From: Mycolicibacterium litorale
Lineage (GTDB): Bacteria > Actinomycetota > Actinomycetes > Mycobacteriales > Mycobacteriaceae
Assembly: GCF_010731695.1 (NCBI RefSeq)
Contig: NZ_AP022586.1
Span: forward strand, 2,294,001-2,358,000
Direction: 5' to 3'
Length of the DNA: 64,000 nt
A program made the position numbers and the translations under genes. The notes under the pieces are model-generated. The model saw only the letters and a list, made by a program, of their open reading frames with translations, ran no database searches and was not told the DNA's origin. This document shows positions 1 to 64,000 of the stretch, in pieces. Position 1 is the stretch's first letter; each line of letters begins with the position of its first letter.

Positions 1-706
1 TGCAGGCGCCCTTGGCGTTCAGACCGGGCACCCGGGAGGCCACCGCGATCTTCGACCGGTGGCCGGCCTCGCGCGCCACCGCGACGATGTCCACCGAACC
101 GTCGTTGATCTCCGGGACCTCCAGGCTGAACAGCTTGCGCACCAGGTTCGGGTGGGTGCGCGACAGCGTGATCAACGGTTCGCGCGCTCCGCGGGTCACC
201 CCGACGACGTAGCAGCGCAGCCGGTCGCCGTGTTCGTAGCGTTCACCGGGCACCTGTTCGGCGGACGGAATGACGCCTTCGTTGCCCTTGGTCTCGCTGC
301 CCATCCGCACCACGACCAGTCCGCGGGCGTTGGCACGGGCGTCGCGCTGGATGACCCCGGCCACGATGTCGCCCTCACGGGCGGAGAACTCGCCGTAGTT
401 CTTCTCGTTCTCGGCGTCGCGCAGGCGCTGAAGGATGACCTGACGCGCCGTGGTCGCGGCGATCCGGCCGAAACCCTCGGGGGTGTCGTCCCACTCCTGG
501 ATGAGGTTGCCGTCGGCATCGGTCTCGCGAGCCATGACCTTCACCGCACCGCTCTTGCGGTCGATGTCGATCCGCGCGTCGGACTGGTGCCCTTCGGTGT
601 GGCGGTAGGCGGTCAGCAACGCCGACTTGATGGTGTCGACGACGACGTCCACCGAAATGCCCTTGTCCGCCTCGATGGCGTGCAGGGCCGCCATGTCGAT
701 GTTCAT
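1..706 (-). CDS. nusA: Transcription termination/antitermination factor NusA (3' part cut by window edge)
   Basis: NusA binds RNA polymerase and nascent RNA and modulates pausing, termination and rRNA antitermination. About 235 codons are visible, beginning [16 protein letters not shown]. They cover the N-terminal polymerase-binding domain, an S1 domain ([11 protein letters not shown], then [11 protein letters not shown]) and the start of the first KH domain ([15 protein letters not shown]). The rest lies beyond base 1; mycobacterial NusA is about 347 residues. The ATG at 706 follows a strong GGAGG and overlaps the rimP stop as ATGA, so the two are translationally coupled, the usual rimP-nusA order. 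Confidence 0.97.
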
Positions 707-1266
707 GCTCCGGCCTCCTCTCCCGGTTGGCCGGCCAGTTCCAGCTCACGCTGGCTCGGTGGCGAGAACTCCACCTGGACAACGGCTTTGACGATTCCTT
801 CCAGCGGCAGCTCGCGCACCGAGAAGTTGGCGCGCGCACCTTCGCGCACCACCAGCGACACCGCTTTCCCGTCCTCGGTCAGCGCACCCACCCGGCCGGT
901 GAGCTGCGACCCGTCGGACAGGGTCAGCTCCACCTTGCGTCCGCGCGCCCGGCGGAAGTGCTTCTCGGTGGTCAACGGCCGGTCCACCCCCGGCGAGGTG
1001 ACCTCCAGCACGTAGGTCGCGGCATCCACCGACTCGTCCACGCGGTCGAGTTGCTCGGAGGCCGAGCGCGACAGGCTCGCGATGGTGTCGAGGTCGAGCG
1101 GGCGGTCGCCGTCGACGACCACGGTGATACGCGGGGGGCGTGCGCCGCCGTCGATGACGACGCTCTCGATCTCATAGCCGGCGCTCGCGAACTCGCCGTC
1201 GAGCAGCTCCATCACCTGCTCCTGCGACGGCAATCCCGCCGGCCGCAAGTTTGGCTCCGGTGCCAC
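703..1266 (-). CDS. rimP: Ribosome maturation factor RimP
   Basis: RimP assists maturation of the 30S ribosomal subunit in the cytoplasm. The 187-residue product shows the family core: [54 protein letters not shown] and the C-terminal SH3-like part ([15 protein letters not shown]). I chose the GTG at 1266 because AGGAG lies six bases upstream and the protein then begins just before the conserved GLPSQ segment. The open frame continues upstream only into GC-rich non-family sequence. It is the first gene of the leftward rimP-nusA operon and diverges from the lipoprotein gene at 1417. Confidence 0.95.
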
Positions 1267-1302
1267 GGCGAGCTCCTCATCTTGAGTTGTCCTGACGCGC
1301 TG

Positions 1303-1321
1303 CCGGCGGAGACACCGCCGG
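1303..1321. other. Small perfect inverted repeat in the rimP leader
   Basis: Arms CCGGCGG (1303-1309) and CCGCCGG (1315-1321) flank a five-base loop, about 40 bases upstream of the rimP GTG in the divergent 1267-1416 spacer. It could fold in the rimP leader RNA or be an operator. The sequence alone does not decide, and short GC-rich inverted repeats are common in such genomes. Confidence 0.3.
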
Positions 1322-1416
1322 AATCGACTATCCACGATACGCCAGGCCCGCCAGGGCAGGAACCGAACGCAAACCCGGCTCGTCGCGCTACGGACCGGCC
1401 CGCGGGCAATGGCAGG

Positions 1417-1953
1417 ATGTTGCTCGTGCCGAGCGCCACCGACACCGACACCGCTCCCGACGCCGGGCACCTCAGCAGGCGGCGCCTGCTGGCCGGCGCG
1501 GCCGCCCTGGCGGCGCTCGGTGTCTCGGCCGCCGCGTGCGGTTCGCCGCCACCGCCGCCCGAGGCCGACGAGTTGACCGCCCAGATCGACCGGGCCCGCA
1601 CCGACAGCCGGCTGGCCACCGACGCCTCCGCGACGGCCCGCCCCCCGCTGGCCCAGACCCTGACCGCGGTGGCCGCCGAACGGACGGCGCACGCACAGGC
1701 GCTCAGCGACGAGCTCACCCGGCTCGTCGGCACCGAAGCCCCGACCACCACGCCGTCGACGAGCACGGCGGCTCCGGTCAAACCGCCGACCGCCCGGGAC
1801 GTCGCCGCCGCGCTGCGCCAGTCCGCCGAGAGCGCGACCGAACTCGCAGCCACGATGTCGGGCTATCGCGCCGGCCTGCTGGGCTCGATCGCCGCGGCCT
1901 GCACCGCGGCGGCCGACGTCGCACTGGCGCCCCCGCCCAAGGACACACCGTGA
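1417..1953 (+). CDS. Putative Tat-exported lipoprotein (Rv2843-like)
   Basis: A 178-residue Ala/Thr-rich protein of unknown function. The N-terminus has a twin-arginine-like patch (SRRRLLAG), a hydrophobic segment and a lipobox-type Cys in SAAAC, so it is probably a membrane-anchored lipoprotein. After a Pro-rich linker come two helical blocks separated by a Thr/Pro-rich stretch ([15 protein letters not shown]). An in-frame GTG at 1426 is an alternative start with better spacing from GGCAGG. The stop overlaps the next gene's GTG (GTGA), so the two are an operon; the same pair follows rimP in M. tuberculosis by position. Confidence 0.75.
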
Positions 1954-2417
1954 CCTCTGCCGAACCGACCCCGTCCCGCCCGTCCGACAGCGCCGACGGG
2001 GCGCTCTACGACGCGGTCGCCACCGAGCACGCCACGATCTACGGCTACGGGCTGGTGTCCGCCCATTCGACAGCGGAGGTCAACTGGCTGGTCTCGGCGT
2101 CGATCGCCGAACACCGCGAGCGCCGGGAGGCCGCGATCGCCCTGCTGGAGCAGCGACAGGTGGCGCCGCCGCTGCCCGCGGCCGGCTACCGGGTGCCGAT
2201 GCCGGTCGAGAACCCACAGCAGGCCGCGAAGCTCGCGGTCCGCATGGAGGCGGATGGCGCCGCGGCGTGGCGGGCCGTCGTCGAACAGGCGACCGCCACC
2301 GAGTACCGCACCTTCGGGCTCACCGCGCTGACGCAGTCGGCGGTGGCGGCCGCGCGCTGGACGCAGATCGTGGGCACCGACCCGGTGACGGTCGCCTTCC
2401 CCGGCGGCAACGAGTAG
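1950..2417 (+). CDS. DUF4439 ferritin-like domain protein (Rv2844-like)
   Basis: The 155-residue alanine-rich protein matches the DUF4439 family, a ferritin-like four-helix bundle of unknown biochemical role. Visible family features are [17 protein letters not shown] near residue 20, the Glu/His-rich [11 protein letters not shown] and the C-terminal [16 protein letters not shown]. The start is the GTG overlapping the upstream lipoprotein stop, so the two are coupled and may act together at the envelope. The end of the gene runs directly into a 24-bp tandem repeat. Confidence 0.8.
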
Positions 2418-2478
2418 CGCTACCGCACCGGAAACATGTGGCGCTACCGCACCGGAAACATGTGGCGCTACCGCACCG
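2417..2478. repeat. 24-bp tandem repeat, 2.6 copies, spanning the DUF4439/proS convergent 3' ends
   Basis: The unit starting GCGCTACCGCACCG is 24 bp and occurs at 2417-2440 and 2441-2464, with a 14-bp partial copy at 2465-2478. The full copies are identical. The last base of the DUF4439 stop lies in copy 1. The last codons and stop of proS lie in the partial copy 3, so each copy carries a version of the proS stop on the minus strand. It looks like recent slippage duplication. Confidence 0.9.
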
Positions 2479-4222
2479 CGGCGAGGATTTCCGTCGCGGC
2501 ACCGTCCACGGCGATCTCCCGCTTGTCGCCGGTGAACCGGTCGCGCAGTTCGACCACGCCGTCGGCCCAGCCGCGGCCGACCACGACGATCCACGGCACG
2601 CCGAGCAGTTCGGCGTCCTTGAACTTCACGCCCGGCGAGGATTTGCGGTCGTCGAGCACCACCTCGAGCCCGAGCCGGTCCAGTTCGCCGGCCAGTTCGG
2701 TCGCGCCGGTGCGGGCGCCGTCGTCCTTGTTGGCGATCACGACGTGCACGTCGAAGGGCGACACCGCGGCCGGCCATCGCAGGCCCAGTTCGTCGTGCTG
2801 CTGTTCGGCGATCACGGCCACCAGCCGCGACACCCCGATGCCGTAGGAGCCCATGGTCAGCCGCACCGGTTTGCCGTCCTCACCGAGGACGTCGGCGTTG
2901 AACGCCTCGGTGTATTTGCGGCCGAGTTGGAAGATGTGGCCGATCTCGATGCCGCGGGCGCTGACCAGCGGGCCTGCACCGTCCGGTGACGGGTCGCCGT
3001 CGCGTACCTCGGCGGCCTCGATGGTGCCGTCGGCGTGGAAGTCCCGGCCCGCGACGAGCCCGACGACATGCTTGTTCGGCGCGTCGGCACCGGTGATCCA
3101 CGCCGTGCCGTCCACGATCCGCGGGTCGACGAGATAGCGGACACCGTTGTCCCGCAGGGCTGTCGGGCCGACGTAGCCCTTGACCAGGAACGGGTGCCTG
3201 GCGAAGTCGGCGTCGTCGAGCAGTGCGTACTCCGCCGGTTCCAGGGCCGCGCCGAGGCGTTTCTCGTCGACCTCGCGGTCACCGGGCACGCCGACGGCCA
3301 GCAGTTCCCACTCGCCGCCCGGCTCGCGGACCTTGAGCAGGACGTTCTTGAGCGTGTCGGCGGCGGTCACCCGGCGTCCGGCGAAGCTCGGCAGGTCCGC
3401 GCTGTTGGCCCAGTCGACCAGCGTCGCGATCGTCGGGGCGTCCGGGGTGTCGTGGACGACCGCCTCGGGCTGTCCCTCGATCGGCAGCGCGTCGGGCACC
3501 CGGGTGAGGACGGCTTCGACGTTGGCGGCGTAGCCGGACTCCAGGCAGCGCACGAACGTGTCCTCGCCGACCTCGCTCTCGGCGAGGAACTCCTCGGAGG
3601 CGCTGCCGCCCATGGCCCCGGACACCGCCGAGACGATGACGTAGCGCACGCCGAGCCGGGCGAAGATCCGCTGGTATGCCTCGCGGTGCAGGTGGTAGGC
3701 GGTCTTGAGGCCGTCGTCGTCGACGTCGAACGAATACGAGTCCTTCATCACGAACTCGCGGCCGCGCAGGATGCCTGCGCGCGGGCGGGCCTCGTCGCGG
3801 TACTTGGTCTGGATCTGGAACAGGATCAGCGGGAAGTCCTTGTAGGAGCTGTACTCCCCCTTGACCGTCAGGGTGAACAGCTCCTCGTGGGTCGGCCCCA
3901 GCAGATAGTCGTTGTCGCGGCGGTCCTTGAGCCGGAACAGGGTGTCGCCGTACTCCGTCCACCGGTTGGTGGTCTCGTACGGGGCGCGCGGCAGCAGTGC
4001 GGGGAACAGGATCTCCTGCCCGCCGATCGCGGTCATCTCGTCGCGGACGATCTGCTCGATCTTGCGGAACACGCGCAGCCCCAGCGGCAGCCAGGTGTAG
4101 AGCCCGGGTCCGACCGGGCGGACGTAACCGGCCCGGATGAGCAGCTTGTGGCTGGGCACCTCCGCGTCGGCGGGATCGTCACGGAGAGTACGCAGGAACA
4201 GCTCGGACATGCGGGTGATCAC
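2468..4222 (-). CDS. proS: Prolyl-tRNA synthetase, bacterial type
   Basis: ProS charges tRNA-Pro with proline. The 584-residue protein has the full bacterial architecture. The class II catalytic core includes [14 protein letters not shown] near residue 40, motif 2 around [18 protein letters not shown] and motif 3 [12 protein letters not shown]. An inserted editing domain occupies roughly residues 225-400, and the C-terminus holds the anticodon-binding domain. The start MITRMSELF matches the mycobacterial family. It is the last gene of a leftward run after efpA, with a 74-base gap, and it ends inside the tandem repeat. Confidence 0.97.
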
Positions 4223-4296
4223 AGCGGGCCAGCTTAGCCGCCGCGCCCGGCCGCAGATCCCGCCGGCATCCGCGCGGTGTACCCCTCCGGGCTAGA

Positions 4297-5889
4297 TCAC
4301 AGTTCGCCGGCGTCCAGCGCGTCCTTGACCTCTTGGGCGTGGGCGACTTGTTCGGAGGTGTAACCGATCAGCAGGGCCGCACCGCCGACGAGCACCGCCA
4401 CCGCGGCCACCCACAGCAGCCCGTAGGTGTAGCCGGCGTCGAGGGCGGCCAGCTGGGTGCCGTCCATGTTCTTGACCGGCCCGGTGGTGCCGCCCAGGTA
4501 CAGCGTGCGGGAGGTGATCACGGCCTGGACGATGGCCAGCACGACCGGCCCGCCGAGGTTCTGCAGCATCAACGCGATCGCCGAGACCGGACCGATCCGG
4601 TCGAACCCGACGCCGGCGATCGCCGACAGGGTGAGCGGGACGACGATCATGCCGATGCCGATGCCGCCGACGGTGATCGGGACGACCAGGTTCGGGAAGT
4701 ACGGGATGCCGCGGTTGAGCGTGGACCCGTAGATCATCGCGCCGAGCACGAGCACGCCACCGGCGATGACCAGCACGCGCGGCGGCAGCATGGACACCAG
4801 CTGCGATGACAGCGCCAGGCCGATGCCCATGGCGATGACGAACGGGATGAAGCCGACGCCGGCGCGCAGAGCGCTGTAGCCGAGGATGTCCTGGACGTAC
4901 AGCCCGATCAGCACGGTCAGCGTGAACAGCACACCGCCGGCGAGGAAGATCGCGGCGAAGGTGGCCAACCGGTTGCGGTCCTTGAACAGGTCGAACGGCA
5001 CGACGGGGTTCTCGGCGGAGCGCTCGACGATGATGAACATCAGCAGGAACACCAGCGCGGCACAGACCGATCCGATCGTGATCGGCGACAGCCAGCCCTT
5101 CTCCGGGCCCATCGAGAAGCCGAACACCGCGGCGGTGCAGCCCAGCGTCGCCAGGATCGCGCCGGTGGCGTCGAGCTTCATCCGCTCCTTGCTCGTCTCC
5201 CGCAGCGTGGTGCGGGCGAGGTAGATCATCACCAGCCCGATCGGCACGTTGACCAGGAACGCCCAGCGCCACGACACCTCGGTCAGGGCGCCGCCGACGA
5301 CCAGGCCCATCACGGAGCCGACGGCGGTCATGGCGCCGAACACGGCGGTGGCGGCGTTGCGCGCCGGGCCCTTCGGGAAGGTGGTGGCGACCAGCGCGAG
5401 CCCGGTGGGTGAGGCGATCGCGGCGCCGATGCCCTGCAGCAGCCGGGCGATCACCAGCGTCGCCTCGTTCCAGGCGATACCGCAGAGGATCGAGGCGATG
5501 GTGAACAGCGCGACGCCGGCGATGAACGCGCGTTTGCGTCCGATGGTGTCGCCGAGGCGACCGCCGAGCAGCATCAGACCGCCGAAGGTGAGGACGTAGG
5601 CGGTGATGACCCAGCTGCGGCCCGCATCGGAGAGCATCAGCTCGTCCTGGATGCGCGGCAGCGCCACGATCGCGATGGTGCTGTCCATGGTGGCGAGCAG
5701 CTGCATACCGGCGATGGCGATCACGGCGGCGAAGAACCGCCGCGACGGCAACCAGGTCGGCGCCTTGTTGGTGGCCTTGTTGGTGCGTGTCACAGGTGTT
5801 TGCTCCACACTCGTCGGCTGTACCCGCTTCGGCTGGCCTTCCGCGTCGCGGATCATGGCTGCGCGCTCCGCGTCATTGAGAGCCGTCAT
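4297..5889 (-). CDS. efpA: EfpA-type MFS drug efflux transporter (DHA2, 14 TMS)
   Basis: EfpA is a plasma-membrane proton-driven exporter of the QacA/EmrB (DHA2) group, associated in mycobacteria with efflux of antimicrobials; recent work also proposes lipid transport. The 530-residue length equals that of the M. tuberculosis protein as I remember it. Visible features are the first TM helix with MQLLATMDSTIAIVALP, motif A GGRLGDTIGRKRAF and motif C around VMGLVVGGALTE. The ATG has AAGG upstream. It lies 33 bases downstream of cysG, and the gap holds an AT-rich promoter-like stretch. Confidence 0.95.
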   Translation of the reverse strand: MTALNDAERAAMIRDAEGQPKRVQPTSVEQTPVTRTNKATNKAPTWLPSRRFFAAVIAIAGMQLLATMDSTIAIVALPRIQDELMLSDAGRSWVITAYVLTFGGLMLLGGRLGDTIGRKRAFIAGVALFTIASILCGIAWNEATLVIARLLQGIGAAIASPTGLALVATTFPKGPARNAATAVFGAMTAVGSVMGLVVGGALTEVSWRWAFLVNVPIGLVMIYLARTTLRETSKERMKLDATGAILATLGCTAAVFGFSMGPEKGWLSPITIGSVCAALVFLLMFIIVERSAENPVVPFDLFKDRNRLATFAAIFLAGGVLFTLTVLIGLYVQDILGYSALRAGVGFIPFVIAMGIGLALSSQLVSMLPPRVLVIAGGVLVLGAMIYGSTLNRGIPYFPNLVVPITVGGIGIGMIVVPLTLSAIAGVGFDRIGPVSAIALMLQNLGGPVVLAIVQAVITSRTLYLGGTTGPVKNMDGTQLAALDAGYTYGLLWVAAVAVLVGGAALLIGYTSEQVAHAQEVKDALDAGEL

Positions 5890-5908
5890 AACGGGTTACC
5901 TTACAGTA

Positions 5909-5914
5909 ATCTTA
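5909..5914 (-). promoter_or_regulatory. Candidate -10 box for efpA
   Basis: The minus strand reads TAAGAT here (TANNNT consensus), 19 bases before the efpA ATG, in a conspicuously AT-rich stretch for this genome. It would give a short leader containing the AAGG ribosome site. No good -35 is seen. An efpA transcript separate from cysG is therefore possible but unproven. Confidence 0.35.
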
Positions 5915-5922
5915 GGAATCCT

Positions 5923-7119
5923 TTATCCGCCGAAAGCGGCGACTGCCCCGATCACGATGATCGCGGGGGGTCGAATACCTTCTGCGCTCATCCGTTCCGG
6001 CGCATCCGCCAGAGTAGCCCGCAAAGTCCGCTGTGCGCTGGTGGTGCCGTGCTGAACCACCAGAACCGGTGTTTCCGCAGGTCGTCCGCCGTCGAGCAGC
6101 ACCTTGGTGAACAATTCGATGCGTTCGACGGCCATCAGCAAAACAATCGTCCCAGTGAGCGCCGCCAACGCATCCCAATTGACTAACGATTCGGGGTGGT
6201 CCGGCGCAACATGCCCGCTGACCACCACGAATTCATGCGTGACGTGGCGGTGTGTGACGGGCACACCGGCCAGTGCCGGAACGCCTATTGCGCTGGTCAC
6301 ACCGGGCACGACGGTCACCGGGATCCCGGCTTCGGCGCACGCGATCACCTCTTCGTAGCCGCGCGCGAAGACGAACGGGTCGCCGCCCTTGAGCCGCACC
6401 ACGAACTTTCCCGCCGAGGCGCGGTCGATGAGCACCTGGTTGATGGCGTCCTGCGCCATCGCCCGGCCGTAGGGGATCTTCGCGGCGTCGATGACCTCGA
6501 CGTGCGGCGGAAGCTCGGCGAGGAGTTCCTGTGGCGCCAGCCGGTCGGCGACCACGACGTCGGCCTGGGCGAGCAGGCGCCGCCCCCGCACGGTGATGAG
6601 TTCGGGATCGCCGGGTCCCCCGCCGACCAGCGCGACGCCGGTGGTGACGGTGTCGGGGTCGTCGCCGGAGATCAGCCCGCTGGCGAGCGCCTCGTGGATG
6701 GCCGAGCGGATAGCCGCCGAGCGCCGGTGCTCGCCGCCAGCGAGGACGCCGACCGACAGGCCCTCGTAGTCGAACGATGCCGGGGTGACGGCGGTGCCCT
6801 CCCGAGCGACGTCGGCGCGAACGCAGAAGATGTGGCGACGTTCAGCCTCGGCGACGACGGCCGCGTTGACGTCGGGGTCGTCGGTGGCGGCGATGACGTA
6901 CCAGGCGCCGTCGAGGTCGCCGACGCGGAAGTCGCGCAGTGTCAGTGTGATTCCCGCCATAGCTTCGACGGCGGGCGTGGCGGCGCGGGCGATGACGTGC
7001 ACGTCGGCGCCGTTGGCGATCAACAGCGGCAGCCGGCGCTGGGCGACCGTTCCCCCACCGACGATGACGACCTTCCTGCCGGTGAGGCGTAGGCCGACGA
7101 GGTACGCGTTATCGGTCAC
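5923..7119 (-). CDS. cysG: Siroheme synthase CysG: precorrin-2 dehydrogenase/ferrochelatase fused to uroporphyrinogen-III methyltransferase
   Basis: The 398-residue bifunctional protein makes precorrin-2 from uroporphyrinogen III and carries it towards sirohydrochlorin/siroheme, feeding both sulfite/nitrite reductase and cobalamin synthesis. The N-terminal Rossmann part starts KVVIVGGGTVAQRR near residue 16. The SUMT half begins near residue 158 with VALVGGGPGDPELITVRG and contains VRLKGGDPFVFARG and VVPGVTSAIGVPA. The start is a GTG at 7119 overlapping the cobB stop as GTGA, so it is co-translated with cobB. It is the last biosynthetic gene in the cobO-cobB-cysG run. Confidence 0.95.
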   Translation of the reverse strand: MTDNAYLVGLRLTGRKVVIVGGGTVAQRRLPLLIANGADVHVIARAATPAVEAMAGITLTLRDFRVGDLDGAWYVIAATDDPDVNAAVVAEAERRHIFCVRADVAREGTAVTPASFDYEGLSVGVLAGGEHRRSAAIRSAIHEALASGLISGDDPDTVTTGVALVGGGPGDPELITVRGRRLLAQADVVVADRLAPQELLAELPPHVEVIDAAKIPYGRAMAQDAINQVLIDRASAGKFVVRLKGGDPFVFARGYEEVIACAEAGIPVTVVPGVTSAIGVPALAGVPVTHRHVTHEFVVVSGHVAPDHPESLVNWDALAALTGTIVLLMAVERIELFTKVLLDGGRPAETPVLVVQHGTTSAQRTLRATLADAPERMSAEGIRPPAIIVIGAVAAFGG

Positions 7120-8483
7120 CCGGCGAGCTTAGAGCGTGCGGCCGACGCCACGAAGCGGGCGATCGCGTGCGGGTGGGCGGCGGGGTGGGTGTGGAGGTAG
7201 CCGGCGTGGACGCCGCGGTGGACGGCGCCGTCGGTGACGGGGCCCGTGGGCCCCGCGGCGAAATGCCAGGCCGGTTCGTAGGGCGCGGCCAATGTGACCG
7301 CGGTGCGGTGGAACTCGTGGCCGGTGACCCGCTCGCCGGTGTGGTGCAGCGGTGAGTCGGTGGCCGCGATCGCCTGCCGGTACCCCAGCGTGAGGCGCTC
7401 GGTGAACCGCGCCGAACCCGTCAGCACCCCGCACATGGGGCGGCCGTCGAGGTCGTCGACGAGGTAGGTCAGCCCCGCGCACTCCGCGTGGATCGGGCCG
7501 CCGGCCGCGGCCAGCTGGGCGATCTGTTGGCGCACAACGGTGTTCGCGGACAGGTCGGCGGTGTGCTGTTCGGGGAAGCCGCCGGGTATCACCAGCGCCG
7601 CGGTCTGCGGGGGCAGGCCGTCGGTCATCGGGTCGAATTCGACGACCTCCGCACCGGCGGCCCGCAACACTTCCCCGTGCTCGGGGTAGCCGAAGGTGAA
7701 CGCTTTGCCCGCCGCGAGCGCGACCCGCACACCGGGGCCCGCGGTCGCGGCGATGCCCGGATCCCACGGCATGTCGGTGACGGCGGCGCGCGCACCCACA
7801 GCGACCGCGTCGAGATCGACGTGGCGGGCGACGAGGTCGGTCATCGCGGCCACCGCGTCGCGGGCGGCACGGCCGTGTTCGGCGGCGGTGATCAGGCCGA
7901 GGTGGCGGGACGGGACGGCGAGCGCCTCGGCGCGCGGGATCGACCCGAACACCGCAAGGCCGGCGTGCTCGCACGCCTGGCGCAGCACCTCCTCGTGGCG
8001 GGCGGAGCCCACCCGGTTCAGCACGACTCCGGCGATGCGGGTGTGCGGGTCGAAGGTCGAGAACCCGTGCAGCAGTGCGGCGATGCTGTGGCTCTGGCCG
8101 CGGGCGTCGACGACCAGCACGACCGGGGCGCCGAGCAGGCCGGCGACGTGCGCGGTGGAGCCCGTTGCCGGGCCGGTCATCGAGTCGGCGATACGGCCGT
8201 CGAACAGACCCATCACGCCCTCGACGACGGCGATGTCGCTGCCCGCGGTGCCGTGCGCGTACAGCGGTCCGATCAGCTCGTCGCCGACCAGCACGGGGTC
8301 GAGGTTGCGGCCGGGGCGGCCGGTCGCCAGCGCGTGGTAGCCGGGGTCGATGAAGTCGGGACCGACCTTGAACGGCGCGACGCGGTGGCCGGCGCGCCGC
8401 AGCGCACCCATCAAACCCGTTGCCACGGTGGTCTTCCCGCTGCCCGAGGCGGGCGCGGCGATCACGACGGCCGGAACCGTCAC
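7116..8483 (-). CDS. cobB: Cobyrinic acid a,c-diamide synthase / hydrogenobyrinic acid a,c-diamide synthase
   Basis: This ATP- and glutamine-dependent enzyme amidates the a and c acetate side chains of the corrin ring. The 455-residue protein has an N-terminal P-loop (APASGSGKTT, residues 8-17) followed by KVGPDFIDPGYH. The C-terminal class I glutamine amidotransferase half includes LVIPGGFPE and the nucleophile region HAECAGL. The GTG at 8483 gives the family N-terminus (VTVPAVVIAAPASGS); the open frame extends 23 codons upstream into a palindrome and is unlikely to be coding. It is 97 bases downstream of cobO and overlaps cysG. Confidence 0.95.
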   Translation of the reverse strand: MTVPAVVIAAPASGSGKTTVATGLMGALRRAGHRVAPFKVGPDFIDPGYHALATGRPGRNLDPVLVGDELIGPLYAHGTAGSDIAVVEGVMGLFDGRIADSMTGPATGSTAHVAGLLGAPVVLVVDARGQSHSIAALLHGFSTFDPHTRIAGVVLNRVGSARHEEVLRQACEHAGLAVFGSIPRAEALAVPSRHLGLITAAEHGRAARDAVAAMTDLVARHVDLDAVAVGARAAVTDMPWDPGIAATAGPGVRVALAAGKAFTFGYPEHGEVLRAAGAEVVEFDPMTDGLPPQTAALVIPGGFPEQHTADLSANTVVRQQIAQLAAAGGPIHAECAGLTYLVDDLDGRPMCGVLTGSARFTERLTLGYRQAIAATDSPLHHTGERVTGHEFHRTAVTLAAPYEPAWHFAAGPTGPVTDGAVHRGVHAGYLHTHPAAHPHAIARFVASAARSKLAG

Positions 8484-8495
8484 GGTGCTATTCCA

Positions 8496-8560
8496 CCGCG
8501 AGCGTGCGTGTCTGCACAGGACACGCCGCGGTGTGTGCAGCAGTCTGCGCACGCTCGCGG
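8496..8560. repeat. Long palindromic element between cobO and cobB
   Basis: Perfect 13-bp arms CCGCGAGCGTGCG (8496-8508) and CGCACGCTCGCGG (8548-8560) enclose a 39-base centre. The centre holds a second nested pair, CTGCACA (8512-8518) and TGTGCAG (8534-8540). It fills most of the cobO-cobB gap and could fold into a stable cruciform or RNA hairpin. There is no U-tract, so it is not a classic terminator. Its CGCGAGC/GCTCGCG ends resemble a second palindrome at 49134-49197. Confidence 0.8.
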
Positions 8561-8580
8561 AGTGTCAACGTGCACGAATG

Positions 8581-9195
8581 TCACCATTCGATGCCCTTCT
8601 GGCCCTTGCGACCCACATCCATCGGGTGTTTGACCTTGGTCATCTCGGTCACCAGGTCGGCGGCGTCGATGAGTGCCTGCGGCGCGTCCCGGCCGGTGAT
8701 GACGACATGCTGGCGACCCGGCCGCGAGGCCAGCACGCCGATCACCTCGTCGACGTCGACCCACCCCCACTTGAGCGGGTAGGTGAACTCGTCGAGCACG
8801 TAGAAGTCGTGGCGTTCCTCGGCGAGGCGGCGCGTGATCTCGGCCCAGCCGTCGGCCGCCGCGGCCGCGTGGTCGTCGTCGCTGCCCGGCTTGCGCGACC
8901 ACGACCAGCCCGAGCCCATCTTGTGCCATTCGACCGCGCCGCCGGCGCCGTGTTCGTCGTGCAGGCGGCCCAGCTCACGGAACACCGACTCCTCGCCGAC
9001 CTTCCACTTCGCGCTCTTGACGAACTGGAACACCGCGATGTCGAAGCCCTGGTTCCACGCCCGAAGCGCCATGCCGAACGCGGCGGTCGACTTGCCCTTC
9101 CCCGCCCCGGTGTGGACGGCCAGCAGCGGCGCGTTGCGGCGGGCGCGGGTGGTCAGCCCGTCGTCGGGAACGGTCAGAGGTTGGCCCTGCGGCAT
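8581..9195 (-). CDS. cobO: Corrinoid adenosyltransferase (cob(I)yrinic acid a,c-diamide adenosyltransferase), CobO type
   Basis: CobO transfers the 5'-deoxyadenosyl group from ATP to cob(I)alamin precursors. The 204-residue protein has the family P-loop variant HTGAGKGKSTAAFG (residues 28-41), FQFVKSAKW and the C-terminal DLVTEMTKVKHPMD segment. The length matches the BtuR/CobO/CobP family. It starts 11 bases after the chelatase-like gene and precedes cobB in the same operon. Confidence 0.95.
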   Translation of the reverse strand: MPQGQPLTVPDDGLTTRARRNAPLLAVHTGAGKGKSTAAFGMALRAWNQGFDIAVFQFVKSAKWKVGEESVFRELGRLHDEHGAGGAVEWHKMGSGWSWSRKPGSDDDHAAAAADGWAEITRRLAEERHDFYVLDEFTYPLKWGWVDVDEVIGVLASRPGRQHVVITGRDAPQALIDAADLVTEMTKVKHPMDVGRKGQKGIEW

Positions 9196-9206
9196 GGATT
9201 CCTCCG

Positions 9207-11063
9207 TTAGGCGGCGGTGCGGTCGGTCTGGGTGACCAGCCGGGTGAGATCGTCGGCCCGCAGGTGGGCCAGGCGCACGGCGGGCCCGCGCAGCGCGGTG
9301 GCGAGTTCCTCGGCCAGGCCGAGCCGCACCAGCGACGTCTCACAGTCGACGACGACCGCGGCGGCGCCCTCGGCGACCAGCCGGGCGGCGGCCTGGCGGG
9401 TGCGGCCGAGCGGATCCGGTCCACCGGTGGCGCGGCCGTCGGTCAGCACGACGACCAGACAGCGGCGCGCGCGGTCGCGGGCCTTCTCGCGGACGACGAC
9501 GTCCCGGGCGGCGAGCAGGCCCTCGGCGAGCGGGGTCTTGCCCCCGGTGTCGAAGCGGGCAAGCCGCCGGCTGGCGATGTACACCGACGTCGTGGGCGGC
9601 AGCAGCAGCGTGGCCTGCCGCTGCCGGAACGTGACGACGGCGACCTTGTCGCGGCGCTGGTAGGCGTCGCGCAACAGCGACAGCGTGGCACCGCTGACGG
9701 CGGCCATCCGGTCGCGCGCGGCCATCGAACCCGAGGCGTCGACGACGAAGACCACGAGGTTGCCCTCATGCCCCTCGCGCACGGCGCGGCGGATGTCCTG
9801 CGCTCGGGGACGCGGACGGCCGGGCACCCGCTGGTTCTCCGCGGCGGCGAGCAGCGTGCCGAAAACGTGGAGTCCGTGGCCGGTCTCGGCGTCCGTCGTC
9901 GACGCCACGACGGTGCCCGTGCGGTTACGGGCACGGGAGCGCCTGCCGGGCGCACCCTCCCCCACGCCGGGCACGACGAGCGTCCGGGTCTTGAACACCG
10001 GCGACGGCGACCCGCTGCTTCGGTTCTGGGGCGCGGATTTGCGCTGCGGCACAGCCGATCCCGACGAATCAGACGTCGCACCCCCGCCGGGTGGTCGGTC
10101 CGGGTCGGGATCCGGTTCGGGCCCGGGTTCCGGGACGTCCGCGGATTCGCCGGCCTGCGCCATCGCCTCGTCCAGCCGCTCCTGGTCCAGGCCGGGATCG
10201 TCGAACGGATCGCGCCGGCGCCGATGCGGCAACGCCAGTTCGGCGGCCACCCGGATGTCGTCCTCGGAGACGGTCCGCGCGCCACGCCACGCGGCGTGCG
10301 CCACCGCGGTCCGCGCCACCACCAGGTCGGCGCGCATCCCGTCGACGTCGAACGCCGCACAGAGCGCCGCGATGCGTCGTAACTCGTTGTCGGGCAACGC
10401 CACCGAATCGACGAGTGCGCGGGCCCGGGTGACCCGTGCGGCCAACTCGGAATCCTTGCTCGCGTAGCGCTCGGCGAAGCCGGCCGGATCGGCCTCGAAC
10501 GCCATGCGATGCCGGATCACCTCGACGCGGACGTCGACGTCGCGGCTCGCCGCCACGTCCACGGTGAGGCCGAACCGGTCGAGAAGCTGCGGGCGCAGTT
10601 CGCCCTCTTCGGGGTTCATCGTGCCGATCAGCACGAACCGGGCCTCGTGGCTGTGGGAGATGCCGTCGCGTTCGACGTGCACCCGACCCATTGCCGCCGC
10701 GTCGAGCAGCACGTCGACCAGGTGGTCGTGCAGCAGGTTGACCTCGTCGACGTAGAGCACGCCCCCGTGCGCCCGTGCCAGCAGACCCGGCGAGAAGGCG
10801 TGTTCGCCGTCGCGCAGCACCTTCTGCAGGTCGAGCGAACCGACCACGCGGTCCTCGGTGGCGCCGATCGGAAGCTCGACGAGCGCGCCGCCGTCGACCT
10901 GCGCCAGTACCTGGGCCAGCCCGCGGACGGCGGTGGATTTCGCGGTGCCCTTCTCGCCGCGGATCAGCACGCCGCCGATCTCGGGCCGCACCGCACACAG
11001 CAGCAGGGCGAGCAGCAGCCGGTCGTGTCCGACGATCGCGCTGAACGGGTAGACGGCCGTCAC
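9207..11063 (-). CDS. Chelatase-like protein: AAA+ (ChlI/BchI) fused to VWA (ChlD/BchD) domain
   Basis: The 618-residue protein fuses the AAA+ and von Willebrand A modules of magnesium/cobalt chelatases. Walker A is GEKGTAKST (residues 36-44) and the Walker B region is [14 protein letters not shown] Pro/Ser-rich linker follows, then a VWA domain with the MIDAS motif DASGSMAA and the [11 protein letters not shown] loop. Mycobacteria make no chlorophyll. Placement immediately upstream of cobO-cobB suggests it energises a CobN-type cobaltochelatase; CobN is not in the window. The GTG at 11063 overlaps the GNAT stop (GTGA). Confidence 0.88.
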
Positions 11064-11515
11064 GGCGCTCCCGGCCGCAGCATCGGCACGTGCGGAATAC
11101 CGTCCTCGACGAATTCGTCTCCGTCCCTGACGAATCCGTGCCGGGCGTACATCGCTTCGAGGTAGGTCTGGGCGTCGATGCGGCACGGGTGGTCGCCGAC
11201 ATCGGCCAGCGCGGCCTGCATCAGCCGCGCGGTGTGACCGTGACCGCGGGCGTCGCGTCGGGTGCACACGCGGCCGATGCGGAATCCCTTGACGGCGCCG
11301 GGGTGTTCCTCCATCAGCCGAAGCGTGGAGATCACCTCGCCGTCGGGACCCTCCAGCCAGAAGTGGCGTGTCTCGGCGAGCAGGTCACGCCCGTCGAGTT
11401 CCGGGTACGGACAGGCCTGTTCGACGACGAACACCTCGACCCGCAGCTTGAGCAGTTCGTACAGCGTCGCCGCGTCGAGGTCCTTGGCCCAACTGCGGCG
11501 CAGCGCAACAGTCAT
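11060..11515 (-). CDS. GNAT N-acetyltransferase, ElaA-like (Rv2851c-like)
   Basis: A 151-residue GNAT-fold protein close to the ElaA group. Features are the N-terminal [16 protein letters not shown] block, the conserved [10 protein letters not shown], and the acetyl-CoA binding region [20 protein letters not shown]. The substrate is unknown. It lies 12 bases after mqo and overlaps the chelatase-like gene, so it belongs to the mqo-to-cysG leftward run. Confidence 0.85.
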
Positions 11516-11527
11516 CGCCGCGCCACG

Positions 11528-13090
11528 TCAGGCGGTCACCGCGGCCGTGGACGAGGCGCCGGGCCGCAGGTGCTCGGTGTCCGGTCCGGCGCTCGGCAGA
11601 CCCCTTGCCGGGCGGTCGAGTTTGAGCACCTTGGTGCCGTGCGCCCACACCTCTTCGAACAGTCGGGGTTCATTGGACAGCGGGGTCCCCAGCGAGGGCA
11701 CGATCTCCTTGAGCTTGGGCAGCCAGCTGCGGTAGCGGTCGGCGAAGCAGCGCTCCATGATGTCGAGCATCGCGGGGACCGCAGTCGACGCGCCGGGCGA
11801 GGCGCCGAGCAGACCGGCCATCGAGCCGTCCTGTGCAGCAAGCACGGTGGTGCCGAATTCCAGCACCCCACCGCGGCCCTTGCGGCGGATCACCTGTACG
11901 CGTTGGCCCGCGATGTCCAGCTCCCAGTCGGAATTCTTTGCGCTCGGTGCGAATTCACGCAGGGAATCGACCCGGTCGGACTCGGTGAGCATGAGCTGGC
12001 CGATGAGGTACTTGAGCAGGCCCATCTCGGTGAGCCCGACCCCGAGCATCGACGCGAGGTTGTTGGGCTTCACCGAGAACGGCAGATCGGTGACCTTGCC
12101 CTGCTTGAGGAACTTCGGCGACCAGCCGGCGAACGGGCCGAACAGCAGCCACGACTTACCGTTGATGACGCGGGTGTCCAAGTGCGGCACCGACATCGGG
12201 GGCGCTCCCAGGGGCGGCATGCCGTACACCTTGGCCTGGTGCTTCGCCGTCAGCTCCTGGTTGCCGGTGCGCAGCCACTGTCCGCCGACGGGGAAGCCGC
12301 CGAAGCCCTTGGCTTCCTTGATGCCCGCCTTCTGCAGCAGCGGCAGCGCACCGCCGCCTGCGCCGACGAAGACGAACTTGGCGTTGATCTTGCGCTTGGC
12401 GCCGGTGCGACGGTTGAGCACCTTGACCGACCAGCTGCCGTCGGACTGCTTGTCGAGGTCGCGCACTTCGTGGCCGAACAGGGTGGTCATCCCGCGCTGC
12501 GCCGAGTAGCCGATCAGCTGGCGGGACAGCGAACCGAAGTCGACGTCGGTGCCGTCCTGGGACCAGTTCAGCGCGAGCGGTTCGCGCAGGTCGCGCTTTT
12601 CCGCCATGAAGGGCAGCCGACGGGCGAACTCGCCGGGGTCGTCGATGTACTCCATCGACCCGAACAGCGGGTTCGTGACCAGCGCGTCGTAACGGGCCCG
12701 CAGGTACTGGCGGTTCTTCTCCCCGCTGACGAAGCTGACGTGCGGCACGGGATTGATGAAGTTGCGCACGTCGGGCAGCACACCGTTCTCGACGGCGTAG
12801 GTCCAGAACTGCCGCGACACCTGGAACTGCTCGTTGACATGGACGGCTTTGGTGATGTCGATGGAACCGCCGGGGCCCTCGGGTGTGTAGTTGAGCTCGC
12901 ACAGCGCGGAGTGTCCGGTGCCCGCGTTGTTCCACGCGTCGCTGCTCTCGGCCGCCGCGCCGTCGAGCCGTTCGATCAGCGTGATCGACCAGTCGGGCTC
13001 CATCAGCTTCAGCAGGGTGCTCAGGGTGGCGCTCATGATGCCGGCCCCGACCAGCACGACGTCGGTCTTGGCTACCTGTGAATCAGACAC
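11528..13090 (-). CDS. mqo: Malate:quinone oxidoreductase
   Basis: Mqo is a membrane-associated FAD enzyme oxidising malate to oxaloacetate with electrons passed to menaquinone. The 520-residue protein starts [23 protein letters not shown], an FAD-binding Rossmann motif, and contains [24 protein letters not shown], the [15 protein letters not shown] block and [13 protein letters not shown] chose the GTG at 13090; the frame stays open far upstream only because it runs antisense through the next gene. About 25 residues at the C-terminus exceed the usual length. It diverges from the hydrolase at 13238. Confidence 0.94.
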
Positions 13091-13237
13091 CGGCTCATCG
13101 GTCCTTTTCGTCGCGGCTTTGTGACGGTCTACCTCGTTCCAGGTTATCCCGCTGCGGCGGACGCCAACCGCTCGGCCACTGTGCCATCCCTCACCGCTGT
13201 GGCCTGCACCGTTGCCGGTCCGCCTAAGGTGACATGC

Positions 13238-14266
13238 GTGAGCTCCCCGGTGCCGAGCTGGGAAACCGACGTGCTGCCGGACTACCAGCGGCACACCCTG
13301 TCGCTGGGTCCCGATCCCGACGGTGAGGGCGACCTCGTCGCGACGGTCGTGCGGCGGGGCCGGCCGCAGCCGGGCGCGCGGCGCGCGGTGCTGCTGGTGC
13401 ACGGGTTCACCGACTACTTCTTCCACAACGAACTCGCCGACCACCTGGCCGCGAGGGGATTCGCTTTCTACGCCATCGACCTGCACAAATGCGGCCGCTC
13501 GCGCCGCGACGGGCAGACCCCGCACTTCACCACCGACCTCTCGCGCTACGACCGCGAACTCGAGCAGGGTCTGCGGATCATCGGCGAGGAGACCGGTGGG
13601 GCCGCCGTGCTGGTGGTGGGCCATTCGGCGGGCGGACTGGTGGTCTCGCTCTGGCTGGACCGGCTCCGGCGGCGCGGCCTGACCGCGGCACTGAACGTCA
13701 CCGGCCTGGTGCTCAACAGCCCGTGGTTCGATCTGCAGGGCCCCGCGATGTTGCGCTCGGCGGCCGCCTCGGCCGCGCTGGGAGCCGTGTCGCGGTTCGG
13801 CAAGCGCAGGATCGTGCGGTCGCCGAATCCGGGCGGCGGGTACGGCGCGACCCTGCACCGCGATTTCGCCGGTGAGTTCGACTACGACCTCGAGTGGAAG
13901 CCGGTCGGGGGCTTCCCCGTGACGGCGGGGTGGATCCACGCGATCCGCCGTGGCCACGCCCGGTTGCACCGCGGCCTCGACGTCGGGGTGCCGAACCTGA
14001 TCCTGCGCTCGGACCACAGCGTGCGTGAGGCACCCGATCCGGCGGAGATGCAGCGCGGCGACGCGGTCCTCGACGTCACGCACATCGCCCGCTGGGCGGG
14101 CTGTGTGGGCAACCGCAGCACCATCGTGCCGATCGCCGACGCCAAACACGACGTGTTCCTTTCGCTGGCCGAGCCGCGGCGTGCGGCCTACGGTGAACTG
14201 GATCGCTGGCTGGACTGGTATCTGGCCGAACACCGGGCTACGACACGACGATCCGAACGGGGATGA
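13238..14266 (+). CDS. Alpha/beta hydrolase (Rv2854-like), lysophospholipase-type
   Basis: The 342-residue serine hydrolase has [19 protein letters not shown] (oxyanion region) and the nucleophile elbow VGHSAGG. A later Asp and the His in [15 protein letters not shown] complete a likely triad, and the overall look is Hydrolase_4/lysophospholipase-like. The physiological substrate is unknown. The GTG at 13238 follows AAGGTGA with good spacing; a GTG three codons earlier is possible. It sits just upstream of mtr on the same strand, with 36 bases between, as in M. tuberculosis. Confidence 0.85.
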
Positions 14267-14302
14267 CGGGCATGGGGCGAGCGAAGCGGCGGGGGGTCTG
14301 AA

Positions 14303-15715
14303 GTGGGGCACTTCGATATCGCGATCATCGGAACGGGTTCGGGCAACACGATTCTCGACGAGCGGTATGTCGACAAGCGCGTCGCCGTGTGCGAGGAGGG
14401 CCTGTTCGGCGGCACCTGCCTCAACGTCGGCTGCATCCCGACGAAGATGTTCGTGTACTCCGCCGGGGTGACCCAGAACGTCCGTGAGGCAGCGCGATTC
14501 GGTATCGACGCCCACGTCGACGGCGTGCGCTGGAGTGACATCGTCTCGCGCGTGTTCGGCCGCATCGACCCTCTGGCCACCGGCGGTGAGCACTACCGGC
14601 GGTCGTCGCCCAACGTCGAGGTGTTCGACAGCCACACCCGGTTCGCCGATGTGCTGCCCGACGGCCGGTACCGCCTGCGCACCGAGGACGGTGACGAGTT
14701 CACCGCCGATCAGGTGGTGATCGCGGCGGGTTCGCGCGCGACCGTGCCGCCGGCCATCGCCGACTGTGGGGTGGCCTATCACACGAGTGACACCATCATG
14801 CGGCTGGCGGAACTGCCCGACCACATCATCATCGCCGGCGGCGGTTACGTCGCAGCGGAATTCGCGCACATCTTCTCGTCGCTGGGGTCGCGGGTCACGA
14901 TCGTCATCCGGGGGACGGCCATGCTGGCCCATGCCGACGACACCGTCTGCGAACGCTTCACCGACATCGCGGGCAAGAAATGGGAGATCCGCAGTCGCCG
15001 CAACATCGTCGGCGGCTCCACCGACGAGTCGGGGGTGACGCTCAACCTCGACGACGGTTCCTCGCTGCGCGGTGACGTACTACTGGTCGCCACGGGGCGG
15101 GTGCCCAACGGCGACCGGCTCGACGCGCATCTGGCGGGGGTGGCGGTCGAGCACGGCCTGGTCACCGTCGACGAGTTCCAGCGGACCACCGCGCGCAACG
15201 TCTTCGCCCTCGGCGATGTCAGTTCGCCCTATCAGCTCAAGCACGTCGCGAATCACGAAGCGCGCGTGGTGAAGAACAACCTGCTCATCGACTGGGACGA
15301 CACCGATGCGCTGATGCCGGCCAATCACCGCAACGTCCCGTCGGCGGTGTTCACCGAACCGCAGATCGCCTCGGTCGGCCTCACCGAGAACGAGGCGCGC
15401 GCACAGGGATACCGGATCAGGACCAAGGTCCAGGATTACAGCGACGTCGCCTATGGCTGGGCGATGGAGGACACGTCCGGTTTCGCCAAGCTCATCGTCG
15501 ACGACGACAGCGGGATGCTGCTGGGCGCACACATCATGGGCCACCAGGCGTCGTCGATCATCCAGCCGCTCGTCCAGGCCATGGCGTTCGATCTGCCCGC
15601 CCAGGACATCGCACGGGGTCAGTACTGGATTCATCCGGCGCTGCCCGAAGTGGTCGAGAACGCTCTGCTGGCCCTGTGCGGTGAGCCGCCGTGGCCGCCG
15701 GCGCGGCAGCACTGA
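14303..15715 (+). CDS. mtr: Mycothione reductase
   Basis: Mtr is a FAD/NADPH disulfide reductase that regenerates mycothiol, the actinobacterial thiol buffer. The 470-residue protein begins with the FAD motif IIGTGSGNT. The redox-active cysteines are Cys39 and Cys44 in GGTCLNVGC. It has the NAD(P)-binding [13 protein letters not shown], the second FAD site ARNVFALGD and the C-terminal [12 protein letters not shown] with the catalytic His/Glu. The GTG start at 14303 follows a GGGGGG tract. Its last 158 bases are overlapped antisense by the sigma-factor gene. Confidence 0.95.
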
Positions 15716-16304
15716 ACGCGGGCAGGTAACCCCGCGCGACCGCGACGTCGGTGAGCAGTCGGCGCAACCGGGTCCGCCCCCGGTGCAGCCGCGACATCAC
15801 CGTGCCCAGCGGAATGTCGAGGACCGCCGCGATCTCCTTGTAGCGCAACCCTTCCACGTCGGCGTAGTAGACCACCAGCCGCTGGTCGACGGGCAGACCC
15901 GCCAGCGCGGCGCGCACGTCGTCGTCACCCATAGCCTCCAGCGCCGCGAGTTCGGCCGACGGCAGCCCGGTGGAGGTGTGGGCGGCCACCGCGGCGAGCT
16001 GGGCGTCGGTGACCTCGGCGTTGACCTCGTCGGGGCGGCGCTGGGCTGCACGGTAGGAGGAGATCCAGATGTTGGTCATGATGCGCAGCAACCACGCCCG
16101 CATGTGGGTGCCGTCACTGTAGGAGTGGAACCCCGCGTACGCCTTGGTCAGCGTCTCCTGGACCAGGTCCTCGGCGTCAGCAGCGGTGGTGGTGTAGCGG
16201 CGCGCGGCGCGGTAGAGGGTGTCGACCAGCGGCAGCACGTCGCGCGTGAAGCGCGCGGTGAGGTCGTCTGCGCTCGTTGTCGGTTCATCGGTCGTCGTGC
16301 CCAC
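15558..16304 (-). CDS. ECF RNA polymerase sigma factor, SigH-like, with antisense-overlapping C-terminal tail
   Basis: A 248-residue group 4 sigma factor. Region 2 is visible as AEDLVQETLTKAYAGFHSY and LLRIMTNIWISSYR; region 4 includes YYADVEGLRYKEIAAVLDIP and GTVMSRLHRGRTRLRRLL. The pattern is closest to mycobacterial SigH. No zinc-type anti-sigma gene adjoins it. The last 50 or so codons, after VARGYLPAF, run antisense into mtr and are Pro/Arg-rich, longer than the family needs. The GTG at 16304 coincides with the predicted transcription start of a MerR/SoxR-type promoter; a TTG at 16325 would lie inside that promoter and is rejected. Confidence 0.88.
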   Translation of the reverse strand: MGTTTDEPTTSADDLTARFTRDVLPLVDTLYRAARRYTTTAADAEDLVQETLTKAYAGFHSYSDGTHMRAWLLRIMTNIWISSYRAAQRRPDEVNAEVTDAQLAAVAAHTSTGLPSAELAALEAMGDDDVRAALAGLPVDQRLVVYYADVEGLRYKEIAAVLDIPLGTVMSRLHRGRTRLRRLLTDVAVARGYLPAFSAAAPAATAAHRTGPAERSRPLRAAPDESSTDPVRCPGRADRTPWPGRAAG

Positions 16305-16310
16305 ACGGGC

Positions 16311-16341
16311 AGACTGGCACCTCAACCGAAGTTGAGGTCAA
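16311..16341 (-). promoter_or_regulatory. MerR/SoxR-type operator-promoter for the ECF sigma gene
   Basis: On the minus strand a -35 TTGACC (16341-16336) is followed by a 19-base spacer and a -10-like CAGTCT (16316-16311). The spacer is longer than usual, as in MerR-family promoters. A perfect palindrome with arms ACCTCAAC and GTTGAGGT (16319-16338) fills the spacer and touches the -35. It resembles the SoxR box (CCTCAA...TTGAGG). The predicted start falls on the GTG at 16304, so the mRNA would be leaderless. The -35 overlaps the end of cbiO. No MerR-family gene is in the window. Confidence 0.7.
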
Positions 16342-17096
16342 GTGATTTTCCCGGGGATGGCGAAGCCCCACGGCAGTTCGAGCCGGTGTGCGGCCAGCAG
16401 ATCCGCGTCCGAGAGCAGGTCGCCGATCGGGCCGTCGGCCACCACCACACCGGCGTCGACGATCACCGCGCGCTCGCAGAGTTGAGCGGCGTACGGCAGG
16501 TCGTGGGTGACGACGATGGTCGTGGCGTCGATCCCCGCCACGGTCTCGGCGAGCTCGCGGCGCGCGACGGGGTCGAGGTTGGCCGACGGTTCGTCGAGGA
16601 CGAGGATCTCCGGTTCGCAGGCGAGCACGGTGGCAAGGGCGGCGCGTCGACGCTGGCCCGCCGACAGATGCGTGGGGCTGCGATCGGCTTCGTCGGTGAG
16701 TGACACGGTCATCAGTGCACGACGGACCCGCGCGGCGAGTTCGTCGCCGCGCACCCCGAAGTTGGCTGGTCCGAACGCCACGTCCTGGGCGACGGTCGGC
16801 ATGAACAGTTGGTCGTCGGGGTCCTGGAACACCAGGCCGACGCGCCTGCGGATGTCGGCCAGCGTGGTGCGCCGCACCGGTGTCCCGCCGATGTGCACGG
16901 TGCCCGCTGTCGCCTCCAGCACACCGTTGAGGTGCAGCATCAGCGTGGTCTTGCCCGCCCCGTTGGGGCCGAGCACCGCGACGCGTTCCCCGGCGCCGAC
17001 GGTGAGATCCACACCCGCCAGCGCAACGTGGCCGTCGGGGTAGACGTGGCGCAGCCCCTCGACGCGGACCGCAGGCGCCTCGATCGGCCCGGTCAC
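16338..17096 (-). CDS. cbiO: Cobalt ECF transporter ATPase CbiO
   Basis: The 252-residue ABC ATPase powers the CbiMNQ cobalt permease at the inner face of the membrane. Motifs: Walker A GPNGAGKTT, Q-loop VFQDPDDQLF, signature LSAGQRRRAALA, Walker B ILVLDEPSANLD and the H-loop VTHDL. The start is the GTG at 17096 overlapping the cbiQ stop (GTGA); the open frame extends 22 codons upstream through an Arg-rich shadow of cbiQ. It is the last gene of the leftward cbiMNQO operon, and its 3' end carries the -35 of the sigma-factor promoter. Confidence 0.92.
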   Translation of the reverse strand: MTGPIEAPAVRVEGLRHVYPDGHVALAGVDLTVGAGERVAVLGPNGAGKTTLMLHLNGVLEATAGTVHIGGTPVRRTTLADIRRRVGLVFQDPDDQLFMPTVAQDVAFGPANFGVRGDELAARVRRALMTVSLTDEADRSPTHLSAGQRRRAALATVLACEPEILVLDEPSANLDPVARRELAETVAGIDATTIVVTHDLPYAAQLCERAVIVDAGVVVADGPIGDLLSDADLLAAHRLELPWGFAIPGKIT

Positions 17097-17866
17097 GGCA
17101 CCACCCAGGCCGCGGCGGCGACGGCGGCGGCAGCCGCGGCGGGCAGCAGCGCGACGGCCCACTGCGTGCGGCGTGCCGGAGGTGGCGCCCCGACCGCCGC
17201 CAGATCCGGTGTGTGGCCGTCGAATCCGCGGGACAACATGGCGATGTGGACGCGTTCACCGCGCTCGTAGGATCGCAGGAACAGCGCACCGACACCCTTG
17301 GCGAGGGCGCCGGCCTGATGCAGTGCGCGCGGGGAGTCGCCGCGCGAGATCCGGGCGATCCGCATACGGGCCGCCTCGGCGGTCAGCAGGTCGATGTAGC
17401 GGATCATCAGCACGAGCACCGACGTCATCACCGCGGGTACACGCAGCCGGCTCAGCGCGGCCGGCAGTTCGGCCGCCGGGGTGGTCGCGGCGACGGTCAG
17501 CGAAGCGGCGATGCCGAGGGTGCCCTTGGCGACGATCGCCCACGCCGCGTACAGCCCGGTCACCGACAGGGACAGGCCGGCGACGTCGATGCGTTCCTCG
17601 CCGTCGGCGAAGGGCAGCAGCACCGCGAGCACGACGAACGGCACCTCGATCAGCATCCGCGGCAGCGCCCAGCGCAGTGGGATGCGGGCGGCCCACCACG
17701 CGACGGCGACGATCATCCCGTAGAGCGGGTACGGCCAGAAGAGCTCTCGGGGGGTGGCGACGACGGCCAGTACGAACGCCAGCAGGCAGACGATCTTGGT
17801 CTCGGCGGGCATGCGGTGCACGGCGGAGTCGCCGTGACGATAGAGCGGATGCGCGCCCGCACCCAC
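17093..17866 (-). CDS. cbiQ: Cobalt ECF transporter transmembrane component CbiQ
   Basis: A 257-residue polytopic membrane protein of the EcfT/CbiQ family that couples the ATPase to the CbiM substrate subunit. Hydrophobic segments include IVCLLAFVLAVVATP and VPFVVLAVLLPFA. The coupling-helix motifs with Ala-Arg-Gly character appear as MRIARISRGDSP near residue 168 and MLSRGFDG near residue 212. The GTG at 17866 follows CAGGAGA, and the gene starts two bases after the cbiN stop. Confidence 0.9.
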   Translation of the reverse strand: MGAGAHPLYRHGDSAVHRMPAETKIVCLLAFVLAVVATPRELFWPYPLYGMIVAVAWWAARIPLRWALPRMLIEVPFVVLAVLLPFADGEERIDVAGLSLSVTGLYAAWAIVAKGTLGIAASLTVAATTPAAELPAALSRLRVPAVMTSVLVLMIRYIDLLTAEAARMRIARISRGDSPRALHQAGALAKGVGALFLRSYERGERVHIAMLSRGFDGHTPDLAAVGAPPPARRTQWAVALLPAAAAAAVAAAAWVVP

Positions 17867-17868
17867 GG

Positions 17869-18210
17869 CTATCTCCTGCTGCGGCGGCCGCGGGCGATCA
17901 GCCAGAACAGGGCCGAGCCGAGGGCGGCGGTCACGACCACGCCCAGCACACCGGCCGGGCCGTTGGTTCCCGGCCGTCCGCCCACCGCGTAGTCGGCGAG
18001 CGGTGAGCCGGCGAGCGCGTGGTCGTCGGCGTGCCGGGCGATGCAGTCTCCGGTCAGGGATTCCCCGTCAGCCGTCTCGATCACCTCACACCCGCGCAGG
18101 GTCGTGGCGTCGAGCCCGTCTGGGCTGGCGCTGGCGACGTACGACACCCCGCCGGCGATGACGACGGTGATGGCGGCGAAGACGACCCAGAACAGTCGGC
18201 GGCCGCTCAT
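17869..18210 (-). CDS. cbiN: Cobalt transporter auxiliary protein CbiN-like (PDGLE-type domain)
   Basis: A 113-residue protein with two transmembrane helices (FWVVFAAITVVIAGGVSYV and VLGVVVTAALGSALFWLI) flanking an extracytoplasmic loop that starts SASPDGLDATTL. This is a close variant of the PDGLE signature found in CbiN-like partners of CbiM. Two Cys residues in the loop (RGCEV, GDCIA) may pair. It overlaps the cbiM stop as ATGA. CbiN-type subunits support substrate loading of CbiM. Confidence 0.85.
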   Translation of the reverse strand: MSGRRLFWVVFAAITVVIAGGVSYVASASPDGLDATTLRGCEVIETADGESLTGDCIARHADDHALAGSPLADYAVGGRPGTNGPAGVLGVVVTAALGSALFWLIARGRRSRR

Positions 18211-18905
18211 GCCGGCACCTTCTCGCGGGCCGGGCGCATCAGGTGGACGAGGTCGGGGCGCACTCGGGCGACGGCCATCACGGTGACCGCGGTGATGACA
18301 CCCTCCCCCACCCCGATCAGGGCATGCGTGCCGCCCATGTAGGCCAGCACCGCATCCAGCGACGTCGGCGCCGCTCCGCCCATCGCATATTGCAGGACGA
18401 ATCCCATTGCCGCACACACCGTCCCGATCATCGCGGCGGCGAACGCGATCACCCCGACCGCGGCCACCGGCACCTGGGTTCTGCGGCGGGCCAATGCGTA
18501 CAGTGCCGCTGCGGTGCCGTAACCGGCGGCGACGCCGATCACCGCCATGTTGGTGATGTTGGTGCCGAGTGCGGTGATGCCGCCGTCGGCGAAGAGCAGC
18601 GACTGCACCACGAGCACCAGCGCGATGCACAGGGCGCCGGTGTAGGGGCCGACGAGGATCGCCGCCAGCGCACCGCCGAGCAGGTGGCCGCTGACGCCGG
18701 GCAGGATCGGGAAGTTGACCATCTGCACGGCGAAGACGAACGCCGCGACAAGACCGGCCAGCGGGACCGCCCGCTCGTCGAGTTCGGTTCGGGCGCGCAG
18801 GACGCAGAACCCAAGGGCGGCAACCGCGATGACGCCGAACAGCAGCGACGTGGGTGCGTTGACGATGCCGTCGCTCATGTGCATGGCGACGTGGTCGGCG
18901 GTCAC
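18207..18905 (-). CDS. cbiM: Cobalt ECF transporter substrate-binding component CbiM
   Basis: The 232-residue membrane protein is the metal-recognition subunit of a CbiMNQO importer. It carries the family N-terminal block MHMSDGIVNAPTS, the PGVSGHLLGGALAAILVGP motif with a metal-ligand His, and TNITNMAVIG. In CbiM/NikM structures the free N-terminal Met-His binds the metal. That favours ATG 18884 (MHMSDG) unless the seven-residue extension is removed. The promoter geometry instead favours a leaderless GTG at 18905, which I list. Cobalt rather than nickel is inferred from the cobalamin neighbours. Confidence 0.9.
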   Translation of the reverse strand: MTADHVAMHMSDGIVNAPTSLLFGVIAVAALGFCVLRARTELDERAVPLAGLVAAFVFAVQMVNFPILPGVSGHLLGGALAAILVGPYTGALCIALVLVVQSLLFADGGITALGTNITNMAVIGVAAGYGTAAALYALARRRTQVPVAAVGVIAFAAAMIGTVCAAMGFVLQYAMGGAAPTSLDAVLAYMGGTHALIGVGEGVITAVTVMAVARVRPDLVHLMRPAREKVPA

Positions 18906-18911
18906 TCACCG

Positions 18912-18940
18912 AGCGTAGGACCGCACCCGACATCTGTCCA
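18912..18940 (-). promoter_or_regulatory. SigA-type promoter of cbiMNQO
   Basis: On the minus strand, -35 TGGACA (18940-18935), a 17-base spacer and -10 TACGCT (18917-18912) place the transcription start seven bases on, at 18905, exactly on a GTG. This is good evidence for a leaderless cbiM transcript independent of the arsR gene upstream. Confidence 0.65.
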
Positions 18941-18956
18941 GATGAACAGATGTTCA
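18930..18956. promoter_or_regulatory. Candidate ArsR/SmtB-family operator upstream of cbiM
   Basis: A perfect 6-2-6 inverted repeat TGAACA-GA-TGTTCA (18943-18956) lies just upstream of the cbiM -35. An overlapping 8-8-8 inverted repeat, ACATCTGT (18930-18937) and ACAGATGT (18946-18953), covers the -35. ArsR/SmtB repressors classically bind such short palindromes over promoters. The arsR gene adjoins the site, so metal-responsive repression of the importer is the simplest reading. Confidence 0.6.
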
Positions 18957-18963
18957 GAGGTGG

Positions 18964-19293
18964 TCAGCCGTGCCGGGCGCCGATCCAGTGCAGGAGGTCG
19001 TGGACGATCTCGTCGTCGAGGCGGTAGCTGACCGCCCGGCCCACCCGGGTCGAACTCACCCATCCCTGCCGGCGCAGCACGCGCAGGGCCTGCGACACCG
19101 CGTTCTCCGATCGGCCGAGCGCGGCGGCCAGGTCGCTGACGCAGATGCCCGGGGCGCGGTGCAGGCTGAGCAGGATCTCCAGTCGGTGCGGGTCGGAGAG
19201 CAGGTCGAAGCGCTGCGTCCAGCCACCGGTGTCGACGTCGGCCAGCGCCGAGGTCGCCCGTTCGACCTGCGTGTGATCACCGGGTTGCTCCAC
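18964..19293 (-). CDS. ArsR/SmtB-family transcriptional regulator
   Basis: A 109-residue winged-helix repressor. The core reads RFDLLSDPHRLEILLSL, ICVSDLAAAL, the recognition helix SENAVSQALRVLRRQGWV and the wing TRVGRAVSYRLDD. The Cys pair of the alpha-3 ELCVC metal site is reduced to ICVS. The C-terminal helix DDEIVHDLLHWIGARHG offers Asp/His ligands reminiscent of the alpha-5 Ni/Co site of NmtR. I chose the GTG at 19293; a TTG four codons upstream is possible. It lies directly upstream of cbiM on the same strand. Confidence 0.85.
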   Translation of the reverse strand: MEQPGDHTQVERATSALADVDTGGWTQRFDLLSDPHRLEILLSLHRAPGICVSDLAAALGRSENAVSQALRVLRRQGWVSSTRVGRAVSYRLDDEIVHDLLHWIGARHG

Positions 19294-19346
19294 TGCTGAC
19301 AACTTAATGGAGATCGGCGGGCACCGGTGCCCTCGCGCACGGGGGC

Positions 19347-20096
19347 TCAGTCGAGGAAGCCGTGCAGCAGCGCGGCCGAGCCCGCCACGTGCGCGCGCAT
19401 CGCCGACTCGGCCGCATCGGCGTCGCCGGCCAGGATCGCGATGACGATCTCCTGGTGCTGTTCGTCGGAGTGGACGATGTTGCGCTTCAACAACGGGATC
19501 CGGTCGAGCAGCGCGTTGAGGCGCATCCGGTTCTCCGCCACCAGCGGCACCAGTGACGGTGAGCCGGCCGCCTCGGCGATCGCGAGGTGCAACCGGGAGT
19601 CGAGCCTGCGGTAGTCGTCGGGTGCGGCGCCGCGAACGTCGGCCAGCCGGGTCCACAGCTCCTCGCGCTGCGCCGAGGTCAGCGTGCGGCCCGCCGCCAT
19701 CCGGGCGGCGCCGACCTCGAGGATCTCGCGCAGCCGCAACGCGTCGTCGATCTCCTCGCGGGTCAGCCCGCGGTCGTCGCGCGTGTGCCGCGGCAGTTCG
19801 TCGGCGAGGAAGGTGCCGCCGTAGCGGCCCCGGCGCGACACCAGATAGCCGGCGTCCGCCAGTGATTTGATGGCCTCTCGCACGGTGTCCCGGCTGACCC
19901 CGAGCCGCACGGCGAGTTCGCGTTCCGGCGGCAGCGATTCACCCGGTGCGACGACACCCAGCCGTATCGTCTCCAGCAGCCGGCCGACGGTGTCCTCGAA
20001 CGCGTTGCCGAGCCGCACCGGACGCAGCAGCACCTCAGCCGCCGGCTCCGCGGCGAGGCGGTCGCCGGCGGGCTGAGGTTCCGGGGCGGAGGTCAT
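19347..20096 (-). CDS. GntR/FadR-family (FCD) transcriptional regulator
   Basis: A 249-residue regulator. The N-terminal wHTH is visible as GESLPPERELAVRLGVSRDTVREAIKSL near residues 52-80. The C-terminal FCD ligand domain includes LREILEVGAARMAA, LDSRLHLAIAEAAGS and SDEQHQEIVIAI, with the Asp/His residues that bind a metal in this family. It follows the SDR by 11 bases in the glutamylation cluster and probably senses the pathway substrate. Candidate operators lie between glnA4 and the permease. Confidence 0.88.
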   Translation of the reverse strand: MTSAPEPQPAGDRLAAEPAAEVLLRPVRLGNAFEDTVGRLLETIRLGVVAPGESLPPERELAVRLGVSRDTVREAIKSLADAGYLVSRRGRYGGTFLADELPRHTRDDRGLTREEIDDALRLREILEVGAARMAAGRTLTSAQREELWTRLADVRGAAPDDYRRLDSRLHLAIAEAAGSPSLVPLVAENRMRLNALLDRIPLLKRNIVHSDEQHQEIVIAILAGDADAAESAMRAHVAGSAALLHGFLD

Positions 20097-20107
20097 GGCC
20101 GATGTGG

Positions 20108-20896
20108 TTACAGCGGCGTCACGTACGCCGAGCTGATCCCGCCGTCGACCAGGAACGACGATCCGGTGATGAACGACGAGTCGTCGCTGGCCAGGAACGC
20201 CACCGCGGCCGCGAGCTCCTCGGGTTCGGCGAACCGTCCCAGCGGGATGTGCACGAGCCGGCGGGCGGCCCGCTCCGGATCCTTGGCGAACAACTCCTGC
20301 AGCAGCGGAGTGTTCACCGGTCCGGGGCAGAGCGCGTTGACCCGGATTCCCTGGCGGGCGTACTGCACGCCGAGTTCCCGCGACATCGCCAGCACCCCGC
20401 CCTTGGAGGCGGTGTAGGAGATCTGCGAGGTGGCCGACCCCATCACCGCCACGAACGACGCGGTGTTGATGATCGACCCCTTCTGCTGGGGCACCATGTG
20501 GCGCAGCGCGGCCTTGCAGCAGAAGAACACCGACTTGAGGTTGATGTCCTGCACCCGCTGCCAGGCGTCGATGCCGGTGTTCTCGATCAGATCGTCCTCC
20601 GGCGGGCTGATGCCGGCGTTGTTGAAGGCGATGTCGACCGACCCGTAGGTCTCCGCGGCGGTGTCGAAGAGCGCGTCCACGGCGACCTGGTCCGAGACGT
20701 CGACCGGTACGAAGGTGCCGTTGAGGTCGTCGGCGACGGACTTGCCGGTGGCCGGATCGATGTCGCCGATGACGATCGTGGCGCCCTCGGCCTTCATCCG
20801 CTTCGCGGTGGCCAGCCCGATACCGCTGGCACCGCCGGTGATGACGGCGACCTTGCCGGCCAGCCGCTGGGTCAGGTCAACCCGGGACGGGGTCAT
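20108..20896 (-). CDS. Short-chain dehydrogenase/reductase (Rv2857c-like)
   Basis: A 262-residue classical SDR: NAD(P)-binding TGGASGIG near residue 21, the Asp-rich GDIDPATG, NNAGIS, the catalytic Ser in NTASF, and Tyr-Lys in SYTASKG. The C-terminus FLVDGGISSAYVTPL is typical. The Asp after the second strand (IGDID) suggests NAD preference. It overlaps aldC (ATGA) and sits in the GlnA4/amidohydrolase cluster. There it could oxidise the alcohol of a gamma-glutamylated amino alcohol; this role is inference from context. Confidence 0.9.
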   Translation of the reverse strand: MTPSRVDLTQRLAGKVAVITGGASGIGLATAKRMKAEGATIVIGDIDPATGKSVADDLNGTFVPVDVSDQVAVDALFDTAAETYGSVDIAFNNAGISPPEDDLIENTGIDAWQRVQDINLKSVFFCCKAALRHMVPQQKGSIINTASFVAVMGSATSQISYTASKGGVLAMSRELGVQYARQGIRVNALCPGPVNTPLLQELFAKDPERAARRLVHIPLGRFAEPEELAAAVAFLASDDSSFITGSSFLVDGGISSAYVTPL

Positions 20897-22272
20897 GAAT
20901 TCTCTCCGATCGATTCTGCGACAGCGATGAACACGTTCTTTGTCTCGGTGAAGGACAGCGGGGCGTCGGGTCCGAGCTCACGGCCCAGTCCCGACTGTTT
21001 GAAGCCGCCGAACGGTGTGGTGTACCGGACGGAGGAATGCGAATTGACCGACAGGTTGCCCGCTTCGACTGCGCGCGAGACGCGCAACGCCCGCGACAGA
21101 TTGTCGGTCCAGATGGAACCGGACAGCCCGTATGCGGTGTCGTTGGCGATCGCGATCGCATCGGCCTCGTCGTCGAACGGCAGCACCGTCACGACGGGCC
21201 CGAAGATCTCCTCGGTGAAGGCACGGTCGGCGCGCTGCGCGGTGAGCACCGTCGGCGCGAACCAGTAACCGCGGCCCGCGGGGGCCTCGCCGCGGAAGGC
21301 GACCGGGGCGTCGTCGGGCACGAAGGAGGACACCTTCTCCCAGTGCGCCTTGCTCACCAGCGGACCCATCTCGGTGTCGCGCGAGGCCGGGTCACCGACC
21401 ACCACGCCCTTGACCGCCGGTTCGAGCAGTTCCATGAAGCGGTCGTAGACGTTGCGCTGCACCAGGATCCGGCTGCGCGCACAGCAGTCCTGTCCCGCGT
21501 TGTCGAAGACGCCGTAGGGCGCGGTCGCGGCGGCCTTCTCCAGGTCGCAGTCGTCGAAGACGATGTTGGCGCTCTTGCCGCCGAGTTCCAGGGTGACGCG
21601 CTTGACCTGTGCGGCCGCCCCCGCCATCACCCGGGTGCCCGTGGCGGTGGAGCCGGTGAACACCACCTTGCGGACGGCGGGGTGGGTGACGAAGCGTTCG
21701 CCGACCACCGAGCCCCGCCCGGGCAGCACGCTCAGCAGGCCCTCGGGCAGACCCGCCTCGACGGCCAGCTCACCGAGGCGGACCGACGTCAGCGGAGTCC
21801 ACTCGGCGGGTTTGAGGACCACCGCGTTGCCCGCGGCGAGCGCCGGTGCGAAACCCCACGCCGCGATCGTCATCGGGAAGTTCCACGGCGTGATCACCCC
21901 GACGACGCCCAGCGGCTCGTTGAACGTGACGTCGAGACCGCCGGCCACCGGGATCTGCTTGCCGGACAGGCGTTCGGGAGCCGCGGCGTAGTACTGCAAC
22001 ACGTCGCGGACGTGTCCGGCCTCCCATTCGGCGTTGCCGATCGGGTGCCCGGAGTTGGCCACCTCCAGCGCGGCCAGCTCGTCGATGTGCGCGTCGACCA
22101 CCGCGGCGAACGAGCGCAGCGCGGCGGCGCGGTCGGCCGGCGCCAGCCTCGCCCACGTCCGCTGGGCCGACGCGGCCCGAGCCACGGCATCGTCGACGCC
22201 CTCGACGTCGACGAATTCGACGGTCCGCAGCACCTCCTCGGTCGCCGGGTTGATCACCTCACAGGAGGTCAC
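20893..22272 (-). CDS. aldC: Aldehyde dehydrogenase family protein (AldC, Rv2858c-like)
   Basis: A 459-residue NAD(P)-dependent aldehyde dehydrogenase. Motifs: TPWNFPMT, KPAEWTPLT, FTGSTATGTRV, the general-base Glu in TLELGGKSANIV, the nucleophile Cys in NAGQDCCARSR and the EIFGPVVTV motif. The GTG at 22272 overlaps the amidohydrolase stop (GTGA); an open frame continues upstream into non-family sequence. Within the cluster it would oxidise a gamma-glutamyl-aminoaldehyde to the acid, as PuuC does for polyamines. Confidence 0.92.
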   Translation of the reverse strand: MTSCEVINPATEEVLRTVEFVDVEGVDDAVARAASAQRTWARLAPADRAAALRSFAAVVDAHIDELAALEVANSGHPIGNAEWEAGHVRDVLQYYAAAPERLSGKQIPVAGGLDVTFNEPLGVVGVITPWNFPMTIAAWGFAPALAAGNAVVLKPAEWTPLTSVRLGELAVEAGLPEGLLSVLPGRGSVVGERFVTHPAVRKVVFTGSTATGTRVMAGAAAQVKRVTLELGGKSANIVFDDCDLEKAAATAPYGVFDNAGQDCCARSRILVQRNVYDRFMELLEPAVKGVVVGDPASRDTEMGPLVSKAHWEKVSSFVPDDAPVAFRGEAPAGRGYWFAPTVLTAQRADRAFTEEIFGPVVTVLPFDDEADAIAIANDTAYGLSGSIWTDNLSRALRVSRAVEAGNLSVNSHSSVRYTTPFGGFKQSGLGRELGPDAPLSFTETKNVFIAVAESIGENS

Positions 22273-23030
22273 GTTCGTACCCTTTCCATCGCATGGTGGT
22301 TCGCGGCCGCCACCACCGCGGCGAACAGCCGCAGGTCGTCGAGCCGCTCTTCGGGGTGCCACTGCACGCCCACGACCCACTGGTCCGGATGAGTCCGGCG
22401 GTCCAGCTCGACCGCCTCGATCACGCCGTCGTCGTCGCGCGCGCTGACGATCAGGCCGTCACCGACGCGGTCGATCGCCTGGTGGTGGTAGCACTGGGCG
22501 TCCGAGGATGTGCCGATCAGCTCCGCCAGCCGGGTGCCGGGTTCGGTCCACACCGCCGAGGTGCCGAACACCGCGTTGCCCTTCTGGTGGTGGGTGTGGC
22601 CGATCACGTCGGGCAGGTGCTGGAACAGCGTGCCGCCCAGCGCGACGTTGAGCACCTGTGCCCCGCGGCAGATCCCGAGCACCGGAACGCCGCGCCGCAG
22701 GGCCTCGTCGAGTAGCGCGAACTCCCACGCGTCGCGGATCCGGTCCGGCTCGTCGGTCGTGGGGTGCGGCGCCTGGCCGTAACGCGCCGGGTCGACGTCT
22801 TTGCCGCCGGTGATGATCAGGCCGTCGAGCCCGTCGAGCACCCGGGCCGCCGCGCCGGAGTCGACCGGTTGCGGAGGAAGCAGCACCGCGACTCCCCCGG
22901 CCAGGTTCACGCCCTGGAAGTAGATCGCCGGCAGGAAGCTCGCCTGCACGTCCCACACGCCGGTCTGCGCCTGCTGCAGGTAGGTGGTCATGCCCAGGAC
23001 CGGGCGGCGGACGGGTTCAGAGCCGCTCAA
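22269..23030 (-). CDS. Gamma-glutamyl-gamma-aminobutyrate hydrolase-like class I amidotransferase (peptidase C26; Rv2859c-like)
   Basis: The 253-residue protein is a PuuD-type C26 hydrolase that cleaves gamma-glutamyl amides, releasing glutamate. Motifs: GLIITGGKDVDPARYG, the nucleophile Cys in LGICRGAQVLNVALGG, and the catalytic His-Pro-Glu in VVGVQWHPEE. The start is uncertain. The TTG at 23030 overlaps the glnA4 stop and preserves the first beta strand (RPVLGMTTYL); the ATG at 22991 would delete most of it. It follows glnA4 and precedes aldC in one operon. Confidence 0.87.
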   Translation of the reverse strand: MSGSEPVRRPVLGMTTYLQQAQTGVWDVQASFLPAIYFQGVNLAGGVAVLLPPQPVDSGAAARVLDGLDGLIITGGKDVDPARYGQAPHPTTDEPDRIRDAWEFALLDEALRRGVPVLGICRGAQVLNVALGGTLFQHLPDVIGHTHHQKGNAVFGTSAVWTEPGTRLAELIGTSSDAQCYHHQAIDRVGDGLIVSARDDDGVIEAVELDRRTHPDQWVVGVQWHPEERLDDLRLFAAVVAAANHHAMERVRT

Positions 23031-24384
23031 AGCCTCGCACCCTTTCCCAATCGGTCACCGCGGCGTTGTACGCCTTGAGTTCCACGCGCGCGTAGTTGAG
23101 GTAGTGCTCCACGACGTCGTCGCCGAAGGCCGCGCGGGCGACCTCGGAGCGCTCGAACAGGTCGGCCGCCTCCGCCAGCGTCGTCGGGAGGCGTTCCGCG
23201 CCACTGGTGTAGGCGTTGCCCCTCACCGGATCCGGCAGTTCGAGCGAGTTCTCGATGCCGTGCAGACCGCCGGCGATCAGCGCGGAGACCGCGAGGTACT
23301 GGTTGACGTCGCCGCCCGGGGCGCGGTTCTCCATCCGCATCCCGGCGCCGTGGCCGACGACCCGCAGCGCGCACGTCCGGTTGTCGAAACCCCAGGCGAT
23401 CGCCGTGGGAGCGAAGCTGCCCTCGGCGAACCGCTTGTAGGAGTTGATGTTCGGCGCATAGCAGAGTGAGAGCTCACGCATGGTCGCGATCTGGCCGGCG
23501 ATGAAGCTGCGGAACAGCGGTGACATGCCGTCGTCGGCGTCCTCGTCGGCGAACACCGCACTGCCGTCCTCGCCGCGCAGCGAGATGTGGATGTGGCAGC
23601 TGTTGCCTTCGCGCTCGTCGAACTTCGCCATGAAGGTCAGGCTCTTGCCGTGCTGGTCGGCGATCTCCTTGGCGCCGTTCTTGTAGATGGTGTGGTTGTC
23701 GCAGGTGGTCCGCGCGTGGTCGTAGCGGAAGCCGATCTCCTGCTGACCGAGGTTGCACTCGCCCTTGACGCCTTCGCAGTACATCCCCGCGCCCTCCATG
23801 CCGAGCCGGATGTCGCGCATCAGCGGTTCCATCCGGGTCGAGGCCAACATCGCGTAGTCGATGTTGTAGTCCGTGGCAGGGGTGAGGTCCTTGTAGCCGG
23901 CGGCCCATGCCGCACGGAAGGAGTCGTCGAACACCATGAACTCGAGTTCGGTCGCGGCGTAGGGCACCAGACCCTTCTCCGCGAGCCGGTCGATCTGGCG
24001 ATTGAGGATGCTGCGCGGCGCCTGCTCGACCGGCCGGCCGTCGGTCCACGACAGATCGGCCATCACCAGCGCGGTGCCGGGCAGCCACGGAATCAGCCGC
24101 AGCGTAGCGAAATCCGGCGTCATCACCATGTCGCCGTAACCCGTCTCCCAGCTGGAGACGGTGTACCCGTCGACGGTGTTGTTCTCCACGTCGACGGCCA
24201 GCAGGTAGTTGCAGCACTCCGCCCCGTGGGCGGCGACGTCGTCGACGAACAGCCGGGCCGATATCCGTTTGCCGGTCAGCCTGCCCTGCATATCGGTGAA
24301 AGCGACGATGACCGTGTCGATCTCGCGATCGGCCACCATGCGTTCGAGGTCGGCCTGCGCCAACATGCCGGTTGGAGCCCCCAT
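23017..24384 (-). CDS. glnA4: GlnA4-type glutamine synthetase-like gamma-glutamyl ligase
   Basis: A 455-residue GS-fold ligase. Such proteins attach glutamate to an amine (polyamine in PuuA/GlnA3, ethanolamine in Streptomyces GlnA4). Visible are the beta-grasp start VIVAFTDMQGRLTGKR, the metal-ligand ATELEFMVFDD, NSCHIHISLRGEDG, NINSYKRF, the ATP site FDNRTCALRV and RMENRAPGGDVNQYL. I chose the ATG at 24384, which follows GGAAAGG with family-like length; 15 upstream codons are open but unsupported. It heads the leftward catabolic operon and diverges from the permease. Confidence 0.9.
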   Translation of the reverse strand: MGAPTGMLAQADLERMVADREIDTVIVAFTDMQGRLTGKRISARLFVDDVAAHGAECCNYLLAVDVENNTVDGYTVSSWETGYGDMVMTPDFATLRLIPWLPGTALVMADLSWTDGRPVEQAPRSILNRQIDRLAEKGLVPYAATELEFMVFDDSFRAAWAAGYKDLTPATDYNIDYAMLASTRMEPLMRDIRLGMEGAGMYCEGVKGECNLGQQEIGFRYDHARTTCDNHTIYKNGAKEIADQHGKSLTFMAKFDEREGNSCHIHISLRGEDGSAVFADEDADDGMSPLFRSFIAGQIATMRELSLCYAPNINSYKRFAEGSFAPTAIAWGFDNRTCALRVVGHGAGMRMENRAPGGDVNQYLAVSALIAGGLHGIENSLELPDPVRGNAYTSGAERLPTTLAEAADLFERSEVARAAFGDDVVEHYLNYARVELKAYNAAVTDWERVRGFERL

Positions 24385-24402
24385 GCGCGCACCTTTCCCA
24401 CG

Positions 24403-24423
24403 GGCTTCACGTGGCGTGAAGCC
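24403..24423. promoter_or_regulatory. Perfect inverted repeat in the glnA4 upstream region
   Basis: Arms GGCTTCACG (24403-24411) and CGTGAAGCC (24415-24423) are separated by three bases and end 19 bases upstream of the glnA4 ATG. The position fits an operator for the cluster's GntR regulator or a leader hairpin. Confidence 0.5.
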
Positions 24424-24481
24424 AACCATTGCCCGGTGAATTGCCGAAGCTCGCCACGAATTTTTACACGGTCGCTACTCG

Positions 24482-24517
24482 CAAAGGTCGGACACCAGAC
24501 CTTTGGCATCCTATGCT
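24482..24517 (+). promoter_or_regulatory. Permease promoter with overlapping palindrome
   Basis: On the plus strand a -35-like CGGACA (24489-24494), a 17-base spacer and -10 TATGCT (24512-24517) precede the permease. A palindrome with arms CAAAGGTC (24482-24489) and GACCTTTG (24498-24505) overlaps the -35 and spacer. This is the layout of a repressor site, plausibly for the GntR regulator of the neighbouring operon. Confidence 0.5.
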
Positions 24518-24571
24518 GCCACTGCGGCCGACGCAGCCCGGCCCCACTGAGGGAATCGAAGGAGGATCAGG

Positions 24572-26140
24572 ATGCCCGAGGGTCACGAACATCTCGACGA
24601 CGACGAGAAGCACCTCGCCAGACTCGGCTACGTCCAGGAACTGCAACGGTCCTGGTCGGGCTTCTCCAACTTCGCCATCTCGTTCTCGATCATCTCGATC
24701 CTGGCCGGCTGCTTCACCTCGTTCGGTCTCGGCTGGAACAACGGCGGCCCCGCCGCCATCGCGTGGGGCTGGCCGATCGTCTCGGCGTTCATCCTGATCA
24801 CCGGACTCTGCCTGTCCGAACTCGTGTCCGCGTATCCGACATCGGGCGGAATCTACTGGTGGGCAGCCAAACTCGGCGGCCCGAAGGCCGGCTTCTACAC
24901 CGGCTGGCTCAACCTCATCGGCCTCGTGGCGATCCTCGCGTCGGTGTCCTACGGATGCGCGACGTTCCTCGACCTGACGCTGGGCACGTTCAGCGAGAGC
25001 TGGCTGGCCGGCTACAGCCTCACCCGCACGTTCGTGATCTTCGTGATCATCCTTGCCGTCTCGGCGACCATCAACATCCTCAGCAGTCACCTGCTGGCCG
25101 TGATCAACAACGTCTCGGTCTGGTGGCATGTCGCGGGTGCGGTCGCGGTCGTCGCGATCCTGTGGCTGATCCCCGAACAGCACGCCAGCGTCAGCGACGT
25201 GTTCGCGCAGACCATCAACAACAGCGGCATCTTCGACGGGGAGAAGGGCATCGGCTGGCTGCTGTTCGTGTTGCCGATCTCGGCGATCCTCACCCAGTAC
25301 ACGATCACCGGTTACGACGCGTCGGCGCACCTGTCGGAAGAGACGAGGAGCGCCGCCGACGGTGCCGCCAAGGGCATCTGGCGCTCGATCTTCTACTCCG
25401 CGATCGGCGGCTGGATCCTGCTGCTGACGTTCCTGTTCGCGGTGCAGGACGCCGACGAGGTGTCCGCGGGCGGTGGCGCGGTGGTGACGATCTTCAACCA
25501 GGCGATGGACTCCACATGGGTGGCGATCGTGTTGCTGATCTCCACCGCGGGGCAGTTCTTCTGCACGACCGCGTGCCAGACCAGTGCCTCGCGGATGCTG
25601 TTCGCGTTCAGCCGCGACCGCGCGGTGCCCGGTCATCAGCTGTGGTCGAAGGTGAGCGCCAAGCGGGTGCCCGCCAACGCGGTGGTCGTGACCGCGGTGG
25701 TGGCGGCCGTCATCACCCTGCCGGCACTGGTCGAGGTCGACGTCAACGGGGCACCGGTGCCGGTCGCGTTCTTCGCGGTGGTGTCGATCGGTGTCGTCGG
25801 GCTGTATCTGTGCTTCGCGGTGCCGATCTACTACCGGTGGAAGCTGGGCGACCGATTCGAGGTGGGACGGTGGAACCTGCGCGGCCACCACAGGTGGATG
25901 GCTCCCGTGGCCATCGCCGAGATCGTCCTCACCTCGATGATCGCGATGTTCCCGACGTCGCTGGGCGGCATGCCGTGGGACCCGAGTTTCGCGTGGAAGT
26001 TCGTCAACTACACCCCGCTGCTGGTCGGCGGCGTCCTGATCCTGCTCTTCATCTACTGGCACGTGTCGGTGAAGAAGTGGTTCACCGGGCCGATCAAGCA
26101 GATCGACGAGAGCGACGGGCAGCTCGAGGGTGTGTCCTGA
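24572..26140 (+). CDS. APC-superfamily amino acid/amine permease
   Basis: A 522-residue membrane transporter of the amino acid/choline transporter branch (GABA/choline permease type), with about 12 hydrophobic segments. The first is FSNFAISFSIISILAGCFTSF, and TSGGIYWWAAKLGGPKAGF is the conserved loop after TM2. TGYDASAHLSEET is the family motif near residue 250. The ATG has GGAGGATCAGG upstream. Divergent from glnA4, it probably imports the amine that the cluster glutamylates and degrades. Confidence 0.9.
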   Translation: MPEGHEHLDDDEKHLARLGYVQELQRSWSGFSNFAISFSIISILAGCFTSFGLGWNNGGPAAIAWGWPIVSAFILITGLCLSELVSAYPTSGGIYWWAAKLGGPKAGFYTGWLNLIGLVAILASVSYGCATFLDLTLGTFSESWLAGYSLTRTFVIFVIILAVSATINILSSHLLAVINNVSVWWHVAGAVAVVAILWLIPEQHASVSDVFAQTINNSGIFDGEKGIGWLLFVLPISAILTQYTITGYDASAHLSEETRSAADGAAKGIWRSIFYSAIGGWILLLTFLFAVQDADEVSAGGGAVVTIFNQAMDSTWVAIVLLISTAGQFFCTTACQTSASRMLFAFSRDRAVPGHQLWSKVSAKRVPANAVVVTAVVAAVITLPALVEVDVNGAPVPVAFFAVVSIGVVGLYLCFAVPIYYRWKLGDRFEVGRWNLRGHHRWMAPVAIAEIVLTSMIAMFPTSLGGMPWDPSFAWKFVNYTPLLVGGVLILLFIYWHVSVKKWFTGPIKQIDESDGQLEGVS

Positions 26141-26276
26141 CGTGTCCGAAATTGTGAGCTAGGCCATTCGGGGCGCATAGAGCGACGCCACGTGGGTACG
26201 TACCTGCGGTGTCCATCAAACGAAACTCCGACGCCCCGATTGACGCTGCTGTCAGGCACTGCGGGCGTGGTCGCGG

Positions 26277-26282
26277 TAGGGT
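26277..26282 (+). promoter_or_regulatory. Candidate -10 box of the NAGGN operon
   Basis: TAGGGT (TANNNT) ends seven bases before the ATG at 26290, and no ribosome site precedes that ATG. A leaderless or near-leaderless transcript is therefore likely. A -35 is not clear: a TTGACG at 26240-26245 is too far for this -10. Confidence 0.4.
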
Positions 26283-26289
26283 TTAAGCG

Positions 26290-28095
26290 ATGTGTGGAGC
26301 CACCGGCGAGGTACGCCTCGACGGCAGAACCCCTGACATAGCCGCTGTCTCGGCCATGGCCGAGACGCTGACCCGGCGCGGACCGGACGGCGCCGGCGCC
26401 TGGTCGCAGGGCCGGGTCGCGCTGGGGCACCGTCGTCTCAAGATCATCGATCTGTCCGAGGCGGGCGCGCAGCCCATGGTCGACGGCGAGCTCGGCTTGG
26501 CGATCGCCTGGAACGGCTGCATCTACAACTACCGGCAGCTGCGCGACGAACTCAGCGGCCACGGCTACCGGTTCTTCTCCACCAGCGACACCGAGGTGCT
26601 GCTCAAGGCCTACCACCACTGGGGTGACCGGTTCGTCGACCGCCTCTACGGGATGTTCGCGTTCGCGATCGTCGAACGTGACAGCGGGCGGGTACTGCTG
26701 GGCCGCGACCGGCTCGGCATCAAACCGCTCTACATCTCCGAGGACGCCAACCGGATCCGGTTCGCCTCGTCCCTGCCCGCGCTGGTCGCCGGTGGCGGCG
26801 TCGACACCCGCATCGACCCCGTCGCGCTGCATCACTACCTGTCCTTCCACTCCGTCGTACCGGCGCCGCTGACGATCCTGCGCGGCGTCAAGAAGGTGCC
26901 GCCGGCGTCGCTGATCGCGATCGAGCCCGACGGCAGGCGGACCACCACGACGTACTGGACGCCGGACTTCACGCGCCACGCCGACCGCGCCGACTGGTCG
27001 GAGCGCGACTGGGAGGACGCGGTGCTCTCCGCGCTGCGACGCGCGGTCGAGCGGCGGCTGGTCTCCGACGTGCCGGTGGGCTGCCTGCTGTCCGGCGGTG
27101 TCGACTCCAGCCTGATCGTCGGCCTGCTCGCCGAGGCCGGGCAGACCGGCCTGCAGACCTTCTCGATCGGATTCGAGTCGGTGAACGGGGTGGCGGGCGA
27201 CGAGTTCAAGTACTCCGACATCGTCGCGCAGCGCTTCGGCACCGACCACCACCAGATCCGCATCGACACCGCGCGCATGCTGCCCGCTCTCGACGGCGCG
27301 GTCGCCGCCATGAGCGAGCCGATGGTCAGCCACGACTGCGTGGCCTTCTACCTCCTGAGCGAGGAGGTCGCCAAGTACGTCAAGGTGGTGCAGTCGGGAC
27401 AGGGCGCCGATGAGGTCTTCGCCGGCTACCACTGGTACCCGCCGATGGCCGATCCCGCAGCCGCGTCCATCGAGGGTTCGGTGGCCAGCTACCGGGCCGC
27501 GTTCTTCGACCGCGACCCGGAGGCCGTCAACGCGCTCATCACTCCCCCGTACTTCACCGACGGCGACCCGAGCGGCCGCTTTGTCACCGAGCACTTCGCG
27601 CGTGAGGGCGCGGCGACCGGCGTCGACCGGGCGTTGCGCCTCGACACCACGGTGATGCTGGTCGACGACCCGGTCAAACGCGTCGACAACATGACGATGG
27701 CCTGGGGTCTCGAAGGCCGCGTGCCGTTCCTCGACCACGAGCTCGTCGAACTCGCCGCCACGTGTCCGCCCGAGTACAAGACCGCCCAGGGCGGTAAGGG
27801 GGTGCTCAAGGAGGCGGCCCGCCGGGTCATCCCGGCCGAGGTGATCGACCGGCCCAAGGGGTATTTCCCGGTGCCTGCGCTCACCCATCTGGAGGGTCCC
27901 TACCTCGACCTCGTCCGCGACGCCCTGTCCTCGCCCGCGGCCAAGGAGCGCGACCTGTTCCGGCCCGAGGCGGTCGACCGTCTGCTGGCAGATCCGAACG
28001 GCCGGCTGACCCCGTTGCGCGGCAACGAGCTGTGGCAGATCGGACTGCTCGAGCTGTGGTTGCAACGCAACGGCATCACGGGGCCGGCAGCATGA
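26290..28095 (+). CDS. N-acetylglutaminylglutamine amidotransferase (AsnB-like)
   Basis: A 601-residue class II glutamine amidotransferase/asparagine synthetase homologue. Cys2 (MCGATG) is the glutaminase nucleophile. The N-terminal Ntn domain shows RRGPDGAGAW and HRRLKIIDLSEAGAQPM; the synthetase domain has the PP-loop SGGVDSS (268-274) and SGQGADEVFAGYHWY. Pairing with the following gene identifies it as the amidating enzyme of N-acetylglutaminylglutamine amide (NAGGN), a dipeptide osmoprotectant known from rhizobia and pseudomonads. The stop overlaps the next start (ATGA). Confidence 0.88.
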   Translation: MCGATGEVRLDGRTPDIAAVSAMAETLTRRGPDGAGAWSQGRVALGHRRLKIIDLSEAGAQPMVDGELGLAIAWNGCIYNYRQLRDELSGHGYRFFSTSDTEVLLKAYHHWGDRFVDRLYGMFAFAIVERDSGRVLLGRDRLGIKPLYISEDANRIRFASSLPALVAGGGVDTRIDPVALHHYLSFHSVVPAPLTILRGVKKVPPASLIAIEPDGRRTTTTYWTPDFTRHADRADWSERDWEDAVLSALRRAVERRLVSDVPVGCLLSGGVDSSLIVGLLAEAGQTGLQTFSIGFESVNGVAGDEFKYSDIVAQRFGTDHHQIRIDTARMLPALDGAVAAMSEPMVSHDCVAFYLLSEEVAKYVKVVQSGQGADEVFAGYHWYPPMADPAAASIEGSVASYRAAFFDRDPEAVNALITPPYFTDGDPSGRFVTEHFAREGAATGVDRALRLDTTVMLVDDPVKRVDNMTMAWGLEGRVPFLDHELVELAATCPPEYKTAQGGKGVLKEAARRVIPAEVIDRPKGYFPVPALTHLEGPYLDLVRDALSSPAAKERDLFRPEAVDRLLADPNGRLTPLRGNELWQIGLLELWLQRNGITGPAA

Positions 28096-29876
28096 CCGAC
28101 CTCGGCTCCCACCTGGACCCCGACAGCGACCACACCGAGGCCATCACGCTCGGGCTGCACGACGCATCGCCGCAGCACCTGGTCGACGCGATGGCCGACG
28201 ACGTCGTTGTCGAGCTGGGTTGGGGCCGTCTGATCTTCGGCCAGACGTTCGCCGATCCGGAGAAGCTGGCGCAGGTGCTGCAGCACGAGGGTCCCGGCCG
28301 CCGTGACATCTGCATCTACGCGCGCGAGTCGCATGTGCTGGTGGCGCGCTCACCCTCGGAACTGTTCATCGACCCGAGCCACACCTACCGGTTGCGGTTC
28401 CCCGAGCACGAGGTCACCGCGGACCCCAAGCCGGTGGGTTTCACCGTCCGGTCCCTTCGCGAGCCGTCCGACGCTGACGCGATGAATCGGGTGTACGTGC
28501 AGTGCGGGATGGTGCCCGCACCCACCGAAGTCATCTGGGACAACCACAACAACGCCGACGCCGTCGATTACCTGGTGGCGGTCCGCGACGACGACGGCAG
28601 CATCATCGGCACGGTGACCGGAGTCGACCACAAGCGGTTGTTCAACGACCCGGAGGACGGGTCGAGCCTGTGGACGCTGGCCGTCGACCCCACGTCGAGC
28701 CTGCCGGGCGTGGGTGCCGCGCTCACCCGGGCGCTGGCCCAGCTGTTCCGCGACCGCGGCCTGTCGTACATGGATCTGTCGGTGGCGCACAACAACACCG
28801 CGGCGATCGCGCTCTACGAGAAGCTCGGCTTCCAACGCGTGCCGGTGCTGGCGGTCAAACGCAAGAACGCGATCAACGAACCGCTGTTCACCCACTCCCC
28901 AGAGACCATCGACGACCTCAACCCGTATGCGCGCATCATCGCCGACGAGGCGATCCGCCGCGGGATCTGGGTGGAGGTGCTCGACGCTGGTGCCGGGGAG
29001 ATGCGGTTGAGCCACGGCGGGCGCAGTGTCATCACCCGGGAATCGCTGTCGGAGTTCACCTCCGCGGTGGCGATGGCGCGGTGTGACGACAAACGCCAGA
29101 CCCGGCGGATCGTCTCCGAGGCCGGTATCGCCGTGCCGAAGGGCCGGCTCGCCACGTTCGACGAAGAGGACCACAGATTCCTCGCCGAGGTCGGTGACGT
29201 GGTGGTCAAGCCGACCCGCGGCGAGCAGGGCAAAGGCATCACCGTCGGCGTCGACAGCGCCGAGGAACTCGACGCGGCGCTGGCGCGCGCCCGGGAACAG
29301 CATCCCGACGTGCTGATCGAACAGCGGGCACCGGGCGACGATCTGCGGCTGGTGGTCATCGACGGCAGGGTGGTGGCGGCGGCGTTGCGGATGCCGCCGG
29401 AGGTGCTGGGGACCGGCAAACACACCATCCGCGAGCTCATCGAGACGCAGAGTCGCCGGCGGGCCGCCGCGACCGGGGGCGAGTCGAAGATCCCGATGGA
29501 CAAGGTCACCGAGGGCACCGTCAAGGAGGCCGGCTGGTCACTGGACGACGTCCTGCCCGAGGGTCAGCGGCTGCGCGTGCGCCGGACCGCCAACCTGCAT
29601 CAGGGCGGCACCATCCACGATGTGACCGCCGAGGTGAACCCGGAGCTGTGCCGGGTCGCGGTGGCCGCCGCGGAGGCGATCGGCATCCCGGTCACCGGTA
29701 TCGATCTGCTGGTGCCCGATGTCACCGGCGTCGACTACGTCTTCGTCGAAGCCAACGAACGACCGGGACTGGCAAACCATGAACCACAGCCCACCGCAGC
29801 GGCTTTCGTCGATTTTCTGTTCCCGATGCAGCCGGGGTTGCCGCAGGCGTGGACTCCGGAGGAGACGCCGGCCTAG
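28092..29876 (+). CDS. ngg: N-acetylglutaminylglutamine synthetase (GNAT + ATP-grasp)
   Basis: A 594-residue fusion. After an N-terminal extension comes a GNAT acetyltransferase domain (about 115-260) with GVDHKRLFNDPEDGSSLW, LAVDPTSSLPGVGAAL and NNTAAIALYEKLGFQRVP. A C-terminal ATP-grasp ligase domain follows, with VVKPTRGEQGKGITVGV, RRTANLHQGGTIHDVT and the ligand-rich FVEANERPGL. It would acetylate and join glutamines to make the NAGGN dipeptide amidated by the upstream enzyme. The usual third gene, an M42-type peptidase, is absent here. Confidence 0.88.
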   Translation: MTDLGSHLDPDSDHTEAITLGLHDASPQHLVDAMADDVVVELGWGRLIFGQTFADPEKLAQVLQHEGPGRRDICIYARESHVLVARSPSELFIDPSHTYRLRFPEHEVTADPKPVGFTVRSLREPSDADAMNRVYVQCGMVPAPTEVIWDNHNNADAVDYLVAVRDDDGSIIGTVTGVDHKRLFNDPEDGSSLWTLAVDPTSSLPGVGAALTRALAQLFRDRGLSYMDLSVAHNNTAAIALYEKLGFQRVPVLAVKRKNAINEPLFTHSPETIDDLNPYARIIADEAIRRGIWVEVLDAGAGEMRLSHGGRSVITRESLSEFTSAVAMARCDDKRQTRRIVSEAGIAVPKGRLATFDEEDHRFLAEVGDVVVKPTRGEQGKGITVGVDSAEELDAALARAREQHPDVLIEQRAPGDDLRLVVIDGRVVAAALRMPPEVLGTGKHTIRELIETQSRRRAAATGGESKIPMDKVTEGTVKEAGWSLDDVLPEGQRLRVRRTANLHQGGTIHDVTAEVNPELCRVAVAAAEAIGIPVTGIDLLVPDVTGVDYVFVEANERPGLANHEPQPTAAAFVDFLFPMQPGLPQAWTPEETPA

Positions 29877-30440
29877 TCACCAGGTGCTGGTGCGCATCAC
29901 GATCTCGGCGGCGAGCTGCGCCGTGGAGTCCGCGGCGTTTCGCCGGCCCAGCAGGTCGACCAGACGGTAGTCGCCGTAGACGAAGCGCTGGCTGGCTTTG
30001 GCCACCGACCGCGACGCCGGCGTGCTGACCAGCGCCGTGGTGTTCATCTCGACCGGCGGACAGTGCTCGTCGCGGACGGTTCCCTTCGGGTCGGGGACGC
30101 GCGGATGCCCCCGGTCGATCACGACCAGCCCGATGAACCGGTCGAGCCGGGTGGCGGCCAGCTCCCAGGCGAGTTCGCCGCCGTGACGGTCGCCCACCAG
30201 AAGCGCCCACCGGACGTCGATCGCGTCGAGGATGCCGACGACGGCCTTGCCGGTGAGCCGCGGATCGGCGCCGATCACGACGGTGCGCAGCGACGCGGTG
30301 TGCAGCCGCTGGCAGATCCCGTCGTACGCCGCGGGCGAATGCTGCGCCGCACCGAGCAGTACCACCGCTGAACCCTTTTCGGGACCGGCCACGTCCACCG
30401 GTACGGAGAATCCGTCGACGGTGACCATGGATGAGAGCAT
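29877..30440 (-). CDS. Alpha/beta-hydrolase-fold protein lacking the nucleophile Ser
   Basis: A 187-residue protein with hydrolase-fold strands (AVVLLGAAQHSPAAYDGICQRL, TVVIGADPRL, GLVVIDRG). Where the nucleophile elbow G-x-S-x-G is expected it reads VGDRHGGELAW, with Arg in place of Ser. It is also short for the family. It may be a non-catalytic binding protein or a divergent enzyme. The stop abuts the ngg stop. An in-frame ATG four codons after the listed start is an alternative. Confidence 0.7.
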   Translation of the reverse strand: MLSSMVTVDGFSVPVDVAGPEKGSAVVLLGAAQHSPAAYDGICQRLHTASLRTVVIGADPRLTGKAVVGILDAIDVRWALLVGDRHGGELAWELAATRLDRFIGLVVIDRGHPRVPDPKGTVRDEHCPPVEMNTTALVSTPASRSVAKASQRFVYGDYRLVDLLGRRNAADSTAQLAAEIVMRTSTW

Positions 30441-30499
30441 TCGGCCACGCTACCGGCAACACCGCGCCGGCGGGCGGGATTTTTGGTGTTGCGCCCGTC

Positions 30500-31162
30500 T
30501 CAGCCGGCGCCGATGCGCTCGGCCTGGCGTGTCGCGATGTCCAGAAAGGTCTGCGGCAGCGCACCTTTGGCGGTGATTCCCGGATTCGGCGTCGGGAATG
30601 CGATGCCGAACACAGCCATCGTGCCGACGTTCTCGAAGCTGAAGAACACGCTGTTGTCGACCCCGGAAAGTGTCATCGTCTGCCGGTACACCAAGGCGTC
30701 GGGTCGTGCGGTCTGAATGCGGGTGGTGGTCATCGGGATGCCCTCGTCGGTCGGATCGAAGAAGGTGTCGTAGCTGGCGCACCGGTCGGCGGTCGCGGCG
30801 AGCTGGTCGACGTCGAGTGGCCACGTCAGCACCGTCATCACCGCGCGGGCCCCGTCGTAGGCGGCGACATACTTCGCGGCGCTGCCCGGTCCCCGTTGCG
30901 CGGAGGCTTCGATCACCCGGGTCAGACCGTCGGAGCACCCCTCGGGGCGGGAGAGCATCGGCGGCGGGCCGGTGCCGCCACCCTGGCCGGGGTCGTCGAC
31001 GATGCGGTCGTACTGCACCCCGGCGGGGAAGTCCGCGGCGGTGAGCAACACCCGCTCGAGGCGGGCGCCCGGCCACGTGGGTGTTCCCGTCACGGTGGTG
31101 GCGCATCCACCGAGCACGACCATCGCCACGAGGGCGCAAGCCACCGCGGGCCGCCTGGTCAT
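30500..31162 (-). CDS. Putative lipoprotein, function unknown
   Basis: A 220-residue exported protein with a signal peptide (MTRRPAVACALVAMVVLGGC) ending in a lipobox Cys at residue 20, then a Thr-rich stretch. The mature part has further Cys residues (PEGCSDGL, ADRCASY) that could pair. The fold resembles the small sensor-like lipoproteins abundant in mycobacteria, but I do not recognise the family and infer no role. It lies on the same strand as the neighbouring hydrolase and cobQ. Confidence 0.75.
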   Translation of the reverse strand: MTRRPAVACALVAMVVLGGCATTVTGTPTWPGARLERVLLTAADFPAGVQYDRIVDDPGQGGGTGPPPMLSRPEGCSDGLTRVIEASAQRGPGSAAKYVAAYDGARAVMTVLTWPLDVDQLAATADRCASYDTFFDPTDEGIPMTTTRIQTARPDALVYRQTMTLSGVDNSVFFSFENVGTMAVFGIAFPTPNPGITAKGALPQTFLDIATRQAERIGAG

Positions 31163-31214
31163 CTTCCCAGGTTACGCAGAATCGGTGCCGGTGAGCCGAC
31201 CGTCGACAGCTTTC

Positions 31215-31475
31215 TCAGAGCCGGTACATCTCCCGCGCCATCCGCGAGTGCTCGGTGAAGTCACGCCGCGACTGCACGTGGTGGCGCGGTTCGCGCCGCA
31301 GGCTCGCGAACCAGGCGAGGACGGTCCGCCGCCGGTGGGTCTCACGGGGCGGGGCCAGCAGCGCCGCCGCCGAACCGAGCATCACCTCGTGCTCGGTGAC
31401 GATCACCCGTGTCGGCGCCGTCGGCTTCGTCGACCTCGGTGTGGTCGGAAAGGCCTGTGTGTAAAGGATGTTCAT
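31215..31475 (-). CDS. Small basic protein of unknown function
   Basis: An 86-residue product starting MNILYTQAFPTTPRS, rich in Arg, His and Thr, with no signal peptide or recognisable domain. The ATG at 31475 is preceded by AGGAG at good spacing, and a promoter-like TACGTT lies on the minus strand at 31530-31525. These support a real gene, but codon evidence for such a short frame is limited. It lies between cobQ and the lipoprotein gene. Confidence 0.5.
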   Translation of the reverse strand: MNILYTQAFPTTPRSTKPTAPTRVIVTEHEVMLGSAAALLAPPRETHRRRTVLAWFASLRREPRHHVQSRRDFTEHSRMAREMYRL

Positions 31476-31577
31476 GGCTTTGACTCCTGATGCGGGGCCG
31501 GTCTTCTCCGGCTCGACCACAGGCAACGTAAGGCGCGCAGCGACGAGGGTCGCGAGTAGTGCGCTACCCGTTCTCGG

Positions 31578-33065
31578 CTACGGGCGCAGCCCGGTCGTGA
31601 CGGTCGGCCGCGACGGCGGTCCGGCGTCGATGAGGTCGGCGACGGCATCCACGTCGAGGTGACGTTCCAGCAGGTCGGCCATGACGTCCAGTTGGGCGTC
31701 GCGGCGCGCGCTCACATCGACGTCGTCGGCGACCACGAAGCCGGTCCTGCCCGCCGCGGCGGCCGCCTCGGCGAGCCAGGCGCGGCGGAACTCGTCGTTG
31801 TCGAACAGACCGTGCCAGTGGGTGCCGAACACCGCACCGCGACGCAGCCCGATGCCCGCCCAGTCCTCGGCCCCGGAGCGGACCACCTGCCCGTGATGGA
31901 TCTCGTACCCGTGCAGCGGAGTCGTCCAGCGCCGCAACGTCTTCTCGGCGGCGAACGCGATGTCGGCGTCCACCAGACCCAGCCCGTCCACGTTGCCGGC
32001 CCGGGACTCGACCGGATCGTCGATGTGGCGGCAGAGCATCTGAAAACCGCCGCAGATTCCCAGCACCGGTAGGCCGGCGCGGGCGTGCGCCGCGATCGGT
32101 TCCGCCAGCCCGTTGGCGCGCAACCACTCCAGATCGGCGACGGTGGCCTTGGTGCCGGGCAGCACGACGACGTCCGCATCGGCCACGTCGGCGGGGTCGG
32201 TCACCCACCGCACCGCCACCCCCGGCTCGCACGCCAGGGCCTCGATGTCGGTCGAGTTGGAGATGCGCGGCAGCCGCAGCACCGCGACCTGCAGACCGTC
32301 GCCGCCGCGCGGCGGCGCAGGCCTGCCGATGACCCGCCCCGACACGACGGACACCGAGTCCTCGGTGTCCATCCAGAGCGCGTCGCTGTACGGGACCACC
32401 CCGTAGGTGGGCCGGCCCGTCAGCTCCCGCAGTTGGTCGAGGCCCGGCGTGAGCAGGGCCGGATCGCCGCGGAACTTGTTGACCACGAACCCCGCGATCA
32501 ACGCCTGATCGTCGGGCTGCAGCACCGCGACCGTGCCGAACAGGTGGGCCAGCACTCCGCCCCGGTCGATGTCGCCGGCCACGATGACCGGCAGGTGGGC
32601 GCGGCGCGCGAGCCCCATGTTGGCCAGGTCGGTGCCGCGCAGGTTGATCTCCGCGGGCGAACCCGCGCCCTCGCAGAGCACGACGTCGAATTCTTCACGC
32701 AGCGCACCCAGTTCGTCGGCGACCACGTCGGCCAGCCGGTCGCGGTGGGTGATGTAGTCCGTCGCGCTGACGGTGCCGGTCACGTGTCCGCGTACGACGA
32801 GCTGCGAGGTGCGGTCACTGCCCGGTTTGAGCAGCACCGGGTTGAACCGCACGCTCGGGGCCAGGCCGGCGGCGCGGGCCTGCATGGCCTGGGCCCGTCC
32901 AATCTCACCCCCTTCGACGGTCACCGCCGAGTTGTTCGACATGTTCTGCGCCTTGAAAGGCGCGACCCGCACACCCTTGCGGGCCAGCAGCCGGCACAGT
33001 CCGGCCACCAGCATCGATTTCCCGGCGTCGGAGGTGGTGCCGGCGACGAGCAACGCTCCGTTCAT
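31578..33065 (-). CDS. cobQ: Cobyric acid synthase CobQ
   Basis: CobQ amidates the b, d, e and g side chains of adenosylcobyrinic diamide using glutamine and ATP. The 495-residue protein starts [22 protein letters not shown] (P-loop variant) and continues with [13 protein letters not shown]. It has the [15 protein letters not shown] motif and a C-terminal glutamine amidotransferase with the Cys in [11 protein letters not shown] and the His in [10 protein letters not shown] chose the ATG at 33065, which gives the family N-terminus. It extends the cobalamin theme of the window and is followed by the small unknown gene. Confidence 0.95.
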
Positions 33066-33134
33066 CGCGGCGAACGTGTACTCACTGCCAGATTCCGCCC
33101 CGGATGTCGCACTGGGCGCCACTCGCTGCGGCGC

Positions 33135-33992
33135 TCACGGCAGCGTGAGGATCTCGGCGCCCGTATCGGTGACGACCAGGGTGTGCTCGAACTGGGCGGT
33201 CCACTTGCGATCCTTGGTGGCCACGGTCCAGCCGTCGTCCCAGATCTCGTAGTCCAACCCGCCCAGGTTGATCATCGGTTCGATGGTGAACGTCATGCCG
33301 GGTTCGATGACGGTGTCCACGCTGGGCTGGTCGTAGTGCAGCACCACCAGACCGTTGTGGAAGGTCGTGCCGATGCCGTGGCCGGTGAAATCGCGAACGA
33401 CGTTGTAACCGAACCGATTCGCGTAGGCCTCGATGACCCGGCCGATCACGGACAGGGCACGACCCGGTTTGACCGCCTTGATGGCGCGCATGGTCGCCTC
33501 GTGGGTGCGCTCGACGAGCAGGCGGTGCTCCTCGGAGACGTCACCGGCGAGGAAGGTGGCGTTGGTGTCGCCGTGCACCCCGTCGATGTAGGCGGTGACG
33601 TCGATGTTGACGATGTCGCCGTCCTGGATCACGGTCGAGTCCGGGATGCCGTGGCAGATCACCTCGTTGAGCGATGTGCAGCAGGACTTCGGGAAACCCT
33701 TGTAGCCCAGCGTCGACGGGTACGCGCCGTGGTCGACCATGTACTCGTGGGCGATGCGATCCAGCTCGTCGGTGGTGACGCCCGGTGCGACGGCTTTGCC
33801 GGCCTCCGCCAGCGCGCGGGCGGCGATGCGGCCGGCCACGCGCATCTTCTCGATCACCTCGGGGGTCTGGACCCAGGGTTCGTTGCCCTCGTCGACGGTC
33901 GGGCGCCACGCGTACTCGGGGCGCTCGATCGACTTGGGTACCGGCAGCGTGGGAGAGAGTTCGCCGGGACGGAGGGCGGTGCGCACAGACAT
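33135..33992 (-). CDS. map: Methionine aminopeptidase, type I
   Basis: The 285-residue enzyme (M. tuberculosis MapB has the same length as I recall) removes N-terminal Met. It has the N-terminal extension with a Pro-rich SH3-ligand-like segment typical of the mycobacterial enzyme. Metal ligands appear in order: Asp in [10 protein letters not shown], Asp in [10 protein letters not shown], His in [11 protein letters not shown], Glu in FTIEPMI and Glu in AQFEHTLVV. The ATG at 33992 was chosen over an upstream in-frame start in the divergent promoter region. Confidence 0.95.
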
Positions 33993-34036
33993 ACACCGAG
34001 GATAGCCAGGAGAACGCCGCTCTCCTGTGGCGAGAA

Positions 34037-34045
34037 TGTTAGGTT
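34037..34045 (+). promoter_or_regulatory. Extended -10 promoter for the thioesterase
   Basis: TGT-TAGGTT (extended TGn plus TANNNT, 34037-34045) ends six bases before the ATG at 34052, so transcription should begin on the ATG itself. There is no ribosome site, and the mRNA is predicted to be leaderless. Confidence 0.5.
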
Positions 34046-34051
34046 GTCTCC

Positions 34052-34459
34052 ATGCTCGGCGAGTCGACACCGATGAAGACCACCCCGAATCATCTACTCG
34101 GGCAGCTGGGTATGCACGACATCCTGGAGACCGACGAGCGGATGGTCATGGAGATGGCCAACCGCCCGGAACTCACGAACACCCGGGGCGCCCTGCAGGG
34201 TGGGTTGGTCACGACGCTGATCGACATCGCCGCCGGACGACTGGCCGGCAGGCTCGTGCGAGCCGATCAGGATGTGACGACCGCCGATATGAACGTGCAC
34301 TTCCTGGCGCCCGTGGTGGTCGGTCCCGCGCGGGCCGAGGCGACCGTCGTGCGCGCCGGTAAACGCCTCATCGTCACCGCGGTCGACGTCACCGACGTCG
34401 GGCGTGACCGCCTCGCGGCGCGGGCCACGCTGAGTTTCGCGGTGCTCGACCGCCGCTGA
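34052..34459 (+). CDS. PaaI-type hotdog-fold thioesterase
   Basis: A 135-residue hotdog-fold protein with the family block [26 protein letters not shown], whose GGLVTTLID helix carries the acidic active-site residue, and the strand [17 protein letters not shown]. It is likely an acyl-CoA thioesterase of unknown substrate. It diverges from map and its end enters a 25-bp tandem repeat. Confidence 0.85.
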
Positions 34460-34509
34460 GCGGCGAATAGGCAAGAGCCGCTGAGCGGCGAATAGACAAG
34501 AGCCGCTGA
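34452..34509. repeat. 25-bp tandem repeat, 2.3 copies, at the thioesterase 3' end
   Basis: The unit starting GCCGCTGAGCGGCGAATAG is repeated at 34452-34476 and 34477-34501, with one base changed between the copies. A partial copy follows at 34502-34509. Each full unit contains a GCCGC-TGA-GCGGC hairpin. The first copy includes the thioesterase stop codon. It lies between convergent genes and may also help termination. Confidence 0.85.
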
Positions 34510-34523
34510 AGAAGGGCCGGTGG

Positions 34524-35141
34524 TCAGCCACGCTCGCCGAGGAACCGCGGCCGGCGCAGCCACCCGGTCTGCGGGCCGCGGATGTCGACCGAACCCCACA
34601 CCACCTTGCCGGTGAGCACCACGTGCGGCCTGCCCTCCGCGGTCACGTCGCGGCGGTGGTCGGTCGCGCTGCCGACGATCACTTCGACGTCGTCGATCGA
34701 CGCGCTCGCGCCGTCGGGCAGCCGCAGGTCGAGTCCGCCGAATTTCAGATCGAGTTCGATGACGACCATCGGCCCCGCGAAGCGCGCACGGGTCAGGTCG
34801 AGGTCGATCGATCCCATCCGGCGGTGCAGCGCCAGCCGCGTCGGCACGATCCACTCCCCGTGCCGCTTCAGCGAACCGAACACTCCGCGCAGTTCGACCC
34901 GATCGGTGGCGGAGGTGACGATCGCCCCCGGCCCGGGCAGATCGGTGACCAGGGCGTCGAGATCGGCGCGCATCCGCGCCTGCGACACCGCCGCCGAGCG
35001 TTCCTCGAACTCCTCGATGTCGAGCAGACCGAGTGCCACCGCGTTGTGCAGCCGTCGCAGCGTGCCGTTGCGATCGGCGTCCGAGATGCGCATCGGCATC
35101 GGCTCGGGGCGGGCGTCACCGTTGTGGGCCGGGGTCGTCAT
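34524..35141 (-). CDS. DUF1707 / LiaF-like C-terminal domain protein
   Basis: A 205-residue protein. The N-terminal DUF1707 (SHOCT-like) segment is MRISDADRNGTLRRLHNAVALG and LDIEEFEERSAAVSQARMRADL. A beta-rich C-terminal part (VELRGVFGSLKRHGEW, GGLDLRLPDGASASI, VWGSVDIRGP) is like the LiaF/cell-wall-stress domain. The function is unknown; related proteins sense or report envelope stress. The ATG has GGAGGGG upstream, and the gene starts 16 bases after the penicillin-binding lipoprotein. Confidence 0.87.
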   Translation of the reverse strand: MTTPAHNGDARPEPMPMRISDADRNGTLRRLHNAVALGLLDIEEFEERSAAVSQARMRADLDALVTDLPGPGAIVTSATDRVELRGVFGSLKRHGEWIVPTRLALHRRMGSIDLDLTRARFAGPMVVIELDLKFGGLDLRLPDGASASIDDVEVIVGSATDHRRDVTAEGRPHVVLTGKVVWGSVDIRGPQTGWLRRPRFLGERG

Positions 35142-35157
35142 AGCCCCTCCAGGCTAC

Positions 35158-36978
35158 TCAGGCCAGGTAGTCGGCGGGCAGTCCGTCGAGCATGCCGCGC
35201 AACATTCGGACGGCGTATTCCGAACTGCCGCCGCCCACGATGAGCGCGGCGAAGGCGAGGTCGCCGCGGTAGCCGGCGAACCAGGAGTGCGAACCGCCGG
35301 CGAACTCCGCCTCACCGGTCTTACCCCGCACGTCGCCGGCGCCGGCCAGGTCCTTGGCCGTGCCGTTGGTCACCACCAGCCGCATCATCGGCCGCAGGGC
35401 GTCGACCACCTTCGGGTCGACGGGCTGGTGCTGGCCGGTGACGACGGTGTCGCGGCCCTCGATCAGCCGCGGCACCGGCGTCTGGCCGGCGGCGACGGTG
35501 GCCGCGACGAGCGCCATGCCGAACGGGCTCACGACGACCTTGCCCTGGCCGAAACCGTCTTCGGTGCGTTCGGCGAGGTTGACGGTCGGCGGGACCGAAC
35601 CGGACACCGTCGGGATGCCTTCGATCCGGTAGTCCGGTCCGATGCCGTACTGCGCGGCCGCGGTGGTCAGTCCGCGCGGCGGCATCCGGCTGGCCAGTTC
35701 GGCGAACGTGGTGTTGCAGGAACTGGCGAACGCCCGCGACATCGGCACGGTGCCGAGATCGAATCCGCCGTAGTTCGGCACGGTCCGATGGCCGATGTCC
35801 ATGTGGCCGGGGCAGGGCAACATGGTGTTCGGAGTCGCCATATCGCGTTCGATGGCCGCGCCCGCGGTGACGATCTTGAACGTCGACCCCGGCGGGTACA
35901 GGCCCATGGTGGCCAGCGGGCCCTCCGCATCGGCGGCGGCGTTCTGCGCGACGGCCAGGATCTCGCCGGTCGAGGCCTTCATCGCGACGATCATCGCCTG
36001 TTTGCCGGTGAAGTTCACCGCGTTCTGCGCGGCGGTCTGCACGGCGCGGTCGAGGCTGATCGTCACTGACGGCGCGGGATCGCCGGGCACCTCGTTGAGG
36101 ACGTCGACGTCGACCCCGTTCTGGTTGACCGTGACCACCCGCCACCCGGAACGGCCGTCGAGTTCGTCGGCGACCTCCTTTTTGACCTCGTTGACGATCG
36201 CGGTGGCGAAACCCTCGTCGGTGGGCAGCAGATCCGGTTGCGGGGTGATGACCACCCCGGGCCGCGGGCCGAGGATGCCGGCCACCCGGTCGTGGTCGGC
36301 CTGGTTGAGGATCAGCAGGCTCATCGGTTCGGCCATCGAGCTCGCCTGTTCGGCGAGCCGCTGCGCATCGATCGTGGGCAGGAAGGGGCGCAGCGTGTCG
36401 GCCACCACGCGCGCGGTCGACATCAGCTCCGCGCCCGCCGCCCTAGCGTCGAGCGAGACGTGGTACCGGTAGCCGGGGACCAGCACGTCGGTGCCGCCAC
36501 GTTCGTTGACCGATGCTCGCGGCGGCGGGTCGGCGCGCAGGGCGAACGACTGGTTCTCCCCCAGCCGCGGATGCAGACCCGTTGTCGCCCAACGGACTTC
36601 CCAGCGGCCCTCGTCGCGCACCATGTTCAGCTGACCGTCGTAGGTCCAGGTGCGTTCCTTGGGCAGGTGCCAGGTGTAGCGGTAGGTGATGCTGCCGGTG
36701 TCCTCGGTGTACTTCGACCCGAGGATCTGTGCGTCGAGGTGGGTCGCCTGCAGTCCGGCCCAGGCGTCGTTCAGCGCGGCGCGTGCATCGGCGGGGCGGT
36801 CGGCGAGTTCGGCGGCCGCGGCGGTGTCACCGGTCGACAGCGCGGCGAAGAACTCCTCCGCGGCGGGCTCGGGTCCGTTGGGTTTGGGGGTGCAACCGCT
36901 GAGTCCGAGGCTGCCGAGGACTGTGGCCACCGTGAGCAGACAGGTGACCCTTGTTGCTGCTGAGGTTTTAGTTGCCAT
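35158..36978 (-). CDS. Penicillin-binding lipoprotein, class B (Rv2864c-like)
   Basis: A 606-residue transpeptidase that cross-links peptidoglycan on the outer face of the membrane. The N-terminal signal peptide ends with lipobox LGLSGC at about residue 29. An NTF2-like MecA_N-type domain follows (EFFAALSTGDTAAAAELA, then WHLPKERTWTYDG). The transpeptidase domain has the catalytic Ser in PGSTFKI, SCN in FASSCNTTF, and KTG in VRGKTGEAEF. It is co-transcribed with the DUF1707 gene, an association consistent with a cell-envelope role. Confidence 0.93.
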   Translation of the reverse strand: MATKTSAATRVTCLLTVATVLGSLGLSGCTPKPNGPEPAAEEFFAALSTGDTAAAAELADRPADARAALNDAWAGLQATHLDAQILGSKYTEDTGSITYRYTWHLPKERTWTYDGQLNMVRDEGRWEVRWATTGLHPRLGENQSFALRADPPPRASVNERGGTDVLVPGYRYHVSLDARAAGAELMSTARVVADTLRPFLPTIDAQRLAEQASSMAEPMSLLILNQADHDRVAGILGPRPGVVITPQPDLLPTDEGFATAIVNEVKKEVADELDGRSGWRVVTVNQNGVDVDVLNEVPGDPAPSVTISLDRAVQTAAQNAVNFTGKQAMIVAMKASTGEILAVAQNAAADAEGPLATMGLYPPGSTFKIVTAGAAIERDMATPNTMLPCPGHMDIGHRTVPNYGGFDLGTVPMSRAFASSCNTTFAELASRMPPRGLTTAAAQYGIGPDYRIEGIPTVSGSVPPTVNLAERTEDGFGQGKVVVSPFGMALVAATVAAGQTPVPRLIEGRDTVVTGQHQPVDPKVVDALRPMMRLVVTNGTAKDLAGAGDVRGKTGEAEFAGGSHSWFAGYRGDLAFAALIVGGGSSEYAVRMLRGMLDGLPADYLA

Positions 36979-37038
36979 TGAGGCAGATGTTAGGGATGTG
37001 GTGATCGGTTTCCGGGGAGGCGCACCGTGATGGGTTCG

Positions 37039-37971
37039 TTACCGCCGCAGCGCTGCGGACAATCGGTCGCCGGCGAAGACCATCGCCGCGGCCGCCGAGG
37101 GGTAGAGCTCCGTCAGCCCGAAGAAGCCGTGCACCAATCCCGGCGTGAGGTGCGTGCGCACCGGCACACCGGCGGCGTCCAGCGCCGCCGCAAAGCGTTC
37201 CCCCTGCGGCCGGATCGGATCGCACTCGGCGAGGATCACGGTGGTCTCGGGCAGGCCGGCCAGGTCGGCGTCGAGGAGATTGACGCGCGGATCGGTGGCC
37301 TGCAGCGGGCTCTCGAGATAGTTGTCCTGATGCCACTGCAGTTCGTCGCGCTCCAGGACGACACCGTCGTAGTCCGGATCCACGCCACGTTCCAGGTCGG
37401 TCGTGGTGACCGGATAGACGAGCAACTGGTGACGCAGCCGCGGGGCTCCGGCGTCGCGGGCATACAGGGCGGCCGCGCCGGCGAGGTTCCCGCCGGCGCT
37501 GTCTCCTGCCACCGCGACGCGGTCGTGGTCGACCGGCAGGCCCGACGCGGGATCGGCCGCCCAGACAAGCGCATCGACGGCGTCGTCGACCGCGGTCGGG
37601 AACCGCGATTCGGGCCCCCGGCGGTAGCCGACCGACAGCACCGCGCTGCTCGAGGCGTTGGCCAGTGCCCGGGTGGTGACGTCGTGGGTGTCGATGCTGC
37701 CCAGCAGCCAGCCGCCACCGTGGAGGTAGACCGTCAACGGCGGCGCCGTGTCCGGGCCGGCCGGTAGGTAGAGCCGGCCCGGAATCGACTGTGCGTCGCG
37801 GGTGGGGACGGCCAGGTCCACCACGCGGCGCACCGGCGGCCGGGCCAGGCCGCGGAACGACGATTCGAAGTTGTCGCGCGCGGTGGGCACCGGGAGCAGG
37901 TGGGCGTTCGGGCGGCCCGACGCCCCGGCCTCGTCCAGCAGTCGCTTCGCGACGGGGTCGATCGGCATCAC
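37039..37971 (-). CDS. Alpha/beta hydrolase, hormone-sensitive lipase family
   Basis: A 310-residue esterase of the HSL (family IV) group. The oxyanion motif is YLHGGGWLLGS, the nucleophile is in VAGDSAGGNLAG, Asp is in AECDPIRPQGE and His is in GLVHGFFG. The start is GTG 37971 or the adjacent ATG 37968. It lies four bases after the GntR gene on the same strand and diverges from the Fe-ADH/Baeyer-Villiger operon. It may hydrolyse the ester or lactone produced there; that link is inferred. Confidence 0.88.
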   Translation of the reverse strand: MMPIDPVAKRLLDEAGASGRPNAHLLPVPTARDNFESSFRGLARPPVRRVVDLAVPTRDAQSIPGRLYLPAGPDTAPPLTVYLHGGGWLLGSIDTHDVTTRALANASSSAVLSVGYRRGPESRFPTAVDDAVDALVWAADPASGLPVDHDRVAVAGDSAGGNLAGAAALYARDAGAPRLRHQLLVYPVTTTDLERGVDPDYDGVVLERDELQWHQDNYLESPLQATDPRVNLLDADLAGLPETTVILAECDPIRPQGERFAAALDAAGVPVRTHLTPGLVHGFFGLTELYPSAAAAMVFAGDRLSAALRR

Positions 37972-37975
37972 GGGG

Positions 37976-38692
37976 TCATGCCCGGCCGGCGCGGCGCTCG
38001 GCCAGGACTGCGTTGACTTCGTGCCGGGCTTCCTCGATGTGGGCGGTCATGGCGGCCGAGGCGCCGGCCGCGTCGCGCTCGCGGACCGCAGCGATCACCG
38101 CGGCGTGCCCGCGGATCGTCGACTCGTGGATCACCGCGAGATCGTCGCGATCCAGTCGCGAGAACGCCGCGGCCCGAAGGTCTTCCACCACCTGGATGAG
38201 GATCGCGTTACCGCTCATGCGCGCGATCGCGAGATGGAACTCCGAGTCGGCCCGCCGGAATTCGTGCACGTCGGCGCTCGCGGTCAACGCCGCCTGGCAG
38301 GAGTCCAGCCACTGCAGGTCTTCGGCCGTCCCGCGCTGGGCGGCCAGACCCGCGCCCATCGCCTCGACGGCCAGTCGGAGCTCGAAGACGTCGCCGAGTC
38401 GCCGGAGGTACTCCTCGTCGTCGACCGCGGTGTTCAACGCCGCAGCCGTCGGTGAGACGACCGTGCCCGCGCTGCCGCGCTTGGTGGTGAGCAGACCTTC
38501 ACCCTGCAGCACCCGGATGGCTTCGCGGACCGTCACCCGTGACACGCCCAGCCCTTCGGCCAGCGCGCGCTCGGCCGGCAGCCGCTCGCCCGGCAGCAGG
38601 ACGCCGAGCGCGACCGCACGACGGACGCGGTCGACGACCGCGGCGTAGGCCGGCGGTGTCTGCACGGGGCGCAGCAGGAAATCCTCGGACAT
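37976..38692 (-). CDS. GntR/FadR-family (FCD) transcriptional regulator
   Basis: A 238-residue regulator. The wHTH is visible as GERLPAERALAEGLGVSRVTVREAIRVL, followed by the wing TTKRGSAGT. The FCD domain contains FELRLAVEAMGAGLA, ADSEFHLAIARMSGN and HESTIRGHAAVI with metal-binding Asp/His residues. I chose the ATG at 38692. It is divergent from the Fe-ADH operon across 83 bases, the classic position for the regulator of that module. Confidence 0.88.
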   Translation of the reverse strand: MSEDFLLRPVQTPPAYAAVVDRVRRAVALGVLLPGERLPAERALAEGLGVSRVTVREAIRVLQGEGLLTTKRGSAGTVVSPTAAALNTAVDDEEYLRRLGDVFELRLAVEAMGAGLAAQRGTAEDLQWLDSCQAALTASADVHEFRRADSEFHLAIARMSGNAILIQVVEDLRAAAFSRLDRDDLAVIHESTIRGHAAVIAAVRERDAAGASAAMTAHIEEARHEVNAVLAERRAGRA

Positions 38693-38775
38693 GTCGGATG
38701 CAGGATAACGCCGCACCGGCGCGCGGTCTGATGGTATGAAAAGCAAACCAAGAACGACTCATCAGCTGGAGCTCA

Positions 38776-39996
38776 GTGACCCCCGACATCATCGGCCCGT
38801 TCGCCAACCACCTTCCGGTGCGCATCACCTTCGGCGACGGCGCCGCCCTCCACCTGCACGACGTCCTCGACGCGATCGGCGCCGCACGCGTGCTCGTGCT
38901 CACCGACCAGGACATCGAGGTCTACAACCCCGCGGTCGCCGCCGTGCTCGCCGCGCTGGACACTGCGGGGCGCACCGTATCGCGGTGGCCCAAGCCGCCC
39001 GGCGAGCCGACGATCGCGATGGTCGACGCGGCGGCCGCGCGGCTCGCCGCCGAACCTGTCGACGCGATCGTCGCCCTCGGTGGCGGCTCGGTGATCGACA
39101 CCGCCAAGGCCGCGCGGCTGTGTCACCAGCGCGGCATGACCTTCGCGCAGTTCCTGGGCTCCGAGCGCGAGTTCCCCGAGCCGGCCCTGCCGCTCATCGC
39201 CGTGCCGACCACCGCAGGAACGGGATCGGAGGTGTCGGGCGGTTCGGTGGTGTCCGATCCCGGCGCCGGCCGCAAAGCCGGTATCGCGCACCCTAATCTG
39301 CGGGCGCAGTACGCGGTGGTCGACCCGGTGCTCACCTGGAGCATGCCGCCTGCGATGACCGCCAACACCGGGATCGACGCCCTCGCACAGGCGATGGCGG
39401 CGGTGATCGCCAAGGTCCGCACGCCGATCGGCGACGCCATCGCCCTGGAAGCGGTGCGCCTGATGAGCGGATCGCTGCCGCGGGCCTACCGGGACGGCCG
39501 CGACGCTCACGCGCGGGCGCAGATGGCCTGCGGCAGCATGATGGCCGGTTTGGCGATGAACATCTCGGACTGCGCGGCCGAGCATTCACTCGGACAGGCG
39601 ATCGGCGGCCTCACCGGCGCTCCCCACGGACTGACCATCGGCGTGGTGCTGGCCGAGACCCTCGAGCGGGAGCGACGAGTCGTCCCCGAACGGCTCGAGC
39701 GCATCGCCGACGCATGGGGGCTACCCCGTGACGGCGCCGGCGACGGCACCCGCCTGGTGACGGCGGTGCGCCTGCTGCTCGACGAGCTGGACTTTCCGGT
39801 GCTGGCCGATCTCGGCCTCACCGACGCCGACCTCGACCGGCTGACCGATGCCGCACTGGCCGACTACTTCATCACCATGTCGCCGCAGCCGTGGCAGCGG
39901 GCGGAGGTGCGCGACGCCTTCGCCGCGGCGCTGGGTACCCCACGCCGCAGGGCCGCGGCGGGCACTGAACAGGAGATCGATGCTCTCACAAGCTGA
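38776..39996 (+). CDS. Iron-containing alcohol dehydrogenase family protein with altered metal site
   Basis: A 406-residue group III alcohol dehydrogenase fold. Visible are the NAD-binding ALGGGSVIDTAKAARL, PTTAGTGSEVSGGSVV and the helical metal domain. By alignment to E. coli FucO (ligands D196, H200, H263, H277; H267 catalytic) the positions here are Asp201, Gln205, His270, His284 and Gln274. One ligand His and the catalytic His are thus replaced by Gln. It probably oxidises an alcohol to a ketone or aldehyde, but the metal requirement may differ. GTG 38776 follows GGAG and overlaps the monooxygenase start. Confidence 0.88.
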   Translation: MTPDIIGPFANHLPVRITFGDGAALHLHDVLDAIGAARVLVLTDQDIEVYNPAVAAVLAALDTAGRTVSRWPKPPGEPTIAMVDAAAARLAAEPVDAIVALGGGSVIDTAKAARLCHQRGMTFAQFLGSEREFPEPALPLIAVPTTAGTGSEVSGGSVVSDPGAGRKAGIAHPNLRAQYAVVDPVLTWSMPPAMTANTGIDALAQAMAAVIAKVRTPIGDAIALEAVRLMSGSLPRAYRDGRDAHARAQMACGSMMAGLAMNISDCAAEHSLGQAIGGLTGAPHGLTIGVVLAETLERERRVVPERLERIADAWGLPRDGAGDGTRLVTAVRLLLDELDFPVLADLGLTDADLDRLTDAALADYFITMSPQPWQRAEVRDAFAAALGTPRRRAAAGTEQEIDALTS

Positions 39997-41629
39997 TTCG
40001 GGCACCCCGTCGACCGTCGACGTGGTGATCGTCGGAGCCGGGTTCGCCGGGCTCTACATGCTGCACCGCATGCGCGGGCTCGGTCTGAGCGCACACATCC
40101 TGGAGCGCGCCGAGGACGTCGGCGGCACCTGGTACTGGAACCGGTATCCGGGGGCGCGCTGCGACATCGAGAGCGTCGACTACTCGTACTCCTTCGACGA
40201 GCAGCTCACCCGCGAGTGGCGATGGACCGAGCGCTACGCGGCCCAGCCGGAGATCCTGTCCTACATCGGCCATGCCGCCGACCGCTTCGACCTGCGCCGC
40301 GACATCACCTTCGGCACCACCGTCGCCTCGGCGCACTGGGACGACGACACCGCGACGTGGACCCTGACCTGCGACACCGGTGCGGTGGTCCGCACGACGT
40401 ACTGCGTGATGGCCACGGGCTGTCTGTCGGTCGCCAAGCAACCCGACGTCCCCGGACTGTCCGAGTTCACCGGACGCTGGTTCCACACCGGCCGGTGGCC
40501 GCACGAACCGGTCGACTTCACCGGCCGGCGCGTCGCCGTCGTGGGCACCGGATCCTCCGGCATCCAGGCCATTCCGCAAATCGCGGCCGCGGCGGACTTC
40601 GTCCACGTGCTGCAACGCACCCCGAACTACAGCATGCCGGCGCAGAACCGGCCGCTGTCCGCGGCCGAATTCGACGCCGCCATCGCCGATTTCGCGACGC
40701 GTCGGCGGATCTGCGAGCAGTCCGACGCGGGTGTCCCGCATCCGCCGCCCACGCAGTCGACCTTCGAGGTGACGCCCGCCGAACGCGAACGCCGCTTCGA
40801 GGAGGGCTGGCAACGCGGCGGGATCAACGCACTGTCCGCCGCGTTCACCGACTTCTTCACCGACGAGGAAGCCAACCGGTTGGCGCAGGACTTCGTGCGG
40901 CGCAAGATCCACGAGATCGTCGCCGATGAGCGGACGGCCGACCTGCTGTGCCCGCACCATCACATCGGCACCAAGCGCACCTGCGTGGACACCGGCTACT
41001 ACGCCACCTACAACCGCGACAACGTCGAACTCATCGACGTGCGTACGAATCCGATCGAACACGTCACCACCACCGGCGTCCAGCTCACCGGCCGCCACAT
41101 CGACGCCGATGTGATCGTCTTCGCGATCGGCTTCGACGCGATCACCGGCGCCCTGGCCGACATCGACATCCGCGGCGTCGACGGCGTCGAACTGCACGAC
41201 GTGTGGGCCCACGGACCGCGGACGCTGCTCGGGCTGCAGACCGCCGGGTTTCCCAACCTGTTCATGGTGACCGGGCCGGGCAGCCCCTCGGTGCTGAGCA
41301 ACATGCTGGTGTCGATCGAACAGCACGTCGACTGGATCACCGACTGCCTGGCACATCTGGATGCTCACGGGCTCGAGCGGATCGAGGCGACCGAAGACGC
41401 CCAGGACCGGTGGATGGACCACGTCGCCGCCCTGGCGGCCGACACGCTCTACCCGCAGGCGACGTCGTGGTACCTCGGCGCCAACATCCCTGGCAAACCG
41501 CGGACCTTCATGCCCTACGTCGCGGGCTGCGGGCAGTACCGCCGGGAATGTGAGCAGGTGGTCGCCGACGGCTACGCGGGGTTCCTGCTGGGCCGGCCGA
41601 GCCCGGTGGCCGAGGGCAGCCGCGCATGA
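39980..41629 (+). CDS. Baeyer-Villiger flavin monooxygenase
   Basis: A 549-residue FAD/NADPH monooxygenase. FAD motif IVGAGFAGLYMLHRM near residue 17, DVGGTWYWNRYPGARCD, the Baeyer-Villiger fingerprint FTGRWFHTGRWP, and the NADPH motif VVGTGSSGIQ. It resembles cyclohexanone/phenylacetone-type enzymes that insert oxygen next to a ketone to give an ester or lactone. The ATG at 39980 follows AGGAG and lies 17 bases inside the end of the Fe-ADH gene. It is coupled to the following ligase (ATGA). Confidence 0.92.
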   Translation: MLSQADSGTPSTVDVVIVGAGFAGLYMLHRMRGLGLSAHILERAEDVGGTWYWNRYPGARCDIESVDYSYSFDEQLTREWRWTERYAAQPEILSYIGHAADRFDLRRDITFGTTVASAHWDDDTATWTLTCDTGAVVRTTYCVMATGCLSVAKQPDVPGLSEFTGRWFHTGRWPHEPVDFTGRRVAVVGTGSSGIQAIPQIAAAADFVHVLQRTPNYSMPAQNRPLSAAEFDAAIADFATRRRICEQSDAGVPHPPPTQSTFEVTPAERERRFEEGWQRGGINALSAAFTDFFTDEEANRLAQDFVRRKIHEIVADERTADLLCPHHHIGTKRTCVDTGYYATYNRDNVELIDVRTNPIEHVTTTGVQLTGRHIDADVIVFAIGFDAITGALADIDIRGVDGVELHDVWAHGPRTLLGLQTAGFPNLFMVTGPGSPSVLSNMLVSIEQHVDWITDCLAHLDAHGLERIEATEDAQDRWMDHVAALAADTLYPQATSWYLGANIPGKPRTFMPYVAGCGQYRRECEQVVADGYAGFLLGRPSPVAEGSRA

Positions 41630-43026
41630 CCGACGCACCGGGCGGGCGGACCGCCGCGGAGGTCCTCGCCCACCTGCAGGACAACGACATCAGCACCGTG
41701 ATCATCGGCGGCTCCGACACCCACGGGGTCATGCGGGGCAAACGCATGCCCATCGAGCAACTACCCCGGGTCCTCGAGCACGGGATGCCGATGTGTGACG
41801 TGTTCTGGGTCATGCATGTCGACGAATCCGACCTGGTGCCGCGGCCCGACGGCCATCGCGGCTACTTCCCCACCGAGACCCAGGGCTACCCCGACATCCT
41901 GGGGGTCCCCGACCTCACGACGCTGCGCGTCGTGCCGTGGCATCGCCGGACCGCACTGCTGCTCTGCGACTGGACCCTGCACGACGAGGACCGGCCGGTG
42001 CCCATCTCGCCGCGGGCGGTGCTGCGCCGGGTCGTCGAGCGCGCCGGCGAGCTGGGCTACCAACCGCTCAGCGCGCTGGAACTGGAGTTCTACCTGCTGC
42101 GCGAGAAGGCGGGCACCGCGCACCACAAGCGGGCCGCCGAACTGGTTCCGCTGCAGGAGGTCGCGAGCACCTACGGCGTGGTGATGGGATCGTTGCAGGA
42201 GGAGATCGGCGAGCTGATCCGCCGCCACATGCTCGATTACGGACTGCCCGTGGAGGCCTGCAACCCCGAGACCGGCCCCGGGCAGTTCGAGATCACGCTG
42301 CGCTACGGCGACAGCCTGCGCTCGGCCGACGACGCCTTCCTCTTCAAGTCGGCGATCAAAGAGGTTGCGGCGCAACAGGACCTACTCGCCACCTTCATGG
42401 CGAAACCGTCGAGCAGCTGGGCGGGCAACAGCTGCCACATCCACATGAGCCTGCGCGACACCGACGGCCGCGCGGTCTTCTTCGACGCCGGCGCACCGGA
42501 TCAGCTGTCCGGAACCCTGCGTCACTTCACCGGCGGGATCCTGGCCTCCATGCGGGAGTTCACCGCGATCATGGCGCCGACACCGAACTCGTACCGCCGG
42601 TACGTCCCGTATTCGTGGGCGGGCACCACGACCACCTGGGGGGTGGAGAACCGCTCGGTCGGTGTCCGGATCATCCGCGACGGACAGAGCGGTACCCGGC
42701 TGGAGCACCGCCAGCCCGGCGGCGACGCCAACCCGTATCTCGCGACCGCCGCGGCACTGGCCGGGGGCCTGCACGGTCTGGTCAACGAGATCGACCCCGG
42801 CGAGATGGCCGCGAGCGACGTCTACGGGGCGCCCGTGGGCCGGCACACCGCGCTGCCGACGACCCTCGGTGAGGCGTTGGACCTGCTGGAGCACGGCACG
42901 GTCGCTCGCGAGTGGTTCGGCGACGACTTCGTCGACCACTACGTGGCGATGAAACGTGCGGAGCTGCAGGCACAGTCGCTGGCCGTCACCGACTGGGAGG
43001 TCGCCCGCTACCTGGAGTCGATCTAG
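41626..43026 (+). CDS. Glutamine synthetase-like gamma-glutamyl ligase
   Basis: A 466-residue GS-fold ligase, paralogous to the glnA4-type gene at 23-24 kb but clearly diverged. Motifs: IIGGSDTHGVMRGKRMP, the metal ligand ALELEFYLLRE, SSWAGNSCHIHMSLRDTDG, TPNSYRRYVP, the ATP-site ENRSVGVRII and HRQPGGDANPYL. True glutamine synthesis is unlikely; such proteins glutamylate amines or other amino compounds. The start overlaps the monooxygenase stop (ATGA), so it belongs to the Fe-ADH/monooxygenase operon. Confidence 0.9.
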   Translation: MTDAPGGRTAAEVLAHLQDNDISTVIIGGSDTHGVMRGKRMPIEQLPRVLEHGMPMCDVFWVMHVDESDLVPRPDGHRGYFPTETQGYPDILGVPDLTTLRVVPWHRRTALLLCDWTLHDEDRPVPISPRAVLRRVVERAGELGYQPLSALELEFYLLREKAGTAHHKRAAELVPLQEVASTYGVVMGSLQEEIGELIRRHMLDYGLPVEACNPETGPGQFEITLRYGDSLRSADDAFLFKSAIKEVAAQQDLLATFMAKPSSSWAGNSCHIHMSLRDTDGRAVFFDAGAPDQLSGTLRHFTGGILASMREFTAIMAPTPNSYRRYVPYSWAGTTTTWGVENRSVGVRIIRDGQSGTRLEHRQPGGDANPYLATAAALAGGLHGLVNEIDPGEMAASDVYGAPVGRHTALPTTLGEALDLLEHGTVAREWFGDDFVDHYVAMKRAELQAQSLAVTDWEVARYLESI

Positions 43027-43712
43027 CCGCCGGCGGCCGGCGCGCGGACGACCAGCGGCACCGCCGGGAAGTACGCCGCCATCTCCGACCGGGACGCGCG
43101 CAATGTCGCGGTGCCGTAACCCCGTTTGCGGTGCTCGGGGTGGATCCAGATCCGCACGTTCACCTCACCGCCGGCCAGCTCGCCGAACACCATGCCGATC
43201 TTCTGGTCGCCGACGGTCGCGACCAACCAGACCGCTTCCTCGGCGTCGACCCGGTCGACCGCCGCGCTGATCTCGTCGTCGAGCGCGCCGGCCGGTGCGC
43301 CCGAACCGTCACCGGCCGCGCGGACGTCGGCGGTGCGCGCGGCGAACACGTCGCGGTCGTCGGCCGCCGAGAACGGCCGCAGCACAACGGGTTCCGACCG
43401 TCGCGGCTGCTCCCCCATCGTGAAGCTCAGCTGGTTGTTGAGGTCGTCGAGCTCGGCGGCGATGCGGCGTCGCGACACCTTGGTCAACCGGTCGAACGAC
43501 AGCCCGAGCACGGCCTCAGCCCCGGTCACCGAGATTCCCAGCAGGGCGGCGAGGTCCTGGATGGCGGCGTCGTAATCCTCGGCGGCCACGATCACGTCGA
43601 GCACTTCGTGGCGGCGTTCCAGCGCGCGCATCAGCGCGTCGGCGATCTCCCGGCGGATGACGCGGCGATCACGGGCGTCACCGCGCTCACGGACGTCGTC
43701 GGGGTCGGTCAT
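43023..43712 (-). CDS. GNAT acetyltransferase with GyrA-like helical N-terminal segment
   Basis: A 229-residue protein. Residues about 20-90 resemble the GyrA/ParC C-gate helices: ALERRHEVLDVIV, AIQDLAALLGIS, and AVLGLSFDRLTKVSRRRI match the gyrase pattern of repeated HEVL, LS/AxAIL and RLTxxxRxKI blocks. Residues about 110-229 form a GNAT domain (VWLVATVGDQKIGMVFGEL, IWIHPEHRKRGYGTATL). The function is unknown. The stop shares CTAG with the convergent ligase gene. Confidence 0.8.
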   Translation of the reverse strand: MTDPDDVRERGDARDRRVIRREIADALMRALERRHEVLDVIVAAEDYDAAIQDLAALLGISVTGAEAVLGLSFDRLTKVSRRRIAAELDDLNNQLSFTMGEQPRRSEPVVLRPFSAADDRDVFAARTADVRAAGDGSGAPAGALDDEISAAVDRVDAEEAVWLVATVGDQKIGMVFGELAGGEVNVRIWIHPEHRKRGYGTATLRASRSEMAAYFPAVPLVVRAPAAGG

Positions 43713-43734
43713 GGCGCCAGCGTAGCCGCCGGGA

Positions 43735-44589
43735 TCAGTCGAGCAGCACGGTGGCGAAGGTGCCGACCTGGCGGAAACCGATGCGGGCGTACGTGGCCCG
43801 GGCCACGGTGTTGTAGCTGTTGACGTACAGGCTGGCGACGCGTCCACCGCGCACGACGGCGGCGGCCAGCGCCGCGGTCCCCGCGGTGCCGAGCCCGTGG
43901 CCGCGCCGGTCCGGATGCACCCAGACACCCTGGATCTGGCCGACGGCGGGCGACTGCGATCCGACCTCCGCCTTGAATACGACCTGACCGTGTTCGAACC
44001 GGGCCCAGGCGCGGCCGGCCGCGATCAGCCCCGCCACCCGGCGCCGGTACCCGCGACCGCCGTCACCCGCGCGCGGGTCGATGCCCACTTCGCCGATGAA
44101 CATGTCGATGGCCGCGACCAGATACGCGTCGAGTTCCTCGATCCGCACCGGCCGCACCGAGGGATCGACAGGACTCTGCGGGGCGGTGTCGAGCGCCATC
44201 AGCGGCTGATGGTCCCGCACGTCGCGCGCCGGTCCCCACGTCTGCTCCAGCCGCCGCCACATCGGCATCACCAGCTCGGCGCGGCCCACCAGCGACGAAC
44301 ACCGTCTGGCGCTGCTGGAGGCCTTGTCGGCGAACGCGTACATGTCGGCGGGTTCGCCGCGCAGCGGTATGAGGTTCGCGCCGGCGTAACACAGCGACTC
44401 GGTCGCGCGTCGGCGCGTCCACAGTTCTCCGCCGATCGCGCTGGGCTCGACGCCGTGATCGGCCACCCGCGAGGCGACCATGCAGCCGCCGACCGGGTCG
44501 TCGTCGAGCACCCGCCGCACCGCGGCGACGTCGCGCACCACCGAGACCCGTCGGTCGTCGGCGAGGCGGAAGAGCGGCGGAGCCGACAT
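43735..44589 (-). CDS. GNAT acetyltransferase with DUF4081-type N-terminus (Rv2867c-like)
   Basis: A 284-residue two-part protein. The first half (RRVLDDDPVGGCMVASRV, LCYAGANLIPLRG) is a degenerate GNAT-like region found in Rv2867c homologues. The second half is a typical GNAT domain with IQGVWVHPDRRGHGLGTAG and LYVNSYNTVARATYARIGF. The substrate is unknown. It sits downstream of ispG on the same strand as in M. tuberculosis. Confidence 0.88.
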   Translation of the reverse strand: MSAPPLFRLADDRRVSVVRDVAAVRRVLDDDPVGGCMVASRVADHGVEPSAIGGELWTRRRATESLCYAGANLIPLRGEPADMYAFADKASSSARRCSSLVGRAELVMPMWRRLEQTWGPARDVRDHQPLMALDTAPQSPVDPSVRPVRIEELDAYLVAAIDMFIGEVGIDPRAGDGGRGYRRRVAGLIAAGRAWARFEHGQVVFKAEVGSQSPAVGQIQGVWVHPDRRGHGLGTAGTAALAAAVVRGGRVASLYVNSYNTVARATYARIGFRQVGTFATVLLD

Positions 44590-44641
44590 CGATACTGCTT
44601 TCTGCTGGCCGAGGCGGTGACCCCAATCACCGCGTCGAGAT

Positions 44642-45826
44642 TCAGCTTACGGTCACAACCGGCGAACCGCTGGCACTTCCCTCCGGGCTGTCGCCGCCGA
44701 CGCTCTCGATCTCGGCGGCGATGCGCATGGCCTCCTCGATCAGGGTCTCGACGATCTGCGCCTCCGGCACGGTCTTGATGACCTCACCCTTGACGAAGAT
44801 CTGGCCCTTGCCGTTGCCGGAGGCCACTCCGAGATCGGCTTCGCGCGCCTCGCCGGGGCCGTTGACCACGCACCCCATCACGGCGACGCGCAACGGGACC
44901 TCCATCCCCTCGAGCCCGGCCGAGACCTCGTTGGCCAGGGTGTAGACGTCGACCTGAGCGCGTCCACACGACGGGCACGACACGATCTCCAGCTTGCGGG
45001 GCCGCAGGTTCAGCGATTCCAGGATCTGGTTGCCGACCTTGACCTCCTCAGCGGGCGGCGCCGAGAGCGACACCCGGATCGTGTCGCCGATCCCCCGCGA
45101 CAGCAACGCACCGAAGGCCACCGCGGACTTGATGGTGCCCTGGAACGCGGGACCCGCCTCGGTCACCCCGAGATGCAGCGGGTAGTCGCACTGTGCGGCG
45201 AGCTGTTCGTAGGCGGCGACCATGACGACCGGATCGTTGTGCTTGACGCTGATCTTGATGTCGCCGAAGCCGTGCTCCTCGAACAGCGAGGCCTCCCACA
45301 GGGCCGATTCCACCAGCGCCTCGGGGGTGGCCTTGCCGTACTTCTGCATGAACCGCTTGTCGAGCGATCCGGCATTGACGCCGATGCGGATCGGGATGCC
45401 CGCGTCGCCGGCCGCCTTGGCGACCTCCTTGACCCGGCCGTCGAACTCCTTGATGTTGCCGGGGTTCACGCGCACCGCCGCGCAGCCGGCGTCGATCGCG
45501 GCGAAGATGTACTTCGGCTGGAAGTGGATGTCCGCGATGACCGGGATCTTCGACTTCTTCGCGATGATCGGCAGCGCGTCGGCGTCTTCCTGCCGGGGAC
45601 AGGCCACGCGCACGATGTCGCAACCCGAGGCCGTCAGCTCGGCGATCTGCTGCAGGGTGGAGTTGATGTCGTGGGTCTTGGTCGTGCACATGGACTGGAC
45701 AGAGACCGGATGGTCACTGCCCACACCGACGTCACGCACCATCAGTTGGCGTGTCTTGCGCCGCGGCGCCAGCACCGGCGGGGGCGCGGGCGGCATGCCA
45801 AGCCCGATGACGGGGCCGGAAGTCAT
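44642..45826 (-). CDS. ispG: 4-hydroxy-3-methylbut-2-enyl diphosphate synthase (flavodoxin), IspG/GcpE
   Basis: IspG reduces MEcPP to HMBPP in the MEP isoprenoid pathway using a [4Fe-4S] cluster. The 394-residue protein has [13 protein letters not shown], the TIM-barrel motif IPVIADIHF and [11 protein letters not shown]. The cluster ligands lie in [13 protein letters not shown] and [10 protein letters not shown]. It starts eight bases after rip1 and, with dxr, gives two MEP-pathway enzymes in one leftward operon. Confidence 0.96.
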
Positions 45827-45834
45827 GAGGTCTC

Positions 45835-47049
45835 CTATTGGAACAACCTGATCGGGTTGACCAGGTCAGCGGTCACGGTCAGCAGCATGTAGCCGACCAC
45901 CACCACCAACACTACGTAGGTGGCGGGCATGAGCTTGAGATAGTTCACCGGCGCCGCGGCCACCATGCCGCGCGCCGACCGGATCATGTTGCGGACCTTC
46001 TCGAACACGGCGATGGCGATGTGGCCACCGTCGAACGGCAGGAGCGGCAGCAGGTTCACCGCGCCGAGGACGAAGTTCAGCTGAGCGAGGAAGAACCAGA
46101 ACGCCACCCACAGCCCGGCATCGACGGTGTCGCCGCCGATGATGCTGGCGCCGACCACGCTGATCGGGGTCTCGGGATCCCGCTCACCGCCGCCGATGGA
46201 CTCCACCAGCGCGCCCACCTTGGTGGGGATCTTCGCCAGCGACTTGCCCAGTTCGACGGCCAGGTCACCGGTGAACGCGAACGTCGCGGGCACCGCCGAG
46301 AGCGCGTTGTGCTGGGTGGGCCCGAACTGCGCGGCCCCGATGCCGATCGCGCCGACCGTCGACGGCTGGTCACCGTCACCGGTGAAGCGCTGAGTCTGGG
46401 TGACGTCGACCACCTTGGTCATTTCCTGACCGTCGCGCTCGATCACGATAGGTGTCGGTCCGGACGCCTTCTGCAGGGTCACCCGGGCGTCGTCGAAGGT
46501 CGCGACGTCGGTGTCGCCGACCTTCACGATCACGTCGCCCGCATGGATGCCCGCCTCCGCGGCGGGACCGGGACCGGTGCACTCACCCACCTGGTCCTTG
46601 CTGACCTGCGGTGCGACACAGCCGGTTTGGCCGACGATGGCGGCGGTCGGCGGGTTCAGGTTGGGCAGCCCCCAGATCACCGCGATCGCGTAGATGAGCA
46701 CCAGACCGATGATGAAGTTCATCCCGGGTCCGGCGAACAGGACCGCGACGCGCTTCCACACCTTCTGCCGGTACATGGCGTACGGCCGGTCCTCCGGTGA
46801 CAGTTCCTCGACCGAGGTCATCCCGGCGATGTCGCAGAACCCGCCGAGCGGTACGGCCTTCACGCCGTACTCGGTGCTGCCGAGCCGGTTGGGCCGCCGG
46901 ATCGACCACAGGGTGGGGCCGAATCCGACGAAGTAGCGCCGCACCTTCATCCCGGTGGCCCGGGCGACCCACATGTGCCCGCACTCGTGCAGCGCCACCG
47001 ACACCAGGATGGCCAGCGCGAAGAGCACGATGCCGAGAGTGAACATCAT
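45835..47049 (-). CDS. rip1: Site-2 intramembrane zinc metalloprotease Rip1 (RseP-like)
   Basis: A 404-residue multi-pass protease that cleaves anti-sigma factors and other membrane proteins within the bilayer. The zinc site HECGH is at residues 21-25 in the first TM helix, and a C-terminal [11 protein letters not shown] supplies the third ligand Asp. A PDZ domain lies between ([21 protein letters not shown]). The [11 protein letters not shown] motif is conserved. The start overlaps the dxr stop in an ATGATG cluster. Confidence 0.95.
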
Positions 47050-48224
47050 CTGGTGACTAACCCTTTACTCGGAGGAGTTCCGGCCCGCTCGACGGCGCGC
47101 CCGGCGTGTTCGCGAGCCCAGCGCTGCGCGTCGAGGACCTCTTCCACGGTAGCGGGTTCCGCCGCCCACTGGTCGGCAGCGCGCAGCACCTCGGCGACGG
47201 TCTCGACGATCTCGGGGAACCGGATGCGGCCGGAGAGGAACGCGGCGGCCGCCTCCTCGTTCGCGGCGTTGTACACCGCGGTGAGGCTGCCGCCGCGGGT
47301 TCCCGCGTCACGCGCCAACCGCACCGCCGGGAACACCTCGTCGTCGAGCGGCAGGAACTCCCAGGTCGAGGCGGTGGAGAAGTCGCACGCGAGCGCCGCT
47401 CCCGGGACCCGGTCGGGCCAGCCCAGCGCCAGCGCGATGGGCAGCTTCATATCCGGCGGGCTGGCCTGGGCCAGCGTCGAGCCGTCGGTGAACGTCGCCA
47501 TCGAGTGCACGATCGACTGCGGGTGCACGACGACCTCGATGCGCTCGTAGTCGATGCCGAACAGCAGGTGTGTCTCGATGAGTTCGAGGCCCTTGTTGAC
47601 CAGGGTCGCCGAGTTGAGGGTGTTCATCGGCCCCATCGACCACGTCGGGTGCTTACCGGCCTGTTCCGGGGTGACCGACCGCAGGTCCTCGGCAGACCAG
47701 CCGAGGAACGGCCCGCCCGAAGCGGTGAGCACGAGTTTGGCGACCTCGCCGGCGCTGCCGCCGCGCAGGCACTGCGCCATCGCGGAGTGTTCGGAGTCGA
47801 CCGGCACGATCTGGCCCGGCGCCGCGGCCCGCAACACCAGCGGTCCCCCGGCGACCAGCGACTCCTTGTTGGCCAGTGCCAACCGGGCGCCGGTGGCCAG
47901 TGCGGCCAGCGTCGGCTCGAGGCCGAGCGCCCCGACCAGCGCGTTGAGCACCACGTCGGCCGGTGTGTTCTCCACCAACCGGGTCACCGCGTCGGGTCCG
48001 GTGTAGGTGACGTCGCCGATCTGTTCGGCCGCCGCGGGGTCGGTGACCGCGACCGCGCTCACGCCCGTCTCGGCCCGCTGACGCGCCAGCAGATCGGGGT
48101 TCGCGCCGCCGGCGGCCAGTCCGACCACCTCGAACCGGTCGGGATTCGCCGCGATCACGTCCAGCGCCTGCGTGCCGATCGACCCGGTACTGCCCAGGAT
48201 CAGCACCCGAAGTCTTGTGCCCAC
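47046..48224 (-). CDS. dxr: 1-deoxy-D-xylulose 5-phosphate reductoisomerase
   Basis: Dxr converts DXP to MEP using NADPH in isoprenoid synthesis. The 392-residue protein begins GTG GGC ACA with NADPH motif [17 protein letters not shown]. It contains [13 protein letters not shown], the metal/substrate motif [19 protein letters not shown], the flexible loop [17 protein letters not shown], and [13 protein letters not shown]. It heads the dxr-rip1-ispG leftward operon. Confidence 0.96.
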
Positions 48225-48304
48225 GCGCCCATTGTGCCGTCTGAGGCGCGTTCATCCGTAGTCCCGCCGGGGTGTGACGCGAATCTGACGGGTGACCGCT
48301 TCGC

Positions 48305-48331
48305 CCATCCGCAGGCCGCCGGCGCCCGAAT
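48305..48331 (+). promoter_or_regulatory. Candidate SigK-type promoter of the first FAS1 lipoprotein gene
   Basis: CCATCC (48305-48310) and CCGAAT (48326-48331) are separated by 15 bases, about 90 bases upstream of the ATG. From memory, the mycobacterial SigK consensus is CCATCC and CGAAT boxes with this spacing, and SigK drives mpt83/mpt70 in M. tuberculosis. The match is therefore meaningful, although sigK itself is not in the window. Confidence 0.55.
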
Positions 48332-48419
48332 CTCCCGCGTCAGACGTCGAGGCGGCACCCGCGCCGCATCCGACGACATCACGCGGCGCGAGGCCGCACC
48401 GACGAAGGGGACAGTGTCG

Positions 48420-49106
48420 ATGAAGACAACGCTTACGAAAGCCGGGACGGCTCGCACCCACCGCAGCACCCTGGCCGCCGCCGGCCTGAGCGCGCTGGCG
48501 ATCTTCGGTGTCGCGGCGTGTTCGAGCGAAGAGGCGCAGAGCACCGCGTCGTCGGCGGTCGAGTCCGCGACCGCCTCGGCGCCCACGTCGAGCGCGGCCG
48601 CCGATCCTGCCGCCAACCTGGTCGGTGCGGGCTGCGCGGCCTACGCCGAGCAGGTGCCGAGCGGACCGGGCTCGGTCGCCGGCATGGCGCCCGAACCGGT
48701 GACGGTGGCCGCGGCGAACAACCCGATGCTCAAGACGCTCAGCCAGGCGCTCTCCGGTCAGCTCAACCCGAACGTGAACCTGGTCGACACTCTCAACGGC
48801 GGCGAGTTCACGGTCTTCGCACCGACCGATGACGCGTTCGCCAAACTCGACCCGGCGACCGTGGAGACGTTGAAGACCGATTCGGATCTGCTCACCAGCA
48901 TCCTGACCTACCACGTGGTGCCCGGACAGGCCGCTCCCGACCAGGTGCCCGGTGACCACAAGACCGTTCAGGGCGCCAACGTCACCGTCACCGGCGAAGG
49001 CGAGGCGCTCAAGGTCAACGACGCCGGACTCGTGTGCGGCGGCGTGCAGACCGCCAACGCCACGGTCTACATGATCGACACCGTCCTGATGCCGCCGGCG
49101 AACTGA
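48420..49106 (+). CDS. mpt83: MPT83-like FAS1 (fasciclin) lipoprotein
   Basis: A 228-residue cell-surface lipoprotein. The signal peptide ([17 protein letters not shown]) ends in a lipobox Cys, followed by a Ser/Ala/Thr-rich linker. One FAS1 domain covers about residues 90-228: [46 protein letters not shown] and [13 protein letters not shown]. Two Cys residues (GAGCAAY, LVCGGV) may pair. The ATG at 48420 is nine bases after GAAGGGG. Confidence 0.92.
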
Positions 49107-49133
49107 CCCCTCCCCCTCCCCCCCGCCTCCCCG

Positions 49134-49197
49134 GCGCGAGCAGACACAGAATCGCCCCGAAACGCGTGATCGAACGCGATTCCGCGTCTGCTCGCGC
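49134..49197. repeat. Long imperfect palindrome between the two FAS1 genes
   Basis: The left arm 49134-49155 starts GCGCGAGCAGACACAG and the right arm 49176-49197 ends GTCTGCTCGCGC. The 22-base arms match except at two positions, around a 20-base centre. Its ends (CGCGAGC/GCTCGCG) recall the palindrome at 8496-8560. It may be a dispersed intergenic element or an RNA hairpin between co-oriented genes. Confidence 0.75.
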
Positions 49198-49232
49198 GAG
49201 GAAATCCACCATCACACAAAGGAGTGAGAACC

Positions 49233-49829
49233 ATGAACATCAGCAAGAATCGCGTCCTCGGCGCCGGTTTCGCAGCGGTCGCCGCCGCAGGGTTGTCCCT
49301 GGGCGCGGCCGGCTCGGCGGGGGCGGATCCCGCCGCCGGCCTGGTCGGCCCCGGTTGCGGCGCCTACGCCCAGCAGGTCCCGACCGGTCCGGGTTCGGTG
49401 GCCGGCATGGCGATGGATCCGGTGGCGACGGCCGCGGCCAACAATCCCATGCTGACCACCCTCACGAAAGCGGTTTCGGGCCAACTGAATCCGCAGGTGA
49501 ACTTGGTCGACACGCTCAACGGCGGCCAGTTCACGGTGTTCGCGCCCACCGACGAGGCGTTCGCCAAGATCGATCCCGCCACCATCGAGCGGCTCAGGAC
49601 CGATGCGCCGCTGCTGACCAGCATCCTCACCTACCACGTGGTGCCGGGTCAGGCCGCGCCGGACGCGGTGGTCGGCACCCACAAGACGGTGCAGGGCGCC
49701 GACGTCACCGTCACCGGCCACGGGTCCGAGCTGAAGGTCGACGACGCCTCGGTCGTGTGCGGCGGCGTGAAGACGGCTAACGCCACGGTGTACCTGATCG
49801 ACACGGTGCTGATGCCGCCGGCCGTCTGA
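49233..49829 (+). CDS. mpt70: MPT70-like secreted FAS1 (fasciclin) protein
   Basis: A 198-residue secreted protein with a Sec signal peptide ([23 protein letters not shown], cleavage near AGA-DP) and no lipobox. One FAS1 domain is almost identical in layout to the upstream paralogue ([47 protein letters not shown]). The pair reproduces the MPT83/MPT70 lipoprotein-plus-secreted arrangement. The ATG at 49233 follows AAAGGAG; an in-frame GTG nine bases earlier is not needed. A strong terminator follows. Confidence 0.92.
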
Positions 49830-49839
49830 CGGCCCCCGG

Positions 49840-49873
49840 AGGGCAGCCCGGTCACCGGACCGGGCTGCCCTTT
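49840..49873 (+). terminator. Intrinsic terminator-like hairpin after the second FAS1 gene
   Basis: A perfect 13-bp stem, AGGGCAGCCCGGT (49840-49852) and ACCGGGCTGCCCT (49859-49871), with a six-base loop is followed by a short T run. It lies 11 bases after the stop codon and just before the convergent deacetylase ends, so it could serve both directions. Confidence 0.8.
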
Positions 49874-49876
49874 GGC

Positions 49877-50794
49877 TCATCCGGGCGGGAAGTGCTCGAT
49901 CCAGTGCCGGGCGATGTCGGCGCGCCGGGTGATCCAGACCTTGTCGTGCGACTGCACGTGGTCGAGGAAGCGTTCGAGCGCCGCCGTGCGGGCGGGACGT
50001 CCGACGAGCCGGCAGTGCAGGCCGATCGACAGCATCTTCGGGCTTCCGGCCTCCCCCTCGGCGTAGAGCACGTCGAAGGCGTCGCGCAGATGAGTGAAAA
50101 ACTCGGTGCCGCTGGGGAATCCGCCGGCGACCGCGAACCGCATGTCGTTGGTGTCCAACGTGTAGGGCACGACGAGATGGTCCCGTCCGTGCACCGCGGT
50201 CCAGTACGGCAGGTCGTCGGCATAGGAGTCGGAGTCGTAGAGAAAGCCGCCGTGCTCCACGACGAGGCGACGGGTCTGCGGTGAATCGCGGCCGGTGTAC
50301 CAGCCCACCGGGGCGCTGCCGGTGAGCTCGGTCAACAGGGCGACCGCCTCCGCCATGTGCGCGCGTTCGACCTCCGGCTCGACGAGTTGGTAGCTGATCC
50401 ACCGCAGGCCGTGACAGGCGATCTCGTCGCCGCGTTCGGTGAACGCCGCGACCGCCTCGGGGTTGCGCGCCAAGGCGAGCGCCACCCCGAACACCGTGAG
50501 CGGCAGGCCCCGTCGTTCGAAGACCCGCAGCACACGCCACAGGCCCGCCCGCGAACCGTATTCGTAGAACGACTCCATACTCATGTGACGATTCGGGAAC
50601 GCCTGCGCCCCAACGATTTCCGACAGGAAGGTCTCGGATGCGGGATCGCCGTGCAGAACGCTGTTCTCGGCGCCCTCCTCGTAGTTGAGCACGAACTGCA
50701 CCGCGATGCGGGCGTCGCCGGGCCAGCGCGGGTGGGGAGGACGGGGCCCGTAGCCCACCATGTCGCGCGGATAGTCGGCGGCGCTGGCAGTCAT
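49877..50794 (-). CDS. Polysaccharide deacetylase family protein, PuuE (allantoinase)-like
   Basis: A 305-residue NodB-fold protein of the PuuE branch. Visible are IAVQFVLNYEEGAENSVLHG, NRHMSMESFYEYGSRAGLWR, ACHGLRW and PYTLDTNDMRF. In characterised relatives this fold opens allantoin without the usual metal-ligand set. No other purine-catabolism gene is nearby, so the substrate is open; another cyclic amide or N-acetyl sugar is possible. Confidence 0.85.
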   Translation of the reverse strand: MTASAADYPRDMVGYGPRPPHPRWPGDARIAVQFVLNYEEGAENSVLHGDPASETFLSEIVGAQAFPNRHMSMESFYEYGSRAGLWRVLRVFERRGLPLTVFGVALALARNPEAVAAFTERGDEIACHGLRWISYQLVEPEVERAHMAEAVALLTELTGSAPVGWYTGRDSPQTRRLVVEHGGFLYDSDSYADDLPYWTAVHGRDHLVVPYTLDTNDMRFAVAGGFPSGTEFFTHLRDAFDVLYAEGEAGSPKMLSIGLHCRLVGRPARTAALERFLDHVQSHDKVWITRRADIARHWIEHFPPG

Positions 50795-50901
50795 GGTGGG
50801 GATTCTGGCAGGCGTCGCACCAGTGCGCCGGGTCCGCGAGGGTCACGATTCCGTCATCGGCGCCGGGTTTCCCACGCCGGGCAGCGGGGCAGCAACTGGT
50901 C

Positions 50902-52242
50902 ATGCCCACGGTGTTGTGGTTCCGCCGCGATCTGCGGCTGCGTGATCTGCCGGCTCTGGTCGACGCGGCGCAGGGTGACGGCCAGGTGCTCGCCTGCTAC
51001 GTCCTCGACCCCCGGCTGCACAGGTCGTCGGGACCACGGCGGCTCCAGTATCTGCACGACGCGCTGCGCGACCTGCGCGACCAGCTCGGCGGACGGCTGC
51101 TGGTCACCCGGGGCCGCCCCGAGGAGCGCATCCCCGCCGTGGCGAGGCTCGTCGGCGCCACCGCGGTGCACGTCTCCGAGGACTTCACCCCCTTCGGCCG
51201 GCGCCGCGACGAGGCCGTCCGCGAGGCGCTGGGCGATGTCGCGCTGGAAGCGTCCGGTTCGCCCTACCTGGTGTCACCGGGACGCATCGCCAAGGGGGAC
51301 GGATCGCCCTACAAGGTGTTCAGCCCGTACTTCACGGCGTGGCGCAGACACGGCTGGCGGGCGCCGGCGCAGAGCGGTGAGGAGACGGCCGGCTGGATCG
51401 ACCCGGCCGACGTGACCGGCGCCGGAGACCTCGAGGCCGACATCCCCGACAACGGCGTCGCCCTCGACATCCCGTCGGGTGAGCGCGCCGCGCTGCAGCA
51501 GTGGCGAGCGTTCGTCGCCGACGACCTCGACGGCTACGCCGACACCCGCAACCGGCCCGACCTCGACGTCACCAGCCGGATGTCGGCGCACCTGAAGTTC
51601 GGCGCCATCCACCCCCGCACGATGGTCGGCGACCTCGGGCGCGGCGACGGCGCACAGGCGTACCTGCGGGAACTGGCGTTCCGCGACTTCTACGCCGCGG
51701 TGCTCTACGAGTGGCCGCACAGTGTGTGGTGGAACTGGAACACCGGGTTCGACGCGATCAGAGTCGACGAGGGCACGGTGGCCGAGGAACGCTTCGATGC
51801 GTGGAAGCGGGGCCGCACCGGATTCCCGATCGTCGATGCGGGCATGCGTCAGCTCGCCGAGATCGGATGGATGCACAACCGGCTCCGGATGATCGTCGCG
51901 TCGTTTCTGGTCAAGGACCTGCACCTGCCATGGCAGTGGGGGGCGCGCTGGTTCCTCGACCAGCTGGTGGACGGCGATATGGCCAACAACCAGCACGGCT
52001 GGCAGTGGACGGCGGGCTGCGGCACCGATGCAGCGCCCTTCTTCCGGGTGTTCAACCCGTCGACACAGGGCGCGAAGTTCGATCCCGACGGCACGTACGT
52101 GCGGCGCTGGGTGCCCGAGCTGCGCGAGGTGGCCGACGTGCACTCGTTGGGCGCCGACCGACCCGAGGGCTACCCGGCCCCGATCGTGGACCACGCCGGC
52201 GAGCGGGCCGAGGCGCTGCGCCGGTACGCCGAGATCAGCTAG
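50902..52242 (+). CDS. phr: Deoxyribodipyrimidine photolyase (cryptochrome/photolyase family)
   Basis: A 446-residue light-driven DNA repair flavoprotein. The N-terminal Rossmann antenna domain begins TVLWFRRDLRLRDLPAL. The C-terminal helical FAD domain includes TSRMSAHLKFGAIHPR, RELAFRDFYAAVLYEWPHSVW, GRTGFPIVDAGMRQL, WMHNRLRMIVASFLVKDL and DGDMANNQHGWQWTAGCGTDAAP. This pattern suits a class I CPD photolyase. It is a stand-alone plus-strand gene. Confidence 0.94.
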   Translation: MPTVLWFRRDLRLRDLPALVDAAQGDGQVLACYVLDPRLHRSSGPRRLQYLHDALRDLRDQLGGRLLVTRGRPEERIPAVARLVGATAVHVSEDFTPFGRRRDEAVREALGDVALEASGSPYLVSPGRIAKGDGSPYKVFSPYFTAWRRHGWRAPAQSGEETAGWIDPADVTGAGDLEADIPDNGVALDIPSGERAALQQWRAFVADDLDGYADTRNRPDLDVTSRMSAHLKFGAIHPRTMVGDLGRGDGAQAYLRELAFRDFYAAVLYEWPHSVWWNWNTGFDAIRVDEGTVAEERFDAWKRGRTGFPIVDAGMRQLAEIGWMHNRLRMIVASFLVKDLHLPWQWGARWFLDQLVDGDMANNQHGWQWTAGCGTDAAPFFRVFNPSTQGAKFDPDGTYVRRWVPELREVADVHSLGADRPEGYPAPIVDHAGERAEALRRYAEIS

Positions 52243-52314
52243 GGCACGCCGGTTACGACACACCGTCGTATGTCAGAATGTGCCCAGTTGCGATTCGACT
52301 GTGAGGAGCACCCT

Positions 52315-52569
52315 GTGGCCAACACCGAGGTGGAACGACACACCGGCGTCGACGTCGAGGACGTGCCGTCCGCGGAGTGGGGCTGGAGTAAGGAGAACCC
52401 GCGGGTCATCCACATCGCACTGCTGCTCGGCGCCGCTTTCCTGCTGGTGATGCTCCGCGGCAACCACACCGGTCACGTCGAAGACGCCTTCCTCATCGGC
52501 TTCGCCGCCCTGCTGGTCGGCTGGGTCGCGCGCGACTGGTGGATGCGCCGTCGCGGCTGGACCCGCTAG
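52315..52569 (+). CDS. DUF2631 small membrane protein (Rv2876-like)
   Basis: An 84-residue protein with two TM helices ([16 protein letters not shown] and [14 protein letters not shown]) after an acidic N-terminus with the conserved [11 protein letters not shown]. The GTG at 52315 was chosen because GAGGAG precedes it; an ATG at 52270 would add 15 residues and lacks a good site. The function is unknown. The stop TAG shares CTAG with the convergent neighbour. Confidence 0.85.
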
Positions 52570-53135
52570 CCGCCGGCCGCGATCAGGTCGGAGTCGACGG
52601 GGCGGTAGCCCCCACACAGCAACAGTTCGGTCTCGTCCGCGCCGTGCGGGCAGTCCGCCGCGGCCAGCGCGTGGCGTTTGAAGATCCGCGCCGCCGCGCT
52701 GAGCCGGTACCGCACCGGCTCGCCCCGGCCGCCCAGGTGATCCGGCCAGCGCCCACCGAAGAGCACCACTTCGGTGCGTCCGGACGTCAGCGCGCTGCGC
52801 ACCTCGTCGCGTAGGCATCCGTCGGAGACCACCAGACCCGCCGAGACCGCCAGACCCACGGGAACCGCCTCGGCGGTGCCTTCGGCGCCGGGTCGGAGCC
52901 GGTGGCCCCGCACGCCCAGCACCTGCAGCGGGCGCAGATCGCCGGCCTCGAGCAGCCAGGCGTGGACCCGCCATCCGGCCATCGCCCGGTCGAACATCCA
53001 CCCGCCCGCGGAGCGGACCACGTCGGCGGGATCGGCGCCCAGCACGTCGAGCCGGTACTCCAGCCGGGTCGCCGCCGCGCCGGCGATGCGCGAGGGGCGG
53101 TTCGCGTCGTCGATGAGGCGAGACTGGGTCACCAC
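52566..53135 (-). CDS. Hypothetical protein, actinobacterial
   Basis: A 189-residue soluble protein that I do not recognise. Blocks such as [24 protein letters not shown] and [11 protein letters not shown] suggest a globular alpha/beta fold, and the frame shows normal high-GC codon use. The start is one of two consecutive GTG codons. It is a single gene ending in the shared CTAG with the DUF2631 gene. Confidence 0.6.
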
Positions 53136-53249
53136 TGGCAGCTCCGTTCAGCGTCGGATGGATGGCCCCAGCGTGACACTATCGCGACGATCTGTAAAGT
53201 CTCGATTCAGTCGCCGAACATCACGGCCGCGTCGAGCGAGCCGGCGCGG

Positions 53250-54683
53250 TCACGGCGCGGCGCCCGCGAAGGGCAGCGCTGCGGGCACATCGGTGAGCGG
53301 GCCGGTGATCCCTGCCGCAGCACGTAATTCAGCGAACGACCGCACCATGGCATGGGTCGCCTCGTGCGGATCGTCGAGGGTCTGGTCGTCGGTGAGCACC
53401 GAGATGCTCAGCTGGTCGACGTAGCTCCACACGGTGATGTTCATTCCGCTGCCCACCACCAGCGGTCCGACGGAATAGATCTCGTCGACGGACGCGCCGG
53501 CGACCAGCCCGAGTTCGCGCGGACCCGGAACGTTGGAGATGGTCAGATTCATGATCATGCTCGATTCACGCCGCTGGGACTGCCACCGGAAGACGGGCGG
53601 GACCAGCCGCGGCGGCAGATAGTTCAGCCAGGATGCGATCACGGTCGGGCCGAGGAGGTGGTGGTTCTCCTTGGCGATCTGTGTCGCCACCGACGTCAAC
53701 CGCACCCGCTCGAGCGGATCCTCGACGTGCACCGCCAACGACGGTGTCATGTAGGAGAACTCGTTGCCCGACAAACGGTCCGGTGAGGTGTTGAAGGCGA
53801 TCGGCACTCCGGCGATCAGCGGTGCGTCGGCGCGCCCGTCGTAGCGCAGCTGCAGTTCGCGCAGCGCACCGGCCGCGGTCGCCAGCACGATGTCGTTGAG
53901 CGTCACACCGAGTGTGCGGGCCAGCAGTTTGGCGTCGGCGAGCGCCACCGGCGCGGTGGCGAAGCGGCGCGCCGGGGTGACGACGTGGTTGAGGAAAGTC
54001 CGAGGCGGCGCGAAGTTGCGCGCGAGATCGGGTTGGGCGCCGCGCTCCCTGCCCTTGCGGTAGACCTGCGACACCCCCGCCGCCGTGTCGCGGACCAGTG
54101 CGGGCAGTCGGCGGATCTGCCGCAGGTGGTCCTCTCCGGCCGCGCGCAGCAGTTGGGCCGGGCTGTGCGCCGTGTGGCCGGTCGAGTCGTCCTCGCACCC
54201 GACCGGGCCCTGCGGGGAGATCACGCGCGACATCTGATTGGCCGACGCGACCCCGTCGGCCAGCACGTGGTGCACCTTGTGCACGATCGCGACCCGGTCG
54301 CCGGTCAACCCCTCGACGACGTACATCTCCCACAGGGGTTTCGACCGGTCCAACGGTGTGCTGGCGATCCGGCCGATCAGCTCGTCGAGCTCACGCCGCC
54401 CACCCGGGGCGGGGACCTCGACGAAGCGCAGGTGGTAGTCGAAATCGATCGTCGGGTTCTCCACCCACATCGGATGGTGCAAACGCCCGGGGATCTCGAC
54501 CAATTGCCGCCGCAGCGGGGGCAGCGCGAGGAGCCGGGGCGCGGCCACCTTCCGCACGAACTCGTGGCTGTATCCCCCGGCGACCTCGGAGATGTCGAGC
54601 ACGCCGACCTTCAGCGTGTGCATGTGGATCTCGGGCGTCTCGCTGTAGAGCATCAGGGCATCGACGCCGTTGAGTCGCTTCAC
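53250..54683 (-). CDS. Wax ester synthase/diacylglycerol acyltransferase (WS/DGAT, Tgs-like)
   Basis: A 477-residue acyl-CoA:diacylglycerol or alcohol acyltransferase for storage lipid synthesis. The catalytic motif HHxxxDG is HHVLADG near residue 136. The C-terminal SNVPGP motif appears as NLTISNVPGPRE, and GVTLNDIVLATAAGALR is the usual middle block. Family length is about 450-480. The start is GTG 54683. Mycobacteria have many paralogues, so the specific Tgs number cannot be assigned. Confidence 0.92.
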   Translation of the reverse strand: MKRLNGVDALMLYSETPEIHMHTLKVGVLDISEVAGGYSHEFVRKVAAPRLLALPPLRRQLVEIPGRLHHPMWVENPTIDFDYHLRFVEVPAPGGRRELDELIGRIASTPLDRSKPLWEMYVVEGLTGDRVAIVHKVHHVLADGVASANQMSRVISPQGPVGCEDDSTGHTAHSPAQLLRAAGEDHLRQIRRLPALVRDTAAGVSQVYRKGRERGAQPDLARNFAPPRTFLNHVVTPARRFATAPVALADAKLLARTLGVTLNDIVLATAAGALRELQLRYDGRADAPLIAGVPIAFNTSPDRLSGNEFSYMTPSLAVHVEDPLERVRLTSVATQIAKENHHLLGPTVIASWLNYLPPRLVPPVFRWQSQRRESSMIMNLTISNVPGPRELGLVAGASVDEIYSVGPLVVGSGMNITVWSYVDQLSISVLTDDQTLDDPHEATHAMVRSFAELRAAAGITGPLTDVPAALPFAGAAP

Positions 54684-54860
54684 ACTTCACCCCGTCCGTC
54701 GTTGTCACCATCGTGTGCCCCCGGCTGGCGAATCTCACACACTGTGTCACGCCGGCCGCCGCTGCGCCGCCCACACGATTCGGTCCGGCCGACGTCTCAC
54801 GTGACAGTGAGGCGGTATTTTGTCAATCCACGAGCCCGACCACCGCCCGAGGAGCGCAGC

Positions 54861-55544
54861 ATGACACTCACCGCCGGACGCGGTCCGCTGAGCGCCGATC
54901 CCGCGGGATGGTTCAGTCCCCCGCTGCCCGACGGCGCGGTCTACGCCGAACCGCACCCTCGGCGCGTCGTGGCGGTGCGCGCGGGCCGCACCGTCCTGGA
55001 CACCGAGGACGTGGTGATGGTGCACCGCCGCGGTCACCCGCTGAGCTACGCGTTCCGGCCCGACGCCGTCGCAGATCTGCCGCATGAGCCCGCCGCGGAG
55101 GCGCCCGGATACGTCTACGTGCCGTGGGATGCGGTGGACACGTGGTTCGAGGAGGGCCGGGAACTCGTCCACTACCCCCCGAACCCGTACCACCGGGTGG
55201 ACTGCCGACCGACCGAACGCGGTCTGCGCGTCACCGTGGCGGGCACGGTGCTGGTGGACACGAGGCGCACCGTGGCCGTGTTCGAGACCGCGCTGGCGCC
55301 GGTCCTCTACGTCGATCCCGCGCACGTGCGGGTCGACGCGCTCCGTCCGAGCGCCACCACCAGCTACTGCAACTACAAGGGGTGGGCGACGTACTGGTCG
55401 GCGGTGGTCGACGGCGCCGTCGTCGAGGACCTCGCCTGGTCGTATGCGGAGCCGTTCGCCGAATGCGCCGTCATCGCAGGGTTTTTCAGCTTCGACGCGA
55501 CGCGGGCCGAGGTGCGCGCCGAGCTGCCGGTCAGCCCCGTTTGA
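54861..55544 (+). CDS. Tandem DUF427 protein
   Basis: A 227-residue protein with two DUF427-type halves. The first is RVVAVRAGRTVLDTEDVVMVHRRGH to about residue 110. The second has LRVTVAGTVLVDTRRTVAVFET and the family motif TTSYCNYKGWATYWSAVV. Only the second half keeps the full motif. The function is unknown. The ATG follows GAGGAGCG. The 3' end overlaps the convergent oxidoreductase by 14 bases. Confidence 0.85.
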   Translation: MTLTAGRGPLSADPAGWFSPPLPDGAVYAEPHPRRVVAVRAGRTVLDTEDVVMVHRRGHPLSYAFRPDAVADLPHEPAAEAPGYVYVPWDAVDTWFEEGRELVHYPPNPYHRVDCRPTERGLRVTVAGTVLVDTRRTVAVFETALAPVLYVDPAHVRVDALRPSATTSYCNYKGWATYWSAVVDGAVVEDLAWSYAEPFAECAVIAGFFSFDATRAEVRAELPVSPV

Positions 55545-56451
55545 TCACCTGGGTACCGAACCGGTCGAGCACCTCCCGCGCATGGGCCACGCTGTCACCG
55601 GGGATCGTCACCTGAAGCCAGGTCACGCCCAGGCGCTCGAGCGCCGCGACACCCTCGAGGTAGCGGTCGGGGTCGAAGTCGTCGCCGCCGGGGTCGCCAC
55701 CGCCGAGGTTGGTGAACGTGACGTCGATCGTGGCCGGGTCACGTCCTTCGGCGTCGCACCGGCGGCGCAGATCGTCGATCGCCTCGCCCAGTCGTGACAC
55801 CGAGTCGAGGGGCGCGGTGCGTGCGGTCTGCGCCAGCACGGCGGGCGCCGGAAACGGACACCAGCCGTCGCCGAACGTCACGACGCGGGCGCGAGCCGCG
55901 GCCGTGTTGCCGCCGATCCAGATCGGCGGGTGGGGTGCGCTGAGCGGACGGGGATGAGCGGTGATGCCGTTGGCGCGGAAGTGCCGGCCCTCGAACGAGA
56001 CGTCGTCGGACGTCCACACCGCGCGGATCACCGACAGCGCCTCGGTGAACAGGTCGGCGCGCTCCTCGTAGTCGACGCCGAGCGCGGCGAACTCGCGTTT
56101 GAGATAACCCACGCCGACCGCCAGCGTGAACCGTCCGCCGGAGAGCAGGTCCAGTGTCGCACCGGATTTCGCGACCACGAACGGGTTGCGGTACGGCAGC
56201 ACCACGATGTTGGGGATCAGGCGCAGTGTCGTGGTGTGGGCGGCCGCATACCCCATCGCCACGAAGGGGTCGAGCGCGTCGTGTCCGCCCGCGTCGAGCC
56301 AGCGCTGGGTGGGCGCCGGGTGGTCGGTGAAGCCGAAGCCGGCGAATCCCGCCGCCTCCGCCGCCATCGCCACCGCGGCCACCCCTTCCCCGGTCACGAA
56401 CTCCGGGTTGTAGGGATGGGTGTGCATGGGGTGGGTGATGGTGAAGTGCAC
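55531..56451 (-). CDS. LLM-class (luciferase-like) F420-dependent oxidoreductase
   Basis: A 306-residue TIM-barrel flavin/F420 oxidoreductase. Visible are AMAAEAAGFAGFGFTDHPAP, LIPNIVVLPYRNPFVVAKSGATLDLLSGGRF, GVGVGYLKREFAALG and HPPIWIGGN. The start is the GTG at 56451 with GAGGAGCGCGAG upstream. The substrate is unknown. It is transcribed divergently from a second LLM oxidoreductase across a spacer that holds a palindromic operator candidate. Confidence 0.88.
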   Translation of the reverse strand: MHFTITHPMHTHPYNPEFVTGEGVAAVAMAAEAAGFAGFGFTDHPAPTQRWLDAGGHDALDPFVAMGYAAAHTTTLRLIPNIVVLPYRNPFVVAKSGATLDLLSGGRFTLAVGVGYLKREFAALGVDYEERADLFTEALSVIRAVWTSDDVSFEGRHFRANGITAHPRPLSAPHPPIWIGGNTAAARARVVTFGDGWCPFPAPAVLAQTARTAPLDSVSRLGEAIDDLRRRCDAEGRDPATIDVTFTNLGGGDPGGDDFDPDRYLEGVAALERLGVTWLQVTIPGDSVAHAREVLDRFGTQVIKRG

Positions 56452-56505
56452 CTCGCGCTCCTCGCTTCGCCGGACGGGCCGTCGGCATCGTTGTGCCGAC
56501 CGTCT

Positions 56506-56526
56506 GATGAGAATACGATTCTCGTC
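56506..56526. promoter_or_regulatory. Candidate TetR-type operator between divergent LLM genes
   Basis: GAGAAT-ACG-ATTCTC (56509-56523) is a perfect 6-3-6 palindrome that extends to 9-3-9 with one mismatch (56506-56526). It lies about 43 bases before the rightward gene and 55 before the leftward gene. A hairpin GTCGGCA/TGCCGAC (56481-56500) is next to it. Confidence 0.5.
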
Positions 56527-56568
56527 GACGGCGAATCCCACTTTCGCCGAGGTGGGAGCACGCAGGTC

Positions 56569-57501
56569 ATGGCGGATCTGGACGTCGGTGTCTATGTGCC
56601 TCAGATCGGATTCACCTACCGTGACATGCTGCACCGGGCGCTGCGGTGCGAATCCCTCGGCATCGGTTCACTCTGGCTCTACGACCACCTCTACGCGCCC
56701 GGCGCACCGGAGTACCCGTCGATGGAGGCCTGGACCCTGGCGACCGCGCTGCTCTGCGGCACCGAGCGACTGCGCGTCGGACACATGGTGCTGTGCAACC
56801 AGTTCCGGCATCCCGCCGTGCTGGCCAAGATGGCCACCACGCTCGATCACATCTCGGGGGGCAGGTTCCAGTTCGGCATCGGCAGCGGGTCCATCGAGGA
56901 CGAGCACCGGCGGGCGGGGCTGGAGTGGGGTTCGTTCGCCGAACGGTCCGAGCGCCTGGCCGAGACGCTCGAGATCGTCACCCAGGCGTTCGCGATGGGC
57001 CGGATCGACGCACAGGGCAGGCACTACCGCGTGCGTGACGTACCGATCACCCCGGGACCCCGCGAGGGCGCCCGGCCGCCGATCGTCGTCGGTGGGGTGG
57101 GCGAGAAGTACACGCTGCCGCTGGTCGCCCGGTACGCCGACGTCTGGAACGTGCCCACCTACGCGCTCGGCGATCTGCGCCGCAAGGTCGAGGTGCTCCG
57201 CGGGATCTGCGCGGACGTCGGCCGCGACCCCGACACGATCGTGATGTCGGTCGAGGTGGTGATGGCGCTCGCCCGCGACGACGCGTCACTGCCCGAGGTC
57301 CGCAGGTTGGCCGAGAAACGTTTCGGCGGTAAGGGTTTCGGATTGCACGACGGTGGCCTGATCGGCACCGCGCCCGCGATCGCGGACCGCCTCCACGAAC
57401 TCGCGGACATCGGTTTCACGCAGGTGGTGCTGTTCACCCACGACCGCGCCTCCGACGAGACCCTCGACCTGCTCGCCGGGGAGGTCATCGCGCGGCTGTA
57501 G
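56569..57501 (+). CDS. LLM-class (luciferase-like) F420-dependent oxidoreductase
   Basis: A 310-residue TIM-barrel oxidoreductase. Visible are LGIGSLWLYDHLYAPGAPEYPSME, CNQFRHPAVLAKMATTLDHISGGRFQFGIGSGS and PPIVVGGVGEKYTLPLVARYADVWN. The ATG at 56569 gives the family N-terminus (DVGVYVPQIGF). Transcribed divergently from its paralogue and convergent with the acyl-CoA dehydrogenase, it may belong to a lipid or sterol side-chain degradation locus. Confidence 0.88.
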   Translation: MADLDVGVYVPQIGFTYRDMLHRALRCESLGIGSLWLYDHLYAPGAPEYPSMEAWTLATALLCGTERLRVGHMVLCNQFRHPAVLAKMATTLDHISGGRFQFGIGSGSIEDEHRRAGLEWGSFAERSERLAETLEIVTQAFAMGRIDAQGRHYRVRDVPITPGPREGARPPIVVGGVGEKYTLPLVARYADVWNVPTYALGDLRRKVEVLRGICADVGRDPDTIVMSVEVVMALARDDASLPEVRRLAEKRFGGKGFGLHDGGLIGTAPAIADRLHELADIGFTQVVLFTHDRASDETLDLLAGEVIARL

Positions 57502-58683
57502 TCAGCGCGGGGGCGAGTAGTTCGGCCGGCCGAGCCCGAGCGCGTGCTGGGCGATCATGTTGCGGAACACCTCGAGGGTGCCGCCGTAGATCCCGGTCGG
57601 TCCCGCGAGGCGGAACACGTACTCGGCGCCCCCGTCGTCGGCCGCACCCGGCGCCCCTGCCGGTAGGGCCGCCGCCGCGCCCAGGACGTCCATCAGATCC
57701 GGCGAGACGTCGCGCATCGTCTGGGCGATCGCCACCCGGCCGAACATCTCCGGCGTGCTCATCGCCGCCTCCATCCGGGCGATACCGCGACCCAGCCGGT
57801 AGGCCACCGAGGCGTCGTCGATGCGTCGGCGCCCCGCTGCGTCCGGCGTCGCCACGCCGGCCGCGACCCGGTCCACCGCGTCGGCCATCACGGTGATGTG
57901 CTCGGTCATGACCGCGATCTTCTGCAACCCGTCGGCGTCGCGTTCCACCGTGCCGTGTTCGACGTCGAGCGCACCGCGCAGCACCGACCACCCGGCGTTG
58001 ACGTCACCGACGCGGTAGCGGTCGCTGATCCGGACGTCGCTGTAGTAGGTGATGTTGGTGCGGTCACCGTCGACGGTGCGGATCGGCTGGATCTCCACGC
58101 CGGGCGAATCGAGCGGCAGCAGGAACATGGTGAGGCTCTTGTGCTTCGGCGCTGCCGGGTCGGTGTTGGTGATCAGGAAGACGTAGTGCGCGTTCTGGGC
58201 ATTCGACGTGAACATCTTCGAGCCGTTGACGATCCAGCCGTCCCCGTCGCGCACCGCCCGGGTCTTGCATGTCGCGACGTCGGAACCACCCTCGGGTTCG
58301 GTGTAGCCCAGGCACAGCCGCAGCCGGCCGGAGACGACACCGGGTATGACCTCGTCCGCGAGTTCGGGTGAGCCGAACCGTTCGACGGTGTGCGCCACCA
58401 TCGCCGTGGTGCCCCAGTGGAACCACGGGGTGTGCGCCCGTCCGATCTCGAGATCCCAGATCCGCCGGCGCACCGGCGAGAAACCGCCGTCGGCCTCGCT
58501 GCGGTAGTCGGCCGCGAGATATCCCGCGTCGCCGAGCGCGAGGTGGACACCCTCGTCGAAGTTCTCGCCGGTAGCGCGGTCGCGCGCGCGCACCTCGTCG
58601 GTGACCACCGCGGCCAGGAACTCCCGCAGTTCGAGCTGGAAGGCCCGGTCCTCATCGGACAGGTCGACGACGGAGAAGTCCAT
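57502..58683 (-). CDS. Acyl-CoA dehydrogenase (FadE family)
   Basis: A 393-residue FAD-dependent dehydrogenase. Visible are LCLGYTEPEGGSDVATCKTRAV (FAD/substrate motif), WIVNGSKMFTSNAQNAHYVFL, LDVEHGTVERDADG and the C-terminal TGIYGGTLEVFRNMIAQHALGLGRP. The ATG at 58683 was chosen with CAGGGA upstream. The stop abuts the LLM stop without spacing. The acyl substrate cannot be read from sequence. Confidence 0.9.
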   Translation of the reverse strand: MDFSVVDLSDEDRAFQLELREFLAAVVTDEVRARDRATGENFDEGVHLALGDAGYLAADYRSEADGGFSPVRRRIWDLEIGRAHTPWFHWGTTAMVAHTVERFGSPELADEVIPGVVSGRLRLCLGYTEPEGGSDVATCKTRAVRDGDGWIVNGSKMFTSNAQNAHYVFLITNTDPAAPKHKSLTMFLLPLDSPGVEIQPIRTVDGDRTNITYYSDVRISDRYRVGDVNAGWSVLRGALDVEHGTVERDADGLQKIAVMTEHITVMADAVDRVAAGVATPDAAGRRRIDDASVAYRLGRGIARMEAAMSTPEMFGRVAIAQTMRDVSPDLMDVLGAAAALPAGAPGAADDGGAEYVFRLAGPTGIYGGTLEVFRNMIAQHALGLGRPNYSPPR

Positions 58684-58768
58684 TCCCTGAGCGTGACATT
58701 CGTTCCGCCGTCTGTAAAGGTGAGGGGACACCCGCGCCGCGGTCGGCGCCGCACAGGAAGGCAGGCTG

Positions 58769-59251
58769 TTGGGCATCGTCACGACCAGTTCGGACACCGC
58801 GTTCACCCATGCGCCCGAGGTGATCTACGACTTCGTCACCAACCCCGCGAACTGGACCAAGACCTACCCCGGCAGCAGCTACGTCGGCCGCCTCGAGAAG
58901 CTGCCGTTGCAGGTCGGTGACACCTGGGAGGAGGGTGGCCCCGACAGCGACAAGATCTTCACCTGGCAGCTCGCGATGGCCGTACGCCCGCGACAATGGG
59001 TGTTCACCTCGGTCGGCCGCCTGGGCCACGACCGGGATGGCAACGGCGGCATGGACGGCCGCATCACCGTGGAGTACCAGTTCACCGAACCCGGCGCAGG
59101 CGTCACGCTGTTCGGTAGGACGATGACGATCGAGGCGCCCAAGAGCGCCCCGATGCCCGACGGGTTCTTCCGGATCGTCAACCCCGCGAACATCGACCGC
59201 TACCACGCCGCGGTCGCCCGGGAACTCGACGCGCAGCGTGTCACCGCCTGA
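58769..59251 (+). CDS. SRPBCC (START/Bet v1-like) family protein
   Basis: A 160-residue ligand-binding fold protein: AFTHAPEVIYDFVTNPANWTKTYP, TWEEGG, TVEYQFTEPGAGVTLF and a C-terminal helix. It may bind a hydrophobic ligand or act as a polyketide-cyclase-like protein. The TTG at 58769 follows GGAAGGCAGG and is the only start that keeps the first strand. Confidence 0.82.
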   Translation: MGIVTTSSDTAFTHAPEVIYDFVTNPANWTKTYPGSSYVGRLEKLPLQVGDTWEEGGPDSDKIFTWQLAMAVRPRQWVFTSVGRLGHDRDGNGGMDGRITVEYQFTEPGAGVTLFGRTMTIEAPKSAPMPDGFFRIVNPANIDRYHAAVARELDAQRVTA

Positions 59252-59263
59252 CGTCATCGAGGG

Positions 59264-60202
59264 TCAACCGTGCAGAGCCCGCCTCAGGGCAGCGGTCTGC
59301 AGATCGAGCAGTTGCCGACTGATGTCCCAGTCCGGCAGCAGCGAGTCGAATCCGTGGCACGTCCCGGCGAACACATGCAGTTCGGTCGAGACACCGGCGT
59401 GGAGCAGGCGCTGCGCGTAGCCGAGCGCTTCGTCCCGCAGCGGGTCGAGTTCGGAGCAACTGATGAACGCCGGGGGCAGGCCGGCAAGGTCGGCGCTGCG
59501 CGCGGGAGCCGCCCCGCCGCCTGTGGTTCCGGTGTGGAGGTAGTGTCGCCACATCTGCTCGGCGGCGGGGCCGTCGAAGCCGGGTGTCGCGGTGAACTCC
59601 CGCCGTGACGGGGTGGGCTGGTCGTCGAGCACCGGTTGGTGCAACAGCTGGAACACCACGGGTGGGGCGCAACCCGTCGCGGCCGCCTGTGCCAGCCGCG
59701 CCGCCAGCGCTCCCCCGGCGCTGCTGCCCGCCACCGCGATCCGCGACGCGTCGACGCCGAGGCCGGCCGATTCCGCGGCCACCCAGCGCAGCACCGTCAG
59801 CACGTCGTCGAAGGCGGCCGGATACGGGTGCTCGGGGGCCAGCCGGTAGTCGACCGAGACGACGGTGCACTGCACCCGCCGGGCGAACTCGACACACTGC
59901 AGGTGGTCGGTGTCGAGGTTGCCCAGCACGAAGGCGCCGGAATGGCAGTACACCACCGGCGGTGCGACCCCGCCACGGTAGATCCGGACGCCCACCGTCT
60001 TCCGCTCGAATTGCGCTGTGCGGTCCTCGATGTCGACACCGGACGCGTCGATGGCGGCGGCGGCCTCGCGTCGCCGGCTGTCGAGTGACTGCCGGACCGC
60101 GTGCAGTGTGTTCGGCGACAAGTCGGTCCTGGCGGCCGCGAACCGTCGCAGGGCAGGGTGCAGCCGCGCCACCACATCGGGTTCTGTCATGTCCTGGCTC
60201 AA
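59264..60202 (-). CDS. Alpha/beta hydrolase, HSL family, with unusual oxyanion motif
   Basis: A 312-residue esterase-like protein. The nucleophile motif is AVAGSSAGGALAARLA, Asp is in SCSELDPLRDEA and His is in GTCHGFDSLLP. The oxyanion-hole motif, normally HGGG, reads YCHSGAFVLGN. TTG 60202 overlaps the previous stop (TTGA) and is listed; ATG 60190 is equally possible. As the last gene of the operon with the monooxygenase, it may hydrolyse that enzyme's ester product. Confidence 0.85.
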   Translation of the reverse strand: MSQDMTEPDVVARLHPALRRFAAARTDLSPNTLHAVRQSLDSRRREAAAAIDASGVDIEDRTAQFERKTVGVRIYRGGVAPPVVYCHSGAFVLGNLDTDHLQCVEFARRVQCTVVSVDYRLAPEHPYPAAFDDVLTVLRWVAAESAGLGVDASRIAVAGSSAGGALAARLAQAAATGCAPPVVFQLLHQPVLDDQPTPSRREFTATPGFDGPAAEQMWRHYLHTGTTGGGAAPARSADLAGLPPAFISCSELDPLRDEALGYAQRLLHAGVSTELHVFAGTCHGFDSLLPDWDISRQLLDLQTAALRRALHG

Positions 60203-60606
60203 TGCTCGTTCTGTGCGCCGGCGCCCGTCAGCGCGTAGGCCGCGACCACACCGAACAGCGATGCGCTGAGCGCGGTGGTGGTCCTGGTCCGCGCGTCGAG
60301 CGCGGGTGAGCGCAGCGCGGTGGCCACCTCGACGGCGGTCAGGCCGATCGTCGCTGCGAGTACCGATTTCGCGCCGGCGCCGCTGACCAGGATGGCGCCC
60401 AGCGCGGCTTCGCGCATCGAGTACATCTGGGTGAGGTGATGCCGCTCGGCGACGGTGTCCGTGGACCTGCTACCGGGTTCGGACGCCGACGTGCCGCTGA
60501 GGCGATTGGGCGCGATCGTGCCGACGATCCCCACTCCGAGCATGAGCGCGCCCATGACACCCTGGACGCGGCGGGAAGTGGAAGCACTGGCGGGAATGGT
60601 CATCAT
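60199..60606 (-). CDS. Small membrane protein, DUF4267-like
   Basis: A 135-residue protein with about four hydrophobic segments (GVMGALMLGVGIVGTIAP, REAALGAILVSGAGA, AATIGLTAVEVATAL, LSASLFGVVAAYALTGA) and HHLTQMYSMRE between the first two. The function is unknown. The first of two ATGs (60606) follows GAGGAGCTCGCC. It overlaps the monooxygenase stop on one side and the hydrolase start on the other. Confidence 0.72.
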   Translation of the reverse strand: MMTIPASASTSRRVQGVMGALMLGVGIVGTIAPNRLSGTSASEPGSRSTDTVAERHHLTQMYSMREAALGAILVSGAGAKSVLAATIGLTAVEVATALRSPALDARTRTTTALSASLFGVVAAYALTGAGAQNEH

Positions 60607-62126
60607 GGCGAGCTCCTCGTGAGGTCGGTGTGCGTGTGCACGGCGATGGGCGGTACGTGGGCCGGTGGGTCGAACGTGTAGTCGGCGGAGCGGAATCGCC
60701 GGGTGATCGCCCAGAACGCGCGGGCGCTGCGTGGCCACTGGGTGACCACGCGGCCGTTGGCCGCGCGAAAGTAGTTGCTGCACCGCGTGGTCCAGACGGT
60801 CCCCGACATCCAGCCGTCGATCTTGGCGATGTAGTCGACCATCGTCTGCGGCCGCACCGCAACATAGGTCCTGCCTCGGCGGCGCAGGTGCTTCAGCGCC
60901 CGCACGATGTAGCGGGCCTGCGCCTCGAGGATGAAGATCACGCTGTTGGACCCGACATTGGTGTTGGGCCCGTAGAGCATGAAGAAGTTCGGGAACCCGG
61001 GCACCGCCATCCCCAGATAGGCGTACGCACCGTCGCGCCACTTGTCCCGCAGCGGCCCGTCCTCGCCGACCACCTCGATCTGGCCCAGATAATCGGCCGC
61101 GGCATAACCGGTCGCACATACCACCACGTCGACGTCGAGCTCGGTGCCGTCCTCGGTGATCAGGCAGCCGGCCCGCAGGGCGCGGGCGGCACTCGACACG
61201 ACCTCGACGTGCGGTTGGGTCAGGGCCTGCAGGTAGTCGTTCGCGAACACCAGCCGCTTGCAGCCCAACGGGTGCGCGGGTGTCAGGGCGCGCCGCAGGT
61301 CTTCGTCCGGCACCGTCGCCTCGAGCACCCGGGTGGCGATGCCGGTGAACTCCTGCGTCTTGTCGCTGCCGTGCTCGATGACCGAGATGTTCCGTTCGCT
61401 GCGCAACCACAGCCGCGTCCGGTAGATGCGCTTGGCGAGCGGGATGTGGGAGAACACCCACTTCTCGCGATCGGTGTACGGGCGGTCGGGTTTGGGCAGG
61501 ATCCACGTCGGCGACCGCTGCACGGAGTACACCTTCGCGGCGACCTTGGCGACCTCCGGAAGCAGCTGTGCTGCAGTCGAACCCGTGCCCAGCACTGCCA
61601 CCCGTGCACCGCCGAGGTCGACCGAGTGGTCCCACCGTGCGGTGTGCATCACGACACCAGTGAACGGTTCCTCCTCCACCAGGTCCGGCATCACCGGCTG
61701 GGTGAACATGCCGACCGCGGAGACCACCACGTCGAAGCGGTGGCGCTCACCGTCGGTGGTCAGCAGTTCCCAGTCCCGCGACACGGCATCCCAGCGCGCG
61801 GAGACGATCTCGGTGCGCAACCTCAGGTGGTTCTCGAGTTGGTGTCGGCGCGCACACGTCTCGAAGTACTCGAGGATCTCCGGTTGGGCCGACCACAGCC
61901 GCGACCAGTCGGCGTTGAGGTCGAAGGAGTAGGAGTACAGGTGCGACTTCACATCACAGGCCAGACCCGGATAGGTGTTGATCCGCCAGGTGCCGCCGAC
62001 CCCGTCCTCGCGGTCGAAGATCGTGAACTGCTCGAATCCGGCTCTCTTGAGGAAGATTCCGAGCGCCAGACCGCCCGGGCCGGCGCCGATGACTCCGACG
62101 GACAACTGTTTCGCCAACGCACTCAT
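60603..62126 (-). CDS. Baeyer-Villiger type flavin monooxygenase
   Basis: A 507-residue FAD/NADPH monooxygenase. FAD motif VIGAGPGGLALGIFLKRAG, DGVGGTWRINTYPGLACDV, fingerprint FTGVVMHTARWD, NADPH motif VLGTGSTAAQLLPEV, and VVVCATGYAAADY. The fingerprint places it with Baeyer-Villiger enzymes, including EthA/AlmA-like relatives. The ATG at 62126 overlaps the SDR stop (ATGA). Confidence 0.9.
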   Translation of the reverse strand: MSALAKQLSVGVIGAGPGGLALGIFLKRAGFEQFTIFDREDGVGGTWRINTYPGLACDVKSHLYSYSFDLNADWSRLWSAQPEILEYFETCARRHQLENHLRLRTEIVSARWDAVSRDWELLTTDGERHRFDVVVSAVGMFTQPVMPDLVEEEPFTGVVMHTARWDHSVDLGGARVAVLGTGSTAAQLLPEVAKVAAKVYSVQRSPTWILPKPDRPYTDREKWVFSHIPLAKRIYRTRLWLRSERNISVIEHGSDKTQEFTGIATRVLEATVPDEDLRRALTPAHPLGCKRLVFANDYLQALTQPHVEVVSSAARALRAGCLITEDGTELDVDVVVCATGYAAADYLGQIEVVGEDGPLRDKWRDGAYAYLGMAVPGFPNFFMLYGPNTNVGSNSVIFILEAQARYIVRALKHLRRRGRTYVAVRPQTMVDYIAKIDGWMSGTVWTTRCSNYFRAANGRVVTQWPRSARAFWAITRRFRSADYTFDPPAHVPPIAVHTHTDLTRSSP

Positions 62127-62845
62127 CCGATCTGCAGGCTCTGGCCGCCGTCGACGACGAGTTCGCATCCGGTGATGAACGACGCCTGCTCCGAGACCAG
62201 GAACGCCACGGCGTCGGCGATCTCCCCGGGTCGGCCGATCCGGCCCAGGGTCGCTCTGGCCGCCAGCCTGTTCTGCGTGTGCGGATCGAGCATGGGGGTT
62301 TCGACGGGTCCGGGCAACACGGCGTTGACCCGGATGCCCGACGGCGCGAGCTCCGCGGCGGCCACCTGGGTCAGCCCGCGCAGCGCCCACTTCGAGGATC
62401 CGTAGGCGGCGTGGTGCGGAAAGGGCCGGATCGCACCGGTGCTGCAGGTGTTGACGATGGCGGCGCCGTCGGTCCGCCGCAGCTGCTCCACCACCGCCTG
62501 GATGCCGAGGAACGGTCCCAGACAGTTCACCCGCCAGCTGTTCTCGAAGCCCTCCGGCGTCTCGTCGACGATCGCCGCGCGGTGCAGGATCCCGGCGTTG
62601 TTCACCAGCGTCGTCAGCGCGCCGAACCGCTCGACGGTCTCGGCCACCGCCGCCGACCACTGCTGCGGTGAGGTGACGTCCATTCGAATCGGGATCACCG
62701 CCTCTCCGTATCCCTCGACACTGGAGCGCAGTTCGTCGGCCCGCACGTCGCAGGCGGCCACCCGGAATCCGTCGGCGTGCAGCCGCGCCACGATCGCCGC
62801 GCCCTGGCCGCGTGCCGCGCCCGTGACGAGGGCCACCCGGTTCAC
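62123..62845 (-). CDS. Short-chain dehydrogenase/reductase
   Basis: A 240-residue classical SDR: TGAARGQGAAIVARL, CDVRADEL (Asp at the NAD-selective position), NNAGIL, NTCSTGAI with the catalytic Ser, and YGSSKWALRG with Tyr and Lys. The C-terminal ELVVDGGQSLQIG is typical. It sits between the aldolase and the monooxygenase with overlaps on both sides and likely makes a ketone substrate. GTG start at 62845. Confidence 0.9.
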   Translation of the reverse strand: MNRVALVTGAARGQGAAIVARLHADGFRVAACDVRADELRSSVEGYGEAVIPIRMDVTSPQQWSAAVAETVERFGALTTLVNNAGILHRAAIVDETPEGFENSWRVNCLGPFLGIQAVVEQLRRTDGAAIVNTCSTGAIRPFPHHAAYGSSKWALRGLTQVAAAELAPSGIRVNAVLPGPVETPMLDPHTQNRLAARATLGRIGRPGEIADAVAFLVSEQASFITGCELVVDGGQSLQIG

Positions 62846-63627
62846 CGGTAACCTCCCGTGGTCTGTGCGTCAGGCGGTTCGGTGGCCTTCGCCTCGGCCA
62901 GGTGCACGGCCGCGCCGCGCCGCAGCGCCTGGGACTCCGAGGCGAGGGTGATCATCTGAAACCCCATGCGGGCCGCGTGGTTTCCGAGCGCACCCGTACC
63001 GGCGTGGACGCCGGCCACCAGATTCCCGGCGCGCGCGGCGGTCACGATCTGCGCCATGGCGTCGCGGACGTCCTGCCTGCGCCACGCCGACGTCGGGTCG
63101 TGGCCCATCGAGATGGCCAGATCGGCGGGGCCGACGTAGAGACCGCTCAGACCCCGCACCGCGCTGATGTCGGCGAGCGCGGCGACTCCGCGGGCCGTCT
63201 CGATCATCGCGAACACGTTCACCCGCCCCTCCAGCTCGGACGGGACATGCCCGAGCCCGGCCCGCAGCGGCCCGAAACTCCGCACCCCGGCAGGCGGGTA
63301 CCGGGTCGCGGCGACCGCGGCCGCCGCCTCGCCGGCCGATTCGACCATCGCGATCACCACCGCGTCGGCGCCGGCGTCGAGCACCCGGCCGATCGGCGCG
63401 GCGTCCGCGGTGGGTAGCCGGACCACGGTCGCCACGGGCACGTGCGCCAACCGCCGCAGCATCATCGCGGCGGCGGCGTCGTCGAGATATCCGTGCTGCA
63501 GGTCGATGCCGACGTAGTCGTATCCGGCAGTCGCGAACTCCTCGGGCCCGATCGCGGTCGGGCCGACCACCCAGCCGCCGAAGATGGGCGATCCCGCATC
63601 CAGCGCGGCGTGCACCCGGCCGGTCAT
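62842..63627 (-). CDS. HpcH/HpaI-family aldolase
   Basis: A 261-residue class II (metal) pyruvate aldolase-like protein. Visible are YDYVGIDLQHGYLDD, VRLPTADAAPIGRVLDAGADAVVIAMV, the metal-ligand Glu in FAMIETARGVAAL, and the Asp in GLYVGPADLAISMG. Such enzymes split 2-oxo-4-hydroxy acids into pyruvate and an aldehyde. It is coupled to the upstream dehydrogenase (ATGA) and the downstream SDR (GTGA). Confidence 0.87.
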   Translation of the reverse strand: MTGRVHAALDAGSPIFGGWVVGPTAIGPEEFATAGYDYVGIDLQHGYLDDAAAAMMLRRLAHVPVATVVRLPTADAAPIGRVLDAGADAVVIAMVESAGEAAAAVAATRYPPAGVRSFGPLRAGLGHVPSELEGRVNVFAMIETARGVAALADISAVRGLSGLYVGPADLAISMGHDPTSAWRRQDVRDAMAQIVTAARAGNLVAGVHAGTGALGNHAARMGFQMITLASESQALRRGAAVHLAEAKATEPPDAQTTGGYR

Positions 63628-64000
63628 CCGACGATCGCGATCTTGACCCGGCCGGGAGTCGGCAGGCAGGCCAGTTCGAACGCTGACTGCACGTCGGCGA
63701 CGCCGAACGTGTGGGTCACATAGGTGGGCAGCAGCGCGGGGTGGGTCCTGACGAATTCGTCGGCGGACGACAGCATCCGCCGGCGCTCGAGCGTGACACC
63801 GGATTTCAGGGTGAGGTTGTTGCGCAGCATCAGCCGCATGCTGATCGGGTAGGTGTCGTCGTCGGCGACGCCGAAGTAGAAGACCGTTCCGCCGAGCGCG
63901 ACCGCCTCGATCGCATGGTTCAGCGTGGCCACCTGATGGCCGACGGCTTCGATGACCACGTCGGGCCTGTCCTCGCCGAGGTGGCTGAGCCAGCGATCAC
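63624..64000 (-). CDS. Medium-chain (zinc-type) alcohol dehydrogenase, 3' part only
   Basis: Only about 125 C-terminal residues are in the window; the N-terminal catalytic domain is beyond base 64000. Visible are DRWLSHLGEDRPDVVIEAVG (end of the Rossmann fold), GGTVFYFGVADDDTYP, and LRNNLTLKSGVTL. It is the first visible gene of the leftward operon that contains the aldolase, SDR and monooxygenase. Confidence 0.85.
   Translation of the reverse strand, partial: DRWLSHLGEDRPDVVIEAVGHQVATLNHAIEAVALGGTVFYFGVADDDTYPISMRLMLRNNLTLKSGVTLERRRMLSSADEFVRTHPALLPTYVTHTFGVADVQSAFELACLPTPGRVKIAIVG

Follow-up and report, generated by a model that had tools for sequence, protein, structure and literature searches.

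A SoxR-type promoter predicted to produce a leaderless mRNA for a SigH-like sigma factor in Mycolicibacterium litorale

The DNA under study, called the window throughout, comprises 64,000 nucleotides of the genome of Mycolicibacterium litorale (NZ_AP022586.1, positions 2,294,001 to 2,358,000). It contains a gene for a SigH-like ECF sigma factor, the convergent gene for mycothione reductase (mtr) and, upstream on the strand of the sigma gene, a cbiO-like gene (Table 1). Regions 2 and 4 of the sigma protein are intact (PF04542 and PF08281), which identifies it as an ECF sigma factor. The best PDB match by sequence is 5zx2, a chain named SigH (223.6 bits). The protein is classed as SigH-like and not as SigH because its 196-aa conserved part scores 238.8 bits against SigH_actino (TIGR02947), below the cut-off of 251.55. 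The nearest named relatives come from Mycolicibacterium vaccae, M. brisbanense and M. wolinskyi. No gene for a zinc anti-sigma factor is present near the sigma gene. Of the four zf-HC2 matches in the whole genome, even the nearest is separated from it by about 600 kb; that one adjoins the true sigH, at 2.91 Mb. Thus, the designation as an orphan SigH-like factor in the original prediction holds. The location beside mycothione reductase is equally correct, and the mtr neighborhood is conserved in relatives. With its C-terminal tail the sigma gene runs for 158 nt (15558-15715) into the 3' end of mtr, which is on the opposite strand; the orthologue L133 ends earlier, at 198 aa, and lacks a tail reaching into mtr.

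Table 1. Features of the sigma factor locus (window coordinates) and predicted SoxR-box promoters of the same genome.
Feature	Position	Strand	Remark
Mycothione reductase (mtr), convergent downstream neighbor	14303..15715	+	TIGR03452, 786 bits; synteny
SigH-like ECF sigma factor gene, 248 aa	15558..16304	-	conserved sigma part about 16304-15717
GTG start codon, predicted start of transcription and leaderless translation	16302..16304	-	6 nt past -10
-10 element CAGTCT	16311..16316	-	A at position 2 and T at position 6, each in 88/90 genus sites
19-bp spacer between -35 and -10	16317..16335	-	same length as in E. coli soxS
SoxR box, perfect 20-bp dyad ACCTCAAC-N4-GTTGAGGT	16319..16338	.	sequence and pattern scans
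-35 element TTGACC	16336..16341	-	overlaps TGA stop (16338-16340) of upstream cbiO-like ORF
cbiO-like ECF-transporter ATPase, upstream same-strand neighbor	16338..17162	-	ORF as listed, start provisional
Sigma factor box promoter			start codon 6 nt after -10
MBL-fold hydrolase box promoter			start codon 6 nt after -10
Methyltransferase box promoter			start codon 6 nt after -10
Arylamine N-acetyltransferase (NAT) box promoter			start codon 6 nt after -10
MFS transporter box promoter			start codon 6 nt after -10
ABC transporter box promoter			start codon 7 nt after -10
DoxX protein box promoter			start codon 8 nt after -10

The hexamers TTGACC and CAGTCT, the 19 bases which separate them and the GTG at 16304 had been pointed out beforehand and were confirmed on the minus strand by coordinates. 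It had further been claimed that a perfect palindrome fills the spacer. The dyad is indeed perfect, but it does not fill the spacer exactly: it covers the last three bases of the -35 element and most of the spacer. The spacer length lies within the 19-20 bp that mark MerR/SoxR promoters. Between -35 and -10 an 18-bp CCTCAA...TTGAGG dyad is positioned in the register known from E. coli; the soxS promoter of strain K-12 consists of TTTACC, 19 bp and TATACT, with CCTCAAG-N4-CTTGAGG in the same register. The position of the GTG agrees with a leaderless mRNA, for which an ATG or GTG is expected about 6-7 nt after the -10 element. Within the window the dyad has no other match at up to three mismatches. 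Genome-wide, the promoter-anchored pattern TTGACCTSAAN6TTSAGGT yields 25 matches at up to three mismatches, some dyads being read on both strands, vs. 6 for the reversed control; the site at 16304 is one of five perfect matches.

A search of the genome for a soxR gene and for the same box elsewhere had been suggested, and both were found. One SoxR scores above the cut-off (TIGR01950, 212 bits; cut-off 116.9), and its best PDB match is E. coli SoxR (2zhg, 170 bits). It is a canonical SoxR: the four cysteines of the [2Fe-2S] cluster (CX2CXCX5C) are identical to those of E. coli SoxR, and so is the stretch RSGVAVSALHFYE, which we take to be the recognition helix. At up to two mismatches the genome possesses eight distinct box sites. 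In seven of these, i.e., the 10 matches minus two opposite-strand readings and minus the site of soxR itself, the -10 element is followed by a start codon after 6-8 nt (Table 1). The exception is an imperfect box over the start of soxR, which stands outside the leaderless layout.

How general is this arrangement? We examined 248 genomes of the genus at up to one mismatch and found a box in 142 and a SoxR in 156; the reversed control pattern produced 4 matches in all. The box is present in each of the 125 genomes with a strong SoxR, in 14 of the 31 with a weaker SoxR and in 3 of the 92 without SoxR, the division into strong and weak having been made after the scores were seen. Comparing genomes with any SoxR against those with none gives a Fisher p of 1.6e-45, a value which ignores shared ancestry and is inflated because soxR and the boxes are inherited together.

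The leaderless layout likewise extends beyond M. litorale. It was assessed at 90 sites, namely 30 loci of the survey and 60 further sites among the matches listed, which come from 14 genomes roughly in list order. This set excludes sites at sigma loci, ATGACC-type sites (mostly those of soxR itself) unless they read as TTGACC sites on the opposite strand, individual additional sites of the genomes G092, G004 and G201, and genomes later in the list. A start codon, defined as an ATG, GTG or TTG at the head of a frame of at least 60 codons, is located 5-8 nt past the -10 element in 75 of the 90; the other 15 look leadered. Under a stricter definition (ATG or GTG, frame of at least 120 codons) the distance is 6 nt at 40 sites and 7 nt at 31, together 71 of the 90, vs. 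0 to 6 per position from 9 to 119 nt and 10 at position -2. Clustering the proteins of the 75 genus sites together with 8 from the genome of M. litorale returned recurring target genes, in clusters of 14, 11, 11, 10, 10 and 10 members followed by smaller ones. One group presumably is pyridoxamine-oxidase-like.

To compare the sigma genes themselves, 42 SigH-like loci were assembled, 30 best matches and 12 picked by hand, hence not a random sample. Two loci, L023 and L024, are on contigs equal in length to G212:C28 and G245:C28; they are apparently identical with L145 and L155 and were counted once. A box is present at 22 of the 42, these stemming from 22 genomes which all have a strong SoxR. 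At ten loci the box lies directly at the start codon, each time with the codon 6 nt past the -10 element; at the other twelve it is located about 190-230 nt upstream. We refer to these as direct and distal, respectively. At the sigma homologues the box recurs with differing central and flanking bases. In 13 genomes with a strong SoxR, mtr-linked homologues have no box. Among 80 loci of sigma relatives examined at up to one mismatch, three have a box, all from Mycolicibacterium: L023 and L024, with the box at the sigma gene, and L027, with the box about 2.9 kb downstream of it.

A tree was built of 45 proteins. The clade of the window's protein (support 97/95) unites five direct loci and a boxless duplicate from the same genome; L137 (direct) and L225 (boxless) join it weakly (70/62). 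Genes of this clade adjoin mtr and carry the box in five genomes, and a sixth, weakly placed, has both. A second clade of 13 members has no box at all. Twelve of these are from the genus survey and all twelve are beside mtr; the remaining one, from M. vaccae, was examined for the box only. L148, which has an internal stop and was therefore omitted from the tree yet retained in the box count, is also beside mtr and boxless like the second clade. In the third clade all 16 members have the box, four of them direct and twelve distal.

We conclude that the site at 16304 very probably is a SoxR-activated promoter of a leaderless mRNA which encodes the SigH-like sigma factor. This is the best explanation because, according to passages of the respective papers, MerR-family proteins activate promoters with 19-20-bp spacers through DNA distortion (PMC9909328), and an ATG or GTG at +1 is enough for leaderless translation in mycobacteria (PMC4633059). 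The MerR-type regulator which the original prediction had called redox- or metal-sensing can be narrowed down to SoxR, and the leaderless reading, judged from sequence, gains support from the 75 genus sites and from all ten direct sigma loci. SoxR would occupy the box and in its reduced state leave the promoter off. Redox-cycling compounds would oxidize its [2Fe-2S] cluster, whereupon the long spacer would be untwisted and the housekeeping holoenzyme could open the promoter. The mRNA would have its 5' end at the GTG and be translated without a leader. The geometry of the promoter is classical; the target, a sigma factor, is unusual, and the output is predicted to be leaderless. Several points weigh against this reading: the mtr-linked relatives in 13 SoxR-positive genomes and the 88% identical duplicate in M. 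litorale itself are boxless, the site of soxR and 15 of the 90 genus sites deviate from the leaderless layout, and in M. smegmatis, as set out below, the effect of SoxR on gpr is small and negative and a SigF consensus precedes sigH3.

The question then is what the sigma factor does. The product, SigH-family (ECF12-like) and encoded without an adjacent anti-sigma gene, would in turn transcribe further genes as a second tier, probably those of a SigH-like response to thiol or oxidative stress. We consider such a second tier somewhat more likely than not, with less assurance than the promoter itself. A search of the 64-kb window for SigH-type promoters (GGGAAY-N15-18-SGTT) found none. The main competitor accepts SoxR control and the promoter as described, yet dispenses with the second tier: the sigma factor might have no activity, might be sequestered in trans (by RshA or some other factor) or might be a duplicate undergoing decay. 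Several features speak for it. The genome has a second copy of the sigma gene at 2.70 Mb (L217, G000:C1:2698500-2701700), 88% identical and without a SoxR box. Next to it stands a short piece of mtr, from the 3' end (a 34-aa match); this looks like a partial segmental duplication. The tail of the window's copy runs into mtr, other than in orthologues such as L133, the protein remains below the SigH_actino cut-off, and its likeness to SigH (5zx2) leaves binding of RshA possible. On the other hand, sigma regions 2 and 4 are intact, and the clade of the window's copy has been kept beside mtr with its box, as described for the tree. On balance, we regard SoxR control lacking a second tier as rather unlikely.

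Much less probable is that another MerR-family regulator, a sensor of metals or drugs, uses the site. The genome has 12 MerR-family matches, and spacers of 19-20 bp are typical of the whole family according to a passage in PMC9909328. Furthermore, the presence of a SoxR does not always entail this pattern, since such boxes are lacking in 17 of the 31 genomes with the weaker class (about 175-201 bits among the scores listed); for the same reason that class may use another site. However, the box agrees with the E. coli SoxR site in its ends and in its length of 18 bp, and the boxes track strong SoxR, being present in all such genomes and almost absent where SoxR is missing. A metal-sensing MerR protein as first choice was rejected on these two counts.

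The dyad begins at the stop codon of cbiO and could pair as an RNA stem, i.e., it might be a terminator or hairpin of the upstream cbiO-like gene or operon and not an operator. This has very little in its favor. No T run follows the dyad, and the same dyad occurs at unrelated genes at a fixed distance from the -10 element. Of the six direct loci linked to mtr, four have cbiO upstream; L135 and L136 have kept the box, but no cbiO was found in their 1500-nt flanks. Finally, at the 90 genus sites complementary pairs in the dyad arms (positions 1-8) are no commoner than expected; only the center pair 9/10 is complementary more often, in 43 of the 90 vs. 26 expected. The lack of co-variation at positions 1-8 is what DNA half-sites, and not an RNA stem, would be expected to show, and the hairpin was rejected on the missing T run, the retention of the box without cbiO and the arms. 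Chance resemblance is next to inconceivable and was rejected: shuffled windows average 0.07 dyad matches at up to three mismatches and seven of 100 shuffles have at least one, but the actual site has no mismatch, its -35, -10 and start codon are correctly placed, and the arrangement recurs at sigma homologues elsewhere, with other bases at the center and in the flanks.

Returning to SoxR control of the sigma gene, one distal locus leads to M. smegmatis. In the 7.1-Mb genome G330 (locus L305) a SigH paralogue and a gpr-type gene diverge from a gap which contains a perfect box; the promoter of this box is oriented towards the sigma gene, not the gpr-type gene. The gpr family is present in 52 of 395 genomes; among 32 gpr loci scanned, only L305 has a sigma gene and a box within the flanks. 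In M. smegmatis a SoxR box has been reported upstream of gpr (MSMEG_0565-0572), and the effect of SoxR on this operon was only about 2-fold and negative (passages of PMC6039565). Judged by gene number, gpr adjoins the SigH paralogue MSMEG_0573. The latter was up 136-fold under 7 mM H2O2 according to an excerpt of PMC4520597, and for the same gene, there named sigH3, an excerpt of PMC4694148 notes a SigF consensus upstream, not SoxR. In the portions of these publications at hand, SoxR was tested on gpr and not on the sigma gene. We infer that M. smegmatis has the arrangement of G330 and that the gpr box serves the sigma gene.

Taken together, we lean somewhat towards the view that mycobacteria have evolved a SoxRS-like cascade of their own, with an anti-sigma-free SigH paralogue as amplifier, a mostly leaderless, genus-wide regulon and the gpr box as promoter of MSMEG_0573. 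Part of this view are two promoter layouts: in one the message is leaderless and begins on the start codon of the sigma gene, in the other the promoter is located about 200 nt further upstream, at a small leaderless ORF. The design shares with SoxRS of E. coli the regulator, the box, the 19-bp spacer and a transcription regulator as direct target, i.e., two tiers. The differences are that the second tier here is an ECF sigma factor and there an AraC-family activator, that the mRNA here is predicted to be leaderless, and that SoxR here seems to act on several effector genes without an intermediary as well. With the SoxR regulon of Streptomyces coelicolor it has in common that SoxR acts directly on few genes, which encode transporters and redox or modifying enzymes and have soxboxes in their promoters; the six targets given in the available part of PMC4146615 include no sigma factor. 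In M. litorale, in contrast, the set comprises a methyltransferase, NAT, an MBL hydrolase, MFS and ABC transporters and DoxX, and most of the genus sites look leaderless. SigH/RshA (ECF12) of mycobacteria and SigR of Streptomyces belong to the same sigma family as the window's protein, yet here an adjacent anti-sigma gene is missing and transcriptional control by SoxR is predicted.

Precedent exists for a transcription factor which raises a SigR-type sigma factor, i.e., the WblC-driven sigRp1 (excerpt of PMC4921905). ECF12s9 and ECF12s2 of Mycobacterium sp. are tabled under proposed transcriptional regulation, with no regulator named in the part of PMC8999054 available. According to a passage in PMC4459714, M. 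tuberculosis has no functional soxR. The introduction of PMC11351531, as excerpted, states that SoxR activates soxS in mycobacterial species; it was given no weight because it cites E. coli work. Among the titles and abstract openings listed from open-licence literature on SoxR in combination with Streptomyces, mycobacteria, sigma factors or leaderless mRNA, control of any sigma factor by SoxR does not occur, which is weak evidence of absence. The open-licence matches listed for MerR control of orphan ECF factors likewise contain no case of SoxR and a sigma factor.

If true, an ECF sigma factor as a SoxR target would constitute a separately evolved second tier, amplifying as SoxS does in E. 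coli; outside the enterics, as stated in the available part of PMC4146615, SoxR otherwise controls a few transporters and enzymes without an intermediate tier. It would also supply a regulator for SigH paralogues whose transcriptional control is only proposed in the table of PMC8999054. A testable SoxR regulon would be predicted for mycobacteria with soxR, and MerR-type spacer control would be linked to leaderless translation across a regulon.

Some further observations concern soxR and the sigma loci of relatives. The imperfect box over the start region of soxR is located at G000:C1:5549567-5549592 (L001, 1932-1949), and ATGACC-type boxes close to soxR are present in several genomes. Autorepression of soxR via its own box thus appears possible. 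The divergent gene beside this box presumably is arginine-deiminase-like.

The distal class comprises L145, L146, L149-L152, L155, L157, L160, L220, L222, L223 and L305. Here the SoxR promoter is predicted to start on a leaderless frame, often MTVRH...GVENRREPGGNPPGG, which is a small ORF of 20-60 aa except where it is fused to the sigma gene. In L145, L146, L149, L220 and L223 the frame is continuous with the sigma gene, and an extended isoform is predicted. Most of 11 aligned distal leaders contain GGGGGTAA(T/A)CCCCC or close variants. An Rfam search of five distal loci returned three matches, all far below the gathering scores; the leader consensus folds better than 60 column shuffles (-23.8 vs. 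-1.4), which is a weak control. We presume that the distal leaders may contain a second promoter of SigF type. The boxless mtr-linked loci L138-L141, L143, L144, L148, L154, L156, L159 and L221 have variants of an upstream stretch around GTTTCCTATGCACATCTGG, a candidate element which suggests a second mode of control for boxless sigma homologues.
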